A stretch of 48,255 nucleotides of DNA from Actinomycetota bacterium (GTDB lineage Bacteria; Actinomycetota; CADDZG01; WHSQ01), in NCBI GenBank assembly GCA_009379915.1, contig WHSV01000018.1, positions 1-48,255 on the forward strand, written 5' to 3'. Below the pieces are notes generated by a model. It was not told the origin of the DNA and ran no database searches. It saw only the letters and a program-made list of their open reading frames with translations. This document shows positions 1 to 48,255 of the stretch, one piece after another; the stretch's first letter is position 1; every line of letters starts with the position of its first letter. The translations under genes were made by a program, and so were the position numbers.

Positions 1-2
1 TC

Positions 3-71
3 GGCACGGCCGACGGCACCATCATCGCCGCCATCATGACGGCCCACATCGCGACCATCAGAGCGGCCTGA
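3..71 (+). CDS. C-terminal end of an unidentified protein (partial)
   Basis: An open frame enters from the left edge and stops at TGA 69-71. The 22 visible residues (ending AHIATIRAA) are Ala/Ile-rich and helical in character, like a real C-terminus. The family cannot be told from this much. The stop lies 30 bases before a tRNA-Met remnant on the opposite strand. Confidence 0.35.
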   Translation, partial: GTADGTIIAAIMTAHIATIRAA

Positions 72-100
72 CGGAGAGACCAGGCCGATGTCATCGGCAT

Positions 101-147
101 GGCCAGCGCCGGCTGGACTCGAACCAGCGACCAGCGGATTATGAAGC
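101..147 (-). other. 3' half of a tRNA-Met(CAU) gene, remnant or attachment site
   Basis: Read on the minus strand, this has a CAT anticodon (complement of 141-143) followed by AATCCGC, then a T-arm with a perfect 5-bp stem GCTGG/CCAGC around a TTCGAGT loop (complement of 112-128). The D-arm and 5' half are absent; a perfect hairpin lies where they should be. tRNA 3' halves without the 5' half are typical leftovers of integrase attachment sites. It could also be a tRNA gene broken by rearrangement. The acceptor strand is only weakly recognisable. Confidence 0.6.
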
Positions 148-151
148 TCCC

Positions 152-180
152 GGCGAACTCCCAAGCACCGGGAGTTCGCC
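152..180. terminator. Perfect 11-bp stem-loop, terminator-like
   Basis: GGCGAACTCCC and GGGAGTTCGCC are perfect complements around a 7-base AAGCACC loop. There is no clear T-run on either side, so intrinsic termination is not certain. The hairpin abuts the 5' edge of the tRNA-Met remnant and takes the place of its missing 5' half. Confidence 0.5.
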
Positions 181-318
181 GCTCTGGGTTTGCGGTCTTT
201 CGTGGATAGCCAGCCACGCCCCCGGAGTGCTCTGCGGCTTCCCCAAACCCGCGGCGGTTCAAAGCCAAGACGGTGGTTGGAAACGGCACCTCTGAGAGTG
301 GGCTCATCATCACGCGTG

Positions 319-340
319 CCTGTTGCCCGCCTGTTGCCCG
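319..340 (+). repeat. Two tandem copies of an 11-bp unit, possible integrase arm sites
   Basis: The unit CCTGTTGCCCG occurs twice head to tail with an 11-base period, 150 bases upstream of tRNA-Glu remnant copy 1. A related pair with the same period (unit CTCTTGCCATT) lies upstream of copy 2 at 7241-7262. The shared core is CT(G/C)TTGCC. Short paired direct repeats flanking a core site are typical arm-type sites of lambda-class integrases; that role is inferred here. Confidence 0.45.
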
Positions 341-460
341 CGCCAACGAAAAACGACGACAGACGACGAGAGCGCGGAATGCCCTCTATCCGCCTGTCTA
401 GCTGCGAAAACACAAAGCTGTGGAAGGCGATGGCAAGCATTGAAAAACCTCCGAATCGCC

Positions 461-504
461 CTTTCAAGGCGGTAGCACGGGTTCAAATCCCGTTGGGGCC
501 ACCA
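461..504 (+). repeat. tRNA-Glu(UUC) 3'-end remnant, attachment-site copy 1
   Basis: This segment holds the anticodon loop CTTTCAA (anticodon TTC), the 3' strand of the anticodon stem GGCGG, the variable region, a T-arm ACGGG-TTCAAAT-CCCGT, the acceptor strand TGGGGCC and ACCA. TCGCC just upstream (456-460) pairs with GGCGG, so this copy keeps the complete anticodon arm. The D-arm and 5' acceptor strand are missing, so it is not a functional gene. Bases 469-503 recur identically at 7505-7539 and 14872-14906. It marks the left end of the first presumed integrated segment. Confidence 0.8.
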
Positions 505-603
505 AGTTAAAGTCGAAGGCCACCACGTAGGCGAGCTGTTCGACAGAAGCGGCCGCCGCCTCCGGGACGCCGCTGCTCCGAGCAGATGCTGCTGCAAAGT
601 GTA

Positions 604-989
604 ACGAGGTTGGTCGGCTATTTTAGCCCGGACGGGGTTTCCTCGGACGACTACCCCTGCAACGACAACGGCCAGAACTGCAAGGGGAAAATCTACGCCC
701 GCTCGGTCGCCGGAGTCACCCCCTCGCGATACATCACCTGGTTCCAGGCCCAGCAGGCCCTGGCCAACTCCGGAAAGCGCCTGCCCACGGGCAACCGGCG
801 CCGGTAGCTGGAGCTTTAGCGACGACCGTCAGGGCATCTCCGGCGCGGCGACGACCGGCGAGCCTGGCGCTCTGATCCGTGGCGGCAGCTTCGTTTTCGG
901 GACGGGCCCGGGTCCGTTCGCGGTATTTGCCGCCTTCGGCCCATCCTACCCTGGGTGACAACGGCCTCGGCTTCCGCGGGGCCCGCTAA
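604..989 (+). pseudogene. Formylglycine-generating-enzyme/SUMF1-fold protein, internally deleted and frameshifted
   Basis: Three pieces of one FGE-sulfatase domain can be pieced together. The first (about 604-795) contains IYARSVAGVTPSRYITWFQ and ends at GKRLPT. After a frame change come SWSFSDDRQG and GALIRGGSF (about 808-955). After a second shift come DNGLGFRGAR and a TAA stop at 987-989. Intact family members have dozens of further residues between GKRLPT and the SFSDD segment, so the centre is deleted as well as the frame broken. The fold is shared by formylglycine-generating enzymes, EgtB and other non-haem iron or copper enzymes; the original substrate cannot be told. It lies 100 bases from tRNA-Glu copy 1, where the integrase stump found at the other two copies is missing. 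Confidence 0.75.
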
Positions 990-1124
990 TCGTCCAGGTG
1001 GAGTGCAAGGAGCGTCCCACCTCGTATCGGACAAGCAAGAGCTACTACTCCTCCGGCAAGATGGGCCCGAGCGCATCGCGGTAGCCGATGAGTCCATCGT
1101 CTTAGATGCGATCGGGATCTGAAC

Positions 1125-2277
1125 TAGTGCGTCCTTGCCTTAGTTACATCCATGTATTCACTTCTCTCATGCTCGTTCGAGGAGAGGAGTGGTCATGCGA
1201 CTTCGCCCGCTTGAGTTGCGCGATGGAGATCGGGCAGTGCTGGAGCGACGTGCGCGTTCCAAGACCGCGTCTCAGCGCAACGTGACGCGCGCCCGCATCA
1301 TCCTCATGGCCGCACAAGGACAACCGAACACGGCGATCGCACAAGCGGTCGGGATCAACCAGTGGCAGGTCGGCAGGTGGCGCAAGCGCTATAAGAACAA
1401 GGGTCTGGACGGCCTCAAGGATGCGCCGAGGCCGGGGCGACCGCTCGTCTACGGACACGACGACCGGCTCAAGATCGTCAAGACGATCTGTGATGAGCCG
1501 CCTGCGCCTGCGTCGCGGTGGACGATGGACGCGGTCGCCAAGTCTCTGGCCGACGATGTCGGCATCTCGGCGTCGCAGATCTACCGGATCTGCGTGTCGC
1601 TCGACCTCAAGCCATGGCAGGTGAGATCGTGGATGACCTCCCACGACCCGGACTTCTGGGAAAAGGCTGCGGATGTTTGCGGGCTCTACCTCAATCCGCC
1701 CGAGAACGCCATCGTGTACTCGATCGACGAGAAGTCCGGCATGCAGGCGAAGTCCCGCACCAACCCCACCAAGCCGGTGATCCCGGGGCTCCCCGCCCGC
1801 CAGGAGTTCGAATACAGAAGGCACGGGACCGCGGTGCTCTACGCCGCCCTCGAGGTGCACGAGGGAGGCGTCGACGGGTGGGTGGCGGACTCGACCCGCA
1901 GCGACAACTTCGTGGCCTTCCTGTCCGACCTTGTTCACAGGACCCCGAAGGGCTCGAGCTGCACTGCATCGTGGACAACTTGTCGGCGCATTCGACCAAG
2001 ACGGTGGAGGTCTTCTTGGATGACAACCCGCATGTGTTCCTTCACAACACACCGACGCATGCTAGCTGGCTCAACCAGGTCGAGCTGTTTCTGTCGATCA
2101 TCTCCCGGCGCCTGCTCCGCCGCGGCGAGTTCAACTCGGTCGATGACATGGCCGCCAAGCTCATTGCCTTCATCGACGACTACAACCGGACCGCGAAGCC
2201 ATTCCGCTGGACCTACGATGGCCGTCCCCTCCAGGTAGCGTGAAAGACATGGACGTCATTTACGCGCGAGAGCACTA
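1125..2277. mobile_element. IS630-family insertion sequence, complete ends
   Basis: Imperfect inverted repeats of about 40 bases bound the element. Both ends begin CTAGTGC inward, and each repeat finishes with a TCCATGT...TTCAC block beside the transposase gene. Each outer end has a TA dinucleotide (1125-1126 and 2276-2277), which fits the TA target preference of the IS630/Tc1-mariner superfamily. The single gene inside is frameshifted. The element sits between the broken FGE gene and the membrane-protein cassette. Confidence 0.8.
1195..2243 (+). pseudogene. IS630-type DDE transposase, frameshifted (or made by programmed -1 frameshifting)
   Basis: The N-terminal part has a helix-turn-helix (RNVTRARIILMAAQG, NTAIAQAVGINQWQVGRW) followed by a winged-helix linker. 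The catalytic core begins with the first Asp in VYSIDEKSG. Around 1945-1960 the frame moves back one base, and the rest of the core continues with the second Asp in IVDNLSAHSTK and the Glu in WLNQVELFLSI, ending at 2243. The whole DDE triad is therefore encoded, but in two frames. ATG 1195 is preferred because GGAGAGGAG lies just upstream; GTG 1189 is also open. The break is near CCCC and GGG runs, so a true mutation, a sequencing indel and programmed -1 slippage (known in some IS families) are all possible. Confidence 0.85.
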
Positions 2278-2536
2278 GTGCCATCAATGGGGCCGTTGCC
2301 GGTGAATCGAACAATCTTCGCATCACCCGAGGTCGCGGGCGCGAGGCGCCATCGCACGACAATCACGCGTGGTGTCCGAGGCGCTGGCGCGCGTCGATGT
2401 AGTACCCGTCCTTAACCCGGCGGACCACGACCAGAAGCGGACGGCGGCCATCCCCGGCGACGCTCACCGACGCCATGAACTCGGCAGGGGTAGTATCGAC
2501 GCCCGAGATGCCGCGTACTCCAGTCAAGGAGGTCTC

Positions 2537-2782
2537 GTGAAGGAGTTGCTGCCGTTTTGCGCCGGGCTCGCGGTCGGAGGCGGGCTCGCGTTCGTGCGCC
2601 CGATGGTCCGCTGGCTCGCTCTCCCCGGCCTGTGCGTGCCGCTCGGCGCGTTGATGAGCTGGGTGAACGGCGAGCTCGGTTCGAGCCTTTGGCCCGTGTT
2701 CGTCTCGCTCGACGCCCTCCTCGTCTGGGCCGGCGCGGTGCTCGCGCTCGCCGCGATCGCGGCGCGGCGGCGAATCGGGTAG
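2537..2782 (+). CDS. Small membrane protein, unknown function
   Basis: This 81-residue protein starts at GTG 2537 with an AAGGAGG ribosome site five bases away. Two or three hydrophobic segments are visible: LPFCAGLAVGGGLAF, a central LPGLCVPLGALM and a C-terminal LLVWAGAVLALAAIAA followed by RRR. The frame is open to 2369, but the upstream residues lack coding character. It is 15 bases ahead of the next gene on the same strand, making a likely three-gene operon through 5496. No family is recognised. Confidence 0.7.
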   Translation: MKELLPFCAGLAVGGGLAFVRPMVRWLALPGLCVPLGALMSWVNGELGSSLWPVFVSLDALLVWAGAVLALAAIAARRRIG

Positions 2783-2797
2783 CCGGTACGTCGCGCC

Positions 2798-4069
2798 GTG
2801 ACGCTCGCCGAGTTCCTGAAAGGGCTGCTCCTGCGGACACCGCAGGAGATTCTCGTCGCGCTCCTTCGCGCGCTCCTGCTCCTTCCCGTTTTCCTACTCG
2901 TGCTGCTGCTGAAGCTGTGGGAGTGGCTGCTGTGGCTCCTCCACACGAAGACGCTTCGACCCGAGGAGACCGAGGATCCGTGCGGGAGGATCCCTGAGGT
3001 GCTCGTCCGCCGTCCCGATCCGTCGATCTACAGCCAGACGTACCTCGCCGCGCAGGGGGTCCCCGTGACGTGGAACAACCCCGACATCTGGATCGCGCCC
3101 GCGGCGAACCCGGGTGCCGTCGAGCCCGACTCGTACCACCTCGAGGCGAACACCGACTACATCGTGAGCGTCCGCGCGCACAACGCGTCAACCGATCCCG
3201 CGATCGGCGTCCGCGTGCGCTTGGTCTACCGCCCGTGGAGCTTCAACTCGCCGGACGTGACGCCCGTCGAAATTGACGCCGGCGGCAACGAAGTCGTCCG
3301 CAGCGTCGACATCGCCGCGATGGGGTCGGCGGTCGCGCAGTTCAACTGGCATACGCCCGCGCTCGCGCCCGGGGAAAGCGCGCACTACTGCCTGCAGGCG
3401 CACCTTTCCCACCCGCTCGACGTGAACCTCGGGAACAACATGGGGCAGGAGAACACGAACGTCTACAGCCAAAATCCGGGATTCGTCTCGCCCGGCGAGC
3501 TCGCCGCGCTCGACATCCCGCTCTTCAACGTCGGACGGCGTGCGAAGACCGTCCGCTTCAGGGTCGATGCGTACGAGGTCGCGACGGACGACCGGGTGGA
3601 GGTGAGGCTCGAGCGCAGCCGTGGCCGCTCACGCATGCGGTTGAGCGATCGGCTGGGACACGCGCTCCCGACGGTCGAGCCGGTGGAGGTGCACCGTCCG
3701 CGTCGATCGACCGACGACGCGCCCGAGCGCGCTGTCACCGAGACTCGGCGTCGCTCGAAAGCGCTCTTCGGGCGCGTCTGCTTCAGCAGCCCGAAGTCGC
3801 GCTTCGAGGTCGTCCGCACGCGCTACAGCGGCTTCGACGAGCTTCGCGCGCAGATTCTCGACCGCGACTACTCGCTGCCGCCCACGATGACCGTCGCTGC
3901 GCCCGAGCGCGTCACGCTCGAGCCCGCCGCGGCCGCGACTCCGGCGTTCGAGATCCAGGTTCCCGCGGACGCCCGGCCCGGGACACGGCTACCGATGAAC
4001 ATCCGTGCCGAGACCGAGGACGGCGTGCTCATCGGCGGCGTCACTCTCTTCTTCCACGTGAGGCCCTAA
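2798..4069 (+). CDS. Membrane-anchored protein with an extracytoplasmic beta-sandwich region, unknown function
   Basis: This 423-residue product begins with a strongly hydrophobic stretch (about residues 20-48, LLLLPVFLLVLLLKLWEWLL) that would act as a signal anchor. The remainder is soluble. Residues 90-230 contain EANTDYIVSVRAHNAS and LAPGESAHYCLQAHLSHP, the pattern of Ig-like/CARDB domains that handle transport or adhesion outside the cell. The C-terminal 60 residues (MTVAAPERVTLEP to GGVTLFFHVRP) look like a second beta-sandwich. Its GTG start has no strong ribosome site, but the gene overlaps the next by one base (TAATG), indicating translational coupling. The fold assignment is inference from pattern; the function is unknown. 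Confidence 0.7.
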   Translation: MTLAEFLKGLLLRTPQEILVALLRALLLLPVFLLVLLLKLWEWLLWLLHTKTLRPEETEDPCGRIPEVLVRRPDPSIYSQTYLAAQGVPVTWNNPDIWIAPAANPGAVEPDSYHLEANTDYIVSVRAHNASTDPAIGVRVRLVYRPWSFNSPDVTPVEIDAGGNEVVRSVDIAAMGSAVAQFNWHTPALAPGESAHYCLQAHLSHPLDVNLGNNMGQENTNVYSQNPGFVSPGELAALDIPLFNVGRRAKTVRFRVDAYEVATDDRVEVRLERSRGRSRMRLSDRLGHALPTVEPVEVHRPRRSTDDAPERAVTETRRRSKALFGRVCFSSPKSRFEVVRTRYSGFDELRAQILDRDYSLPPTMTVAAPERVTLEPAAAATPAFEIQVPADARPGTRLPMNIRAETEDGVLIGGVTLFFHVRP

Positions 4070-5496
4070 TGCCACGCGACATCCCCACCTACTCGGAGTG
4101 CGCACCGCCCGGCGAGGCGCGAAGCCACAAGCAGCTCGGCGGGATCGCCGGAACCATCGGTAACGCGATCCTCGAGCACACGGCGGTGACGGTGGCCGCG
4201 CTGCTCGCGCTTCTCGTCGGGCTCGTCCTCCTGAACAACCCGCTGACGTGGGCGGTACTCGGCGTGGTCATCATCGCCGGCCTCGAAGAGTTCAAGGACT
4301 GGTACTACAACGGGCGGCTCCTCTGCATCGTCGATCGCGACTGCGCGATTGGCACCGTGATCGCGGAGCCGGAGGCCGCGTTCGACGGCGACCGGAAGCT
4401 CAACCTTTCGCTGGCGCCGTACAGCCAGGGGCAGGTGGTCGAGACGCTGCTCGACCACATCGCGACGAACGAGACGATGCTGATCGACAACGCGAGCTTC
4501 AACGACCCGCCGTTCCACGCGAGCGCACCGCCGCTGCCGGTCGCCGCGCAGCGCGAGAACGATCTCGGAATCCTCCGCGGCTACCTGCGGGCGCTACGCA
4601 GCAGCGACCCCGACGACGGCGACGCGGAGTCGCGAATGTTCCGTCAGCTCCTGATCGGCGTGGTGCACCGACTGATGTCGGATCCGGCGCGGAACTTTTA
4701 CAACCGGTACTACCGTAAGGACGCGGCGTTCATCGCGCCCGGCTCGGCGCTCGACAACGCGATCCCGCGCGACTTCGACACGGCGGTGAACTGGGCAGGG
4801 CCGAACGCACAGAGCGCGGCAACGGAGTTCAACGCGTACATCGGCCGCGACGACTCACTCAACCCCGAGTTCCGGTTCGATACCACGCACGTCGTGCCCT
4901 ACCTCCACTGCGAGATCGAGGGGTACTACATCAAGCTTCTGATCGACAACTTGATCCTCGCGTTCTCCGCGTGGCTCGCAGCGATGCTGCTCCTCTTCTT
5001 CCTCACGCCGTTGGCGCCGCTGATCGCCCTCGGGATCGCGTTGTTGATCTTCTTGATCAAGTGGGTGATCGACGAGCTGACCGGCAACGACGGTGACGCC
5101 GACGAGCCCGACGTCGACGTCGACGACCCCGACGTGACGGACGACGCAGTGCTCGCGTCCTCGGGCGACGTCGTCGTCACGTACGGGAACTGGATCATGG
5201 ACACCGAGCACCACAACTACTTCGAGATCCATCCCGTGCGCGCCTACTACCTCGTCGCGCGCAATTCGCTGGGCCGCGAGCCGGTCCTCATCAACGGGAA
5301 CATGGAGCAGGAGGAGTTCGGGCACGAGAACTTCGACGTCCGGGAAATCGACGCGACGCGCGCGGACGAGATCTGTCGGATCATCACGCGCGGCGAAGAG
5401 GGCGGAACCGACGACGTGATCGAGCGGGCGGGGCCCGAAGCCCTCTCGTACGGGCTGCGCGCCTGGTACGCGGGCGGCAAGCAGCGGATCGCCTGA
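4069..5496 (+). CDS. Multi-pass membrane protein with an EIHPV-motif domain, unknown function
   Basis: The 475-residue product has a hydrophobic hairpin near residues 36-72 (VTVAALLALLVGLVLL, WAVLGVVIIAGL), a soluble middle domain of about 210 residues, a second membrane hairpin near 295-340 (AAMLLLFFLTPLAPLIALG), an acidic linker (DADEPDVDVDDPDVTDD) and a C-terminal domain. That domain carries GNWIMDTEHHNYFEIHPV. A D-x-x-H-x4-E-[IL]-H-P-V pattern is reminiscent of a metal site, but I cannot name the family. ATG 4069 overlaps the previous stop, so the two membrane proteins are co-translated and probably act together. Confidence 0.7.
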   Translation: MPRDIPTYSECAPPGEARSHKQLGGIAGTIGNAILEHTAVTVAALLALLVGLVLLNNPLTWAVLGVVIIAGLEEFKDWYYNGRLLCIVDRDCAIGTVIAEPEAAFDGDRKLNLSLAPYSQGQVVETLLDHIATNETMLIDNASFNDPPFHASAPPLPVAAQRENDLGILRGYLRALRSSDPDDGDAESRMFRQLLIGVVHRLMSDPARNFYNRYYRKDAAFIAPGSALDNAIPRDFDTAVNWAGPNAQSAATEFNAYIGRDDSLNPEFRFDTTHVVPYLHCEIEGYYIKLLIDNLILAFSAWLAAMLLLFFLTPLAPLIALGIALLIFLIKWVIDELTGNDGDADEPDVDVDDPDVTDDAVLASSGDVVVTYGNWIMDTEHHNYFEIHPVRAYYLVARNSLGREPVLINGNMEQEEFGHENFDVREIDATRADEICRIITRGEEGGTDDVIERAGPEALSYGLRAWYAGGKQRIA

Positions 5497-5506
5497 GGCA
5501 GCGCGG

Positions 5507-5635
5507 CTACGCCTGCTCGCGCGCGGCGCTTCTGATCGCCGCCGCAGTCGTCACCGCCGTCGAGATCTGTACGCGCTCGCGAGCGCTACGCGGAGCCGCC
5601 TGGGTCAGACCCGCTTCCCGAATCATCTCAGTCAC
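5507..5635 (-). CDS. Possible 42-residue peptide, unknown function
   Basis: A GTG at 5635 is preceded on the minus strand by AAGGGGAGGTGA, an unusually good ribosome site with about five bases spacing. The frame runs VTEMIREAGLTQAAPRSARE to AREQA and stops at 5507, converging on the membrane-protein gene. It is Ala/Arg-rich with one predicted amphipathic helix. GC-rich DNA makes such frames by chance; the ribosome site is the only positive evidence. Confidence 0.3.
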   Translation of the reverse strand: MTEMIREAGLTQAAPRSARERVQISTAVTTAAAIRSAAREQA

Positions 5636-5753
5636 GGTCACCTCCCCTTGTCGCAGTTCGTGTTTGCGAGTTATCGAGATCAACCGAAAATTGAAAGCGG
5701 TGCGCGCGCCAGCGGCTATGAGGCTAGAGCTAGAGCGCGAGGGACATTGCGCT

Positions 5754-6554
5754 TCAGCGGATCTTCGAGAACCCGACCGTCTCGCAAACATCCACCATCC
5801 GTCGGATGTCGTCGTATGTCTCGGGACCGACCGAAACTAACTTCTCGACCATCCCGCGGCCAAGGACGTTCTTTTTGAAGTCGCCATCGCGGTGTAGCCC
5901 CACAAGTATTTCGCGAACCTCATCGTGGAAATCCTGAGAGAACCGCCTTGATACGGCAACTGGCTGAATGGTCGACGGTCCGAGCGTGTCGATCACCATC
6001 AGCGACTCGGCGAGGTGGGGATGGTCCCGCAGTTCGATCGCAAGGACCTGTGAGTCAATAGCCGAGGCATCCACCACTCGATCACGGACCATCCGAATCG
6101 CCTTCTCATGGAAGCCAGCCTCGATCACTTCACCAAAGAAGCCGTTTGTCTCGCCCAGGGTGACGAGATGGTAACGGGTGATCCCGTATCCCGAATGGGA
6201 CAGCGGCTCGTTGTAGGCCCACGATCGCCCACGGAGGTCGGCGAAGGTGCGGATGCCGCTGTCCCGATGCACGAGCACATCGGAGAAGTAAATCGGCTTG
6301 CCCTCGTATCGGTCACCTTCGAGGACCGGAGCCGCGATCGGGGTCGCTGGTGAGATGCCCTCACGCTCGAACATGACGTATGGGAGGCTGCAGACAAAGC
6401 AGATATCGTTGATGTCGTTGCGACAGTTCTCGTAGTCGCTCTCCACGACCAACTCGGTGCTCATGCCGAGACGTGCCCCAACCACATCGGCTATCGCTTG
6501 GTAGACGGGCATCATGTTTGGAGCAAGGAACGTGCCGAAACGAAGGTCAGCCAT
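5754..6554 (-). CDS. PhnD-like (phosphate/phosphonate-type) substrate-binding protein without a signal peptide
   Basis: The 266-residue product matches the type-2 periplasmic binding fold of PhnD/PtxB proteins. Visible features are LRFGTFLAPNMMPVYQAIAD at the N-terminus, DINDICFVCSLPYVMFER, an ADLRGRSWAYNEPLSHSGY segment (family consensus: DLkGk.fa..dp.S.SGy) and DASAIDSQVL. ATG 6554 follows a GAGGAG site about ten bases upstream; GTG 6557 is the alternative. There is no export signal or lipobox and no permease or ATPase alongside, so it is not an ordinary importer component. It may be a cytosolic sensor or an orphan. Specificity for phosphonate cannot be read from the sequence. Confidence 0.8.
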   Translation of the reverse strand: MADLRFGTFLAPNMMPVYQAIADVVGARLGMSTELVVESDYENCRNDINDICFVCSLPYVMFEREGISPATPIAAPVLEGDRYEGKPIYFSDVLVHRDSGIRTFADLRGRSWAYNEPLSHSGYGITRYHLVTLGETNGFFGEVIEAGFHEKAIRMVRDRVVDASAIDSQVLAIELRDHPHLAESLMVIDTLGPSTIQPVAVSRRFSQDFHDEVREILVGLHRDGDFKKNVLGRGMVEKLVSVGPETYDDIRRMVDVCETVGFSKIR

Positions 6555-7240
6555 CACCCGTGTGCTCCTCGAAGATGTTTGATCTCCTCTCGACTATTTG
6601 CCGGAACGATCTCGCGCAAATCGCCTGAACCCCGTGGCTCGATGTAGTCATAAAGGTGCTTCCGTCATCCTTGTTCGCCAGGACTGTCTTCGACTCGATC
6701 ATCCCCCCAATCCTGGGCGTCCCCCCCGATGCCCCAAGCTGCGTAGAGGTCGGAACCAACCAAATGTCCCGGGTCTGTCCCACCGGCGTGAATGCCTCCA
6801 GTCAACCGTTGCCGACGCTGATACGGGATCGCGAGACACCACCTACGGGCCGGCAGAGTCTTCGACTAGGACCTGATCAGAAGTCTGCAGCCGGCATTCC
6901 AACCATTCACCCATGTCCGACACACCTTCTCGCATCCACGGCTGGTCGGGTGTAACGAGCACGCGTTGGCAGATCTGAACGGGTGGTCGTCCCTACAGTG
7001 GTTGGCGAAATGCATCCTCGCTGGTGGTAGAACGCGATTGGTAATCAAAGGATCTCGCCAAGGAGCCAACAACTTGGCTCGAGGACAACCTTCCTTCACC
7101 ATGTAGTAGCCTCGCTATCCTGAAGAATAGTCCTCATTCGAGTGAGTGACGTCAGGTTGCGGCGATCTCTTTCTGAGGAGACGCGAATGGCCGATCAGTG
7201 GCGAGGACCCAAGGTGCGAGTCCTCCTCCCCACCCAATGG
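6555..7240. other. Region without a convincing gene
   Basis: Upstream of the PhnD-like gene, a 78-residue minus frame (6547-6783, containing GGMIESKTVLANKDDGSTFM) overlaps its start and might be a small leading gene, but it matches nothing I recognise and has no clear ribosome site. The rest, to the 11-bp repeats at 7241, shows no coding, RNA or repeat signal. It is the distal end of the first presumed integrated segment. Confidence 0.4.
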
Positions 7241-7262
7241 CTCTTGCCATTCTCTTGCCATT
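7241..7262 (+). repeat. Two tandem copies of an 11-bp unit upstream of tRNA-Glu copy 2
   Basis: CTCTTGCCATT is repeated twice with an 11-base period. It resembles the pair at 319-340 in unit length and core (CT[GC]TTGCC). A single degenerate version, TGGCTCTTGATCT, lies upstream of tRNA-Glu copy 3 near 14640, in a similar CCCCACC context. Arm-type integrase binding sites are the likeliest explanation, by inference. Confidence 0.45.
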
Positions 7263-7496
7263 CTCAGTTTCGTGATCAACAAGAATGAATCAGGACCAGC
7301 AGGAACGAAGGCGTCCGCTCGGCAAGCGCACGCGGGCGGCTTAAGGCGAGTGTCAGCGTCGCTGCAAAACTGATCCCCCTAGCGACGGTCGAATTTCGAC
7401 CCCCCACCCCGGAATCCACACAACGTTCGACGACGTTGCCCAGCTAATCGCCACATCCGCCGCAGTTCGAAGTTGCTCGAAACTCCCCGAGCCGAC

Positions 7497-7540
7497 CCTT
7501 TCAAGCGGTAGCACGGGTTCAAATCCCGTTGGGGCCACCC
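7497..7540 (+). repeat. tRNA-Glu 3'-end remnant, attachment-site copy 2
   Basis: Bases 7505-7539 are identical to 469-503 (T-arm plus acceptor strand). The anticodon-stem part has lost one G and the terminal A of CCA is C. About 75 bases upstream (TTCGAAGTTGCTCGAAACTC...) and 180 bases downstream are clearly related to the flanks of copy 3, so both junctions come from related integrative elements. Confidence 0.8.
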
Positions 7541-7544
7541 AGCA

Positions 7545-7719
7545 AGGTCAGAGGGCATCCTCCCCTCCCCCCAGAGATCTCCAGGCCGCTTGGTGTGCGT
7601 ATGGCGCGCGGGACGTAAACCAAGTAGGGCGTCACGGCGGTCGGGAATCTCGTCTTCGGCGTCTTGGTAGCGTTGACCCTGCGATCCAGGGTGAACGTCA
7701 CCGAGGAGACCCCGGCGCG
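7545..7719 (-). pseudogene. int: Tyrosine-recombinase (phage integrase) C-terminal remnant
   Basis: On the minus strand, RAGVSSVTFTLDR is followed, after a frame change, by YQDAEDEIPDRRDALL and RPARHTHTKRPGD. Actinobacterial tRNA-targeting integrases end in a VTFTLDRYGHL...DAxDExADRLDALL pattern, in which the Tyr of DRYG is the nucleophile. That DRYG segment is disrupted here. Only about 55 residues survive. The coding direction points at the tRNA-Glu 3' end a few bases away, the usual int-att arrangement. The closest relative in the window is the remnant at 14929-15111. Confidence 0.7.
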
Positions 7720-7813
7720 TATCGAGATCTCACCAGGGGTTGACCCCGCCCCAGAGGGTGCAGATATCCAGGTTGCGCCGGCTCGACGCCCGAGCCATCT
7801 CGGAGGTGAGTCT

Positions 7814-10432
7814 TCAGCCTCGGGCGAGACCGACCGCCTCATCCAGGCTCATCGAGAGGCCCTCCTCCCAGGCCCGCTGCGCGACGTCCTCGTCGAGGTT
7901 GGGACGGGCTTCCGCGGTCGGGTCCCCCTCCAGCAGTCCTGCGAACCCGCCCGGCGGGCCGCCGGCTTTTTCGATGAGCGATTGGTGAGCTCCGGCCAGC
8001 CGGATGGCGAGTTCATGCCGTCCCTCCCAGGTTGCAAGCCACGACAGATCCGCGATGGTGATGGCGATCCCAGTCGGGTTATCCACCTCGCAGAACAAGT
8101 CCAGGGCCTCGAGCCCCACGGCCCGAGCCTCCGCGGCCCGGCCCACGCGGCCGTAAGCGAAGGCCAGCCAGACGAGGTCGAACGCGAGGTGAAGTCGATC
8201 TCCCAGTCGCCTCCAGATGGTTGTGGTGTCCTCGAGCCGCGTAATCACCGGACCCCAGTTCCGAGCCTCCGCGTCCCGGATCACCAGCATCGACTGAACC
8301 TGCGCTACCCCCGCCTCGTCTCCTGCCCGGCGGAAGAGGACGAGGGCCTCTTCGAGCATTCCGGCCGCGGCATCGATGTCTTCCCCGGCGACCACGAACG
8401 AAAGATTGTAGAGAGCCTCCCCGGTGCGAGCAGGGTCGCCGAGCTCTCGCTCGATGGCAAGGGCGCCCTCATAGGAAGCTCGGGCAGCCTCGCGGTCCTG
8501 CTGCCACCAGGCCAAGCCGCCCGCTCCGATCATCGCCTTGGCCCGTCCCGCGCTCGGTCGCCGGCCCGACGGCATGGCCAGGATCTCTTCGAGCCACGCG
8601 CGGCCCTCCGCTTGGTGGCCCCGCTGCTGCCAGAACCGCCAGAGGGCACCTGCCGACTCCTGGGCGCGATCCGCTTCACCGGCTTCGATCGCCCACCTCA
8701 GGGCGGCCCGGATGTTGGCGTGCCCCCGGTCGCAGATATCGAGCCACTCGCCCTGACCCTCGGCGACGAGGTGGGGTTCGGCCTCCACGGCCAGGTCCAG
8801 GAAGTACTCGGCGTGACGTCGGTGCAGGAGGTCGCGTTCGCCCCTCACTTCCAGCTGCTCGTGCCCGAACTCCCGGATCGTCTCGAGCATGGAGAAGCGG
8901 GGATCGCCCTCGTCGGGCTCGGACCTGCGGATCAGCGATTGGTCGACCAGTGACGACAGGCCGTCGAGAATGTCCAGGCCAAGTCCGTCGGGGTCGCATA
9001 TCTCTTCCGCCGACTCGAGCGTCCAGCCCCCGGTGAACACCGACAGCCGCGTGAACAGCCCTTGCTCAGCGGGGTCGAGCAGTTCATAGCTCCAGGTGAT
9101 GGCGCCCCGTAGTGTGCGCTGACGCTCGGGGAGGTTCTTGGGGCCGCTGGTGAGGAGGGCGAGGCATTCCTGGAGCCGGGGCAACATCTGCTCGGGCGTG
9201 AGGACCTTGGTGCGAGTGGCGGCGAGCTCGATTGCGAGCGGCAAACCGTCGAGGCGCGCGGTTATCGCCGCCACCGCGGCGGCGTTCTTCTCGGTCACCT
9301 GGAACCGGGGACTCACCGCAACTGCACGATCTGTGAATAGCTGCACCGCTTCGATGCGCCGCAGGGCTGGGAGGTCGAGAAGCCCGTCGACGTCGGGGGG
9401 CTGGAGGGGCGGCACCGCGTACTCCTGCTCACCCCGTAGCGACAGCACCACACGAGACGTGACCAGGATCTTTAGCCCGGGAGCCGCGGTGAGCAACTCT
9501 TCGACGACGGGACCGGTTTCCGCGACCTGCTCGAAGTTGTCGAGAACCAGGAGTAGCTCCTTGGAACCGAGGTGGTCCTTAACGGCTTCGAGGATGGGTC
9601 GCTCGGCCTCCTCTCGAACGTCGATGGCTCGGGCGACGGCAGAAGGGACAAGGGCCGGATCGGTAACCGCAGAGAGATCGACGAAGAAGGCTCCATCCCG
9701 GTACTCGGTGAGAACGTCGGCCGCGACCTGCAGGGCGAGCCGGGTCTTTCCGGTCCCCCCCGCCCCCGTGAGAGTGAGGAGCCGGGTGTGGCCGAGGAGA
9801 TGTCGCACCTTGGCGATCTCTCCTTCCCGGCCTACGAACGATGTCAGCTGCAGGGGGATGTTGTTCGGCCGGGCGTCGAGCGTCCTGGGCGGGGGGAAGT
9901 TGGACGGAAGATCCTCGATCACGAGGTGGTAGAGGTGCTCGGGATGGGCTATGTCCTTGAGACGGTGCGGTCCGAGATCTCTGAGCTCCGTCCCCTCCGG
10001 AAGGGCACGCTCCACGAGCCCGCGAGTGGCCTCCGAAACCAGCACCTGGCCCCCATGTGCCGCTCCCGCGATGCGGGCCGCGCGATTCACGTCGATCCCC
10101 ACATAGTCGTTGCCCCCCAGCACCCCCTCCCCGGTGTGAATACCTATCCGAACGCGGACGCGCACGTTCTCGGACCAGTCGTGGGCGGCCAGGCCTCGCT
10201 GGGTGGCCACCGCAGCCAGGACGGCGTCCGCCGGAGAACGGAACGCAACGAAGAAGGAGTCACCCTCGGTGTTGACTTCGACTCCCCCGAACTCTGAGAG
10301 TGCATGCCGAACGATCCCGGCGTGTTCCTCAAGGACGACCAGGAATCGTTCCCCGAGCTCTTGGATGAGCTGCGTGGACCCCTCGATATCGGTGAACAGA
10401 AAGGTGATCGTCCCGGTGGGTAAGGCTGCCAT
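7814..10432 (-). CDS. Class III nucleotidyl cyclase - STAND ATPase - TPR signalling protein
   Basis: This is an 872-residue protein. Residues 9-170 form a class III cyclase domain with metal-binding Asp in FTDIEGST (Asp15) and NTEGDSFF (Asp58), and IDVNRAARIAG contributing the transition-state Asn/Arg. A STAND (AAA/NB-ARC-like) ATPase follows, with Walker A GAGGTGKT (223-230) and Walker B LLLVLDNFEQ (Asp298). A TPR-rich helical half, with repeats such as ALRWAIEAGEADRAQ and ARASYEGALAIERELGD, runs to the end. Such proteins make cAMP or a related cyclic nucleotide, probably gated by ligand binding to the repeats. It is divergent from the SDR gene (110 bases between starts), with a cyclic-nucleotide-binding protein beyond. 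Its 3' end meets the integrase remnant, so it looks like cargo of the second element. Confidence 0.9.
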   Translation of the reverse strand: MAALPTGTITFLFTDIEGSTQLIQELGERFLVVLEEHAGIVRHALSEFGGVEVNTEGDSFFVAFRSPADAVLAAVATQRGLAAHDWSENVRVRVRIGIHTGEGVLGGNDYVGIDVNRAARIAGAAHGGQVLVSEATRGLVERALPEGTELRDLGPHRLKDIAHPEHLYHLVIEDLPSNFPPPRTLDARPNNIPLQLTSFVGREGEIAKVRHLLGHTRLLTLTGAGGTGKTRLALQVAADVLTEYRDGAFFVDLSAVTDPALVPSAVARAIDVREEAERPILEAVKDHLGSKELLLVLDNFEQVAETGPVVEELLTAAPGLKILVTSRVVLSLRGEQEYAVPPLQPPDVDGLLDLPALRRIEAVQLFTDRAVAVSPRFQVTEKNAAAVAAITARLDGLPLAIELAATRTKVLTPEQMLPRLQECLALLTSGPKNLPERQRTLRGAITWSYELLDPAEQGLFTRLSVFTGGWTLESAEEICDPDGLGLDILDGLSSLVDQSLIRRSEPDEGDPRFSMLETIREFGHEQLEVRGERDLLHRRHAEYFLDLAVEAEPHLVAEGQGEWLDICDRGHANIRAALRWAIEAGEADRAQESAGALWRFWQQRGHQAEGRAWLEEILAMPSGRRPSAGRAKAMIGAGGLAWWQQDREAARASYEGALAIERELGDPARTGEALYNLSFVVAGEDIDAAAGMLEEALVLFRRAGDEAGVAQVQSMLVIRDAEARNWGPVITRLEDTTTIWRRLGDRLHLAFDLVWLAFAYGRVGRAAEARAVGLEALDLFCEVDNPTGIAITIADLSWLATWEGRHELAIRLAGAHQSLIEKAGGPPGGFAGLLEGDPTAEARPNLDEDVAQRAWEEGLSMSLDEAVGLARG

Positions 10433-10542
10433 GGCTGGTTGAAATCTAACGCGTCCCGACTCAGATCAGGTTTGAGACCTTGGCCGGCTCCTTCCGGCGA
10501 GCTTAAGCTCGAATCTCGAGCCTGAAGAAGAAAGGGGGGAAG

Positions 10543-11331
10543 GTGCTTCTCGATAACAAGACCGCGGTCGTGTACGGAGCGAGCGGCCCGATAGGCGGCG
10601 CCGTGGCCCGCGCGCTCGCTCGCGAGGGAGCGACGGTCTGCCTGGCGGGCCGCACGCTGGCAACGCTGGACAAAGTCGCCCAGGAGATTCGAGCGGCCGG
10701 CGGCGAGACCGAAACGGCGCAGGTCGATGCCCTCGACGAGAGGTCCGTCGACGACCACGCCGACGCGCTGGCTCGGAAGGCCGGGAGCATCGACGTGTCT
10801 TTCAATGCGATCGGATCTGGAGACATCCACGGGATCCCCGTGCTTCAAATGCCGTTCGAGGATTTCGTGCTGCCGATCGACAACGCCATCCGGTCCCAGT
10901 TCCTGATCGCAAGGGCGGCCTCTCGGCACATGGTTTCCCGGGGGTCGGGCGTCATCCTGGCGATCACCGCCACCACCGCCCGTCAGTCTCTCCCCGAGAT
11001 CGGAGGGACCGGAGTGAAGTTCGACGCTATCGAGAGCCTCTGCCGGCAGCTGGCTCGTGAGCTGGGCCCAAGCGGCATCCGCGTGATGGCGCTGCGAACC
11101 ACCGGGATCCCCGATGCCATCCACAGCGCCGGCCCGTTTCCCGATTACGGCACCGGTTCGGGCGGCATGACGCGAGCGGAATTAATCGACTGGATGCAGA
11201 ACAAGACCATGCTGAAGCGGCTGACGTCGTTGAGCGAGCTTGCGAACGTAGTCGCCTTCATGGCCTCGGATCAAGCGAGTGCCGTAACCGGGAGTGTGGT
11301 GGACGTCAACTGCGGAGCGGTTTGGGACTAG
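10543..11331 (+). CDS. SDR-fold protein lacking the Tyr-x-x-x-Lys active site
   Basis: The 262-residue product has a Rossmann start VVYGASGPIGGAVARALA, the classical-SDR glycine motif in the form GASGPIG, and the AGRTLATL and ALDERSVDD segments typical of NADP(H)-dependent members. The C-terminal SVVDVNCGAVWD matches the family end. Where the catalytic YxxxK should be, the sequence reads GGTGVKFDAIESL; aligned on the following helix, Tyr is Thr and Lys is Phe. It may therefore bind a nucleotide cofactor without classical dehydrogenase activity. The GTG start has AGGGGGG close upstream. A frameshifted paralogue lies at 12244-13001. Confidence 0.85.
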   Translation: MLLDNKTAVVYGASGPIGGAVARALAREGATVCLAGRTLATLDKVAQEIRAAGGETETAQVDALDERSVDDHADALARKAGSIDVSFNAIGSGDIHGIPVLQMPFEDFVLPIDNAIRSQFLIARAASRHMVSRGSGVILAITATTARQSLPEIGGTGVKFDAIESLCRQLARELGPSGIRVMALRTTGIPDAIHSAGPFPDYGTGSGGMTRAELIDWMQNKTMLKRLTSLSELANVVAFMASDQASAVTGSVVDVNCGAVWD

Positions 11332-11425
11332 TGCCACTCCACCAACGCTTCAGGGCGCTGACAGGGATAGGGCCTTTGGCTATCCGCGGCGAGAACGACG
11401 ATGAGGAACGGTAAGGCGCTGGCGC

Positions 11426-11572
11426 GACGGCAAGATGGTCAGGCGATGGACCGCGGCTGGTCTCGAGGTCGTGCAGAGGAAGTTCCTTCGCGTCAACGAC
11501 TACCGCGACATCCCGATCCTCGTCGCGGCGTTGCGCGGCGCATACCGAGAAGGTGTCGCAGGAAGGTCGTAA
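11426..11572 (+). pseudogene. Transposase C-terminal fragment (family uncertain)
   Basis: The frame reads DGKMVRRWTAAGLEVVQRKF then RVNDYRDIPILVAALR and stops at 11572. This resembles the conserved tail of actinobacterial transposases with the pattern RRWxAAGMLEAExxFRRxxGYRDLxxL. I cannot place it firmly in an IS family; IS256-like is a guess. Nothing of the catalytic domain is left. It lies between the SDR and the cyclic-nucleotide-binding gene. Confidence 0.45.
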
Positions 11573-11629
11573 GGTTGCGTAGTCGGTCTGTTGGGTCGTC
11601 ACTGGGCTACAACGATGACCGGGCCATCC

Positions 11630-12046
11630 TCAGACTATCTCAGGTGCCAGCCTCTCAGCCAGAGAACGGATAACCTTAAGCTGTATCTGAGGAGACCCCT
11701 CGAGAAGGCTCCGGAACGATTGGTTGGTCAGAACTAGAGCGCGCACAGAGCTTGTAGTAGTGACAGTGGCAGTCCGCGGGACATCCAAGACCAGTGCGAT
11801 CTCTCCGATGCAGTCCGCCCTCCCGAGGGGCGGCAACTTGCGCCCCTTCCGGCTCACCTCGACGGTGCCTTCGACCAAGACGAGAAACTCGCGTCCACGC
11901 TCCCCTTCTTTGATCAGAGTCTTGCCCTCGGGGAAGTCCAGCTCGTCAGCCATCGAGGCGATCTCGGACAGCTCGCGCTTCGAGCAACTCGAGAACAGTG
12001 GCACACTCCGAATCAGCTCGATTTTGGCATCTTTGCGTAGCGGCAT
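11630..12046 (-). CDS. Stand-alone cyclic-nucleotide-binding domain protein
   Basis: The 138-residue product is a single Crp/PKA-type cNMP-binding domain. IRSVPLFSSCSKRELSEIA is the N-terminal helix, FPEGKTLIKEGERGREF the first beta turn, and GEIALVLDVPRTATVTT the phosphate-binding cassette, with the key Glu and Arg both present. There is no DNA-binding helix-turn-helix and no fused effector, so it probably senses a cyclic nucleotide and acts through a partner. With a cyclase 1.2 kb away in the same segment, it is a natural candidate receptor; that link is inference. Confidence 0.88.
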   Translation of the reverse strand: MPLRKDAKIELIRSVPLFSSCSKRELSEIASMADELDFPEGKTLIKEGERGREFLVLVEGTVEVSRKGRKLPPLGRADCIGEIALVLDVPRTATVTTTSSVRALVLTNQSFRSLLEGSPQIQLKVIRSLAERLAPEIV

Positions 12047-12243
12047 TCGCGTATCCTAGTACGGTCGCTCGGTGCATACCTCAGCTTCTTCGTATTCGGC
12101 GTCCGGCGCGTGTTCATCTTCGAGTCGGCTTCTGTCGTCGCCAAAAGAAGCTTCGAGAGGCGGGTGCTTGGTCGGTGCACATGATTGAGCCGCCGGCCTC
12201 CCGTCTGACGTGAAAAGCCACTTCGACCGAGAGGAGATTCGGC

Positions 12244-13001
12244 ATGCTGCTCGAGAGCAAGAACGCCGTCATCTATGGAGGCGCCGGGGGAATCGGAAGC
12301 GGAGTCGCGCGGGCCTTTGCTCGTGAGGGGACGGGCGCAGGTTCACCTCGCGGGCCGAACCCTGGAGACCCTGGAGAAGGTAGCGGAGGACATCCGCTCC
12401 GAGGGCGGGAAGCCAGAGACGGCACAGGTTGACGCCCTGGACGAGCGGGCCGTGGACGAGTACGTCGACGCGGTGGCCGCGCACTTTGGGGGAATCGACA
12501 TCTCCTTCAACTTGATCTCGCTCGGGGACGTGCAGGGGACGCCGCCCGCCGAGATGTCGCTCCAAGACTTCGAGCAACCGATCGCTACGGCCATGAGGAC
12601 TCAGTTCCTGCCTCGAGGGCCGCGGCCCGCCACATGATCAAGCAGAAATCGGGAGTCATCCTCATGTTCGGTGGCGACGGGGACCCGTTGCCGGACTACT
12701 CCATCGGAGGCTTCCAGATAGCGCTGGCCGCCCTGGAGTCCCTGCGTCGCCAGTTGGCCTCGGAGCTCGGATCGCACGGCATCCGAGCCGTGTCTCTGCG
12801 GACGGGCGGCATAATCGACACCATCCCCGAAGACTTCGAGGGGGGCGAGGCGATCGTGGAATCCATCGTGCAGGGAACGATGCTCAAGAGGGGGGCACGC
12901 TCGACGACGTCGGCAAGGTTGCAGCCTTCGCCGCCTCAGACCACGCCCGCTCCATGACGGCCACGGCCCTCAACATCTCCTGCGGCAACCTGGTCGACTG
13001 A
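12244..13001 (+). pseudogene. Second SDR-fold protein, three frameshifts
   Basis: The pieces align along their length with the SDR at 10543-11331: NAVIYGGAGGIGSGVARAFA, then (shift near 12335) HLAGRTLETLEKVAEDI and GIDISFNLISLGD, then (shift near 12610) ASRAAARHMIKQKSGVILM and RRQLASELGSHGIRAVSLRT, then (shift near 12890, in a run of six G) TLDDVGKVAAFAASDHARS to NLVD. It also lacks the YxxxK pair: SIGGFQIALAALESL occupies that region. The protein sequence is otherwise well preserved, so either decay is recent or some shifts are sequencing errors. An ATG 12244 with GAGGAG upstream would be the start. Confidence 0.8.
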
Positions 13002-13444
13002 GGCCCGCCGCGCCCGGGATGGCGGGTCGCTGCCCTTTTGTCGACATCCCCCATTAGGGTGAGGCCCGACGAGGTCGACGCTTCCGGATGCGAGCGACTA
13101 GGGGTCAACCTTAGCTTGATGCAGCATGTGCGTTCGCCAAGTCAGGTACAAACGGGTCTTACTCGTCGGCAGTACGGACCACGCCGGGCTTGTGGCTCTC
13201 GTATCACCTCATCCCTATTCACTCATGGTGAACACCATCAGCAATCTCGGCGTCATGACCTGCGGCATGTCGAACCCCCCACTGACTCCCGGGAAGTACT
13301 ATCTGGTAATCGACTGTCATGCCTGCGCCGTTGCGACCTTCAAAGTGACTCAATGAGCGCCATGGGAATTGGTACAACAGGGAACTCGAGAACATCGAAG
13401 CCACTGCAAACATACGGAATCGGGTAGACGTCAGCTACCCGAAT
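13002..13444. other. Region with only a doubtful fragment
   Basis: A plus-strand frame at 13126-13356 ends TPGKYYLVIDCHACAVATFK and may be the tail of a lost secreted protein; it has no start signal and no recognised family. Nothing else is visible before the lipoprotein gene. Confidence 0.3.
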
Positions 13445-14596
13445 TTGCTAGTCAATTGCGCATCCACAACTAAGCTGGCGCGCGTCGGCTTGATCGTCGT
13501 TGCCCTTGCCGTACTCGGCTTTGCCTGCGAACGAACTGATACGGGTCGCGCTTCTCAAACAAAACGGGAATCGAAGGTAACGCGCGAGGGGAGCCCTGTC
13601 GGATTCGAGCGGGCGCAACGAACTCTGAACTTCGGCGATTCTCCCGCGCCACGGATTGGACTCCTGCGGATTCCGTACGGAGAGAAAAGTCACGAACTTG
13701 GCCACGCGCCAGTTTGCCGAGGTCCTAAGTGTGCTCCTCCTTGTCCGTGTTCGGCTCAGGTTCAGCCCTCCTCGTACGACGTCGACAAGCCCGGGCGGTT
13801 CTGGATAACCGACCAGATGAAGGGGCGTACGGCGGTCTTCGACAATCACGGCAACTTCCTGCGCGGGATCACCGAAACGGAACTAGGCGTAAATCTCCTT
13901 GACCTTCAGGTCGTGAACGAATCGGTAGCCGTCCTTCGACAACAACAGGGTGAGAGTCAGCTCTTGCTGATCAATGGTTCGTCGGTCACAACCCATGACA
14001 TCTCGTTCCATGATGAAGCGGTCGATCTGAGCTCACACATAAGCTCGGACGACACCTCGCTCTTCTCCGTGAACTTCGTGGAAGATGAGGATCTGAACGA
14101 GCGAGAAGTGCCCGTGAAGCTAGACCTGCCAGAGGATGCTCAATCGGACTCTGAGGCAGAAGTGGTCCCGGGGCGACCATTCAGAGACGGCTGGCTTCAT
14201 TTCCAAGGCTTTGAGGGTGATCGAGTTATCCCGTTGAAAGTGTCCTCCTCCGACTACGAGTGGTCCAGAGAGATCAAGTTCACTCTGAAGCAAGGGGCCG
14301 CGAGAAAGCTCGTGAGAAAGCGGGGCAACATCAGTTGGGAACTGGAAATTGGACCTGACGGATCGATCCATCTGCTGCTCTTCGCAGGTAGCGTCGGGCG
14401 GAATCGTGTCGACGGGTACTGGTATCTGAAAGTGGCACCCGACGGGTCGGTCGGCTCACCCATTAAGCTCGCGGGACCGCGCCGGGCGGACGATCAGCAG
14501 ACGAGGCGCCTCACGCTGGACCAACAAGGTGATCCTCTTGTGATGTGGGCCGGTCGACGCGGCGTTCTGATCGAGGCTCTCCCCAGAACAGATTGA
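13445..14596 (+). CDS. Putative lipoprotein, unknown function
   Basis: The 383-residue product opens with a positively charged start, a hydrophobic core (LIVVALAVLGFA) and a Cys in a plausible lipobox (LGFAC). It should therefore be exported and lipidated. A short Cys-rich patch follows (CRGPKCAPPCPC), then a long beta-rich part with repeating segments such as RFWITDQMKGRTAVFDNHG and LVMWAGRRGVLIEAL, reminiscent of a beta-propeller. The TTG 13445 start is uncertain, as no strong ribosome site is seen. It is the last gene before tRNA-Glu copy 3 and so sits at the distal end of the second segment. Confidence 0.6.
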   Translation: MLVNCASTTKLARVGLIVVALAVLGFACERTDTGRASQTKRESKVTREGSPVGFERAQRTLNFGDSPAPRIGLLRIPYGEKSHELGHAPVCRGPKCAPPCPCSAQVQPSSYDVDKPGRFWITDQMKGRTAVFDNHGNFLRGITETELGVNLLDLQVVNESVAVLRQQQGESQLLLINGSSVTTHDISFHDEAVDLSSHISSDDTSLFSVNFVEDEDLNEREVPVKLDLPEDAQSDSEAEVVPGRPFRDGWLHFQGFEGDRVIPLKVSSSDYEWSREIKFTLKQGAARKLVRKRGNISWELEIGPDGSIHLLLFAGSVGRNRVDGYWYLKVAPDGSVGSPIKLAGPRRADDQQTRRLTLDQQGDPLVMWAGRRGVLIEALPRTD

Positions 14597-14865
14597 GTTC
14601 TGAGCGCTGGGCATGAGCCTCCTTCCCCACCAAAGAGCCGTGGCTCTTGATCTCGCGACGACATTAGAGCCCTTGTTCAGATGTGTCCGATGTGAAGGAG
14701 ACTTTAGCCGGCGAAGCAGACCACTCCGCAGGGGACCTGCGCCGCGTTCGGGCCGCGCCAGATCCCACAATGCTCAAAGCTGATCGCAACGGCTCGAAGA
14801 TGTTCGCCCGGCTGGTCATCACTATTCGCTATGGTTCGAAGTCGCTCGAAACTCTCCGACCCGAC

Positions 14866-14907
14866 CTCAAGGCGGTAGCACGGGTTCAAATCCCGTTGGG
14901 GCCACCA
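14866..14907 (+). repeat. tRNA-Glu 3'-end remnant, attachment-site copy 3
   Basis: Bases 14872-14906 are identical to copies 1 and 2, and a full CCA is present. The anticodon loop is shortened (CTCAAGG). The upstream 75 bases and downstream 200 bases are diverged copies of those around copy 2, which makes the repeat here nearly 300 bases long in total. Confidence 0.8.
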
Positions 14908-14928
14908 GTCATGGCGCTATTTCTTCTT

Positions 14929-15111
14929 CTACCTGTCAGAGGGCATCCTTCTCTCTTCAGGGATCTCCTGACCACACTTGGCGCGCGTGTGGCGCGCGGG
15001 CCGAGACGCAAGTAAGGCTGCAAAGTGGTCGGCAACCTCGAACTCGGCATCGTCGAAGAGGTAGCCGTAACGATCGAAAGTGAAAGCCACCGAGGAGGCC
15101 CGAACGATTCG
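14929..15111 (-). pseudogene. int: Tyrosine-recombinase (phage integrase) C-terminal remnant
   Basis: An uninterrupted minus-strand frame reads RIVRASSVAFTFDRYGYLFD, then DAEFEVADHFAALLASRPAR, and ends at TAG 14929. FTFDRYGYL contains the catalytic Tyr position of the integrase family, and the acidic helix after it is the usual C-terminal helix. The Arg-Lys-HxxR part is gone, so this is a stump of about 60 residues without activity. It points at tRNA-Glu copy 3, 22 bases away. Confidence 0.8.
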
Positions 15112-15473
15112 CGGTGGTGGAGGAACCGATTATGCGATCGACCTTGACTGGAACGATGAGACGCATCCCGGTCGAAACCAACACAGTCCGCAGAACACGG
15201 TCAAACAGTCGTGGTCATGACGCCCGCCTTCACAAGTTCGCGCTCAGCCCGCATCTGACGTTTCTCGGTCGGATGGATGTGTCGGGAAAGTGTGACTCGC
15301 GGTAGCTCGTCCGATCCTGGATGTGTCGCATCATCGCAATCCCCCTTCCTTTCGAAGTCGGCCGGGCGTAGCGTCCAATTCGAACGGTGGAGGTTTGCCA
15401 TCCGCGCGCGATGCGCGTCTTTGGTTCCCCACTGTGCGGAGAGTAGAGAAGCACCATCCCCTATAAGGAAGGA
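15112..15473. other. Region without a convincing gene
   Basis: No frame here has family similarity or a good ribosome site. The right part should contain the promoter of the DUF11 gene; ATAAGGAAGGAATGG at its end provides that gene's ribosome site. CCGCGCGCGATGCGCG near 15400 is a small GC-rich inverted repeat of no assigned role. Confidence 0.4.
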
Positions 15474-16457
15474 ATGGGTATGCGGTCGGGAAGGACGCCG
15501 AACATAATTCCGAAGATGCCAGGGGTTCATCCCGGGAGAAGTCGCCTTATGTGGCTTATGGCCGTCGTGGCGCTCGTTGCGGGTCTGACAATTCCCGCCG
15601 CCTCCGACTCCCTCGCGGCAGGAGGTTGCGACCCTCACGCGCCGCTGGCCGATCTCGACCTGAACCAGCAGGCGACTTCGCCACGCGATGGTGTCGTCTC
15701 CTATCTGCTGACGGTGAAGAACCTCGGGCCCTGCAACGCGGACGGCATCGCCTTGACCGACACGCTGCCGGCGGGCGTATCGCTAGAGGCGATCAAGGCC
15801 AACCCGAGCAGCATGCAGTGTGCTCCCCTTCCGCCGACGTCCCAGTCGGAGATCCGCTGTGAGCTGACTCCGAATGTGGGCGTACCCGGCAATGTCTCGC
15901 TCGAACTCATCGGAACGGCGCCGACTGGGGCAATTACGAACTTCGCACGCGTCGAACTCTTGGGAGCCACCACCGACCCGGACGACCGGAACAACGCCTC
16001 TTATGGAGCTCTCATCGGCACGGGAGGAGGAAGCCTCGAGACCGGTGCCCTGGCCCCCCGCGACGAGCGCAACCAGGTCGTGATTCCCCCCGGCGTCTCC
16101 GGGAGCGTTGGCCTGTCTCGCGGGCATCTCGACGACCCCTGTCCTCCCGGGTTTTCGAACTGCACCGGCAGGCCAATCACGATTACCTCCCCTATCTCCA
16201 CGTCGGCGCCAATCACCCTTGTCTTTGACAAGGACGCAACGCTCATCGATGAACCCTCGCGCGAGCTATTCATCATCTACCTTCCGGACGACGCTCAGCA
16301 GTGGGTTCGGGTCGCGAAGTGCAAGAACCCGAGGACGTACCCGTGCCTCTCTTCCGCAAAGCGGATGAGCGACGGAGCGCTGGTGACTCCGGCCAATCCC
16401 AAAGGCTATTTCTATCGGCTGACGGTCATCACTCTTCACACCAGCAGGTGGCGTTAG
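15474..16457 (+). CDS. Secreted DUF11-domain protein
   Basis: The 327-residue product has an N-terminal signal: Arg-rich start, LMAVVALVAGLTIPAA, then SDSLAAGGC. Residues 45-180 form a DUF11 (CARDB-like) repeat with LTVKNLGPCNADGIALTDTL and PDDRNNAS, a surface beta-sandwich. The C-terminal part (PITITSPISTSAPITLVFD) is another beta domain. ATG 15474 lies close behind AAGGAAGG. The next gene, a cyclase, starts near its stop, possibly overlapping it, so the two are probably co-transcribed. Confidence 0.8.
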   Translation: MGMRSGRTPNIIPKMPGVHPGRSRLMWLMAVVALVAGLTIPAASDSLAAGGCDPHAPLADLDLNQQATSPRDGVVSYLLTVKNLGPCNADGIALTDTLPAGVSLEAIKANPSSMQCAPLPPTSQSEIRCELTPNVGVPGNVSLELIGTAPTGAITNFARVELLGATTDPDDRNNASYGALIGTGGGSLETGALAPRDERNQVVIPPGVSGSVGLSRGHLDDPCPPGFSNCTGRPITITSPISTSAPITLVFDKDATLIDEPSRELFIIYLPDDAQQWVRVAKCKNPRTYPCLSSAKRMSDGALVTPANPKGYFYRLTVITLHTSRWR

Positions 16458-16468
16458 GGGGCCCGCGA

Positions 16469-19400
16469 TTGCAGAAATGCCCCAACTGCGGGGAGGAGAA
16501 CCCGAAAAAATTCCGCCTGTGCGGTTTCTGCGGAGCACAGCTCGCCGTTGCGCCCCGCCGTGACGTTCGCAAGACCGTCTCGATCGTCTTCTGCGATCTG
16601 AAAGGGTCGACCGACCTAGGCGAGAGACTCGACAGCGAGTCGTTGCGCGAGATGCTCGTCCTCTATTTCGAAGAGATGCGGGCGATCCTCGAGCGCCACG
16701 GCGGCATGGTCGAGAAATACATCGGCGATGCAGTGATGGCGGTGTTCGGGCTTCCCAAGCTGCACGAGGACGACGCGCTGCGCGCCGTTCGGGCCGCCGT
16801 TGAGATGCAGGACGGCCTGGAGTCGCTCAACGACGACCTCGAGCGTCGGTGGGGGCTTCGGCTCGCGAACCGCACAGGCGTCAACACCGGAGAGGTTGTC
16901 GCGGGCGACGTCAGCCTCGGACAAAGACTCGTAACCGGCGACGCGGTCAACGTGGCCGCCCGTCTCGAGCAGGCCGCCCCCGAGCGACAGGTCTTGATCG
17001 GTGCTTCCACCTACGAACTGGTCCGCAACGCGGCAAAGGTGGAGGAACTCGCACCCCTCCGTCTCAAGGGCAAGAAGGAGCCGGTCCCCGCATACCGCGT
17101 GATCTCGGTGGCCGACGGAGAGGGAGTGGCGCGTCGGACGGACACGCCGCTTGTGGGGCGAAGGCACGAGCTGGATCGAATGAGCGAGCGTTTCCGGCGG
17201 GTCGTCGCCAAAAGAGCGAGCGAGGCGGTAACCCTGGTGGGCCAGGCCGGAATCGGAAAGTCGCGTCTGGTTGCGGAGTTCCTGCGCCGCAACGGCGACC
17301 AGGCTACGAGCTTGACCGGCAAGTGTCTCCCCTATGGCGACGGCATCACGTTTTGGCCCTTGGTGGAGATCGCAAAGCAGGCCGCAGGCATTCAGCAGGA
17401 GGACGACCAACTCACCGCTCTCGGGCGACTCGCCTCACTGATCGGTGATGAAGACCTCGATGTCCTCGCTCGCGTGGCGGAGGTCATCGGGCTTACGAGA
17501 ACAACGGTCTCAGTGGACGAGACCATCTGGGCAGCGCGGAAACTGGTCGAGATCATTGCCCGGTCGAGGCCATTGATCCTGATCTTTGAAGACATCCACT
17601 GGGCCGAGCCCACCTTTCTAGACTTGATCGAACACCTGACGGGTACCACCAGCGCCCCGCTCTTCGTTCTGGCTACGGCTCGAGACGAGCTTCTCGAAGA
17701 ACGGCCGGAGTGGATGGAGGGAAGGGCCAACACCGAGCGCTTCACCCTCGCCCCGCTGTCGAACGAGGAGAGTGCCGAAGTAATCGAGAACCTGCTCGGG
17801 TCGGTGAGGCTCCCCCACGATCTGCGTTCCAGGATTGTCGATGGGTCCGGGGGGAACGCGTTCTTCGTCGAGCAAATGCTCGCGATGCTCGAAGACGACG
17901 GGGTGCTCGAGCGCGTCAATCAAAGGGTCTGGAAAGCGAGTGCAGAACTCGAGCAGCTGGCGGCCCCACCGTCGATCTCTGCGCTCCTCAGCGCGCGCCT
18001 CGACCGACTGAGCGCGGAAGAGCAGAGCGTCGTCCAGAGAGGTTCCGTCATCGGTCAATTCTTTAACCGGCAAGCCGTGGTGACTCTTTCGCCCGAACCC
18101 TTGAGGGCGACCGTCGACCAGAACCTGTCGTCACTCACGCGCAAGCAACTGGTAGCGCCCCAGGTCGAGACGTTCCTCGATGACGAGACCTTCGGATTCG
18201 TTCATATGCTCGCGCGGGACGCGGCCTACAAGATGCTCCTCAAGAAAGACAGGGCCCGGCTGCACGAGGGCTTCGCCAACTGGCTCCAGGAGAAGGTGGG
18301 GGCTCGTGTGTCCGAGTACCTCGAGATCCTCGGTTATCACCTGGAGCAAGCATTTAAGTGTCGAGTCGAGGCGGCAAAGATCGATGACGAGACTCGTGGG
18401 CTCGGGGATCGCGCTGCCGAAGCGCTGACAGCAGCCGGTCAGAAGGCGTTTGCCCGCGGCGACATGCCGGCCGCGGCCAGCCTTCTGGGTAGGGCTGCCG
18501 CGGTATTGGAGGCTGCTGATCCCGACCGCTTGGCGCTCATGCCCGATCTCTCCGAAGCGCTGATCGAGATCGGAAACTTCTCCGCAGCCGATGACCTATT
18601 GCACGAGGCCCGCGAACTAGCGCTCGCAATCGGAGATGAGCGAATGCAGGCAGCGCTTTCCCTGGCCGGAATGCTCCTTCGTTACGCGATCGATCCGGAG
18701 ACCCAGGCCGAAGAGGTGCAGCGAGGGGTCGAGGCGGCGATCTCCGTGCTCGAGCCGGCCCGAGACCACGTCTCCCTGGCGCGGGCATGGCGCCTGATCG
18801 GTTCCGTCCACGGAAACGCCTGCCGCTTCGGCGCAGCTGAGGTGGTGCTCGGGAAGGCGGTTCACCACGCCCGCGCAGCGGGCGACCGGCGCCAGGAGAC
18901 TCGTACGCTTCCGTCCTACGCCTTGTCCGCGCTCTACGGTCCTACCCCCGTGCCGCAGGCGATCGCGAGATGCGAGGAGATCCTTGACCAGGCCCAGGGG
19001 GACCGCCGGGCCAAGGGTCTGGTGCTGGGGGCTCTCGCTCACCTAAACGCCATGTCCGGGAGGATACAGACGGCAAGGCAACTCTATAGAGAGAGCCGCG
19101 GCATCTTCGAGGAGCTCGGAGCCCACGTCCTTGCAGCCTCGTCTGCGCTCGACTCGGGCGACGTAGAAATGCTAGCCGGCGACCTCGTCGCCGCGGAGAA
19201 CGAGTTCAGGCGCGGTTTCGACGAGCTCATTCAGATGGGCGAGAAGAACTTTCTCTCGACGACGGTCGGCCTGCTCGCGCAATGCCTATGTATGCAGGGC
19301 CGCTTCGATGAGGCCGAGGACATGTGCGAGATCAGCAAAAACGCGGCGGCGCCGGACGACCTGGAATCGCAAGCCCTGTGGAGGTCCGTACAGGCTAAGG

Positions 19401-19681
19401 GGCTAGCCCACAAGGGACTCTTCGACGAGGCTAAGGAACTGGCCGCCACCGCGGTGGAACTCATCAACTCGACCGACTCCCCGGTAATGAAGGCGGCGAC
19501 TCTGCTGGATCGCACGGAGGTGCTGGAGCTGGCCGGCAGCGGCGGAGAGGCCGCTTCGCTGATCAAGGAGGCCATCTCGCTCTACGCCGCGAAGGGCAAC
19601 CTCGTCTCCACCGAGCGCGCCCGAGCAAAGCTCGCTGCCTTGGTCGAGGCTCCGATAGAGGTAGGGTTACCGACTCGCTAG
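16469..19681 (+). CDS. Zinc-ribbon - class III cyclase - AAA/STAND ATPase - TPR protein
   Basis: With TTG 16469 as start the protein has about 1070 residues. A zinc ribbon comes first (Cys4, Cys7, Cys18, Cys21 in CPNCGEE and CGFCG). A class III cyclase follows, with metal Asp in FCDLKGST (Asp43) and YIGDAVMAVFG (Asp87) and NVAARLEQ for the transition state. The ATPase has Walker A GQAGIGKS (258-265) and Walker B LILIFEDIHWAEP. The rest is helical TPR-type repeat. The start is uncertain: GTG 16448 overlaps the DUF11 stop, and the frame is open further up, but the zinc ribbon marks the conserved beginning. The domain order is widespread in Actinomycetota. The upstream secreted protein may be co-regulated. 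Confidence 0.88.
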   Translation: MQKCPNCGEENPKKFRLCGFCGAQLAVAPRRDVRKTVSIVFCDLKGSTDLGERLDSESLREMLVLYFEEMRAILERHGGMVEKYIGDAVMAVFGLPKLHEDDALRAVRAAVEMQDGLESLNDDLERRWGLRLANRTGVNTGEVVAGDVSLGQRLVTGDAVNVAARLEQAAPERQVLIGASTYELVRNAAKVEELAPLRLKGKKEPVPAYRVISVADGEGVARRTDTPLVGRRHELDRMSERFRRVVAKRASEAVTLVGQAGIGKSRLVAEFLRRNGDQATSLTGKCLPYGDGITFWPLVEIAKQAAGIQQEDDQLTALGRLASLIGDEDLDVLARVAEVIGLTRTTVSVDETIWAARKLVEIIARSRPLILIFEDIHWAEPTFLDLIEHLTGTTSAPLFVLATARDELLEERPEWMEGRANTERFTLAPLSNEESAEVIENLLGSVRLPHDLRSRIVDGSGGNAFFVEQMLAMLEDDGVLERVNQRVWKASAELEQLAAPPSISALLSARLDRLSAEEQSVVQRGSVIGQFFNRQAVVTLSPEPLRATVDQNLSSLTRKQLVAPQVETFLDDETFGFVHMLARDAAYKMLLKKDRARLHEGFANWLQEKVGARVSEYLEILGYHLEQAFKCRVEAAKIDDETRGLGDRAAEALTAAGQKAFARGDMPAAASLLGRAAAVLEAADPDRLALMPDLSEALIEIGNFSAADDLLHEARELALAIGDERMQAALSLAGMLLRYAIDPETQAEEVQRGVEAAISVLEPARDHVSLARAWRLIGSVHGNACRFGAAEVVLGKAVHHARAAGDRRQETRTLPSYALSALYGPTPVPQAIARCEEILDQAQGDRRAKGLVLGALAHLNAMSGRIQTARQLYRESRGIFEELGAHVLAASSALDSGDVEMLAGDLVAAENEFRRGFDELIQMGEKNFLSTTVGLLAQCLCMQGRFDEAEDMCEISKNAAAPDDLESQALWRSVQAKGLAHKGLFDEAKELAATAVELINSTDSPVMKAATLLDRTEVLELAGSGGEAASLIKEAISLYAAKGNLVSTERARAKLAALVEAPIEVGLPTR

Positions 19682-19864
19682 TGCGGAGATAAGGAGTCAG
19701 GTCGACTCGATCTCCTCGGTACCCAGACGCTCTCCGGCGTTGACGGGATTTTCAACGCGAGCACTGAGTCTGCCGTCAAGCGCTTGCAGAGCGATCATGG
19801 TCTCAATGCGGACGGGATCGTCGGTCCCATGACCTGGGAAAGGATCGACGCGCTCGAAAGCTAG
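19682..19864 (+). pseudogene. Peptidoglycan-binding domain fragment, in frame after the cyclase stop
   Basis: Directly after the cyclase TAG (19679-19681), the same frame stays open for 60 codons: GDKESG, then LSGVDGIFNASTESAVKRLQ and GLNADGIVGPMTWERI, ending at TAG 19864. This is a PG_binding_1 repeat, the wall-binding module of many hydrolases. It has no start codon or ribosome site of its own. It is either a leftover of another gene or a former extension reached by readthrough. Confidence 0.65.
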
Positions 19865-19869
19865 GGTTA

Positions 19870-20522
19870 TTAGAGGCTGGCGCTCGTCTCCGGGAGAACC
19901 CTGGCATAAAGCTCGATGTGTTGTGGACGCTTCCGATGCTGACGAAGAGCGCGAGCTACAAAGGTTAAAGAAACATTGTGACCATTGATTTCCAAAGCTA
20001 CGGCCGCTGAGCAGGGTGGATGAGCCCCACTTAAGGCGGGACTCGTCCACCTCACTGCTACTAGGAGACGGGCACCGTTTACCCGATCGGAAACTGTTCC
20101 ATTCTCGAAAAGCGTGATCGTTGCGGTTGTGAACTGCACGTCGACGACCTCAGCGGTCCACATTGGATTGGGACATAAGCCAGCGCAGTTGGTGCCGCCG
20201 CAGTCACGGAGTACCTGAACTGGCCGTTCCTTGGCGTTGCCTGATCCCCAGTACTTCCTGCTCCGGTAAAGCTGAACGTTTGGCCGGGTGCGACGTTACC
20301 GGCCGGGTTGGTGCATTCGACGGTTGCCGTGCCCTGCGCTGTAACGTCGATTCGGAACGTCGTTCCACCGAGACCGGCGACCTTGCCTGTGCACTGAACC
20401 TGCGTACCGATATCCCGGCAGGTCTGTGTTTGGACGAAATGCCCACTCTGCGCGAGAGCGGCACTCGCAAACAACACGAGCGCAGCGATCGCCGCTACGA
20501 GGGGAAGAAGATAGGGCTTCAT
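19870..20522 (-). pseudogene. Small secreted protein, frameshifted
   Basis: An ATG at 20522 opens a signal peptide (LVAAIAALVLFASAALAQ) followed by QTQTCRDIGTQVQCTGKVAG, LGGTTFRIDVTAQG and CTNPAGNVAPGQTFSFTG, a conserved exported protein found in actinobacteria. Near 20170-20190 the reading must move to the other frame to continue CAGLCPNPMWTAEVVDVQF and ATITLFENGTVSD, which finish the domain. The tail to 19870 may be non-homologous read-on. Function is unknown; it has paired cysteines and a beta-sandwich look. Confidence 0.65.
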
Positions 20523-20719
20523 ACTGTTGTTACTTCTCTATTTAGGCTCCTCGCGGAACGTGGGAACCTAAGGTTCTGACGCAACATTGTGCGCTGAGAC
20601 GTTGCGGGCGCCCCAGGGACCTTCTCGACTCTTAATCCGGAGGTTTACACCACGTATCAGTTCGCCTTCGTTCTTGTAGACGTGGGAGTCACTGAGGACG
20701 TCCGGGGTGGCATCAGCGA

Positions 20720-20846
20720 CTAGCGGCGAACGCGAACGATCCCGATCATGCCGTCATAACCGCCGTTCCCGTCGCTAGAGGAGTGGCGAGTGCAACGGAA
20801 ATAGTAGTTACCGCGCTTCTTGAACCTGCGCACCACCCGCCCCCTC
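20720..20846 (-). pseudogene. Cupredoxin (plastocyanin-like) C-terminal remnant
   Basis: The minus-strand frame RVVRRFKKRGNYYFRCTRHS followed by DGMIGIVRVRR and a stop at 20720 is the last strand-loop-strand of a type 1 copper domain. The copper ligands Cys, His and Met are in the expected order (C-x2-H and then Met). The N-terminal three quarters are missing. The fragment joins straight onto the ABC ATPase remnant. Confidence 0.6.
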
Positions 20847-21018
20847 GCGCGCTGCTATCTCACCGACGGCAGCAGCGGTCATGCGCTTGACCACGAGTTG
20901 GTCGCCGTCGACCCGTCAGTACGCTCGCGGGCTTGTGAGTCACGAAGCGGCCACGGTTGAGAACGATCACCTCGTCTGCGAGCTGCGCAAGCTTCCGAAG
21001 CTGGTGAGCAGAGAAGAA
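20840..21018 (-). pseudogene. ABC-2-type transporter ATPase, C-terminal remnant with internal deletion
   Basis: FSAHQLRKLAQLADEVIVLN, RGRFVTHKPASVLTG is the H-loop and end of an ABC ATPase of the drug/lipid exporter group. After a gap in a shifted frame, RVDGDQLVVKRMTAAAVGEI follows, which is the usual C-terminal dimer region. Walker A, signature and Walker B are lost. It ends 66 bases before the start of the importer operon on the other strand. Confidence 0.6.
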
Positions 21019-21083
21019 GCTTCCCCACAAGGGTCGGTATATGATCCACAATATTGGAAGGCGACCCGAGAGGGTGGGTGTCG

Positions 21084-22091
21084 ATGAAAAAGCTCTTGGC
21101 CGTCTTGGCGACACTTGGGCTTCTCCTGACCGCATGTGGAGATGATGACGGTTCCGGCGGGGCACAAGAGGATCCGGGATCCATCCGCGTCGCGTTGGGC
21201 GACATCGAGTCCATCGAGACGCTCGCCTTGTTCATCGCGCTCGAGCGGGTGCGCGAACGTGATGTCGAGGTCGAGCTCAACGAGCTGGCCGATGAGGACC
21301 TCGCCAACCAGGCGGTCGTCAGCGGGCAGTCCGATGTCGGGCTCGGTGCCCCGTACAGCCTGATCGAGGGCTCCGCCGCCCCCATACGGATCTTCTGCCA
21401 GCTGCAGATCGCACGCTTCTTCCCGGTCGCCGACATGGCGGCGTACCCCGACTGGCAGGCGCTCGATGGTGAGACATTCACAGTTCACTCGCGCGGCTCC
21501 ACTACGGAGGCGTTGGCCAGGCTCGTTGAACAGACCGAGGGCATCGAGTTCGGCGAGATCAGCTACGTGCCCGGTTCTGAAGTGCGGGCTACAGCGCTAC
21601 TTCGCGGAAACGTCAAGGCCACCGTCCTCGACATCCCCAACAAGAACTTCGTCATGGGCGAGGCGCCGGGCCAATTCCACATACTCCCGACACCCGAGAT
21701 CGGCGCCAGCGACGAGACGATGTTCGGCAACACCGAATGGCTGCAAGAGAACGAGCAGACCGTCCAGATCCTGCTCGAAGAGGTGCTAACCGTGTGGCGT
21801 TCGATCGCTGAAGACCCCTCGTTCGTTACTGAGGAGCGCGAACGTCTGGACCTTCTCTCCGACATCCCGGCTGAGCTGGAGGAGGAGCTCATGCCCTACT
21901 ACGAGCAAGCCAGCGAGGAAGGCCTGCTCACACAGGACTGCGGGGGAAGTGAGGCAGCGGAGGAAGACTTCGACTTCTATAACCTTGCCGGACAGCTGGA
22001 AGGTGATCCCGATTCCCTTGAGGTCGAGGACTTCTGGTACCTCGATCCCCTTGACGAGGCCTTGCAGAGCGTGGAGACAGGAAACAACTAA
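21084..22091 (+). CDS. ABC importer substrate-binding lipoprotein (NitT/TauT type)
   Basis: ATG 21084 gives a 335-residue product with a lipoprotein signal (KKLLAVLATLGLLLTACG) and an acidic linker after the Cys. SIRVALGDIESIETLALFIA begins the type-2 binding fold of nitrate/taurine/thiamine-precursor proteins, and GQSDVGLGAPYSLIEGS and GNVKATVLDIPN are the hinge-region segments. GAGAGGG is upstream; an in-frame GTG 21078 is an alternative. It is the first gene of a five-gene operon. The ligand is not evident. Confidence 0.88.
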   Translation: MKKLLAVLATLGLLLTACGDDDGSGGAQEDPGSIRVALGDIESIETLALFIALERVRERDVEVELNELADEDLANQAVVSGQSDVGLGAPYSLIEGSAAPIRIFCQLQIARFFPVADMAAYPDWQALDGETFTVHSRGSTTEALARLVEQTEGIEFGEISYVPGSEVRATALLRGNVKATVLDIPNKNFVMGEAPGQFHILPTPEIGASDETMFGNTEWLQENEQTVQILLEEVLTVWRSIAEDPSFVTEERERLDLLSDIPAELEEELMPYYEQASEEGLLTQDCGGSEAAEEDFDFYNLAGQLEGDPDSLEVEDFWYLDPLDEALQSVETGNN

Positions 22092-22094
22092 GGC

Positions 22095-22880
22095 GTGGCC
22101 GTACGCACCCAGAGCCAGCACGGCCGCATCAGGACCTCCTCGTGGCTCCTTAGGGGCGCATCGATCTTGCTCGTGTTTGGCCTATGGGAGTGGGCGGGCA
22201 CCATACCGGTGAGCATCGCCTTCCCGAGATTCACCGACACCATGTCTGCCTTCGTCGAGATGCTTGCCGACGGTACGTTCGCGTCGGCGTACGCCGAGAC
22301 CATCGGGCCACTGCTCGTGGGCATCCTGCTCACTGCCGTCGGTGGCCTGGTGGCCGGGCTCGTCATGGGCCTCTCCCCGAGGGCCGAGTGGCTCGGGCTT
22401 CCCTTGATCATCGTGCTCCAGGCCTCCCCCTCGGCTGCAATCGTCCCCCTGATCACGTTCCTCTACGGCATCGGCTTCGCCGCCAAGGTCTTCGCCGTCG
22501 TGTTGCTCAGCGCACCGGTGATCGTGTTGAACTCGTACCGGGGGATCACCAACACGCCGAAGTCGTTACTCGAGATGAGCGATGCCTTCCTGGCCAAACG
22601 TTGGCAGCGGATCTGGAAGATCGTGCTTCCCGCCGGGAGTGGACTCATCTTCGCTGGGCTGCGACTCGGCCTCGCGCAGGGCTTCACCGGAGCAGTGCTG
22701 GCCGAGCTACTGATCACGCCGACCGGAGTCGGCGACCTGATCACCTTCTATCGCGCAGGCGCGGACTACCCCTACATGTTCGCTGCCATCTTCTCGATCA
22801 TTCTGTTCGCCAGCGTCAGCCTGACTCTGCTCCAACGTCTGGAGCAGCGCATCTTCCGCCCCGAGATGAGGCCGGTATGA
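22095..22880 (+). CDS. ABC importer permease 1 (BPD-type, SsuC/TauC-like)
   Basis: The 261-residue protein has about six membrane segments, from ILLVFGLWEWAG to FAAIFSIILFASVSLTLL. The EAA-type loop that contacts the ATPase is seen in EMSDAFLAKRWQRIWKIVLP followed by AGSGLIFAGLRLGLAQG. It begins three bases after the lipoprotein stop with GTG and overlaps the ATPase gene by ATGA. Confidence 0.88.
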   Translation: MAVRTQSQHGRIRTSSWLLRGASILLVFGLWEWAGTIPVSIAFPRFTDTMSAFVEMLADGTFASAYAETIGPLLVGILLTAVGGLVAGLVMGLSPRAEWLGLPLIIVLQASPSAAIVPLITFLYGIGFAAKVFAVVLLSAPVIVLNSYRGITNTPKSLLEMSDAFLAKRWQRIWKIVLPAGSGLIFAGLRLGLAQGFTGAVLAELLITPTGVGDLITFYRAGADYPYMFAAIFSIILFASVSLTLLQRLEQRIFRPEMRPV

Positions 22881-23695
22881 CCGATACCCCCCGCCTGAGC
22901 TCGCACGGAGCCCCAGGAACAACGGGGTTCAGTCAAGAACCCGCGATTCGCGTTATGAACCTGACGAAGGAGTACCCGGGAGGCATTCGTGCGCTGGAAG
23001 GCATCAGCTTCGACGTGCCGAAGGGGGAGCTGACCAGCGTCATCGGGCCGAGCGGCTGCGGCAAGACGACATCGCTCAAGATCATCGCCGGACTCGTCGA
23101 AGCGACGTCGGGAGAGGTGGTGGTCAACGGCACCCAGGTTCGCGGACCGGGCCCCGAGCGCGCCTTCGTCTTCCAGGAGTTCGCACTCATGCCCTGGGCG
23201 ACCGTGCTGCGTAATGTCGCATTCGGGCTGGAGCTGCGGGGGTTCGGAAGGAAGGAACGCGAGTCGATTGCCCATGAGTACATCGCGAAGATGAACCTGA
23301 CGGGCTTCGAGGACGCTTACCCGCACCAGCTCTCGGGGGGGATGCGCCAGCGTGTCGGCCTGGCGCGGGCGATGGCAGTGGACGCCGACATCCTGTTGAT
23401 GGACGAGCCTTTCGCGTCGGTGGACGAACAGATACGTCGCAAGTTCCAGGAGGATCTCCTGCGTCTGCTCAGCGAGGAGAAGAAGAGCGTGTTATTCGTC
23501 ACCCACTCCATCGAGGAAGCGGTCTACGTATCCGACCAGATCGTCATCCTCACGCGCGGACCGGCCCAGGTGTCCAATGTCGTGCGGCCCGGCATCGATC
23601 GCACCGGCGACCCGCAGAACATCAGGCGCAGCTCCGCCTACCTCGACTGCGTCGAGAGCATCTGGGTCGAGCTGCGGAACTACCTCGAGGAGTGA
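22877..23695 (+). CDS. ABC importer ATP-binding protein (SsuB/TauB-like)
   Basis: The 272-residue ATPase carries Walker A GPSGCGKTTS, Q-loop VFQEFALMPW, signature LSGGMRQRV, Walker B ILLMDEPFAS and H-loop FVTHSIEEA. These are all intact. ATG 22877 overlaps the upstream stop. It is the only ATPase among two permease genes, so it presumably forms a homodimer under a heterodimeric permease. Confidence 0.93.
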   Translation: MTDTPRLSSHGAPGTTGFSQEPAIRVMNLTKEYPGGIRALEGISFDVPKGELTSVIGPSGCGKTTSLKIIAGLVEATSGEVVVNGTQVRGPGPERAFVFQEFALMPWATVLRNVAFGLELRGFGRKERESIAHEYIAKMNLTGFEDAYPHQLSGGMRQRVGLARAMAVDADILLMDEPFASVDEQIRRKFQEDLLRLLSEEKKSVLFVTHSIEEAVYVSDQIVILTRGPAQVSNVVRPGIDRTGDPQNIRRSSAYLDCVESIWVELRNYLEE

Positions 23696-23708
23696 GGAGA
23701 AGAGCACC

Positions 23709-24461
23709 ATGACACTTCGCGGTTTTCGCATCCCGATGGTCTTCTCCCTCGTCGTCTGGTGCGCCATCTGGGAGATCATCGGTCGGCTGAACCTGATTTC
23801 GCTCATCCCACCCTTCACCGACGTAGTTGAGGCGCTGTTCGAAGTGATTCCCTCGACGGACTTCATCGATGCAACGATGATCACGTTTCAGGCCTTTGCC
23901 ATCGGCATGGGACTGGCACTGGTTGTAGGCATCAGCGTCGGCATCCTGATGGGACGCATCCCAGCAGTCGGCAATCTGATGGGGATGTGGGTGAACATCT
24001 TCGAGAGCTCACCGCTGACGGCAATCGTGCCCGCGCTCATGGCCATTCTGGGCTTCGGCCTCCCGACCATGATCGTCACGGTGTTCCTGTTCTCTGTATG
24101 GGTGATCGCACTGGACACTCAGGTCGGCGTCGAGCGAGTCAACCCCTCGCTGATCGAGATGGGTCGCTCCTTCGGCGCCTCGAACAGGGCGCTCTTCTCC
24201 AAGATCGTCTTCTTCGCTGCCCTTCCCGAGCTATTGGCCGGCATCCGCCTCGGGCTCATCCGCGGGCTGAAGGGTGTCATCATCGGGCAGCTGCTCATCG
24301 CGGTAATAGGCATGGGATACCTGTTCGAGCTCTACTCTAGAAACTTCCTCATGCCGGAGTTCTGGGCTCTCCTCATCATCCTGTTCGGCTTCGCCTACAT
24401 TGCGTCGGAAGCAGTCGCGTACTTCGAACGTAAGGTGGCCTTCTATGCAACAAGCCGTTGA
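23709..24461 (+). CDS. ABC importer permease 2 (BPD-type)
   Basis: The 250-residue protein has six membrane segments and an EAA loop (EMGRSFGASNRALFSKIVFF, then AALPELLAGIRLGLIRG). It differs clearly from permease 1. ATG 23709 is preceded by GAGGAGAAG. The frame is open further upstream, but that part overlaps the ATPase gene. The operon thus encodes two unlike permease subunits. Confidence 0.9.
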   Translation: MTLRGFRIPMVFSLVVWCAIWEIIGRLNLISLIPPFTDVVEALFEVIPSTDFIDATMITFQAFAIGMGLALVVGISVGILMGRIPAVGNLMGMWVNIFESSPLTAIVPALMAILGFGLPTMIVTVFLFSVWVIALDTQVGVERVNPSLIEMGRSFGASNRALFSKIVFFAALPELLAGIRLGLIRGLKGVIIGQLLIAVIGMGYLFELYSRNFLMPEFWALLIILFGFAYIASEAVAYFERKVAFYATSR

Positions 24462-24474
24462 TGGAGCATCTCCA

Positions 24475-25164
24475 ATGAGCTACGCAATTTCTCCGCCCAC
24501 CATCACCACCGTGCCCGTGGAGGACATGGACGCGGTTTTCCCGGTCTGTCGCGTGTTCTGCGTCGGTCGCAACTACGCCGAACACGCCATCGAGATGGGT
24601 CACGATCCCGACCGGGAGCCGCCGTTCTTCTTCATGAAGCCTGCGGACGCCGTCGTACCGACGGGAAGCACACTGCCGTTCCCGTCCGCGACAGAAGAAC
24701 TGCATCACGAGATCGAACTGGTGGTTGCATTGGAACGCGGCGGGCAGGGCCTCGCCTCCGACGACGCCCTCTCGCACGTATTCGGGTACGGCGTGGGTCT
24801 GGACATGACGCGTCGCGACCTTCAAGCACAGGCGAAGAAGGCCGGCCGGCCCTGGGACATGGCCAAGGGTTTCGACCGCTCCGCTCCGGTGAGTCCCATC
24901 CGGCCGGCGTCCGCCATCGGACATCCCAGCGACGGAGCAATACGCCTGCGCATCAATGGAGAACCCCGCCAAGAGGGTGATCTCTCCCAGCAGATCTGGA
25001 AGGTGCCGGAGATGATCGCCTACCTGAGCAACTTGATCGAGCTGCAACCCGGCGACCTGATCATGACTGGAACCCCGAAGGGTGTTGGTCGCGTCGAACG
25101 CGGCGACCACCTCGAGGGGGATATCGACGGAGTGGGAGACCTGACGATCACCTATCGACGCTGA
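24475..25164 (+). CDS. Fumarylacetoacetate-hydrolase-family enzyme (fumarylpyruvate-hydrolase-like)
   Basis: The 229-residue product shows the FAH fold: CVGRNYAEHAIEMG, a KP-A motif in FMKPADAV, metal-binding acids in HHEIELVVAL and GYGVGLDMTRRDLQ, the substrate Lys in MAKGFDRSAP, and the closing LIMTGTPKGVG. Its size and sequence fit fumarylpyruvate or acylpyruvate hydrolases, which cut C-C bonds of 2,4-diketo acids from aromatic breakdown. ATG 24475 has GGAG at a good distance; ATG 24445 would overlap permease 2. Placement at the end of the importer operon suggests the importer brings in a precursor of its substrate, which is inference. Confidence 0.9.
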   Translation: MSYAISPPTITTVPVEDMDAVFPVCRVFCVGRNYAEHAIEMGHDPDREPPFFFMKPADAVVPTGSTLPFPSATEELHHEIELVVALERGGQGLASDDALSHVFGYGVGLDMTRRDLQAQAKKAGRPWDMAKGFDRSAPVSPIRPASAIGHPSDGAIRLRINGEPRQEGDLSQQIWKVPEMIAYLSNLIELQPGDLIMTGTPKGVGRVERGDHLEGDIDGVGDLTITYRR

Positions 25165-25420
25165 GTGCGGCCGGCGGCCACGCTGCGTTTCTCACCCTTG
25201 AAATTCATGGCCTATTGCTTGAGTACACCGTCGCGGAAGTGTTGGACCAGTCGACGATAGAAAACCACGCCCACGAAGTGATCAGCTTGGCCGCCGCGCT
25301 TCTGACGTGACGTCATCGCGCCTCGATGAGTCCGTTCCCGGTTGCTCCCTGACGTTCTTGATCAACAGACGATTTTGGCCGAATCTAACCGTCAACCCGC
25401 CGCGGCAAAGGAGGCGCCTC

Positions 25421-25834
25421 GTGGATTGGAAGCTGGAGGTTGTGACGATCCCGGTCTCAGATATGGATCGCGCAAAGACATTCTACGCGGAGCAGATTGG
25501 TTTCAACGTAGACATCGACGAGCAAATCACCGGAGACGTTCGCTTCCTCCAGCTGACCCCGCCCGGCTCGGCCTGCTCCATCCAATTGGGACCGGGAAAG
25601 GAGCGGTTGAAGCCTGGTTCCCTGGAGGGCTTGTTCCTTGTGGTCTCCGACGTTAAGGCCGCGAGAAAAGACCTCGTCACGCGCGGCGTGGACGTGGGTG
25701 AAGTCCTTGTATTCGACTCGGGTGAGTATCGCCCCAGCCGTGAAGGGGAGTCTCTCGATTTGGTCGGCGTCGTCTTCTTCACCGATCCGGACGGAAATCG
25801 GTGGATGGTTCAGCAGATCCCTCCCCGCAAGTAG
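25421..25834 (+). CDS. VOC-family (glyoxalase/dioxygenase fold) protein
   Basis: The 137-residue protein has the paired betaalphabetabetabeta pattern: VVTIPVSDMDRAKTFYAEQI GF-like opening, LFLVVSDVKAARKDLVTRGV starting the second module, and FFTDPDGNRWMVQQIP closing. The usual first metal His is not evident, so enzymatic metal binding is doubtful. GTG 25421 follows AAAGGAGG. The region between the FAH stop and this gene (about 250 bases) contains no other gene. Confidence 0.85.
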   Translation: MDWKLEVVTIPVSDMDRAKTFYAEQIGFNVDIDEQITGDVRFLQLTPPGSACSIQLGPGKERLKPGSLEGLFLVVSDVKAARKDLVTRGVDVGEVLVFDSGEYRPSREGESLDLVGVVFFTDPDGNRWMVQQIPPRK

Positions 25835-26004
25835 CACCCAATCCCTGGAAGGGCATCCCGCAACAGCATTCGATGTTCGAACCCGGGCGATGGGCCGAGT
25901 GACAGAGATCGCCCGCTCGATCCAAGCCTGTCGGATTCGCGTCGCACGCGAAGCTTTCGCGGCAGGAGGGGGTATGTGGCGCTATTTGGTTGTCACGTTG
26001 GCGG

Positions 26005-26527
26005 TCACCACCCCGCCTTTGGTGCTGCGCACGGTATGTGCTCGGGGTTGACTGCCCACTGAAACGTGCCGCCGTAGCGCCCGTTCTTGCCGTCCAGGGT
26101 TCCCATCCGGTGGCTCGTGGCGGTGACTTCGACGATCAGTGTCGCCGTAGGGTCAGTGCTGGTCGCCTTGACCTGAAGCTCCCTCGATGTCTGCGAATGC
26201 TGGGCCGCCGTGACCTTGACGGTGTCGGGTGAGAACGGCTCACCCGCGTTGGCGTCGATCTTGGCGACGAACCCGTTCGTTCGGGTGCTGGCCACGTCCT
26301 CCTGGAACGCCCCTGTCGTGGTCGGGAAATCCCCGGAGTCGGCTATCCCCGCGACGTACACGCCGCCGGCGCCGTCCGGGCGCGACGCAGTAGGCCCAGT
26401 CCGGCCTCTCGCCGCCCAGGTAGGAGGAGAACAGCACCTGGGTCCCCTGCGCGCTCAGCTCGGTCACGAAGGCGTCCTGGGCGCCGACGCAGCATCTGTC
26501 GGGCTGGCCCTTCCTGAGCGCGACCAT
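26005..26527 (-). pseudogene. SBBP beta-propeller-repeat protein fragment, frameshifted
   Basis: The upstream part reads GAQDAFVTELSAQGTQVLFS and SYLGGERPDWAYCVA, then after a shift near 26375 YVAGIADSGDFPTTTGAFQ and NGFVAKIDANAG. These are consecutive SBBP repeats (DAFVAKL...YLGG...D and YV.G.T.S.DFPTT.GA.Q patterns), which build an extracellular propeller. A non-repeat beta domain (KVTAAQHSQTSRELQVKATS) follows to about 26005. The N-terminal repeats and signal peptide are missing, since the fragment begins abruptly next to the ECF-S fragment. Confidence 0.7.
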
Positions 26528-26739
26528 GGCCCCCGCCGAGGGCCTGGCATTCGCACCCGGCGACCAGGTGATCGAGAACCTGCACCGGTTCGCCCTCTAC
26601 ACCCTGCTGACGTCTACCGACAGTTTCAACACCGGGACGTGCGATCACCAACGCCACCGCCATCCTGCTGCTTGGCCCAGCCGTCTTGACGACGCTGCGC
26701 CGTGCCGCCCGGAAAGTGCGCATCGACACTCGCGGTTAG
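26526..26739 (+). pseudogene. ECF-transporter S-component-like C-terminal fragment, frameshifted
   Basis: FAPGDQVIENLHRFALYTLL, TSTDSF followed after a frame change by AITNATAILLLGPAVLTTLR and RAARKVRID resembles the last two membrane helices of energy-coupling-factor substrate-binding subunits (NL.rF..y.l.tS..w....a..n..l.lllG..vL..LRR pattern). The stop at 26737-26739 overlaps the end of the convergent EamA gene. The assignment rests on pattern alone. Confidence 0.45.
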
Positions 26740-27638
26740 TCGCCGGGGATGGCGTCGCGGGCCGACGTCGTGCGAGCTGCGCCCACGCTGGCCGCGGTCA
26801 AGCGGGCCGACGTCGTGCGAGCGGCGCCCACGCTGGCCGCGGTCACGCAGGCCATCGCGAGCAGTTGCAGCGGGGTGAGCCACTCGCGGAGGAGGACGGC
26901 GGCTACCAGCGCCGCGGTGGCCGGTTCGAGGCTCATCAAGATGCCGAACACCCGGGGCGGCAGGGTGCGCAGGGCGGCCATCTCAAGGCTGTAGGGAATC
27001 ACCGAACTGAGCAAACCGACCAGAGCCCCCAGCACCAGCAGGCGTGGCTCAAGCAGGCGCGCGCCCGCCGTCGCCACGGCGAACGGAGCGATGGCAAGAG
27101 TCGCCACCGTGCTGGCCACCGCCAGCCCCTCGACGCCGGCCCAGCGGCGCCCAGTGGCCGCCGTCGAGACGATGTACAGCGCCCAGCAGCCGCCCGCGAG
27201 CAGCGCCAGGCCGAACCCGAGGGCGTCGACCTTGGTCGGCCCGGCGCCGAACAGGACGACGCCCAGCGCAGCCAGGCCCACCCATACCAAGTCGCGCGGA
27301 CGGCGGCGGCCCACGGCCGCGAGCACCAAGGGGCCGACGAACTCGATGGTCACCGCCACGCCCAGCGGGATCCGGGCGAAGGACTCGTAGAACGCCCAGT
27401 TCATCGCACCCAGCGCCACCCCGAGCGCCAGCGCCGGCCGCCAGTCCGCCGCGGTGCGACCACCCAGCCGGGGGCGGGCCAAGGCGAGCAGGATCAGCGA
27501 ACTCGTGACGAGTCGCAGCAGCACCATCCCGACGGGCGGGATCTCGCCGAACTGCCCCTTCGAGACCGCCGCGCCGAACTGCACTGAGAGGATGCCGATC
27601 AGAACCAGCGACACGGGTGAGAAACGAGCAGCAGGCAC
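26736..27638 (-). CDS. EamA/RhtA-type drug-metabolite transporter
   Basis: The 300-residue protein has ten hydrophobic segments in two EamA halves. The first contains VGMVLLRLVTSSLILLAL and GAMNWAFYESFARIPLGVAV; the second SSVIPYSLEMAALRTLPPRV and FGILMSLEPATAALVAA, matching threonine/homoserine-exporter-like members of the family. Export of amino acids or metabolites is likely, with substrate unknown. Its C-terminus ends in an odd 15-residue duplication (ASVGAARTTSAR twice) produced by a 45-bp tandem repeat. Confidence 0.88.
   Translation of the reverse strand: MPAARFSPVSLVLIGILSVQFGAAVSKGQFGEIPPVGMVLLRLVTSSLILLALARPRLGGRTAADWRPALALGVALGAMNWAFYESFARIPLGVAVTIEFVGPLVLAAVGRRRPRDLVWVGLAALGVVLFGAGPTKVDALGFGLALLAGGCWALYIVSTAATGRRWAGVEGLAVASTVATLAIAPFAVATAGARLLEPRLLVLGALVGLLSSVIPYSLEMAALRTLPPRVFGILMSLEPATAALVAAVLLREWLTPLQLLAMACVTAASVGAARTTSARLTAASVGAARTTSARDAIPGD
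26757..26846. repeat. 45-bp in-frame tandem duplication in the EamA gene
   Basis: Units 26757-26801 and 26802-26846 differ at only two positions. Each begins GCGGGCCGACGTCGTGCGAG. Because 45 is divisible by three, the protein simply gains 15 residues at its cytoplasmic tail. The close identity implies a recent duplication. Confidence 0.85.
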
Positions 27639-27766
27639 CGGCTCAGGCTAAAGGGGTTGGCCGGTGCCTCGGCGCCGTCTGGCGCACCTGAGTGGTATGG
27701 CAACCCCAGTACACCCAGACCCGCAGTCACTCGTCCTCGAAGTACGGGCTCAATCCCGTCATCACG

Positions 27767-27890
27767 ATGTCGCAGCTCGCGTCACAGCTCGGAGTAAGCG
27801 TCTAGACCCTGTACGACGTGCGCCGCGAGGTGTACCAGTCCTGGTGCTGCGGTCGAATGGAAGACCCGGACCGAGGGTCTAGGTGCAAGT
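27767..27890 (+). pseudogene. Excisionase/MerR-like helix-turn-helix fragment with a nonsense codon
   Basis: The frame reads MSQLASQLGVSV, TAG (27803-27805), TLYDVRRE. In excisionase-type HTH proteins this position is usually Gln (GVSVQTLYDWRR), so a single CAG-to-TAG change explains the stop. What follows is not clearly homologous. This short fragment may be the only part left of a small DNA-binding gene. The rest of 27639-27895 shows nothing and should hold the promoter of the EamA gene on the minus strand. Confidence 0.35.
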
Positions 27891-27894
27891 GGAT

Positions 27895-28374
27895 CTACTT
27901 GTTGTAGGCGACCGTGAACGTGGTGACCGCAGTGGCCGTCTCGCTGCCCGAGCCCGTCACGCTCAGCGAGTAGGTGCCCGCGGGCCAGTCCTTGCGCCTG
28001 ACCTTGAGGGAGAAGGTGCCCTGCCTGCTGGCGGTACAGGTGACGTCACATCCCGCGAGTTCCACCTCTTCGTCCACCAGGGTTAGGTCCTGGAAATCGC
28101 CGGGCCCATCGAGGAAGACGGTCACGCGCACCGTCTGTGCGAACTCGGCCAGGTTGAAGACTGAGAAGAAGATGTGGAGGTTGTCCGCCTGGGTCAGGGT
28201 ATCCGGATCCCCGTCCTTGTCTTTATCGCTGCTCGCTACGGACTGGGCGCTAGCGGAGATGTCTCCGTTCGGTTCGCTTCGCACAAACAACTGGGTGTCG
28301 GCGACGGCGGACGGCATGGAAGCCATCAGGAGCGCAACTACCGAACCGAGCACCGCAAACCTAAGCTTGCGCAT
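27895..28374 (-). CDS. Secreted protein with an Asp-rich loop, unknown function
   Basis: ATG 28374, with GGAGGGG close behind, gives 159 residues. The signal peptide is FAVLGSVVALLMASMPSAVA before DTQLF. SDKDKDGDPDTLTQADN is an EF-hand/dockerin-like calcium loop. The second half (TVRVTVFLDGPGDFQD to GSETATAVTTFTVAYNK) is a beta-sandwich with a Cys pair in ELAGCDVTCTA. It is likely exported and may be calcium-stabilised. No named family is recognised. Confidence 0.75.
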   Translation of the reverse strand: MRKLRFAVLGSVVALLMASMPSAVADTQLFVRSEPNGDISASAQSVASSDKDKDGDPDTLTQADNLHIFFSVFNLAEFAQTVRVTVFLDGPGDFQDLTLVDEEVELAGCDVTCTASRQGTFSLKVRRKDWPAGTYSLSVTGSGSETATAVTTFTVAYNK

Positions 28375-28856
28375 AGATCCCCCCTCCAGACCCGCCCCGC
28401 AGACGAGGCTCCGATTAGGGCCCGAAGTATAGGCTTCCAGCAAGGCGCACGCATCGCTCCAAAGATCCTATTTCTCCCCTTCGCCGCTACCTCGAGCGTC
28501 TCAACGAGGAGATCGCGCGCCGCAACATGTCGTCGGCATCCTTCCCAACCGGGTGATCCGCCTCGTCGGTGCGGTGCTCGGGGAGTAGCACGATGAGCGG
28601 GCCGTCGGCGCGCCTCACTTGGGCTTTGGGCGCCTCTTCCGATAGCAGGCCGATCATGTGCGACCGCCACGGTACCTGCCGTGATCTCGTCTGAGGGAAT
28701 AACGACAACGTCGCTCGGGTTCGACTCGGGCGGACAGGTTTTATCTCAGACTAGGCAAACGAGTGCACCAGAGGCCTGACTCGAGCCGACCGTTACAGGA
28801 GTATGCGATCGTTCTGCATCGTGCCACGAACCACTTACTCAACGAACTGATCCCTT
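28375..28856. other. Intergenic region, one doubtful small minus-strand frame
   Basis: A minus frame ending at 28487 could start at ATG 28657 and encode about 56 residues (MIGLLSEEAPKAQVRRADGP, then LIVLLPEHRTDEADHPVG). It has some coding character but no recognised relatives and no clear ribosome site. The right-hand 150 bases should carry the promoter of the FAD oxidoreductase; no confident -35/-10 pair was found. Confidence 0.35.
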
Positions 28857-30230
28857 ATGCATGAGAAGCACTTGATCTCCCAACCGGAAGGCGTCATCAC
28901 CGGCCGAGTAATCACACCGGGAGCAGACGAGTACGAGGCAGCCCGCATTCCCTTCTATCCCTTCTTCGACCGCCGGCCGGCGGTCATCGTTCGACCGGCG
29001 GACGCCAAAGACGTGTCCAGGGTGGTATCAGTGGCTGCCGACGCCGGTTTGGAACTTTCGGTGCGCAGCGGGGGCCACAGTCTTGCCGGTCATGGTGCCA
29101 CCGAAGGGGGAATCATGCTCGACCTCTCAGCGATGACCGGCTTGCACATCGATCCTTCCGAACATGTCGCCTGGGCGGAGACCGGGTTGACCGCGGGCCA
29201 GTACACAGTGCAGGCGGGAGCACACGGGTTGGCCACCGGGTTTGGTGATACCGGCTCAGTCGGGATCGGTGGCCTCACTTTGGGTGGTGGTGTCGGATAT
29301 CTCGTCCGCAAGCATGGTCTCACCATCGACAACGTGCGGGCGGCCGACATCGTGATTGCCGACGGGTCGCTGATCCGGGTGGATTCGGAGAACCATCCTG
29401 ATCTGTTCTGGGCGATCCGTGGCGGTGGCGGCAACTTCGGGGTCGCTTCTCGGTTCCAGTACCGACTGCATCCCGTCGACCTCATCGTCGGTGGCATGCT
29501 CATCCTGCCCGCCACCCCCGAAGTCATCACACAGCTGATTGCCGTAGCAGGAGCAGCACCAGATGAGCTCTCTGTCATCGCCAACATCATGTTGGCACCG
29601 CCAATGCCGGGACTGGCCGATGAGCACATCGGCCGGCCGGTGATCATGCTCCTCATGGCCTATGCCGGTCCGGTTGAAGCCGGCGAGAGAGCCGTGGCCG
29701 GGGTTCGAGCGCTCGCCACCCCGATCGTCGACATGGTCGGCACGATGCCCTACCCCGAGATCTACCGGTTCACAGAGGAGATCCCTGAGATCAAGAACGA
29801 GGTGGCCAGATCCTTGTTCGTCGACGAGGTCGATCTGGAAAGTGCCGGGTCAATCATCGAACATCTCCGTCAGGCCAAAGCGCCGATAGCGGTGGCCCAG
29901 CTGCGGGTGCTCGGTGGTGCCATGGCCCGAGTCGCCGACGATGCCACCGCATTCGCCCATCGCCAGAGGCGAATCATGGTGTCTGTCGGGGTGGTGTACG
30001 ACGATGCCGGCGAGAGTGACATGCACCGTGAGTGGGTCGACCGGCTGACAGCCGCCCTCACCCGCGGGGGACCAGGGGTATACGTTGGTTTCCTCGGAGA
30101 TGAGGGTGAGCGGAGGGTCCGGGAGGCCTATCCTGGGTTCACCTGGGACCGGCTCGCCGAGGTCAAGGCAAAGTACGATCCCACCAACCTCTTCCACCTC
30201 AACCAAAACGTACCGCCGAACAAGATATGA
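28857..30230 (+). CDS. FAD-dependent oxidoreductase of the berberine-bridge/PCMH type
   Basis: The 457-residue protein has a PCMH FAD-binding domain (PAVIVRPADAKDVSRVVSVA; VRSGGHSLAGHG with His74, the usual 8-alpha-histidyl FAD attachment residue; TGFGDTGSVGIGGLTLGGGV). The BBE C-terminal segment is PGFTWDRLAEVKAKYDPTNL FHLNQN-like. No Cys is evident at the position that would give bicovalent FAD. Such enzymes oxidise sugars, alkaloids or polyketides. No neighbour points to a substrate. Confidence 0.92.
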   Translation: MHEKHLISQPEGVITGRVITPGADEYEAARIPFYPFFDRRPAVIVRPADAKDVSRVVSVAADAGLELSVRSGGHSLAGHGATEGGIMLDLSAMTGLHIDPSEHVAWAETGLTAGQYTVQAGAHGLATGFGDTGSVGIGGLTLGGGVGYLVRKHGLTIDNVRAADIVIADGSLIRVDSENHPDLFWAIRGGGGNFGVASRFQYRLHPVDLIVGGMLILPATPEVITQLIAVAGAAPDELSVIANIMLAPPMPGLADEHIGRPVIMLLMAYAGPVEAGERAVAGVRALATPIVDMVGTMPYPEIYRFTEEIPEIKNEVARSLFVDEVDLESAGSIIEHLRQAKAPIAVAQLRVLGGAMARVADDATAFAHRQRRIMVSVGVVYDDAGESDMHREWVDRLTAALTRGGPGVYVGFLGDEGERRVREAYPGFTWDRLAEVKAKYDPTNLFHLNQNVPPNKI

Positions 30231-30448
30231 GCTATCGGGGATCCGAAGAGGTTCCGCCATGCGCATCCAAAGGGGGAGGGTTGTTGTCTCCCACAACGGG
30301 CCCGTGCGACAACGCTGCGAGGGCAGAGGCGGGTCCGATGCCACAAGCACCTTGATTGGGGGGACTGTAATCAACCGCTCGAGGCTCGCTTTTCGGCGAC
30401 GGCTTTCGGTTATTGGCACACCACACTGACTCTTCCTGGGTGAGCTTG

Positions 30449-30469
30449 ACTGCACCCATTTGGTGCAGT
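30449..30469. promoter_or_regulatory. Perfect 8-bp hairpin ahead of the BsuPI-domain gene
   Basis: ACTGCACC and GGTGCAGT pair around CATTT, and flanking bases extend the symmetry imperfectly. It lies 27 bases before the preferred start of the next gene and so may be in its leader or operator. It could also be an end-of-transcript structure for the FAD oxidoreductase, but there is no T-run. Confidence 0.4.
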
Positions 30470-30495
30470 TCAGCTTGAGCAAGAAAGGGTGTCAC

Positions 30496-30891
30496 TTGGA
30501 TTGCAGCGAGCTTCCGGGGGCGTTTGATCCGGAGACCGGGATTGAAGTACGCCTCGAGGTCTGGCCGCAACCCCTTCGGTCCCCCGGTCCGGTCAGGTGG
30601 ACGTTTCACCTGAGAAATGCGGGCCACGAGCCGGTGACGCTCGCCTTCCGCTCGAGTCAACGGGGAGAAGTGATCCTCGAGAGGAACGGAGTTCAGGTCT
30701 ATCAGTGGGGCCGAGACAAGATGTTCGCCACAATCCTCGAAGAACGATCACTTACTCCCGGGGCGACCTGGAGCTTCGATCTCGAGGACACTATTGAGGT
30801 TGAGGCCACAACGTATCGGCTGGTGGCCCTGCTTTCTGCTTACCCCGACCTTCCGCACGTGCGCGCGTCGATCGTCATCGAATCAGCTTAG
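30496..30891 (+). CDS. BsuPI-type (intracellular proteinase inhibitor) domain protein
   Basis: TTG 30496 is favoured because AAAGGG lies seven bases upstream and the hairpin at 30449-30469 would otherwise be coding. The product has 131 residues: EVRLEVWPQPLRSPGPVRWT, FHLRNAGHEPVTLAFRSSQR and VYQWGRDKMFATILEERSLT with PGATWSFDLED. This matches the BsuPI beta-sandwich found in Bacillus intracellular protease inhibitor and in many uncharacterised secreted proteins. No signal peptide is visible. The very large peptidase gene downstream is convergent with it. Confidence 0.75.
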   Translation: MDCSELPGAFDPETGIEVRLEVWPQPLRSPGPVRWTFHLRNAGHEPVTLAFRSSQRGEVILERNGVQVYQWGRDKMFATILEERSLTPGATWSFDLEDTIEVEATTYRLVALLSAYPDLPHVRASIVIESA

Positions 30892-31080
30892 AGGACAACG
30901 CACTGTGGATGTGGTTCGATCCACTTCCTCTGCCGGCGACAACACTGCGTTGCTGCGGTCGCTCAGTCGCACACTGCGTTTCCTGCAGGAATCCAGGCAC
31001 GACAACCGAAACCTGAGTGACTCTGTCAATGCGGCTGTGTAGGAGGCGGCAAGGAGTCCACGTCCAGAGGGAGCCAGGGA

Positions 31081-34000
31081 TCAGCTTCTGCTAACCCCTA
31101 GGCCCTCGATCTTCACTGGTTTGCCATTCGAGCTTATGAGGATCTTGATCGTTCCCCTCGTCACCGAGGAGAAGATCGTGACGTTGATGATCTGCTTCTT
31201 CTTGGCCCTCCTCGCGTTCAGGTCGATCCTCTTGAGCAGCTTCTTGCCGCGCATGACCTTTACTACCCCGCAGCCTCTGCACTTTGTAGCGACCAACGCG
31301 AGCCGCTTGGCCCTGACGTTCTCGAGCCGCAGCCTGGCTCCCTTCTTCGTCGCGGTCGAGAAACTGTTGAGGAAATGGCCCTCGGCATTCTTCTTCTTCC
31401 AACCCTTGCTGTGTATGAACGACTTGTTGTTCACCGGAACCGCCGTGCAGACCTCCCGGCTCGGCTCGGAGGTGGCACCGAGGGTGTCGGTTGCGGTCGC
31501 GCTGAAGCAGGCATTCGTTCCCGGCCGAACGCGGAAGTCGAGTTTGCCCGACACCGAGCGATCGGTTTCGGACACGCCGAAGACGCCGTTGAAGCGAGCC
31601 AGCCGCGAGCTCACGTCGTAGAAAGCGATCCCGTTGGGGTCACTTGCCGAGGCGGTGACGTCAAACGACCTCGTCTCCAGGAATGGGCGCCGGAACCCAC
31701 CAACAGCGACCTCTGTTGGAGGTTCGTTATCCTCATCAGCCTCCTCGATCGTCCAAGAGTGCTGCGCCGGCGTCGGATCGGAGACGCCGGAGGAATTGAC
31801 CGCCCTGACCCTGAAGGTGTGGGATCCGAGGTCGAGTTCCGTGTACTCCCGGGGCGGAGCGCAGCTCGTGAAGGGATCGTCATCGAGGGAGCACTCGAAC
31901 GTCGCACCCGCGTCGTTCGAGGAGAACATGAAGGTGGCATTCGTATCGACGACCACACCAGACGGGCCCGACGTAATCGTGGTCTGCGGTGCGTCACAAC
32001 GGTTTGTCGTCATCAGCATGAAGTCGGCAACCGTAGTATCACCGGCTTCGATCTCCACCGCTTGCATGTGGGGTCTCCACCCGTCGAGGCTGGCAATGAC
32101 CGACAGGGGGCTATGGCGCTCGTCGAGCCAGAGCCCGTACTCCCCATCCGCGTCGGTTCGCAGTGTGTAGCTACTCGCTTGCGAGTCGAGTGCGATCGTG
32201 GCCCCAGGAAGCGTAATGATCGAGCCGTCGCACCGTTCACCGACGACGGTCCCCGACACCTTGCCCCACTGCTCCGGCGGATCGGCGTTCATGTTCACGT
32301 CGAGGGCCAGCGCGTAAGGGGAATCGTTCGCGGCCGTGATCCGGCCCGTGTACGTGCCCGGCTGATCCACCGTCTCGGCTCCCGAGTCGATGGTCAGCGC
32401 GACATCCATGCTCTCGCCCGGATCCAGGGTGAACTCGGTCGTGTCGGCCGAGAGCCACGGGATCTCATTCGACGCCCCGCAGTTTCCGAAGCCCGGCAGG
32501 ACCTCGGATCGGGGGATCCGGGAGAAGCCGCCGACCGAGCCACCGATCTTGTAGAACCCACAGGAGCTGCCACCGCGAAAGACGGCCTCGTTGGAGTTCG
32601 GGATCGGCGACCATTCGTCCGCGGCCGGATCGTAAGCAATGCCCTCATTGGTGATGGCGGCTCCACCGTCGACCGAGCCGCCGGAGATCAGTAGCTTGCC
32701 GTTCGCCGCGGCGTACCCCGAACCCCAGAGGTCCATCGGCATGCTGGCGATCGGCGCCCAGTCATCGTCGCGAGGGTCGTAGACGTAGGCATTGCTCGTG
32801 GTCCCAGTGCTCCAGACCCCGCCGGCGCAGTAGAGTCTGCCGCCGATGCCGCCGCACGACGCATACGAGACCGCCTCCGGATAGTCGGCTGCCCGCCGCC
32901 ACGTGTCGGTGGCGGGCTCGTAGGCGAACACGTCGTCGTTCCCACAGGTGCTACCGGAGCTGCCGCTGCAACCGCCGACGACATACATCGTCTCGTCGAC
33001 GACGCCAACCGCAGACGAGGCGAAGGCCACCGGCACAGGAGAACCGGTCGACCACGTGTCACTCGCAGGGTTGTAGATCTCCAGGGTCGTGACCGGCACG
33101 CCGTTTGTCCACCAGCCACCGACCACGTAGACCCTGCCGTTTATGTAGGCAACGGCCGGCCTCGCGCGCTCCCAGCTCATTGCCCCCCTCGGGGACCAGG
33201 TGCCCTCGTCCGGGTCGTAGGCGAGCACTTCGTTTTGCGTGCCGGTCGCCGAGCCACCGATCGAGTAAACGGTGCCGTCGTCTGCGGTCACCGCGCTGTT
33301 GTCCATGATCGGTGTCGGGTAGTTGGCGATCGCGGTCCACGGGGGGGCCGAGGGCGACTTACCGGCCTCCGGCTCGCTCTCGCCCATCTTGGTTCCACCG
33401 GACCAGCCCAGGTTGAAGCTTCCCTCGATCCTTTGGGCGGGAGCTCCGGTTTTCTCCGAGAGGATCGTTGAGCTGCTGCCGTTCTCGCGCAGCGAGACCC
33501 CGACCGGAGCCGTGCCGTCGTTGGTGAAGGTCACGGTCTGGTTGGTCGAGTCCCCCAGCGTCTGCGCAATTGAGACGGCTTCGGGATCCACGACGAGATG
33601 ACCGGCTCGCAGGCTGAAGTCGTTTCGAGTCACCCAGTGGGGGGCCACGTTCACAGTCCGGGTGTCCGGTTCGTAGCCTGCGCGGCTCGCGGTAAAGGGC
33701 TGCGCGCCCACCCTGGAAGAGAACAGCCAGTAGAAACCGTCGGCGAGACCCGGGTCGTTCGGCGTCGCCGCCGACATGACCTTCTCGTCGGTTGCGCCCT
33801 CGCTCGCGATCTCAGCACCCGCGAGGAAAGCATCGGTATTCGCGTCAACTACCTGACCGGCCACCAGCCCGCCGCGCACGGGGGCGCAGAACTCGACCCC
33901 GAAGACGACGTTGTCGATCTGCCACCACCCCGCGTTCATGGTCGTGTAGCGGAAACGGATGCGCGCCTCGGGCGCCCCGCCCGCCTGGGGCAGGTCGATG

Positions 34001-36417
34001 TGCACCGGCTGGCGCCGCTGCCCACCCGAGGTGCGGCGCCAGACGTTCTCCCAGGTTTGCCCGCCGTCGAGGCTGAGGTCGATCTCTCCGGTCGCGACGC
34101 CGGGGCTCTGAGCCGTGTAGTCGATGTTGAAGGTCAGGACGGGATCGGGAACATCGGTCAAGTCCGCCACCGGCGTCATGAGCGTGGAGTCCCAGCGGAT
34201 GAAGTCGGGGAGGAAATTCCCGTCAAAGATCGCGAAGCCGCCGCTCCCACCCGTTTGGTTGCCTCGGTTGCCGGGGTCGTCGAAGACCCAAACACCACCC
34301 GCGTCGTTGTTGTCGAGCACGGTCCAGCCCTCGGGGGCGCTCGGGTCGTCAAATGAGGACGATGCCCCGGTCACCGCCCAGTCGTAGCCCGGCGCGCTAC
34401 AGGACTCGGCGTCGATCGGGACCTCGATGTCGTGCCTCAACTCTCCGACACCGGTTTCGATGACATCCTCCATCACCTCGTAGCCCGGGAGCTGCGGCGT
34501 GATCCGCAGCGTGTATGTGGAATTCGACGGCAATTCGAGTCTGTACTCGCCCGTGTAGGGGTCCGTGAAGATCGAGTCGAGCTGCTCTCCCACGACCGCG
34601 ATCCGCGCATAGAGCGGCCAGCCGTGACCGGAGCCGTCCAGCACGGCCCCCTCGACCTGGACCGTGTCTAGCGCGGTCAACTCGACATCCAGGGTCAGCG
34701 TCTGATCGGCTGCAATATGCGCCGTCGTGACGGTGGTTTCGTAGCCGAACGCCTCGACCCTGACCTCGTAGTCCCCTGGGATCAGGATCAACGAGTAGGT
34801 CCCGTCGTTCCGGGTGCTGGTCTCGCGCGCGATGGGCCCTGTCACCGAGACGGTTGCCCGCCGGACAGGTTCTTCGGTTTGCGCATCGGTCACTCCGCCG
34901 GTGAGCGTACCGATTCCGCCGCCGGAGCTGCCCTCAACCAGGGCGAGAGCATCCAGGCGACCCTCCCCATAGACGTTGTTGTCCTCGGCTTCACCCCCGC
35001 ATTGGTCGTCGGGCGTGTTGGTCGCGGTGAGGTCGAGCAATGCCCGCGTACCCTCGATGTCGCCTATGAGAGTCGGGTCGGCCGACCACAGCAGGGCGAT
35101 CGCCCCGGTCACGTGAGGGGTGGCCATCGACGTTCCCGAGAGCGCGCCGTAGAAATTGCCCTGTTGAGCCGAGCGTACCGACACGCCGGGCGCGGCGATA
35201 TTTGGTTTCGTTACACCGTCCTGGCCGTGTCCCCGGCTGGAGAAACTGGCGATGGTGTTGTTGATGTCGTATGCGCCGACCGAGTAGGTCAGACTCCGGC
35301 TGCCGGGCGAGCTGCTGGTCGAACAGCTCGGCCCATTGTTCCCGTTGGCCCAGACTCCGAATATGCCGGAGTCGGCCCAGCTCTCCAGGATGTCTTCCAT
35401 GAACGGATCGTTCGAGGGGAAACGAGAGCCCCAGGAGTTGTTGATGATGTGCGGACGTTTGCTCACGTCAGGATTGCCGCCGTCCGAGTCGGTCGGCGCC
35501 AGCATCCACTGGGCCGATTTGATGAGGTCGACGTCGGTGCAGGTCGCGCAGCCATTCGCCGCGATCCATTGTGCTCTCGGGGCAACACCGATCTGGTTGC
35601 TGGCGCCGTCGTCGCCGACGATCGTGCCCATCGTGTGGGTGCCGTGTGAACTCTGCTGGTTCGCATCGCACGGAGCGCCGGTGCAGGCGCCCGCGACATC
35701 GAGCCAGTTGTAGTCGTGGTCGAAAGTCCCGTCGCCATTGTTTCCCCGGTACGAGGCCGCCAAGGCGGGGTGGTCGAACTGAACGCCGCTGTCGATGTTG
35801 GCGACGACGACGCCCTGACCTCGGATTCCGAACTCGTCCCAGACGTCGTCCGCGTTGATATTCGCCACGCCCCACTCGACCGCGTTCTGGATGCTCTCGG
35901 TCTCGACCTCTACCGGATTGGGCTTCTGGTAAACCCTGGTCGGCCGGATCTCGGCGACTTCGTTCAAGTCGGCGACGTCGTCTGCGACCGTCAGCGTCCC
36001 GCCCCTCACCAGGATTGCATTGGTGACCCAGAAGGACCGATAGGGCTGTCCTTCGGCTTCAAGCAACTCGCGTGCGCGAGCTTGTGCATCCCTAGCAGTT
36101 TCCCTCAAGGTGTCCACGACCTTCTGGCCGCGGGACGGCCAGTCTCTCAGGTCGCGTGCTCGCGACGTGTCGCCCCTGTCATCGAACCGGATCCAGAAGT
36201 CGGCGACGCCCCCTTGTTCTAACTTCTCAAGCACCTGGGGAGCGATCTTGGCTTCCGCATCCCGGGCACCGCTCAGTGAGCTAGAAGACGACGCCGGTGC
36301 GGGTACCGACAACACACCCAGGAAGATGAGGACGCACGGCAGAATGCAGGCGAGCCGAACCCTCCCCCGGATTAGGTGGAAGTTGCCGTTGGGCAGTGGC
36401 ACTCTTGATTCCCCCAT
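31081..36417 (-). CDS. Giant secreted subtilisin-like (S8) peptidase with kelch and accessory beta domains
   Basis: The 1778-residue protein starts with an export signal (residues 20-43, LACILPCVLIFLGVLSVPAP) and an I9-like propeptide. The S8 domain has Asp209 in VANIDSGVQFDHP, His258 in SSHGTHTMG and Ser430 in LSGTSMATPHV. Carboxypeptidase-regulatory-like domains follow (GTLTGGVTDAQTEEPVRRAT; VQVEGAVLDGSG), then a jelly-roll domain as in immune inhibitor A (WTVLDNNDAGGVWVFDDPGN, WWQIDNVVFG), another regulatory-like domain, and a kelch propeller of about six repeats (VYSIGGSATG, VYVVGGWWTN, MYVVGGCSGS). The C-terminal part has Ig-like domains. No LPXTG or transmembrane anchor is obvious, so it is probably released. 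Its stop is 190 bases from the BsuPI gene; an activator-like gene is upstream on the same strand. Confidence 0.93.
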   Translation of the reverse strand: MGESRVPLPNGNFHLIRGRVRLACILPCVLIFLGVLSVPAPASSSSSLSGARDAEAKIAPQVLEKLEQGGVADFWIRFDDRGDTSRARDLRDWPSRGQKVVDTLRETARDAQARARELLEAEGQPYRSFWVTNAILVRGGTLTVADDVADLNEVAEIRPTRVYQKPNPVEVETESIQNAVEWGVANINADDVWDEFGIRGQGVVVANIDSGVQFDHPALAASYRGNNGDGTFDHDYNWLDVAGACTGAPCDANQQSSHGTHTMGTIVGDDGASNQIGVAPRAQWIAANGCATCTDVDLIKSAQWMLAPTDSDGGNPDVSKRPHIINNSWGSRFPSNDPFMEDILESWADSGIFGVWANGNNGPSCSTSSSPGSRSLTYSVGAYDINNTIASFSSRGHGQDGVTKPNIAAPGVSVRSAQQGNFYGALSGTSMATPHVTGAIALLWSADPTLIGDIEGTRALLDLTATNTPDDQCGGEAEDNNVYGEGRLDALALVEGSSGGGIGTLTGGVTDAQTEEPVRRATVSVTGPIARETSTRNDGTYSLILIPGDYEVRVEAFGYETTVTTAHIAADQTLTLDVELTALDTVQVEGAVLDGSGHGWPLYARIAVVGEQLDSIFTDPYTGEYRLELPSNSTYTLRITPQLPGYEVMEDVIETGVGELRHDIEVPIDAESCSAPGYDWAVTGASSSFDDPSAPEGWTVLDNNDAGGVWVFDDPGNRGNQTGGSGGFAIFDGNFLPDFIRWDSTLMTPVADLTDVPDPVLTFNIDYTAQSPGVATGEIDLSLDGGQTWENVWRRTSGGQRRQPVHIDLPQAGGAPEARIRFRYTTMNAGWWQIDNVVFGVEFCAPVRGGLVAGQVVDANTDAFLAGAEIASEGATDEKVMSAATPNDPGLADGFYWLFSSRVGAQPFTASRAGYEPDTRTVNVAPHWVTRNDFSLRAGHLVVDPEAVSIAQTLGDSTNQTVTFTNDGTAPVGVSLRENGSSSTILSEKTGAPAQRIEGSFNLGWSGGTKMGESEPEAGKSPSAPPWTAIANYPTPIMDNSAVTADDGTVYSIGGSATGTQNEVLAYDPDEGTWSPRGAMSWERARPAVAYINGRVYVVGGWWTNGVPVTTLEIYNPASDTWSTGSPVPVAFASSAVGVVDETMYVVGGCSGSSGSTCGNDDVFAYEPATDTWRRAADYPEAVSYASCGGIGGRLYCAGGVWSTGTTSNAYVYDPRDDDWAPIASMPMDLWGSGYAAANGKLLISGGSVDGGAAITNEGIAYDPAADEWSPIPNSNEAVFRGGSSCGFYKIGGSVGGFSRIPRSEVLPGFGNCGASNEIPWLSADTTEFTLDPGESMDVALTIDSGAETVDQPGTYTGRITAANDSPYALALDVNMNADPPEQWGKVSGTVVGERCDGSIITLPGATIALDSQASSYTLRTDADGEYGLWLDERHSPLSVIASLDGWRPHMQAVEIEAGDTTVADFMLMTTNRCDAPQTTITSGPSGVVVDTNATFMFSSNDAGATFECSLDDDPFTSCAPPREYTELDLGSHTFRVRAVNSSGVSDPTPAQHSWTIEEADEDNEPPTEVAVGGFRRPFLETRSFDVTASASDPNGIAFYDVSSRLARFNGVFGVSETDRSVSGKLDFRVRPGTNACFSATATDTLGATSEPSREVCTAVPVNNKSFIHSKGWKKKNAEGHFLNSFSTATKKGARLRLENVRAKRLALVATKCRGCGVVKVMRGKKLLKRIDLNARRAKKKQIINVTIFSSVTRGTIKILISSNGKPVKIEGLGVSRS

Positions 36418-36621
36418 TCAGGTACGGCCGTGCCGTCGACCCTCCAAAGGCGCGCGACCCGCGCCTAGAGATGACTACTCAAAGCGCCCGCGGGGAGTCG
36501 GCAATTCACTTGCCGTTGTCTATCTGACTTTGCCGAGCCTCTACTCGCCTGCTGCTTGCAGGCTCGCCCTACGTTATGAACCAGATTCGAACAGTCAAGG
36601 AATTCGCCCGGCATCTCCTAG

Positions 36622-36645
36622 CCAATGTCGTGTTCACGACATTGG
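36622..36645. repeat. Perfect 24-bp palindrome (11-bp arms)
   Basis: CCAATGTCGTG, TT, CACGACATTGG is perfectly symmetrical. It starts two bases after the regulator's stop on the minus strand and lies about 200 bases upstream of the S8 peptidase start. A two-base spacer makes a poor hairpin loop, and no T-run follows, so a dimeric-protein operator is more likely than a terminator. Confidence 0.6.
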
Positions 36646-36646
36646 T

Positions 36647-37606
36647 TCAGAGCCAGCCTCGTCTGGCAGCCTCCCAGGCGAGTTGCATACGGGTACGCAC
36701 ATTGGCGAGCATCATCAGTGCATGGACCTTGCGCTGCACGGTGCGCACGCTCGTGCCACGGTGCGATGCAATCGCCTCATCGGTCAGGCCTGCGAGAAGA
36801 AGGGAAAGCAGATGCCGGTCGTTGTCATCGAGCTCGGTCGCACTCTTGGGAATGGGCGAGTTCGCGTTGTCGACGTGCAGAGGAATGGCTGTCGTCCAGA
36901 CATGCTCGAACAAAGCGAGGAAGGCGTCGAGTACCGCGCTCTTGCGTACCAGGACTCCGACGGGAGTGGTGTCGTGATGCGTGACGGGTAGCAGTGCCAT
37001 TGCTCGGTCGACCGCCAGCATCTTGATCGGAAGACTAGTATGCACCCTGACCTCGTCTTGGCGGCGGAGATCCTTCTGGACCGCCAAGAGGTTTCCCGGG
37101 GGCTCCAGGGCGTCGGTCTCAAAGATGAGACGACCGCGAGCAGACTCGCCCGGTTGGATGCGTTCCTCGGATCGCACGGCGATGATAGGCGGCTTTATCA
37201 AGTTGAGCACCTCAAACCGAGCGGCCTGCAGCAGACTCAAGGAGCACTGTCGCAGCGCATCTCCACCTCGCACTATCTCGAAGACACCGGCGGCCGCGCG
37301 CGTCAGGCTGTTCTCTCGATACTGCGACACAAGTCCGTCGAGCGTTTCCTGCGCCGAGCGCAGCTCCCCCAATCGTTTGGAGATCATCGACTCGACCACA
37401 CCCAAGGAAGCAGCCACGAAACGCTCGGGTGAATCGGCCATCCGTGTGGCCAATCCCCGATCAGTGAGACCCTCGAGGGCGACACGAACCTCCTCGCGCG
37501 GCAGGCCGGTGGAGGTGGCGACCTCCTCCTCGGTTGCCGAAACGGCCGCAACCAACTGGCGGTAGACCCGATCCTCAGCCGGGGTCGCACCCAGTGTCGT
37601 GAGCAT
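36647..37606 (-). CDS. TrmB/LuxR-like transcriptional regulator
   Basis: The 319-residue product begins with a TrmB-like winged helix (ATPAEDRVYRQLVAAVSATE, GLPREEVRVALEGLTDRGLA), followed by a coiled stretch and a PLD-like sensory middle (HTSLPIKMLAVDRAMALLPV). The C-terminus is a LuxR-type HTH (LDDNDRHLLSLLLAGLTDEA, RTVQRKVHALM). This arrangement occurs in many actinobacterial regulators, often beside secreted proteases. The next gene downstream is the S8 peptidase on the same strand, 230 bases away, and the palindrome between them is a candidate binding site. Confidence 0.85.
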   Translation of the reverse strand: MLTTLGATPAEDRVYRQLVAAVSATEEEVATSTGLPREEVRVALEGLTDRGLATRMADSPERFVAASLGVVESMISKRLGELRSAQETLDGLVSQYRENSLTRAAAGVFEIVRGGDALRQCSLSLLQAARFEVLNLIKPPIIAVRSEERIQPGESARGRLIFETDALEPPGNLLAVQKDLRRQDEVRVHTSLPIKMLAVDRAMALLPVTHHDTTPVGVLVRKSAVLDAFLALFEHVWTTAIPLHVDNANSPIPKSATELDDNDRHLLSLLLAGLTDEAIASHRGTSVRTVQRKVHALMMLANVRTRMQLAWEAARRGWL

Positions 37607-37930
37607 CGCCGACCTCCCGCAGGCCTGGGACCTTACTGATAACGCCCAATAGTGCCATGAACCGGATTTCGCCCCCGGCCCGGCCGCGTCAATCCGAGCC
37701 AGCGCGCGCCCCCGATCGGATTACTTTCGCTCCCAGCGAGTATTGGTCAAAGAGTCAGTCGGAGAAGGCCCGCCCTTAGGCCGGTGCCCTTCTACCGAAC
37801 CGGTCAGCCCCGCGCCATGACCATTCGACCCATCGCCTTCATCCGAGGCACGTGAGCGGCCCAATCGGCGATTCTCACCAGAGTCGCGGCAGCACATTTG
37901 CTCCCGGCTTCGACCATCCTCGATATGGCG
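37607..37930. other. Intergenic region between regulator and permease
   Basis: No convincing gene. The left part should contain the regulator's promoter. Around 37765-37795, GGCCCGCCCTTAGGCC and an adjacent imperfect GAAGG/CCTTC pair make a GC-rich structure that could end the permease transcript. A minus frame reaching 37804 mostly overlaps the permease end in another frame and is not supported. Confidence 0.35.
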
Positions 37931-40237
37931 TCAGTCCGCTTTGAAAATGAAGGGAGGTGTTTTCTGATGGATCGGCCTGGGTTCCGGGTCAAGGTGGTAT
38001 GGGACGCTGGCCACGACCACTCCAGGCTCGAACAGCAGATGTCTCTTGACTAAGAGAGCCGTCTGACCGTGGAGGAATTGGTGCCGCAATTTCCTCACGA
38101 TGAACTCGGGAATGACGATCGTGACGACCCGATTTCTTCCGTCGGCTCGGAACTGTTTGACGTAGCTGGCGAGAGACCGGCCCATGTCTCTGTAGGGAGA
38201 CTCGTGTAGCTCCAGCGGAACCGAGATGCTGCTGCTCAGCCAGTCGTCTCCCAGCTTTTCCGTGGCCGCAGGATCGAGTCCAAACGAAACCGCACGGAGG
38301 TCCGTGGGGGTCAGTGTTTCGGCGTACTCGAGTGCCTGCAAGGTGGCGTTATGAACACCGGAGACGAGTACGACCACGTAGTTGCGGGCGGGCTCTTCGG
38401 TTTCGTCACGACCAGGATCAATGTCGTGGCGCAAGATGGGCAGGTCCACGATCTGAACCCCTCGCTCGCGCAAGAACGACGCCTTGAGTCGATGGATCCC
38501 CGGCCGGCGGACGATCTCCCAGAGGCCTCGTCCCTCGAGCATCTCCGGAATCACCAGGCTCAGGAAATCTTCCGGCGGCATCTTCTTCCTGCTCTCTGCG
38601 AGATAGGACTTGATGCTCGCCGAGTGCTGACCATCGTTCAGAACGGTGAGAGGCATCTCGGAAGCTATCCGCCTCATGGCCGCTGCATTGCCCTTGTCGA
38701 ACGTGACCACCGTCGCCTGGCGCGGTCGCACCGCACGGACGTAGCCCACGGCTCGCGCGGTCGCTGCGTCGGCATGCTGTACGAGGATGACCATCGAATG
38801 ATCCCCCGTCCTCCGATCCCGCGGCCTGCGGTCTGGATGTGCCAACTGTCTGGCCACGTCGCCGTAATGGTGCCGGATCGAACGCATCAGCAGGATCAAT
38901 AGCGGGATCGCGCTCACCACTATCCATGCCCCGCTGAGGAACTTCGTGGTTACCACAACGCAGAACACGATTCCGGTTATCGCCGCACCGAACCCATTGA
39001 TGAGCATCCGTCTTCTGGATCCAGGTTCCGGCCCCCTCTTCCAATGCACCACCATTCCCGCCTGCGAGAGCGTGAACGAGATAAACACGCCCACCAGATA
39101 GAGCTGGATCAGGCTGTTGAGGTTCGCGTCGAATACCACGATCAACAAAGAGGCGAGCAGCGCGAGGATGACGACGCCGTTGGAGAAAACGAGCCGATCC
39201 CCCCGGTTCATGAACTGGCGTGGCATGAAGCGGTCCTGCGCGAGGATCGAGACCAAGCGGGGAAAGTCCTGATAGGCGGTGTTCGCCGCAAGGATCAGGA
39301 TGCCGGCGGTCATCGTCTGCAGGGCGTAGAACATGAAGCCGCCTCCGAAAACGGCATGTGCAATCTGGGCGACGACCGTGCGGGCAGAGTCTTCGGTGTA
39401 GACGACCTGCGTTCGGTTCGCCAGCAAAGAGATGCCGAGAAACATCGAGATCGACATGACTCCCATCATCGAGAGCGTCGTAGCGGCGTTCCTGGACTGC
39501 GGGTAGCGGAAAGCCGGGACTCCGTTAGAGATCGCCTCAACTCCCGTCAACGCGGTGGTTCCGGCGGAGAAAGCCTTGAGGATGAGAAACAACGTTAGTG
39601 TTTGCTCGGGTTCGAAATGCGTTCCTGCACTCTCGGCCAGGGGACAGCCACCGAGACACCTGACGAAACCGGTTGCGAGCAGCGCATAGATCGACAGGAC
39701 GAAGCCGTAGGTGGGAATGGCGAACAGCGTGCCCGACTCTTTGGTCCCCCGAAGGTTCATTAGGGTCACGAACAGCACGAAACCAACCGCCATTGCGATC
39801 TTGGAGGAGGCCAGCGTCGGCGCCGCGGAGACGATCGCATCGACTCCCGCGGTGATCGAAACCGAGACCGTAAGGACGTAGTCGATCAGCAGCGCCGCTG
39901 CTGCGAGCAGTCCGGGATAGGTGCCGAGGTTTTCGTGGGCCACGATGTAAGCGCCGCCTCCACTTGGATAAGCGCGCACCGTTTGTCGGTAGGAGACGAC
40001 GACCGTGGCCAGCAATAGCGCCACCGCCAGCGCGATGGGGATGACGTTACTGAGGGCAGCCGTCCCCACCAGCCCCAGAACCAACATGATCTCCTGAGTG
40101 GCGTACGCGTTCGAGGACAGAGGGTCCGAGGAGAACACCGGAAGTGCCAGCACCTTGGGGAGCAGGGTGTGCTCGAGTTCGCTGGAAGCCATCGTGCGGC
40201 CCAGCAGAACGCGCTTGAATACCTGTGCCCTGCTCAA
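37931..40237 (-). CDS. APC-superfamily permease, KimA (YdaO)-type potassium transporter
   Basis: The 768-residue protein has about twelve membrane helices (residues 30-470) and a long cytosolic C-terminal domain. Helix 1 is preceded by ALPVFSSDPLSSNAYATQE, and AYPSGGGAYIVAHENLG lies in the helix 2-3 region; both are hallmarks of KimA-type transporters, high-affinity K+/H+ symporters. The soluble part (NYVVVLVSGVHNATLQALEY; NRVVTIVIPEFIVRKLRHQ) resembles universal-stress-like halves. The OB-fold gene lies just upstream on the same strand, and a KdpD/E-like pair is divergent, which supports a potassium role. A general amino-acid permease is the alternative. Confidence 0.85.
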   Translation of the reverse strand: MSRAQVFKRVLLGRTMASSELEHTLLPKVLALPVFSSDPLSSNAYATQEIMLVLGLVGTAALSNVIPIALAVALLLATVVVSYRQTVRAYPSGGGAYIVAHENLGTYPGLLAAAALLIDYVLTVSVSITAGVDAIVSAAPTLASSKIAMAVGFVLFVTLMNLRGTKESGTLFAIPTYGFVLSIYALLATGFVRCLGGCPLAESAGTHFEPEQTLTLFLILKAFSAGTTALTGVEAISNGVPAFRYPQSRNAATTLSMMGVMSISMFLGISLLANRTQVVYTEDSARTVVAQIAHAVFGGGFMFYALQTMTAGILILAANTAYQDFPRLVSILAQDRFMPRQFMNRGDRLVFSNGVVILALLASLLIVVFDANLNSLIQLYLVGVFISFTLSQAGMVVHWKRGPEPGSRRRMLINGFGAAITGIVFCVVVTTKFLSGAWIVVSAIPLLILLMRSIRHHYGDVARQLAHPDRRPRDRRTGDHSMVILVQHADAATARAVGYVRAVRPRQATVVTFDKGNAAAMRRIASEMPLTVLNDGQHSASIKSYLAESRKKMPPEDFLSLVIPEMLEGRGLWEIVRRPGIHRLKASFLRERGVQIVDLPILRHDIDPGRDETEEPARNYVVVLVSGVHNATLQALEYAETLTPTDLRAVSFGLDPAATEKLGDDWLSSSISVPLELHESPYRDMGRSLASYVKQFRADGRNRVVTIVIPEFIVRKLRHQFLHGQTALLVKRHLLFEPGVVVASVPYHLDPEPRPIHQKTPPFIFKAD

Positions 40238-40244
40238 CTAACCC

Positions 40245-40646
40245 TCACCCGGACACCTGGTACGGGATCGCTTGGAATCCGGGGGCCTGCAAAGTCAGCC
40301 GACCATCGTCCCCAACCGCTGCTACACCGTCAAGAAGAACCGCCACTCCCGGTCCGATCGCGAGCTCTGGGGCCGCCCGACGTATCGACCAGCGGGCAGC
40401 AACTTGACCGGTGCCGTCGTCGATCGTGACTTCGATGTACCCCTCGACCGGATCCACGCGCAGACTTCTCACGACGCCCACCACGCGGCACCTCTCGTAG
40501 GGCCCGAGGTCGATCAGCCACACCGACGCGCCTGCTGAGAGCGCCCACAGCTGACGTCCCGCCAACCTGATTTGCTTGGGGTCAGCCGTCCGGGCCCGGA
40601 GATGTGTACGACGGAGCTTCCAGAGAACGGCCGGATACATTGCCAT
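40245..40646 (-). CDS. OB-fold nucleic-acid-binding-like protein
   Basis: The 133-residue product contains an OB fold in its second half: CRVVGVVRSLRVDPVEGYIE, VTIDDGTGQVAARW and GRLTLQAPGFQAIP. The VxIDDGTG motif is shared with RecG/Ssb-type OB domains. It ends seven bases before the permease start and is surely co-transcribed with it. Similar small OB-fold genes adjoin potassium transport genes in many Actinomycetota, with no known role. Confidence 0.75.
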   Translation of the reverse strand: MAMYPAVLWKLRRTHLRARTADPKQIRLAGRQLWALSAGASVWLIDLGPYERCRVVGVVRSLRVDPVEGYIEVTIDDGTGQVAARWSIRRAAPELAIGPGVAVLLDGVAAVGDDGRLTLQAPGFQAIPYQVSG

Positions 40647-40756
40647 AGCGTCGCAACGGTGTCGTTATGGCAGCGTCAGTAAAAGCCAGGAGCGCGTAAG
40701 GATTTCGTTAGTCTTGGTCGGGCGTAGCCTTCACGTCTGATGCGGCCAAGAGCACA
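40647..40756. promoter_or_regulatory. Divergent promoter region for the OB-fold/permease and sensor-kinase operons
   Basis: This 110-base gap separates two operons reading outwards, so both promoters and any response-regulator site must lie here. GGTGTCGTTATGGCAGCGTCAG contains no clear direct repeat, and no strong -10/-35 pair could be chosen by eye. Confidence 0.5.
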
Positions 40757-42220
40757 ATGGTAAGCATGGACAACTTCCGGGTTCCCTGGAACGCCCCGCC
40801 GCGGGTCAGTCGACGGGTCGTCGCCGGCCTAGCTGCTCCCGCGGCCGTCACACTGTTGGCGATTCCGGAGCAGCATCCGTCGCCCCCGGTCATTGCCGTC
40901 CTGTTTGTGCTCGCCGTCGTCATCGCGGCACGGGTGGGTGGCGCCGTTCCTGGGGTCGTGGCATCGCTGCTCTCTTTTCTCTCCCTGAACTTCTTCTTCA
41001 CGCCGCCATTTCACACGTTCTGGGTGGCAGCGCCCGAAGATCTCGTAGCCCTGTTCGCGTTTCTCGTCACCTCGGTGATTGTGGGTCTGCTGTTGTCTTC
41101 CGCCGTGAAGGCCAAGTCCAGGGCCGAAAGACGCGAGCTGGAGGCCCGATTACTCAACCGCCTGGCGACACGCTTACTGTCGGGGGAATCCCCCGAGAAG
41201 GTACTGACGGGCTTCGCCGAGGGTCTCTGTGACGTCTTCGACCTGAGCCATTGTGAGATCTCGACGACCTTCACGACCAAGACGGAACCCGCACGCGCCG
41301 AAGCCTCCGGGCGCCCCGAACGGGTGCGATTGTCAGCACGCGGTCGGGACATCGGCGAGATGAGAATCTGGGTCGGTGCCCGGGGTCGGCTCAGCGCAGA
41401 CGAGCAGTCGGTCATCGAGTCCCTGGCCACCCAATTGGCGCTGGCCTTGGAAGGAATGCGCCTCAGCGTCGAGATGCGCCGGGTAGAACTCGAGGCGCAC
41501 ACGAGCCGGCTCAAGGCTGCGCTCTTCTCGGGTGTGACCCACGACGTCAAGACACCACTGGGCGCGATCATGGCGGCGGTTACGAGCCTGATTGAAGGAC
41601 CCGGTTTCTCAGAAGGTCAACGTCGTGAGCATCTCGACACGATCAGACAGGAGGCGGAGCGCCTCCATCGCGTGGTCAACAACCTCCTCGATGTGGCGCG
41701 ACTTCGGGCTGGAGCTCTCGTTGCCACAAGGGTGCCAAGCGCGATCGACGAGGTCATGGAGAGCACCCTGAACCGACTGCGCCCTCTGCTCGGGGGCCGG
41801 GAGGTCGACATAAGGGTGGGAGATGAGGCTCCCGAGGTATCCATCGATGTCGTCCAGATCGACCAAGTGCTCACCAACTTGATCGAAAACGCGATCAAAT
41901 TCACGCCTCCGCGCAGCCCCGTCTCACTCGTGGCCGTCGGCAACGCCGACGGGGTGCGCGTCACAGTGTTCGATCGAGGCCCCGGTATCCCGAAAGAAGA
42001 CCGGGGCCGGATCTTCGAGCCCTTCGAGCGCGGGCGCGTGTCCGTATCCGGGACCGGCTTGGGCCTCGCTATATCCAATGCGATCGTTGTGGGCCACGGT
42101 GGGCGGATGTGGGTCTCGGACAATCCGCTGGGGGGCGCGGCATTCACGTTCGAGTTGCCCTGTGGAGTCGAACCTTCCTCCCAGGAGGTGAGCGATGCGG
42201 GAGAGAGTGCTCGTCGTTGA
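40757..42220 (+). CDS. KdpD-like sensor histidine kinase without the N-terminal KdpD/USP domains
   Basis: The 487-residue kinase starts with the four-helix DUF4118 membrane domain (about residues 20-115, PPVIAVLFVLAVVIAARVGG and SLLSFLSLNFFFTPPFHTF). A GAF-like stretch follows, then HisKA with the phospho-His in FSGVTHDVKTPLGAI and an ATPase domain with N-box LIENAIKFT, G1 VFDRGPGIP and G2 GTGLGLAISN. Classical KdpD has an additional turgor/K+-sensing N-terminus, absent here; such short forms are common. It overlaps the response-regulator gene by 26 bases. Confidence 0.9.
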   Translation: MVSMDNFRVPWNAPPRVSRRVVAGLAAPAAVTLLAIPEQHPSPPVIAVLFVLAVVIAARVGGAVPGVVASLLSFLSLNFFFTPPFHTFWVAAPEDLVALFAFLVTSVIVGLLLSSAVKAKSRAERRELEARLLNRLATRLLSGESPEKVLTGFAEGLCDVFDLSHCEISTTFTTKTEPARAEASGRPERVRLSARGRDIGEMRIWVGARGRLSADEQSVIESLATQLALALEGMRLSVEMRRVELEAHTSRLKAALFSGVTHDVKTPLGAIMAAVTSLIEGPGFSEGQRREHLDTIRQEAERLHRVVNNLLDVARLRAGALVATRVPSAIDEVMESTLNRLRPLLGGREVDIRVGDEAPEVSIDVVQIDQVLTNLIENAIKFTPPRSPVSLVAVGNADGVRVTVFDRGPGIPKEDRGRIFEPFERGRVSVSGTGLGLAISNAIVVGHGGRMWVSDNPLGGAAFTFELPCGVEPSSQEVSDAGESARR

Positions 42221-42908
42221 TGATGACTCGCAGATGCTCAAGGCGGTCACGAACGCTCTCAGCGCGCGGGGATACGAGGTGCTGAAAGCGGGCAACGGCG
42301 AGACCGCGCTCTCGCTGGCGGCCGTAGAGGATCTGGATCTCGTGCTTCTCGACCTCGGGCTGCCGGGGATCGAAGGCCACGAGGTGATCGGCCGTCTGCG
42401 CGCGTGGTCGGACCTGCCCGTAATCATCATCTCGGTCCGAGACAGCCAAGAGGAGAAGGTTGCGGCGCTGGATGCCGGCGCCGACGACTTCATCACCAAA
42501 CCCTTCGGGATGAAGGAGTTGCTTGCGCGCATGCGAGCGGTTCGCAGGCGAGCGGTAGACGAAGGCGAACCGGAACCGGTTCTTCGTTTCGAGGGGTTGG
42601 AGATCCATCTCCTCAAGAAACTTGTCAAGCTTGAGGGCGAGCCGGTCCATCTCACGCCCACCGAGTACAGGCTGCTTGAAGCGATGGCAACGAATCCAGG
42701 AAAACTGCTCACACACACGTGGCTGCTACAGAAAGTATGGGGACCTGGATACGGGACCGAATCGAACTACCTGCGACTCTTCGTTCGGCAGCTCCGCCGG
42801 AAGCTCGCCGATACGCCCTCCGCACCCCGTTGGATTACGACCGAGCCAGGACTCGGCTACAGGTGGCTGCCTGAACCCGCGCCAGACAGTAGCGGTGCTT
42901 CTCACTGA
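42195..42908 (+). CDS. OmpR/KdpE-family response regulator
   Basis: The 237-residue protein has a receiver domain (VLVVDDDSQMLKAV; phospho-acceptor Asp in VLLDLGLPG; Lys in DFITKPFGMKEL) and a winged-helix DNA-binding domain (HLTPTEYRLLEAMATNPGKL, SNYLRLFVRQLRRKL, WITTEPGLGYRW). The sequence is closest in style to KdpE. It probably controls the divergent KimA-like permease operon, by inference from location. Confidence 0.92.
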   Translation: MRERVLVVDDDSQMLKAVTNALSARGYEVLKAGNGETALSLAAVEDLDLVLLDLGLPGIEGHEVIGRLRAWSDLPVIIISVRDSQEEKVAALDAGADDFITKPFGMKELLARMRAVRRRAVDEGEPEPVLRFEGLEIHLLKKLVKLEGEPVHLTPTEYRLLEAMATNPGKLLTHTWLLQKVWGPGYGTESNYLRLFVRQLRRKLADTPSAPRWITTEPGLGYRWLPEPAPDSSGASH

Positions 42909-42970
42909 CTGGATGCGACCGACGCGGGTTCGCCGAAAAGGGCTCGTTCACCGACTTCTGGACCCAGCCT

Positions 42971-43263
42971 CTATCTGGCGCAACCCGCGATCGTGGCGTC
43001 GTCCATCTCGATCACGATCGAGGCGTAGGCCTCGAGCCGCCATTCGTCCCTCCCGTATAAGGAAGCCTCGCGTCGCTCGAGGTCCTCCAGGCTGGCGTAG
43101 GCCCTCATCAGTCATAGGCATCCTCGTCGTGCAGTGATGGTCCGAACGCAACCACGTCGATCCCCCGGCGGCGCAACATTGGGACCGACTCCTCCGTGAC
43201 CAGGCGATGGAGCTCAGCGGCAGTTCCGGGCTTCAGCTCGTAAGAGCGGATCTCGACCAGCCG
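42971..43263 (-). pseudogene. NIPSNAP-family protein, single frameshift
   Basis: RLVEIRSYELKPGTAAELHR, LVTEESVPMLRRRGIDVVAF, GPSLHDEDAYD is followed, one base out of frame near 43112, by RAYASLEDLERREASLYGRD, EWRLEAYASIVIEMDDATI and a stop at 42971. This is a near-complete NIPSNAP domain (ferredoxin-like, function unknown). One missing C in GACTGATGAGG explains the shift. A standard start codon is not evident just upstream, so the 5' end may also be damaged. Confidence 0.75.
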
Positions 43264-43555
43264 TCGCTCCCGGTTAATCGTTAACGGTGCTCTCGCAGTC
43301 TAGCAACGCGGAGTTGCCCAGCAACGTCACGGCTCACCTTCGCTGGATGAAGTCCTGTCCCGTTTTCATGCGGTGTGACCTTCGCCGCCGAGCAGCGCGC
43401 AGTCAGTCCATTAGCGCTAAGAACGTGAAGGGTGATCGCAAAGACAACCACAGCCAAGACCGGCATCAGCAGGAGCGGGACGGTCTCGGGCGGCGCGAGC
43501 TGTTCCTGAGTCCGCGACGCCGGCTGAGGCTGCGCGCGCCCTTTCCAGGACGGCC
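43264..43555. other. Region holding the unclear 5' end of the NhaA-DsbA gene
   Basis: The NhaA frame stays open to a TGA near 43433, but no ATG, GTG or TTG start is found in it. GTG frames here do not join the NhaA frame. A further one-base indel in this stretch would account for the missing start. No other feature is seen. Confidence 0.4.
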
Positions 43556-45384
43556 TGGGCGCGGAATGTTCCCGCGCCGCTGCGGACCTTTCTGCAAACC
43601 GAAGTAAGCGGCGCGGTCTTTCTGCTCGTCGCGACCATCGCTGCGCTGGTGTGGGCCAATTCCCCGTGGAGCTCGAGCTACGAAAGCCTGTGGTCGACCG
43701 AGCTCTCGCTCCGCCTCGGCGAGGTCGGTCTGGAGGGCGACCTGCACTACTGGGTCAACGACGGGCTGATGGCGTTCTTCTTTTTCGTCGTCGGGCTCGA
43801 GGTGCGGCGCGAGTTCGACATGGGCGAGCTCCGCGACCGCCGGCGCGTCGCAGTGCCTGCGCTCGCGGCGCTCGGCGGGATGCTGCTCCCGGTCGTGATC
43901 TATCTCGCCTTCGCCTCGGGAAGCAACGCGGCGCGCGGCTGGGGCATGGTCATGCCCACCGACACGGCCTTCGCCCTCCGCGTGCTCGCGCTCGTGGGTC
44001 GCCGCTGCCCCCCGCGGCTGCGGGGCCTTCGTTCTCACGGTCGCAATCGCAGACGACATCGGAGTACTGCTGGTTATCGCCTTCGCCTGCACGAGCGAGC
44101 TCTCGCTCGTAGCTCTGGCAAGCGCCGGGCTGCTATTCAGCTTGGTGCTAACGCTGCTTCGGCTGGGCGTGCTCCGCAGGCCTTCCTTGATCCTGCTCGC
44201 GATCGCCGTCTGGGTTGCGACGCCCGAGTCGGGCGTTCATCCGACCATCGCCGGGGTCGTGCTCGGACTCATCGTGGGTGGGCGCCCGCCCGAGCGTCCC
44301 GATGTCGAACGAGCAACCACCATCGCCCGCCTCTTTCGCGAACAGCCCACTCCCCAGCTTGCCCGTGCCGCGTGTCTGAGCGTGCTGGGCGCCGTCTCTC
44401 GGAACGAACGGCTCCAGTACGCGCTCCATCCGTGGTCCAGCTTCGTCATCGTGCCCTTGTTCGCGCTCGCCAATGCGGGGCTGCGCGTCGACGGGGGTCA
44501 CCCTCGGCGTAGTGGCCGGTCTTGTCGGGGGCAAGTTTCTCGGGATCGGTCTCACGACGCTGCTCGCCGCCCATCCCCGGCTGGGACGGTTACCGCTGAC
44601 CATCGAGCTGCCGAAGGTCTTCGGCGTCGCGGCCGTCGCCGGGATCGGCTTCACGCTCTCCCTGTTCATCGCCGAGCTCGCCTTCCAAGGCGAGGAGCTC
44701 GAAGAGGCCAAGGTCGGTGTCCTGGCGGCGTCCCTCGCTGCCGCGCTGCTGGGGTACGCGGTCTTCGAGGGGATGAGGCACATCCCCCAGCCGGGCCTGA
44801 AACGTGCCGGGTTGACCCCCGCCGAGCCGCTGATCGACCTGGCCGTCCCGGTCGACCCGGAGCGAGATCACGTCCGCGGGATGAAGGATGCGGCCGTCAC
44901 CCTGGTCGAATACGGAGACTTCGAGTGCCCCTACTGCCGCCGGGCGGAGGCGGCGATCCGTGAGTTGCTCACCGACTTCGCGAACGACCTGCGCTACGTC
45001 TGGCGCCACCTCCCGCTGAGCGACGTCCACCCGCAGGCGCAGCTGGCGGCCGAGGCGGCCGAGGCCGCCGCCGCACAGGGGGCGTTCCGGCCGATGCACG
45101 ATCTCCTTATCAGCCACCAGGAAGCACTCGAGCTGCCCGATCTCAAACGCTACGCCGGAGAGCTCGGTCTCAACCTCGAGTGCTTCTGGGACGACCTCCG
45201 CTCCAGGACGCACGCGCCACGCATCGCCGATGACGTCGACAGCGCAGACGCGAGCCGCGTCTCCGGGACCCCAAGCTTCTTCGTCAACGGCCGTCGCCAC
45301 GAGGATGCGTACGACATCGAGACGCTCTCGAGACTCGTCCGCGAGGCACTCGCCGCCGCTTCTGGCGCGAGCGGGCGGCGCTGA
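43556..45384 (+). pseudogene. nhaA: NhaA Na+/H+ antiporter fused to a DsbA-like thioredoxin domain, two frameshifts
   Basis: Three frames join into one protein. The first (to about 44020) has PLRTFLQTEVSGAVFLLVAT, LMAFFFFVVGLEVRREFDMG. An extra G in GCGGGG shifts to AFVLTVAIADDIGVLLVIAF, where the Asp pair of IADD corresponds to the NhaA ion-binding aspartates. An extra G in a run of five near 44500 shifts to GVTLGVVAGLVGGKFLGIGL and the remaining membrane helices. A DsbA-like domain follows (VTLVEYGDFECPYCRRAEAA; CPYC redox motif; VSGTPSFFVNGRRHED). NhaA-DsbA fusions are a known actinobacterial type. Both shifts lie in G runs while the protein is well conserved, so sequencing error is quite possible. 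Confidence 0.85.
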
Positions 45385-45672
45385 ATCTACGCCGCCCAGC
45401 TTCACCGTCGTTCCTCCGCTCGCTCCTTGGCGCGTCGCATGTCTTGCACCTGGCGGCAAGCCACCGTGAAGGCCGGAAAGGAATGATTGACCTAGCCTTG
45501 TGGGCGACGGACGCGAGGTTGTTCGAGACAGCGGCTTGGCTCTCCGGATCAGCCAGTCCCAGTTTCCCGAAGCATTCTCAGAAAACCGAGCCGTGCCGGA
45601 GTCCCCTCAAGGCCGCGTTCACGGGGGCCTTGTCGCAGCGTTCACATCGCCTCATGAGCTGGATGGAAGATA
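45385..45672. other. Intergenic region, doubtful plus-strand frame
   Basis: A frame with ATG 45484 (GGAAAGG directly before it) encodes about 79 residues starting MIDLALWATDARLFETAAWL, but it runs through the terminator hairpin at 45673-45701 and resembles nothing known. Otherwise nothing is visible. Confidence 0.3.
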
Positions 45673-45701
45673 GAAGGGGCGGCCCGGCAGGCCGCCCCTT
45701 C
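45673..45701. terminator. Perfect 12-bp GC-rich terminator hairpin
   Basis: GAAGGGGCGGCC and GGCCGCCCCTTC pair perfectly around CGGCA. On the minus strand it comes 18 bases after the LVIVD stop and is followed by TATCTT, a weak U-tract. It can also end transcripts arriving from the NhaA-DsbA side. Confidence 0.75.
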
Positions 45702-45718
45702 CGTCGAACCGGTACCGG

Positions 45719-45957
45719 CTAATTCTTGCCCGACCCGGAACCCTGCTCCCTGAAGATGTACAGGCCGCTGTTGCGATCGGACCCATAGATCCAAGGCTGG
45801 TTCGGCTTCTTGTCCACACCCCAGAAGTCGTGCGGCCGACCGCCGTTCGACTCGAGGAACTCGGGGGAGTTGTCGAAGAAGCGAGCAGTCTCCTTCGGGT
45901 TGTAGGGATCGGTGACGTCGAGAACTATCATCCCGTCCCAGTACCAGCGACCTACAC
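45719..45957 (-). pseudogene. LVIVD-repeat protein, C-terminal fragment
   Basis: WYWDGMIVLDVTDPYNPKET, ARFFDNSPEFLESNGGRPHD, FWGVDKKPNQPWIYGSDRNS, GLYIF is the end of a secreted LVIVD-type beta-propeller protein. The 5' part is cut off at about 45950, where ISL3 transposase sequence begins on the other strand. A proper terminator follows the stop. Confidence 0.7.
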
Positions 45958-46247
45958 CCGCAAGGGGTGGGCGAAGCGCTTCCTCGATCGCTGGTTCTGG
46001 TGGGCGACGCACTCCCGGCTCAAAACCGCTGCGGGACTTCGCCTGGATGCTGCGAAAGCACCAAGACGGGATCCTCGCCTACTTCGACTGCCGCATCGAC
46101 AACGGGCTCGTCGAGGCCATGAACAACAACGCGAAGGCGATCAGCCACCGCGCCCGAGGGTTCCGCACGGAGAGAGCCTTCACGCTGGCGATGCTTCACT
46201 GTCTGGGAGGGCTGGAGTTACCTCAGACCGCGCACAAATTTGCGTGA
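45946..46247 (+). pseudogene. ISL3-family transposase C-terminal fragment, one frameshift
   Basis: TYTRKGWAKRFLDRWFWWAT, HSRLK runs up to an AAAA tract near 46022 and then continues one base out with PLRDFAWMLRKHQDGILAYF, DCRIDNGLVEAMNNNAKAIS, HRARGFRTERAFTLAMLHC. This is the C-terminal part of the ISL3 DDE domain, with the final catalytic Glu in GLVEAMNN. Roughly the last quarter of a transposase remains. Its left edge coincides with the break in the LVIVD gene. Confidence 0.75.
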
Positions 46248-46502
46248 GGAGCCAAGAAAAAGTGCGCCACAGGCGGATGACGTCCTGTCGCAGTCAGGGG
46301 CGGGATCCCAAATCATGCTCTCTCAGACTGCCCAGACGACGCGCAGGAAATCTTGACGAGTGTCTTACCAGTCGACCTCCGCGCGTCCGAAGCGCGCACC
46401 GATTGCTGTGAATGACGAGCGGTGAGGCGCCTTGGTCAGGCGAACGGCCGGCAGTGATCGAGCAACGGGAAACACCGCCGGGAAGATCATTCTTCTAGTT
46501 GA

Positions 46503-47305
46503 TCAACTAGGCCATCCCTCGCCGTCCGGTAATCGACCGGAGGCAACGTTCCAGTAGTCGCGCTGCTCGATGCAGAGCCCGTGGTCGTCGAAGCGCAACA
46601 TGTCGCAGCCTGCAATCGTGACGTCTCCGCCCTCCGCCGAGTCGTTGAGGGTCGCAAGGTAAACCGTGAGAGCTTGAGCCCCGTACGAAGCTCGAATCGA
46701 GAGCTGACGTCGCTCTCGTCCGGGAAGCAGCGCGCCAGATACCCGGCAACACCTCCCGGCTCGGGGGCGCGCAACGGCATCGAGCGGTGGATCGCGTCGG
46801 GGGAGTAGGTGGCGACGAAGGGGGGCGGGTCCAAGGCCTCCCAACCGGTCTTCCATCCCCGGGTCCATCGAATAGCGGCGTCCTTCGTCCGTTCCGTATC
46901 ACCGTCGGTGATGCGGCCCCAGCCTTCATAGGGCTCGGCCGCGCCGGGCCCCGAGTGCCAGTATTCGTTCAGCCGGGCACCGCGTTCGCCGTCGAACTCC
47001 AACAATAGACAACCCGGCAGGGTGACTCGCCCTTCACCTTCGTGGGCCATGACCGTCCACCATTCGATCGCGGCGCGCTGACCGTCCACCAAGGGTGCAC
47101 CCATCCATACCCGCACGTCGCTTTGAGTGGACGTGGCCCGCTGCCAGTAGGAGCGTATCGCGATGCTGCCGGTGTGGGGCTCGTTGAAGATCAGCGAACG
47201 GTAAGCGGCGTCGGGTGTGAACAGCGCGGCGGCCGCGTCCGGGTCTCTCAGCTCCCATGCACGCGCGTAGGCCGCGGCCCATCTGCCGACGGATCGTGTA
47301 TCCAT
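46503..47305 (-). pseudogene. Two-domain SnoaL/NTF2-like protein, frameshifted
   Basis: From ATG 47305, WAAAYARAWELRDPDAAAAL and FTPDAAYRSLIFNEPHTGSI start one SnoaL-like cone-shaped domain, and WKTGWEALDPPPFVATYSPD with AIHRSMPLRAPEPGGVAGYL a second. Near 46690 the frame must change for the conserved end (TVYLATLNDSAEGGDVTIAG, DMLRFDDHGLCIEQRDYWN) to be read, stopping at 46503. Such proteins bind or act on small hydrophobic molecules. It is divergent from the PNPOx gene, with 44 bases between starts. The roughly 240 bases from the ISL3 fragment to here hold nothing visible. Confidence 0.7.
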
Positions 47306-47349
47306 GAGTGTGAATGTAGCCGCCCCGATTCGAGAGAGAGGAGAAGTCA

Positions 47350-47802
47350 GTGTCCGCCAGGTGGACTTCATGGGCTGACTTCCGCGGGGCCGCGCCCGAA
47401 CTGGCCGAGTTCGGCAAGGAGCGGCTGAGCGGGAACGCGCCCGCGTATCTTGCGACTGTGCGCGGCAAAGCGTTGCCGAGAGTGCATCCCGTGCAACCGA
47501 TAGTCAGTCCGAATCGCCTGATGCTGTTCATGTTCCCCTCGTCGCCGAAGGCACACGACCTCCAGAACGACGGCCGCTTCGGGCTTCACGCCGCGGTGGC
47601 CGACAACGACGGCTCCAACGGGGAGTTCTTCCTCCGAGGAAAGGCGCGCCTGGTGGCGGATGAGGCGGTTCGGGCCGAGGCCGCCGAGTGGGGCTACAGA
47701 CCACGACGCGAATACGTCCTCTTCGAGCTCGGCGTCGAGCAGGCCGTGGCCAACGAGTATCAGGAGGGGAAGCCGAGCTACACGCGCTGGCGGGCGCCCT
47801 GA
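47350..47802 (+). CDS. PNPOx-like flavin-binding split-barrel protein
   Basis: The 150-residue product shows the split-barrel pattern: APAYLATVRGKALPRVHPVQ, RLMLFMFPSSPKAHDLQND, FFLRGKARLVADEAVRAEA and YVLFELGVEQAVANEYQEGK. It resembles pyridoxamine-phosphate-oxidase/F420-binding family members, which use FMN or F420. GTG 47350 follows GAGGAGAAG. The true cofactor is unknown. Confidence 0.85.
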   Translation: MSARWTSWADFRGAAPELAEFGKERLSGNAPAYLATVRGKALPRVHPVQPIVSPNRLMLFMFPSSPKAHDLQNDGRFGLHAAVADNDGSNGEFFLRGKARLVADEAVRAEAAEWGYRPRREYVLFELGVEQAVANEYQEGKPSYTRWRAP

Positions 47803-48116
47803 GGGCAAGCCACGGCTCCCGACTACGACATCCGGGCAATCGACGATTGAACTCAGCACTAAGAGAAAGCCTGAAGCACCTCACTCAGCCGGCCGACAAC
47901 CTCGCCCTCGGGTCTTGATTAGCCGGGCCGAGAATTGGAACGGTCCGGAGCGAGGTCAGCGTTCGGCACACACTCGCGAGTTGCTGGGCGATCTCAAAGG
48001 CGCGGTCCGGTTCGGCGAGTGAGACGAACTGGTTCCACCCCTCCTGCAAGGTCAAGGATCGAGGGACAATCGAGGGATCGAATACGAGGGTAGGCGCGAG
48101 ATCATGAGGAGCTTCT
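47803..48116. other. Region without a convincing gene
   Basis: No frame has family similarity. A minus frame through 47900-48060 (LTLQEGWNQFVSLAEPDRAF) has some coding character but no start or recognised relatives. The right end supplies the ribosome site of the last gene. Confidence 0.35.
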
Positions 48117-48255
48117 ATGCGCTTTGAGGGGTGGAGGCCGATGAGGGGCTTGGCCGCTCTCTTGGTCGCGTTGGCGGTCCTCGCCGTCACGGTCGTGACC
48201 GGCGCTCTTGACGGGGAACCAGCGGCATTGGACCCGGGCCCCACGACAACCATGC
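48117..48255 (+). CDS. N-terminus of an exported protein (partial)
   Basis: ATG 48117 follows GAGGAG at six bases; ATG 48141 with GGAGG upstream is in the same frame and also possible. The first 40 residues contain a clear signal peptide (RGLAALLVALAVLAVTVVTG). The window ends before the mature part, so the family is unknown. Confidence 0.6.
   Translation, partial: MRFEGWRPMRGLAALLVALAVLAVTVVTGALDGEPAALDPGPTTTM

Follow-up and report, generated by a model that had tools for sequence, protein, structure and literature searches.

A two-gene membrane module of undescribed kind shared by an Actinomycetota contig and a Saprospiraceae genome

Three tightly packed genes, here called A, B and C, lie on a contig of 48,255 nucleotides (WHSV01000018.1, our contig C134) from an Actinomycetota genome of 3.39 Mb in 158 contigs; this whole contig is the window that we analyzed. 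As judged by sequence comparison, B and C are a conserved two-gene module of undescribed kind, known from two phyla, and the module is rare and patchy in its distribution. It probably spread by horizontal transfer, and its partners probably cooperate. Our preferred, still tentative reading is that this transferred gene pair makes a membrane-bound protein complex. Two genes that had been orphans can now be tested as a module: partner and domains are defined, and candidate key residues are named.

The gene cassette and its relative in Saprospiraceae

All three genes, and the protein features mapped below, are on the forward strand. A (2537..2782, GTG start) encodes a small hydrophobic membrane protein of 81 aa and is immediately preceded by a AAGGAGGT ribosome-binding site. 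B (2798..4069, GTG start) encodes a membrane-anchored Ig/CARDB-like protein of 423 aa, and C (4069..5496, ATG start) a protein of 475 aa with two membrane hairpins and a domain that we refer to as EIHPV. A and B are 15 bases apart, while B and C overlap by one base; the original prediction had given the coordinates, frames and tight packing of the three genes correctly. We read the three frames as coding because their GC3 is high (0.93 for A, 0.88 for B and 0.92 for C); 23 other genes and gene fragments in the window have a mean GC3 of 0.75 (SD 0.05). The view that none of the proteins belongs to a known family held up as well, since scans of Pfam, NCBIfam, PHROGs and PADLOC gave nothing above a family cut-off for A, B or C. 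PDB sequence searches with profiles of B and C gave no convincing match.

The pair was found again in an uncultured Saprospiraceae metagenome-assembled genome of the Bacteroidota (locus L002, contig CALGNN010000027.1), in which B and C are adjacent and in the same order as in the window. Over their full lengths, B is 42% identical to its counterpart (L002:6793-7995) and C is 41% identical (L002:8001-9521). The two genes are separated by 5 bases there, where those of the window overlap, and B is single-copy in that genome, adjoining C. B and C are thus, by these alignments, beyond chance, because both have full-length homologues of 41-42% identity, and these homologues are again neighbors in a Bacteroidota genome. 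GC3 of the pair in L002 is 0.25-0.26 and that of its neighbors 0.26-0.29; because its composition is host-like, the pair is unlikely to stem from a contaminating contig. An A-like gene was not found directly upstream. The check for co-occurrence in other genomes that was proposed for the original three-gene cassette therefore led to a pair: B and C are found together elsewhere, and A is absent there.

When about 85,000 species genomes were scanned with C, L002 was the sole confirmed relative, in a search by short exact peptide patterns that distant relatives can escape. Further full-length versions of C were not found in 16 genomes of the order, 24 of the class and 396 of the phylum to which the window's genome belongs, nor in the class of L002, from which 395 genomes were searched. 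Among the 23 other genomes searched in the window genome's class, no relative was found. Likewise, a search with B through 398 genomes belonging to the L002 order turned up no further full-length homologue. Searches for homologues of B in viral contigs and plasmids, and of C in viral contigs, plasmids and phages, were negative. Two instances of the pair are known, and the co-occurrence is therefore two of two, no more.

For A, weak scattered matches were obtained, the best of which (E 8.8e-4) lay within a 439-aa open frame; they were set aside as likely chance. With A missing from L002 and none of its matches convincing as a relative, its membership in the module is unproven. Possibly it is a small lineage-specific partner of B and C.

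Island context and probable foreign origin

High GC3 and flanking repeats of the tRNA-Glu 3' end give the cassette the look of foreign DNA in an island at this tRNA gene. The repeat, a copy of the 3' end of tRNA-Glu that is exact over 33 bp, marks both the left border (471..503) and the right border (7507..7539), on the forward strand in each case, as expected for an integrative element at tRNA-Glu; the two copies support the earlier claim that the cassette sits in an integrated segment. A third exact 33-bp copy is located at 14874-14906, so that the copies are spaced 7036 and 7367 bases, and tandem islands at tRNA-Glu are the simplest reading. The contig carries no intact tRNA, and an intact tRNA-Glu(TTC) is present on contig C10. 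The genome contains 13 matches to the tyrosine integrase family PF00589, none of them on the contig of the cassette (serine integrases were outside this search); because a tyrosine recombinase is missing from the contig, the elements would be remnants or would have been moved by an integrase encoded elsewhere.

The description of the region as full of broken genes was partly right, in that an IS630-like transposase and NhaA are each split across frames. The transposase (1189-2243), just upstream of the cassette, reads in one frame through its helix-turn-helix and the start of its DDE domain, the remainder of which continues in a different frame after a switch near 1950-1956; the switch is due to either decay or a programmed frameshift. 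The NhaA Na+/H+ antiporter (43649-45384) extends over two frames, the second of which runs into a DsbA/thioredoxin-like domain. By eye, candidate remnants of a formylglycine-generating-enzyme type, with stops and frame changes, are visible at 586-1000. The window also encodes a subtilase of 1778 aa with carboxypeptidase-regulatory-like domains and Kelch repeats (31081-36417).

Such surroundings raise the alternative that A, B and C are passenger DNA, functionless in the host, and that the pairing of B and C reflects one ancestral operon only. The foreign codon composition of the three genes, the decay of neighboring genes and the lack of a relative in the 23 other searched genomes of the class would all agree with this, but the three frames have stayed intact beside decayed genes. 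Moreover, the pair persists in two phyla with 41-42% identity and has a host-like composition in L002, and selection therefore acts in at least some hosts. We consider functionless DNA unlikely, and the same intact frames and conserved homologues substantiate the original prediction that the genes are under selection.

Domains of B and C

B had been said to fit no family. It indeed remains below every cut-off, but its main domain is a CARDB-like Ig domain. Residues 83-213 (3044..3436) can be aligned with the C-terminal portion of L006, a protein of 780 residues from another genome of the order of L002 (hhalign E 7.1e-7, BLASTP 3e-10), and the aligned stretch of that protein matches Pfam CARDB at 1.1e-4. 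A direct comparison of B with the CARDB model (PF07705) gave no match at E<=1. L006 also contains a HELFH motif of the HExxH metalloprotease-like kind, and its match to NF045524 is sub-threshold (40 bits vs a cut-off of 140 bits). A second, C-terminal Ig-like domain is predicted at residues 362-421 of B (3881..4060) from sub-threshold Ig matches in this region, to PF23619 in B (0.0016) and to PF11614 in the L002 homologue (9.7e-5). The hydropathy profile of B shows one long hydrophobic stretch, residues 14-50 (2837..2947), which would be a membrane anchor or a re-entrant hairpin; because positive charges flank it on both sides, a signal anchor and its alternative both stand. A match to this hydrophobic N-terminus (G1016) was set aside as likely chance. 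On these grounds, B is best described as a putative membrane-anchored Ig-like protein without an enzyme part.

Structure prediction contributed little to this description. Based on alignments of two sequences, the AlphaFold models of C and B reached a mean pLDDT of 36 and 46, respectively, and were too poor for use. Within the otherwise poor model of B, residues 11-50 form a helix with a block pLDDT of 67-85. Foldseek with this strand-rich model returned no significant match; the CARDB structure 3idu was among the non-significant ones.

C has the predicted build of two hairpins, an acidic linker and a motif: hydropathy marks stretches at residues 32-72 and 288-339, followed by the linker and DTEHHNYFEIHPV. 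The first stretch (4162..4284) contains helices in the AlphaFold model (mean pLDDT 36), and the second (4930..5085) coincides with a helix at residues 282-337 of the same model. The linker (5086..5160) has retained its acidic character in the L002 homologue. As to the motif, it is present as predicted, but it proved to be the hallmark of a domain shared with otherwise unrelated, mostly exported or anchored proteins. The profile of C found a secreted-looking protein of the same phylum (in G188) with a per-genome E of 4.2e-4 via GDxVxxYGxWIxDxxH...EIHPV, and the domain of that protein in turn found C with a per-genome E of 0.0015. These forward and reverse matches place the conserved core, GxxVxxxGxWxxDxxH...EIHP, at residues 366-394 of C (5164..5250).

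By chaining, the EIHPV domain was found at loci L013, L014, L016, L017, L022, L023 and L024 and in WP_198854289.1, a 'hypothetical protein' encoded on a plasmid of Alicyclobacillus sp. SO9; L024 is a repeat protein from the window genome's own class. Across these loci and L031, GxxVxxxGxWxxDxxH...EIHP is seen as a recurrent, mostly exported domain. Some members have N-terminal hydrophobic segments, and some have sub-threshold Excalibur-like tails (in the first of the two queries, the prefix deviates from the locus sequence at a few residues). All nine members compared agree at eight positions (G, G, D, H, E, I, H and P); this set includes C and its L002 homologue and leaves out L024, which is without the first His. 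Neither Pfam nor NCBIfam has a model that covers the domain, and a literature search with the motif string returned unrelated papers. From the reciprocal profile matches, the core in C belongs to an uncatalogued domain with the hallmark GxWxxDxxH...EIHP, which is elsewhere found mostly in secreted or anchored proteins. The domain may merit a new family entry, as it is recurrent and mostly exported and has no Pfam or NCBIfam match.

A metal ion could be held by the conserved Asp, His, Glu and His (D378, H381, E386 and H388 of C). The same four residues also invite a different interpretation, in which C is an enzyme with the EIHPV domain as its catalytic site and B is a subunit that targets it to the envelope; the B-type Ig domain is indeed the C-terminal accessory part of the metalloprotease-like protein L006. 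However, none of the catalytic families in the searched libraries matches the motif, and the domain also occurs in small proteins without other recognizable enzymatic parts. An enzymatic C therefore seems improbable to us, and we retain the membrane-bound complex as our preferred reading.

One-piece members of the family show GTV...DGD...L and a (V/H)xEI strand ahead of the core. In C, GTV...DGDRKLNL is present around residues 95-113 and LHCEI at residues 279-283 (4903..4917); a long insert separates these two, and hairpin 2 lies between LHCEI and the core. When the front pieces of C were aligned with the family, hhalign scored 17.3, whereas column shuffles gave 8.8 ± 2.1 and reached such a score once in 200; the segments had been picked with a split domain in mind. 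In a control with random pairs of C segments, the top scores came from first segments that overlapped the region of residues 86-117, while the partner segment was non-specific. This alignment is suggestive of residues 86-117 (4324..4419; GTV...DGD..LNL) as the candidate first half of the domain. For LHCEI, which aligns with L(V/H)xEI of the family and is weak alone, the assignment as the third strand is weak. It would be an unusual means of anchoring an exported barrel domain in the membrane if the domain were indeed split. The corresponding full picture, an undescribed membrane complex in which an exported-type, putative metal-binding barrel is split by a hairpin and assembled around its own anchor, has an Ig-arm partner and moves between phyla as a two-gene unit, strikes us as decidedly unlikely.

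Proposed role and comparison with known systems

According to the reading that we prefer, a transferred module for a membrane-bound complex, B and C would interact physically within or at the membrane. The EIHPV domain of C would be a putative metal-binding head clamped to the membrane by the two hairpins, and the Ig domains of B may be an arm that binds a partner, which could be a surface polymer, another protein or C. As a working guess, the pair might serve in binding or assembly at the cell envelope, as an accessory function gained via genomic islands. Basic residues (K/R) are found on the soluble sides of both proteins, and the hairpin turns of C are short and uncharged. This pattern would fit cytoplasmic domains, while the EIHPV relatives look exported.

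The patchy distribution across phyla and the island location would also suit an uncharacterized anti-phage defense or other conflict module, perhaps together with A, in which C would be the membrane effector and B the sensor. A further parallel comes from Thermococcales, in which Ig proteins are described that belong to a hypervariable gene module discussed in terms of self/nonself recognition (PMC8416519). We regard such a role as very unlikely, considering that A, B and C have no PADLOC match, that nuclease, NTPase and nucleotide-signaling domains were not found in them by profile scans, and that defense neighbors were recognized at neither the window locus nor L002.

The membrane-complex module can be compared with four known systems. 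The pair in L002 shares with that of the window both genes, their order and full-length homology; it differs in being without A, in its low GC and in its neighbors. CARDB (PF07705) proteins resemble B through the alignment of its residues 83-213 with the CARDB-bearing stretch of L006, whereas B falls below the CARDB model, carries a membrane segment at its N-terminus and is without a catalytic domain. The MXAN_6640-like putative metalloproteases (NF045524), to which L006 is related below the family cut-off, have in L006 an Ig domain and a GGV(S/T)-type C-terminus, both also present in B, which in contrast has no protease domain. Finally, EIHPV-domain proteins such as WP_198854289.1 share the conserved core GxxVxxxGxWxxDxxH...EIHP with C, but they have the domain in one piece, while C adds two hairpins, an insert of about 150 residues and an acidic linker.
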